Below, one piece after another: positions 1 through 7,912 of a DNA stretch of 7,912 bases. Numbering within the stretch: position 1 is the first letter of the stretch; the number at the start of each line of letters is the position of its first letter. This stretch comes from J061 sp003695725 [NCBI: Candidatus Schekmanbacteria bacterium] (GTDB lineage Bacteria; Schekmanbacteria; GWA2-38-11). The DNA is taken from positions 1 to 7,912 of the forward strand of contig RFHX01000276.1 of assembly GCA_003695725.1 (NCBI GenBank), written 5' to 3'. A program made the translations under genes and the position numbers. The notes beneath the pieces are model-generated. The model searched no databases, was not told the DNA's origin, and saw only the letters and a program-made list of their open reading frames with translations.

Positions 1-10
1 CTCTATTGGT

Positions 11-226
11 ATGAAAAATGCATATCAAAAATGTATGAAGGTAGAAGAGATTCATAAAAGATGTATCTATTTTAAAAAAAAGACAGTTTTTAAATGTCTT
101 GGTTTTACAGAGGGAATTAAATTCCCGAGCAGAAAGGAAATTGTTGCTTTTTGTTTGTCAGGAGATTTTGAAAACTGTCCAGTTTACAGAAAAAAAGAAA
201 ATCTGAATGAAGAGAAGAGTAAATAA
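11..226 (+). CDS. small cysteine-rich protein, possibly 5'-partial
   Basis: I do not recognise this gene. The 71 residues hold five cysteines (C8, C18, C29, C48, C56), spaced C-x9-C-x10-C-x18-C-x7-C, with a C-terminal CLSGDFENCPVY segment. This looks like a small metal- or Fe-S-binding domain, but there is no signal peptide, membrane segment or CXXCH motif, so it is probably cytoplasmic. The reading frame has no stop between the left edge and the ATG at 11, and no clear ribosome site precedes that ATG, so the true start may lie outside the window. Its last 20 bases overlap the start of the cytochrome gene at 207 in a different frame, which suggests translational coupling and co-transcription. 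The tail is lysine/glutamate-rich. A chance ORF is possible, but the cysteine pattern and tight linkage argue that it is real. Function is unassigned. Confidence 0.55.
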   Translation: MKNAYQKCMKVEEIHKRCIYFKKKTVFKCLGFTEGIKFPSRKEIVAFCLSGDFENCPVYRKKENLNEEKSK

Positions 227-2189
227 AAATAGAATTGCAGATTTTGAAAAGAGAAAAATTGATTTTGAAAGCATCCTTATATTGTCATCTTTTTTGCTAT
301 TTTTCTTTTTTTCTCCTTTTTCTGTTATTTCAGCAGATGAAATTTTATGTATTGAATGCCATGACATTCCTGAGAAGGACAAGAATATGAATTATGTCCA
401 TCGCGGCATTGACTGTGTAGATTGCCATTCAGATATCTCTTTTTCTGAGGACCCTCACACAAGAAGTAAACTTTCTTCAAGGCAGATATGCGGAAACTGC
501 CATACAAGGGAGTATGAGCTATTACAAAAAAGTGTTCATGGAAAAAAGAAAAGTGCATTCAAATCATATGCCTTGGAATGTTCAGATTGCCATGGTAATC
601 ATTTAATCATTAAAGAGGATGAGAAAAAAGTAAGTGCTATGCGTGTAAAAATACCTTCTATTTGCGCAGAGTGCCATAATAGCGTGAAATTTGTGGAGGT
701 TTCAGGAGGAGTATATTCAAGAAAGGTCTATGTCCAATATGAAAACAGCGTTCATGGTGAATCTTTTGGCAAAGGTGTCTTGGCTGCAGCAATATGCACA
801 GATTGCCATGGCGCCCACAATATAAGGAATCCTGCTGACTACAAATCCACAGTTGCAAGGAATAGTATTGCCCAAACCTGCGGCAACTGCCATTACGGAA
901 TATTTATCAAATATAAAAAGAGTATCCATTATGCGGCTTTGCAGAAAGGAATATCACGTTCACCAGTTTGCACTGACTGCCATGGTATTCACACAATTAC
1001 AAGTATCGAGAATGGTTCTGACTCTGTCATTGATGCTGAAAGGAAGATTGTCTTTGATTCCTGTGTCCGCTGCCACGATGATGTACGGCTTAGCAAAGAA
1101 TATCAGGTTGCACCGCAGAGGGTGTCAAGCTATTTGCAGAGTTATCATGGATTGGCAGCACGGCAAGGAGAAACAACAGTTGCCGACTGTGGGAGTTGTC
1201 ATGGCGTCCATATGGTTTTGCCATCAAGCAATCCTGAATCATATGTCAATAAAAATAATCTTTCAACAACCTGTGGGAAATGCCACCCAAAGGCAAGTGA
1301 AAATTTTGCTTCTGGAGTAATTCATATCACCAAGACGCAGAGTGGCGGAAACGATTCTGAGAAAATACTTTTCTATATAAAATGGATATACATTTTTCTT
1401 ATAATAGTGACTATTTCGGGTATGTTCATTCACAACTTTCTCGACTTCATCCAAAAGATGAAGCTCCATTTTCAAGGAAAACTTCATTCAGAAAAAAGGA
1501 GCGAAGTCTTTTATGAACGACTTAATCTCAATGAAAGAATTCAGCATTTTTTCCTTCTCATCTCTTTCATTTTTCTTGTTGTTACAGGTTTTGCTCTTGT
1601 TTTTCCTGATTCATGGTGGACACTACCATTCCGAATTATTGAAGGAGGTGCTTCTTTGAGGGGATTGATTCATAGAATCGCAGCTGTTTTTCTAATGGGG
1701 ACTGCTCTTTATCATATCTATTTCATTACAGCCACTGAAAGAGGAAGATTCGAGCTTAGAAGTATGCTCCCATCCGATAAGGATTTGAAAGATATGCTTG
1801 CAAACTTTGCTTTTCTGATAGGTTTAAAAAATGAAAAACCAAAGTATGACAGGTTTAATTATATTGAAAAGAGCGAATACTGGGCATTGATATGGGGCAC
1901 AGCCGTGATGGTAATAACCGGACTTATTCTATGGTTTGAAGAGGAAACTTTATTGTTCTTCCCAAAGATTGTAATAGATATTGCTGAACTTGTGCATTAT
2001 TATGAAGCATGGCTTGCCACTTTAGCTATCATTGTTTGGCATATATACTATGTTGTCCTAAATCCTTCAGTCTATCCAATGAATTGGTGTTGGTTAACAG
2101 GAAAGATATCGCTCGATGAAATGAAGGAAGAACATCCTATTGAACTTGAGAAAAGGGAAGAGCTTATTCATATTCAAGAGACAGGATAG
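207..2189 (+). CDS. fused 11-heme cytochrome c / FdnI-type cytochrome b (CbcL-like)
   Basis: Probable quinol:periplasmic-cytochrome oxidoreductase of 660 residues. Residues 1-43 form a Sec signal with a long charged n-region and a Phe/Leu core, cleaved near ISA/DE. Eleven CXXCH sites follow, starting at C48, 70, 95, 125, 153, 197, 225, 255, 286, 328 and 356. SVHG-type and CHGxH histidines between them are likely distal ligands, and H373 probably serves the last heme. A membrane helix at 388-410 and a basic linker (411-440) lead to a four-helix cytochrome b domain at about 447-466, 487-508, 558-577 and 600-618. Its conserved histidines are H447, H489, H503, H597 and H612, and it has the FdnI-family loop NYIEKSEYW. 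The predicted topology puts the c hemes in the periplasm and the C-terminus in the cytoplasm. The architecture matches Geobacter CbcL, which has nine c hemes; substrate and direction are inferred. The start at 207 is the only ATG before the signal peptide, and its ribosome site is weak. Confidence 0.9.
   Translation: MKRRVNKNRIADFEKRKIDFESILILSSFLLFFFFSPFSVISADEILCIECHDIPEKDKNMNYVHRGIDCVDCHSDISFSEDPHTRSKLSSRQICGNCHTREYELLQKSVHGKKKSAFKSYALECSDCHGNHLIIKEDEKKVSAMRVKIPSICAECHNSVKFVEVSGGVYSRKVYVQYENSVHGESFGKGVLAAAICTDCHGAHNIRNPADYKSTVARNSIAQTCGNCHYGIFIKYKKSIHYAALQKGISRSPVCTDCHGIHTITSIENGSDSVIDAERKIVFDSCVRCHDDVRLSKEYQVAPQRVSSYLQSYHGLAARQGETTVADCGSCHGVHMVLPSSNPESYVNKNNLSTTCGKCHPKASENFASGVIHITKTQSGGNDSEKILFYIKWIYIFLIIVTISGMFIHNFLDFIQKMKLHFQGKLHSEKRSEVFYERLNLNERIQHFFLLISFIFLVVTGFALVFPDSWWTLPFRIIEGGASLRGLIHRIAAVFLMGTALYHIYFITATERGRFELRSMLPSDKDLKDMLANFAFLIGLKNEKPKYDRFNYIEKSEYWALIWGTAVMVITGLILWFEEETLLFFPKIVIDIAELVHYYEAWLATLAIIVWHIYYVVLNPSVYPMNWCWLTGKISLDEMKEEHPIELEKREELIHIQETG
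489..1271 (+). repeat. tandem tetraheme super-repeat in the fused cytochrome
   Basis: Protein-level repeat. Residues 95-224 and 225-355 each contain four CXXCH sites arranged as a short two-heme module (58 or 61 residues) followed by a long one (72 or 70). Each module reads CXXCH, then an (S)(V/I)H(G/Y) or YHG element, then CxxCHGxH. The long copies share an extended tyrosine-containing segment before the histidine and a GxxxAxxC approach to the second site. The copies are diverged at DNA level, so the duplication is old. A lone closing site at C356 and an N-terminal two-heme module (C48/C70) flank the pair. Confidence 0.65.
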
Positions 2190-2194
2190 GAAAT

Positions 2195-3433
2195 ATGATG
2201 AAAATAGATGAAAAGAACTTTACAATTATTTTGTCATTATTTTTCGTTTTCTTGATTTCAATGAATTCATCTGCAGAAATAAAGTGTACACAATGCCATA
2301 GCGAAAAAAGTATCTTGAAATCCAAGCGAGGAGATAAACTTTATATTGACCTTTCAAGATACACAACATCTGTGCATGGAGATCTATTATGCAGAGATTG
2401 TCATTCAGAGATTGGAGAGGTAAGGAGCTCTCTTGACCATGGGGAAAATGCGAAAGAAGTAAGATGTGAAGACTGCCATGAAGAAGAATATGAAATCTAT
2501 CGAAAAAGCGTTCATGGATGGTCAAAAAAATCACATAAATATTCGCCGCCTTACTGCTCAGATTGTCATGGCACTCACTATATTTCCTGTGTAAGTGATC
2601 CAGACTGCCAGGTTTCTCCTATCAATCAAATAAAAGTATGTATTAAATGCCATGAAGATGAAAATGTCGTAAATGATTACGGTCTTCCATCGATAAGATT
2701 TATTCAGTCTTATGAAAAAAGTGTTCATGGTAAAGCCATAGAAGAAAAGGGATTATTAGTGGCGGCAGTGTGCAGTGATTGTCATGGAGGGCACGGCATA
2801 CGAGAGATAAAAGATATAAATGATGTTGTCTTCAAAAAGGATATAGTTACTATTTGTGGCCGCTGTCACAAACCAATAATGGAAAATTATAAGGCAGGAA
2901 TACATTGGACAGCCTTAAATAATGGAATAGTTGAAAGCCCTTCCTGTATAAATTGTCACGGAGAGCATGAAATCTTGCCTCCAACAGATAAGAAGTCATC
3001 TGTATTTACCGCAAATATTCCATCAACTTGTTCCAAATGTCACGAAAATGAAACTATTTCGTCTGCTTACGGTATACCGTCAGGACGTTTTAAAACATAT
3101 ATGGATAGTTTCCATGGTCTTCTTTTAGAATACGGTGAATTAAAGTCTGCAAACTGCGCAAGCTGTCATGGCGCGCATAAGATTCTTCCTTCAACAAATC
3201 CTGAATCAAGAGTTTATAAAGATAATTTGCCCCATACATGCGGCAAGTGCCACCCCAATGCGGGAGAAAAATTTAAGAATGTAAAGATTCACATTACTGC
3301 TGATAAAGATGTTTCGCCGGGCAAGTATTATATAAGGAAATTTTATGTTTGGTTTATAGGAATACTTGTAACTTTCTTTTTGATTTATGTGGCAATGGAG
3401 CTTTATAGCTATTTCTCTAAGAAGAAGAGCTGA
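2195..3433 (+). CDS. membrane-anchored 11-heme cytochrome c
   Basis: Periplasmic electron carrier of 412 residues, paralogous to the c domain of the preceding fused protein. The signal peptide is residues 1-27, cleaved near SSA/EIK. CXXCH sites start at C31, 66, 91, 121, 149, 193, 221, 251, 279, 321 and 349, with SVHG/FHG and CHGxH histidines as likely distal ligands and H366 after the last site. A single C-terminal membrane helix (about 381-404) ends in a lysine-rich cytoplasmic stub. That helix corresponds to residues 388-410 of the fused protein, so this gene is the c half of a split version of that protein, and the next gene two bases on is the b half. Two extra cysteines (C132, C138) occur in the loop after the fourth heme. 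Translation could start at either of two adjacent ATGs (2195 or 2198); the TAGGA element overlapping the upstream stop codon is better spaced for 2198. The electron-transfer role is firm, the partner is inferred from context. Confidence 0.9.
   Translation: MMKIDEKNFTIILSLFFVFLISMNSSAEIKCTQCHSEKSILKSKRGDKLYIDLSRYTTSVHGDLLCRDCHSEIGEVRSSLDHGENAKEVRCEDCHEEEYEIYRKSVHGWSKKSHKYSPPYCSDCHGTHYISCVSDPDCQVSPINQIKVCIKCHEDENVVNDYGLPSIRFIQSYEKSVHGKAIEEKGLLVAAVCSDCHGGHGIREIKDINDVVFKKDIVTICGRCHKPIMENYKAGIHWTALNNGIVESPSCINCHGEHEILPPTDKKSSVFTANIPSTCSKCHENETISSAYGIPSGRFKTYMDSFHGLLLEYGELKSANCASCHGAHKILPSTNPESRVYKDNLPHTCGKCHPNAGEKFKNVKIHITADKDVSPGKYYIRKFYVWFIGILVTFFLIYVAMELYSYFSKKKS
2465..3238 (+). repeat. tandem tetraheme super-repeat in the 11-heme cytochrome
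   Basis: Protein-level repeat of residues 91-220 and 221-348, 130 and 128 residues long. Each copy is a 58-residue short module plus a 70-72-residue long module, and each module carries two CXXCH sites. The long modules share YGxPSxRFxxYxxSxHG before the second site (residues 162-179 and 292-308), which shows they are true duplicates and not merely spaced heme motifs. The short modules share the CHGxHxI ending. Confidence 0.7.
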
Positions 3434-3435
3434 CA

Positions 3436-4125
3436 ATGACTAAAGAAAATCAAAAAAGCTTTTCAAGGTTTAATATAATTTTTCGAATTCAGCATATTCT
3501 GCTTATGCTATCGTCTATAGTGCTTGGAGTGTCGGGCTTTGCTTTGCTTTGGCATTCAACCGAAGTTGCAAAGATGATAATAAGCATTGGTGGCGGTTAT
3601 ACAGGAAGGGCTTATATTCACCGTATTGCGGCAATAATTTTGATTTTTGATGGCTTGTGGCATCTGTTATACATTTTATTTTCAAAAGATGCACATAATG
3701 AATTCTTGAAAATTATTCCTTCCTTTTCCGATTTCAAGGAGTTGGCTAAAGCCGTTTCTTATTATCTGTCTAACAATAAGGAGTTTCCAAAGTTCAAGAA
3801 ATTCAATTTTATACAGAAATTCCAGTATTGGGGTGTGGTCTTAGGAATGATGATAATGATTTTAAGCGGTTTGGCGCTCTGGTTTAAAGATATCTCGATG
3901 ATGATTTTACCTAAATGGGCAATGGATGTGCTTTTGACATTGCATGGGCGAGAAGGTTTGCTTGCCTTCTTAGTGCTTTTTTTATGGCACCAGTATAATG
4001 TTCATTTGAATCCATCGGTATTTCCAATGGATAAGATTTGGTTAACAGGAAGGATAAGTGAAGATAGACTTAAAAAAGAACATTATTTAGAATATGAAGA
4101 GATTATTAAAACAAATTTGAATTGA
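3436..4125 (+). CDS. cytochrome b subunit, FdnI/HydC-like
   Basis: Integral membrane cytochrome b of 229 residues, presumed to oxidise menaquinol and pass electrons to the 11-heme cytochrome encoded immediately upstream. Four helices lie at about 19-38, 60-82, 131-150 and 171-188. Histidines conserved with the two sister b domains are H20 (RIQH), H62 (IHR), H76 (LWH), H170 (LHGREGLLA) and H185 (WHQYNVH), enough for two b hemes as in FdnI. The loop FNFIQKFQYW matches the family's pre-helix-3 motif. The basic N-terminus suits a cytoplasmic location. The C-terminal tail from NPSVFPM to about residue 222 is strongly shared with the other two b domains here. The ATG at 3436 lies two bases after the upstream stop, with a purine-rich GAAGAAGAG serving as ribosome site inside the upstream gene, so the two are probably translationally coupled. 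The family is clear; the direction of electron flow is inferred. Confidence 0.88.
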   Translation: MTKENQKSFSRFNIIFRIQHILLMLSSIVLGVSGFALLWHSTEVAKMIISIGGGYTGRAYIHRIAAIILIFDGLWHLLYILFSKDAHNEFLKIIPSFSDFKELAKAVSYYLSNNKEFPKFKKFNFIQKFQYWGVVLGMMIMILSGLALWFKDISMMILPKWAMDVLLTLHGREGLLAFLVLFLWHQYNVHLNPSVFPMDKIWLTGRISEDRLKKEHYLEYEEIIKTNLN

Positions 4126-4131
4126 AAAGAT

Positions 4132-5208
4132 ATGAAAAATAGGAAAAATAATAGAAAAGATTTACTTTCTTTAAAGTTTATATCTTTGTTCATTTTTTTC
4201 ATCTTTCTCTCGCTATCTGTATATGCTCAGCCAGATGATACCAAATGTCTTGTGTGCCATGGGAAGAAAGGTTTTTCAAATCCCCTTTCTACTGGAAGAA
4301 TTTTAAATCTATATGTAGATGCCAAAGAATTGAGGAAATCGGTACATTCTGAAAAATCCTGTACAGATTGTCATTCTGATGTTCTTTCAATTCCACATCG
4401 CAATGAGATCAACAAGGTAAATTGTGCTGAAAGATGCCATTTTGTTGGCAATCCTTCAGGGGCGCCGGAAACAGTAAAGTATAGTGAGTATTTTCAAAGT
4501 GTCCATGGACAGGCTCTTTTGAAAGGAGTTTCTTCTGCACCTATATGTCAGGATTGTCACGGTAGCCACGATATCTATAAACCTGATAATGAAAATTCAA
4601 AGGTCTCAAGAAAAAATATCCCAAAAACATGCGGTAAATGCCATCTTCAGGAATATGTCGATTTTACTAATTCTGTTCATGGTGAAGCATACCAAAAAGG
4701 GAATCCAGATGTTCCTGTTTGCACAAATTGCCATGGTGAACATAAAATCTTATCTCATGATAATCCCAAATCTACTGTCTATGCAAGCCATATAAGGGAA
4801 ACTTGTTCTGCCTGTCATGAAAAAATGCAAATTATGGAGAAATACGGTGTATCGACTGAACAGGTAGAAACATATGAAGAGAGTTTTCACGGCATAGCCA
4901 ATGAATTTGGAATAAAAACTGCGGCTAATTGTGCAAGCTGTCATGGATATCATAATATCAGGCCTTCATCCGACCCAAAATCTACAATCTATAAGGACAA
5001 CATTCCAAAAACATGCGGTAAATGCCATCCGGGAGCCAATATAAATTTTGCAAAAGGGAAAATGCATATAAATCCCAAGAAAAAAGAATCAGGTATTGTT
5101 TATTATGTGGCACAATCATTCAAGTATCTCACCATTTCTGTAATGCTTGCATTGGTTGCTCACATAATTTTGGATTTGAGAAAAAGACTGAAAAAAACGG
5201 AGTCTTGA
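4132..5208 (+). CDS. membrane-anchored cytochrome c with 8 CXXCH plus one CX3CH site
   Basis: Third paralogue of the periplasmic multiheme domain, 358 residues. The signal peptide is residues 1-32, cleaved near VYA/QPDD. Canonical sites start at C39, 77, 139, 167, 197, 225, 267 and 295. The expected site between C77 and C139 is CAERCH (C98-H103), with one extra residue between the cysteines. SVHG/FHG and CHGxH histidines are present throughout, and H312 follows the last site. A C-terminal membrane helix (about 325-347) ends in a basic cytoplasmic tail. Relative to its two paralogues it has one 58-residue two-heme module fewer near the N-terminus. An exact 25-base direct repeat lies inside the gene (4621-4645 and 5005-5029). 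It pairs with the cytochrome b gene three bases downstream. Periplasmic electron transfer is well supported; whether the CX3CH site holds a heme is open. Confidence 0.9.
   Translation: MKNRKNNRKDLLSLKFISLFIFFIFLSLSVYAQPDDTKCLVCHGKKGFSNPLSTGRILNLYVDAKELRKSVHSEKSCTDCHSDVLSIPHRNEINKVNCAERCHFVGNPSGAPETVKYSEYFQSVHGQALLKGVSSAPICQDCHGSHDIYKPDNENSKVSRKNIPKTCGKCHLQEYVDFTNSVHGEAYQKGNPDVPVCTNCHGEHKILSHDNPKSTVYASHIRETCSACHEKMQIMEKYGVSTEQVETYEESFHGIANEFGIKTAANCASCHGYHNIRPSSDPKSTIYKDNIPKTCGKCHPGANINFAKGKMHINPKKKESGIVYYVAQSFKYLTISVMLALVAHIILDLRKRLKKTES
4621..5029 (+). repeat. exact 25-base direct repeat, 384-base period, inside the 9-site cytochrome
   Basis: The bases at 4621-4645 are identical to those at 5005-5029, including third codon positions; both encode PKTCGKCH plus the first base of the next codon. 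The offset of 384 bases equals 128 codons, exactly one tetraheme unit. Identity stops abruptly on both sides. Confidence 0.85.
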
Positions 5209-5211
5209 GAT

Positions 5212-6174
5212 ATGGATGATAACAAAAGAGATGACAGTTTCAGCACAGAGAAAAACAAAGAGCTAACTACTCTTAAAGAAACGATAAAAGAGCAGGTTCT
5301 AAATGAATTGAGAGAAAAATACGGCAATGGATTCAAAAAGGATGAGCTCGAAAAGATTGCTTCTCGAATCTTAGAGGATTATGTGGAGATAAAGGATAAA
5401 GTACTTCTTGATTATATCAGAGAAGAGGAAAGAAAAAAAGAGAGAGAAAAAAAAGAAAAACCTGCGGAAGAAGAAAAGGAAGAATTTTTTATTCGTTTTG
5501 GACTAAATTTCAGACTTCAACATATGCTTCTTTTTACAAGTTGTATTGTTCTTATTTTAACAGGAATCCCCGAAAAATTCTATTTTACTTCACCTGCCGC
5601 TTTTTTTATCAACCTTGTGGGAGGAATGAAAACGATAACTTTGATACACAGAATAGGCGCTGCAGGCCTTGTATGTATGTTTCTCTATCACTGCCTAATC
5701 TATACTCCTTTTACTCGTCAGGGCAGAAGCGATTTCATAGAGCTTTTGCCCCGTTGGAAAGATGTGACTGATGTGATTCAGATGATTAAGTATTTTTTCG
5801 GGAAAACAGATGAGAAGCCTAAATTTGGCAGATTCTCTTACATTGAAAAATTCGATTATTGGGCAGTATATTGGGGCTGTATCATAATGATTGGCTCAGG
5901 TTTTTTGATGTGGTTTGAGGTTGAATCAATAAATCTCTTTGGGAAGGTAATAGTAGATATATGTAAAGAAGCGCATAGCGATGAAGGATTGTTATGCACT
6001 CTTGCAATATTGATTTGGCATTTTTACAATGTTCATTTCAATCCTCGAGTTTTCCCAATGAGTTGGGTGTGGTGGAATGGAAAAATATCAAAAGAAGATA
6101 TGATTGAAGAGCATCCTCTTGAATATGAAAAGATTATGATGAAAAGAAATAAAGCAGTAAAGAAAAATGAATAG
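5212..6174 (+). CDS. cytochrome b subunit with charged helical N-terminal extension
   Basis: Membrane cytochrome b of 320 residues, presumed partner of the 9-site cytochrome c encoded three bases upstream. The b domain starts near residue 94, with helices at about 104-118, 143-165, 216-235 and 257-274. Histidines H104, H146, H160, H255 and H270 match the sister proteins, and FSYIEKFDYW is the family loop. The tail NPRVFPM...WNGKIS...EEHPLEYEK is shared. Residues 1-93 have no counterpart in the other two b domains. They are almost entirely Glu, Lys, Asp, Arg and aliphatic residues, are predicted helical and probably coiled-coil, and become a near-pure Glu/Lys/Arg run at 70-90. This segment should lie in the cytoplasm and could mediate assembly or docking. 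The ATG at 5212 is preceded by CGGAG, and translation may be coupled to the upstream gene. The domain call is strong; the role of the extension is unknown. Confidence 0.88.
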   Translation: MDDNKRDDSFSTEKNKELTTLKETIKEQVLNELREKYGNGFKKDELEKIASRILEDYVEIKDKVLLDYIREEERKKEREKKEKPAEEEKEEFFIRFGLNFRLQHMLLFTSCIVLILTGIPEKFYFTSPAAFFINLVGGMKTITLIHRIGAAGLVCMFLYHCLIYTPFTRQGRSDFIELLPRWKDVTDVIQMIKYFFGKTDEKPKFGRFSYIEKFDYWAVYWGCIIMIGSGFLMWFEVESINLFGKVIVDICKEAHSDEGLLCTLAILIWHFYNVHFNPRVFPMSWVWWNGKISKEDMIEEHPLEYEKIMMKRNKAVKKNE

Positions 6175-6188
6175 ACAAAAAATAGGAC

Positions 6189-6194
6189 AGAGGA
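6189..6194 (+). promoter_or_regulatory. ribosome binding site for the NapC-type cytochrome
   Basis: AGAGGA sits three bases before the ATG at 6198 and is the clearest Shine-Dalgarno-like element in the window. It supports that start, which places a short lysine-rich n-region directly before the membrane anchor. It lies in the only junction longer than 10 bases (6175-6197), and that junction shows no terminator hairpin. Confidence 0.55.
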
Positions 6195-6197
6195 AAG

Positions 6198-7912
6198 ATG
6201 AAGAAAAAATTTATTATAACAGGCATTATAGTTTTAATTTTCTTATTACTATCTGTTCTCTTTTACAGAAATTTTCAAAACCCATCTTTTTGTACGAGAT
6301 GTCACTATATGGAGCCCTATTATGAAGGGTGGAAAGAATCTTCTCATAACAAAGTAAGGTGTCTTCAGTGTCATGATTACAGTATCCCAAAGATAGTCCT
6401 TAGTTCCATTGTATATTTTATGGGATATTACAATCCCCGTCCTATAGGCGATGTAAAGAATGAGAGCTGTATGCAGGCAGGATGTCATAGTGACAGGATG
6501 GTAAATAGTGTTGTGGCATTTGAAAATAAGATAAAATTTGACCATTCGAAGCATATGGGAAGGCTTCTTCGAGGAAAAATGCTTAGATGTTCAAGCTGTC
6601 ATTCTCAAATTGTCCAAGGAAATCATATAGATGTAACAAAGGAAACCTGCTTCCTTTGCCATTTCAAAGGAATGAGTGAAGATAAAGCATATACAGGTTG
6701 TCCATCTTGCCATGGTGTACCTGACGGAGAGGTCACTCATGGCGGTTATTCGGTCAATCTTTCTGAATATATAAAAACAGGTATAGAATGCAACAGGTGT
6801 CATACAAAGGTTGTAAAGGGAGATGGTAGAGTTGATAAGACACGATGTTTTTCCTGTCATCCTGAAAGAATGGAAAAGTTTGATGATCATAAATTTATTC
6901 ATGATAAACATGTGTCAGAAAAAGGGATTGACTGTTTTTATTGTCATCAAAAGATATTACATGGAAATGTCCAGATGGCAAAACCGTTAGAGGTAAAATG
7001 CGACAGCTGTCATAGAAAACTTCATAGCGGCCAAAAGGAGATGTATATGGGGGTTATGGCAAAGAATGTAGAAAGTACGCCAAGTCGTATGTTTGCGGCT
7101 CAGGTTTCCTGTGACGGATGCCATACTGAAGTTCATTTCATAAAGGGGCGTCATATCCTTGGCGAAGCGATGGCTGAAGCAAATGAAAAATCCTGCCTTG
7201 CTTGCCATGAGAAAGGATATGACTTAATGCTTCGTTCATGGAAGAGAAATATTGAAAATCTGCTTCTATACACTGAAAAGAGGTTTAAGAAGCTTCCATA
7301 TAAAATAATGAAGGATGAAGATAAGAAGACATATGAGGATATGGATTTCAACTTAAATTTTTTGAAACGTGCAAAGGGAATTCATAATGTTGAATATGCC
7401 GTTAAAATTTTGAGAGGAATAAATGATTTTGAGGACAAATTTTTGAAAGGAAGTTATAAGGACAGAAGATTGGATGATTTAATGAATATGAATACTTCGT
7501 ACTGCACGACCTTTTGTCACAACTATATAAAAAAAGATTCTATCCTTGACTATAAAGGGAATGATTTCCCTCATGAAAAACATTTTAAAAAATTTGGATT
7601 AGAATGCACAGACTGTCATTCATCGCAAAAGCATAAGGAGACAACAATAAGCTATGAGGAATGTGCCGCTTGTCATCATAGTGATGATGAGGCAAACTGC
7701 AAGAGATGTCATTTTGACGAAGCCACTTTATATTTTGGTTTAAAGCAAAAAGACTTGCCCAAAATTGTCCCTGATGTGATGGCTGCATCGGAGGTTAGAT
7801 GCAATGATTGTCACTTGCCAACGGAAGATTCTTCTTCAACGGACGCTATATCAAGATGTGAAAATTGTCATGATGAAAACTATAAAGAAATGCCACAAGA
7901 GTGGAAGATTAA
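6198..7912 (+). CDS. NapC/NirT-anchored giant multiheme cytochrome c, 3'-partial
   Basis: The ORF is open to the right edge (571 codons plus two bases), so its length and last hemes are unknown. Residues 5-24 are an uncleaved membrane anchor. The next segment has the NapC/NirT/NrfH layout: CTRCHYM (C32, with M38 a possible heme ligand), a Trp-x4-SH element and a second site at C55, which in this family form the quinol-oxidising head. Further canonical sites start at C131, 151, 168, 198, 217, 246, 268, 305, 333, 470, 489, 501, 535 and 554, giving 16 in all. Two expanded sites, CMQAGCH at C91 and CTTFCH at C436, make 18. FDHSKH and FPHEKH elements before heme pairs resemble cytochrome c3-type units. 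A heme-free, charged, probably helical stretch spans about 341-432. Known NapC/NrfH proteins have four to five hemes and ImcH has seven, so this is a much larger relative. Likely a quinol-to-periplasm conduit; the acceptor is unknown. Confidence 0.88.
   Translation, partial: MKKKFIITGIIVLIFLLLSVLFYRNFQNPSFCTRCHYMEPYYEGWKESSHNKVRCLQCHDYSIPKIVLSSIVYFMGYYNPRPIGDVKNESCMQAGCHSDRMVNSVVAFENKIKFDHSKHMGRLLRGKMLRCSSCHSQIVQGNHIDVTKETCFLCHFKGMSEDKAYTGCPSCHGVPDGEVTHGGYSVNLSEYIKTGIECNRCHTKVVKGDGRVDKTRCFSCHPERMEKFDDHKFIHDKHVSEKGIDCFYCHQKILHGNVQMAKPLEVKCDSCHRKLHSGQKEMYMGVMAKNVESTPSRMFAAQVSCDGCHTEVHFIKGRHILGEAMAEANEKSCLACHEKGYDLMLRSWKRNIENLLLYTEKRFKKLPYKIMKDEDKKTYEDMDFNLNFLKRAKGIHNVEYAVKILRGINDFEDKFLKGSYKDRRLDDLMNMNTSYCTTFCHNYIKKDSILDYKGNDFPHEKHFKKFGLECTDCHSSQKHKETTISYEECAACHHSDDEANCKRCHFDEATLYFGLKQKDLPKIVPDVMAASEVRCNDCHLPTEDSSSTDAISRCENCHDENYKEMPQEWKI

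What the first reader, a model, noticed from the sequence alone, without database searches (positions are those of the whole stretch)
207..6174. Fused and split versions of the same b/c electron-transfer machine, side by side
Seen: a c-plus-b fusion (207-2189) is followed by two c/b gene pairs (2195-4125 and 4132-6174). The C-terminal helix of each stand-alone c protein matches the linker helix of the fusion (residues 388-410), so the split falls in the cytoplasmic linker between that helix and the RIQH helix. Inference: one unit was tandemly duplicated and either fused or split once. Three paralogous modules with different heme inventories in one transcript suggest tuning to different potentials or acceptors, not simple redundancy.
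Basis: partly seen in the sequence, partly recalled or inferred. Interest (0 to 1): 0.62.

Follow-up and report, generated by a model that had tools for sequence, protein, structure and literature searches.

The report
Three ancient membrane cytochrome modules together
A little-known bacterium carries, in one gene row, three related membrane machines that probably pass electrons from the respiratory chain outward; they are not recent copies of each other but three old types, and two of them travel together as a fixed gene cassette across distant bacterial groups.

Summary
The window is a whole 7,912-bp contig of a Ca. Schekmanbacteria-lineage MAG. It encodes a fused 11-heme c plus FdnI-like b protein (F1), two split c/b pairs (M2: 11 hemes; M3: 8 CxxCH plus one CxxxCH) and a 16-CxxCH NapC-type cytochrome (g6).

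The proposed origin, one local tandem duplication with one fusion or split, is rejected. In separate c and b trees F1, M2 and M3 fall into three clades, each spanning several phyla; AU tests reject grouping the window's three modules (p 9e-71 for b, 2.5e-98 for c). Every F1-clade member with an identified c part is fused; every such M2 and M3 member is split.

New here: an M2-type b gene directly precedes the M3 pair in 16 of 17 loci, and a g6 homologue follows in 16 of 16 checkable ones: a conserved cassette, with F1 an optional neighbour. The c proteins' C-terminal helix, shared with F1's linker, carries a histidine in 120 of 145 proteins (Tyr in 10 of 12 M2), so it is probably part of the b unit, not a plain anchor.

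Most likely these are CbcL-like menaquinol:multiheme-cytochrome oxidoreductases feeding extracellular electron transfer. Direction and division of labour are inferred. F1 is no orthologue of Geobacter CbcL.

The parts
11..226 (+). small ORF (71 aa, 5 Cys) overlapping the start of F1 by 20 nt; function unknown
   Evidence: similar ORF just upstream of F1 in G001, G002 and G003 (translations compared by eye); no Pfam match at E<=1; two weak NCBIfam matches far below cut-off
207..2189 (+). F1: fused multiheme c (11 CxxCH) + FdnI-like cytochrome b
   Evidence: F1 clade in the b and c trees
1353..1442 (+). F1 linker transmembrane helix (aa 383-412) with conserved His409 (nt 1431-1433)
1488..2186 (+). 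F1 cytochrome b domain; His447, His489, His597 and His612 align with the four His that I recall as FdnI heme ligands
   Evidence: fold match to FdnI 1kqf_C, Z 16.5 over 206 residues
2195..3433 (+). c2: 11-heme cytochrome c with C-terminal membrane helix (Tyr instead of the conserved His)
3436..4125 (+). b2: FdnI-like cytochrome b of module M2
4132..5208 (+). c3: cytochrome c with 8 CxxCH + 1 CxxxCH (nt 4423-4440) and a C-terminal membrane helix with His344
5212..6174 (+). b3: FdnI-like cytochrome b of module M3 with a charged N-terminal extension of 85 aa (nt 5212-5466)
6198..7912 (+). g6: NapC/NirT-type large cytochrome, 16 CxxCH + CX4CH + CX3CH in the part present; open at the contig end
   Evidence: homologue directly downstream of b3 in 16 of 16 loci where the next gene is visible, three of the 16 being the seeds of the search profile

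Best explanation
The row encodes three ancient, non-interchangeable quinol:multiheme-cytochrome c oxidoreductases of the wider CbcL/FdnI kind. In each, a four-helix FdnI-type cytochrome b with two b hemes exchanges electrons with menaquinol. A fifth helix, fused in F1 but borne by the separate c protein in M2 and M3, packs on the bundle and connects it to a periplasmic row of 9 to 11 c hemes. Electrons leave through these and the large NapC-type cytochrome g6 to periplasmic and outer-membrane cytochromes. M2, M3 and g6 form one inherited cassette; F1 is a frequent but optional neighbour. Shown: domains, conserved His, shared helix, conserved gene order, separate clades. Inferred: two b hemes, menaquinol as partner, outward direction, packing of the fifth helix, and different working ranges of the modules.
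For: Domains and hemes. FdnI relation: only convincing PDB sequence hit is 1kqf_C; fold Z 16.5. The c half of the F1 model gives Z 8.0-9.1 to HAO-type cytochromes and 8.0 to chain A of an Mtr complex (6r2q, which I take for MtrA); by the tool's own warning such Z can mean only a common arrangement. His447, 489, 597 and 612 are present in 119 of 119 sequences of the five groups compared. Linker His in 120 of 145 c tails, the most conserved residue of that helix. Three clades in both trees; AU rejection of local origin. Cassette order; co-divergence of M2 and M3 genes over 12 loci, r 0.70-0.86, 0 of 5000 permutations as high. In the MAG GWA2_38_11 a PPIase, a 25-heme and a 16-heme gene lie in the same direction 0.9 kb before F1; G000 has the homologous three genes on contig C248. 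CbcL, the known fused relative, is needed for low-potential acceptors in Geobacter (PMC9129911, PMC5585712, passages read).
Against: No expression, biochemistry or redox data. F1 does not group with Geobacterales CbcL. MtoC homologues in Fe(II) oxidisers suggest the reverse direction is possible (PMC6295460). One split group (L055, L187, L188) has its c in the M2 clade but its b outside, so pairing has not always been strict. Close co-inheritance of M2, M3 and g6 also fits one complex rather than separate machines. The F1 model has pLDDT under 50 in parts of its first 90 residues and at 133-141, 375-381 (just before the linker helix) and 623-625.
Confidence: 0.72

Rival explanations
1. M2, M3 and g6 are subunits of one larger inner-membrane complex with two quinone-reactive b subunits and three multiheme subunits; F1 is a separate enzyme.
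For: An M2-type b gene is directly upstream of the M3 pair in 16 of 17 loci and a g6 homologue directly downstream in 16 of 16; M2 and M3 co-diverge; F1-clade fusions lie directly before the M2 genes in only 9 of 17; b3 has a charged N-terminal extension in 17 of 17 M3 members, which could be a contact surface.
Against: Co-inheritance in one operon does not need physical contact; the b3 extension is not conserved in sequence; no complex was modelled.
Confidence: 0.4
2. One reading: a local tandem duplication in this lineage followed by a single fusion or split, and later tuning.
For: Adjacent order; 38% mutual identity of c parts and 36-41% of b parts with F1.
Against: AU tests reject it for b and c; each module has closer relatives in other phyla than in its neighbour.
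Confidence: 0.03
3. The modules run inward: electrons from an extracellular or periplasmic donor reduce quinone (MtoC-like).
For: CbcL/MtrH/MtoC homologues occur in Fe(II) oxidisers too (PMC6295460); FdnI itself works inward (recalled); nothing in the sequence fixes the direction.
Against: In G001 and G002 NapC-type genes and a Rieske/cytochrome b complex follow the cassette, which suits outward flow better; this is only an argument from context.
Confidence: 0.25

Closest known systems
CbcL / MtrH / MtoC family (Geobacter CbcL; Zhong and Shi 2018, PMC6295460)
   Same: Fused periplasmic multiheme c and HydC/FdnI-like membrane b; fused homologues with 3 to 23 hemes in 15 phyla
   Different: F1 lies in a separate supported clade, has 11 instead of 9 hemes and lacks the C-terminal tail of Geobacterales CbcL; the passages of the survey that I read do not treat split forms
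CbcBA / CbcABCDE (Cbc5) of Geobacter
   Same: Separate multiheme c (7 hemes) and b genes side by side; proposed menaquinol oxidoreductase
   Different: In 6 of 6 Geobacterales genomes the b profile finds CbcL and, in one of them, one further weak match (E 9e-4), so no M2- or M3-like b; CbcC has 11-12 hemes and CbcD is mono- or diheme (PMC10470525, PMC7894505), unlike c3, b3 and g6. CbcB itself was not identified here
E. coli formate dehydrogenase-N and hydrogenase-1 (FdnI, HyaC)
   Same: Four-helix cytochrome b fold; fold matches Z 16.5 and 10.5-11.0; an electron-transfer partner with one membrane helix (recalled)
   Different: The partner is a multiheme cytochrome, not an Fe-S or catalytic subunit; a conserved His lies in the partner helix (not compared with the FdnH or HyaA helix)
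ANME Mco (VhtC-type b plus 7- to 11-heme c, PMC9012536)
   Same: Split b and multiheme c proposed to oxidise the membrane electron carrier
   Different: Archaeal, b gene before c, b related to hydrogenase VhtC; not included in these trees

Membership tests
CbcL/MtrH/MtoC (for F1) | one chain: N-terminal multiheme c, C-terminal membrane cytochrome b | tested here: met
CbcL/MtrH/MtoC (for F1) | HydC/FdnI-like b domain with conserved His | tested here: met
Geobacter CbcL orthologue (for F1) | groups with Geobacterales CbcL in trees | tested here: not met
Geobacter CbcL orthologue (for F1) | nine c hemes and a further C-terminal tail after the b domain | tested here: not met
   11 hemes; 1 residue after the b domain against 54-59 in eight Geobacterales proteins
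CbcBA (for M2, M3) | b subunit homologous to CbcB | tested here: inconclusive
   b profile finds CbcL in 6 of 6 Geobacterales genomes and one further weak match in one of them; CbcB itself was not identified
CbcBA (for M2, M3) | required for reduction below about -0.21 V | not testable with these tools
   needs mutants
FdnI-type cytochrome b (all three b parts) | Pfam PF01292 over its curated cut-off and the four His aligned with FdnI's ligands | tested here: met
   77.3, 46.1, 38.9 bits against 30.1; 119 of 119
formate dehydrogenase gamma (TIGR01583) | score over the NCBIfam equivalog cut-off | tested here: not met
   65.9, 45.6, 26.5 bits against 115.85
NapC/NirT (g6) | N-terminal NapC domain over Pfam cut-off | tested here: met
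   29.3 bits against 24.1
ImcH (g6) | three N-terminal membrane helices and 6-10 heme motifs (as given in PMC6295460) | tested here: not met
   one predicted helix and at least 16 CxxCH

The most novel reading that the evidence does not exclude
c2-b2-c3-b3-g6 is an undescribed inner-membrane respiratory complex, inherited as one cassette across phyla, with two unlike cytochrome b subunits (one with, one without a His in the helix donated by its c partner). It would let one machine oxidise quinol at two sites of different properties and pour the electrons into a shared chain of 35 or more c hemes.
Probability: 0.3. Interest if true: 0.72.

Novelty: new variant of a known kind. Interest (0 to 1): 0.5.

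Why it matters
Inner-membrane quinol oxidases decide at which potential bacteria can respire minerals and electrodes. So far the fused CbcL type and the split CbcBA type have been discussed as separate cases from Geobacter. Here fused and split relatives sit in one row, and the split ones fall into two old clades that travel as a cassette with a NapC-type cytochrome in Schekmanbacteria, NC10, Kryptonia/Kryptoniota and other genomes. The shared helix with its conserved histidine says what part of the enzyme the split keeps intact and gives a precise site for mutation.

Tried and rejected
Local tandem duplication: rejected by AU tests.

Recent fission of module 3 by the in-frame TGA at 5206-5208: first suspected from the open_frame_aa column and written in note 1; rejected because c3 and b3 are separate genes in all 17 M3 loci and b3 begins with its own extension. 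The correction is in note 2.

Third b heme formed by His409 with His503: not supported, because the two vary independently (Geobacterales CbcL keeps 409 and lacks 503, M2 mostly the reverse).

M2/M3 as Geobacter CbcBA: not shown.

Rfam and tRNA scan: nothing. Promoter and terminator scans: near chance (38 against a mean of 29.6, sd 5.7; 3 against 4.5). DNA repeats: heme-motif and other short repeats only. Literature: (receiver domain with NapC and multiheme cytochrome) 0 papers; one paper, not read.

Rows dropped or limits before counts: five partial b hits; L069, the same contig as L052; 213 b domains thinned to 153 at 75% or 92% identity. Ten b genes had no identified c partner; eight of them remain after thinning and are in the b tree but not the c tree. 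The 'F1' group of 73 was picked by heme number, not by clade. The g6 profile was built from three of the 17 loci (window, G001, G002) and also matches the REC-NapC proteins at about 400 bits, so 'g6 homologue' means the NapC-type large cytochrome family. One search scored only three candidates per genome, so its numbers are lower bounds. One search was given 69 of the 85 genomes with an F1 match. Trees are 'quick' ones with SH-aLRT support only; long branches were flagged.
Full report
WHAT IS THERE. The window is the complete contig C276 of a 2.77-Mb, 374-contig MAG. One of its order-mates, G003, has its match on a contig of 26,965 bp, the length of MGDB01000106.1, Candidatus Schekmanbacteria bacterium GWA2_38_11, which gives the same genes; I infer from this that the window belongs to the Ca. 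Schekmanbacteria lineage. Six genes run on the + strand: F1, c2, b2, c3, b3, g6, with gaps of 5, 2, 6, 3 and 23 nt. A 71-aa ORF with 5 Cys (11-226) overlaps the start of F1, and a similar ORF lies before F1 in G001, G002 and G003 (compared by eye).

HEMES AND MEMBRANE PARTS. F1 has 11 CxxCH, c2 11, c3 8 plus CAERCH, g6 16 plus CX4CH and CX3CH. The CX3CH of c3 recurs in 4 of 4 genomes of the order, at the place where 13 of 13 other M3 proteins have CxxCH; two of those 13 (L053, L195) have instead a CX4CH at their last heme. All three b parts match PF01292 above its cut-off. The only convincing sequence relative in the PDB is FdnI (1kqf_C; E 2.3e-5 for F1's b part, 8.7e-13 for a profile of 14 b parts). 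A model of F1 from 32 sequences (mean pLDDT 77.8, b part mostly above 90) matches FdnI at Z 16.5 over 206 residues. Its c part matches HAO-type cytochromes (Z 8.0-9.1) and chain A of an Mtr complex (Z 8.0), values that may mean only a common arrangement. The numbering of FdnI's heme ligands is recalled; the alignment places His447, 489, 597 and 612 on them.

THE SHARED HELIX. F1's linker helix and the C-terminal helices of c2 and c3 are one homologous element. Its most conserved residue is a His near its far end (F1 His409): 120 of 145 proteins. By group: F1 type 68 of 73, M3 15 of 17, Geobacterales CbcL 7 of 7, the 19-heme type 10 of 10, but M2 only 2 of 12, with Tyr in 10. A residue kept in distant fused and split clades argues that this helix is a working part of the b unit, possibly at the quinone site. 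That role is inference.

ORIGIN. From 213 usable b domains I kept 153 and added 5 outgroup proteins. The b tree puts F1 in a clade of 78 rows (76 fused, 2 b genes without identified partner; support 97), M2 in one of 16 (12 split, 4 without identified c; 99) and M3 in one of 17 (all split; 99). The c tree gives 76 fused (96), 15 split (99) and 17 split (100). Clade members outside the order include the NC10 record L142, the Kryptonia and Kryptoniota records L075 and L131, the Bacteroidetes record L147, and several unnamed families. AU tests on 46 rows reject the three window modules as one clade (b 8.9e-71, c 2.5e-98) and the 12 modules of four genomes as one clade (b 3.5e-62, c 3.4e-5). So the duplications are old. 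Over the whole family the fused/split state needs at least 8 (b) or 10 (c) changes; the 19-heme module occurs both ways. Against a fully neat picture: the b tree joins F1 with M2 (97) and leaves M3 outside, the c tree joins all three (96), so the order of duplication is open; and the c proteins of L055, L187 and L188 fall in the M2 clade, their b proteins outside it. Both trees are of the quick kind and some long branches were flagged.

THE CASSETTE. Of 17 loci with an M3 pair, 16 have an M2-type b directly before it (12 with an identified c2; the c2 of L075, L131, L147 and L190 was not identified), and 16 of 16 with the next gene visible have a g6 homologue directly after it, three of these being seeds of the profile. 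An F1-clade fusion lies directly before the M2 genes in 9 of 17 and, in L195, which lacks M2, directly before the M3 pair. Across 12 loci with all four genes the distance matrices of M2 and M3 b and c correlate at 0.70-0.86, none of 5000 permutations reaching this; shared species history contributes to that. Every M3 b has an N-terminal extension, 54-99 aa in the 15 of 17 whose start is clear, not conserved in sequence.

LIKELY WORKING. By analogy with FdnI and CbcL (PMC9129911, PMC6148476, PMC12307469; passages read), each b part exchanges electrons with menaquinol and the c part passes them on in the periplasm. FdnI-type sites lie on the cytoplasmic side, NapC-type and bc-type ones on the periplasmic side (recalled). 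In G001 and G002 the row goes on to a receiver-NapC protein and a cytochrome b with, in G002, a Rieske protein; G000 has Rieske, cytochrome b, its C-terminal part and a 9-heme gene beside the receiver-NapC gene on contig C354. A row with three b-type modules, NapC-type ones and a bc complex would let a cell choose how much proton-motive force it gains or spends per electron. That would be one way to suit acceptors of different potential.

SURROUNDINGS. In GWA2_38_11 a PPIase, a 25-heme and a 16-heme gene lie 0.9 kb before F1; G000 has homologues of all three (25%, 37% and 37% identity) in the same order on C248. This supports, but does not show, a role in extracellular electron transfer.

KNOWN OR NEW. 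Fused CbcL-like proteins in many phyla are known (PMC6295460, abstract and passages read; in its text 'split' and 'tandem' do not occur and 'separate' only as 'separately'). Geobacter CbcBA/Cbc5 is a known split case (PMC10470525, PMC7894505, PMC11434368; passages read). I found no description of the M2-M3-g6 cassette in searches; these cover only open-licence papers and I read only passages. F1 is a member of the wide CbcL/MtrH/MtoC kind but not an orthologue of Geobacter CbcL.

Noticed in passing
L050:4203-6002 (-), L051:5186-6997 (-), L012:12141-13925 (-), G003:C97:6657-8456: A response-regulator receiver domain (PF00072, phospho-acceptor Asp kept by eye) fused to a NapC/NirT membrane segment and 11 c hemes, the next cytochrome gene after g6 in G001 and G002. 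Matches that include the receiver occur only in the 4 genomes of this order out of 386; the other 35 matching genomes match from residue 125 or later (E<=1e-40, three candidates scored per genome). Suggests a quinol dehydrogenase under phosphorelay control.
   Followed up: partly
L069:4103-9136; G000 C248 = L011:9265-14295: A PPIase gene, a 25-heme and a 16-heme cytochrome gene: 0.9 kb before the F1 cassette in GWA2_38_11, on another contig in G000. Possible outer-membrane or extracellular cytochrome set.
   Followed up: partly
L071, L073, L085, L096, L126 against L054, L061, L077, L133: A 19-heme c/b module is split in Ignavibacteria and Bacteroidetes records but fused in a Calditrichaceae record and others, within one clade of both trees: repeated fusion or fission.
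   Followed up: partly
L075, L131, L147: These Kryptonia, Kryptoniota and Bacteroidetes loci keep an M2-type b gene without an identified c2 partner behind a 17-18-heme fusion; the partner may have been lost.
   Followed up: no
L058:7418-10129, L196:4550-7234: Fusions in which a b domain is followed by about 300 aa with three more c hemes, i.e. a fusion across the next module border.
   Followed up: no
window 11-226: Small ORF with 5 Cys before F1, similar ORFs in three relatives, no Pfam match.
   Followed up: partly
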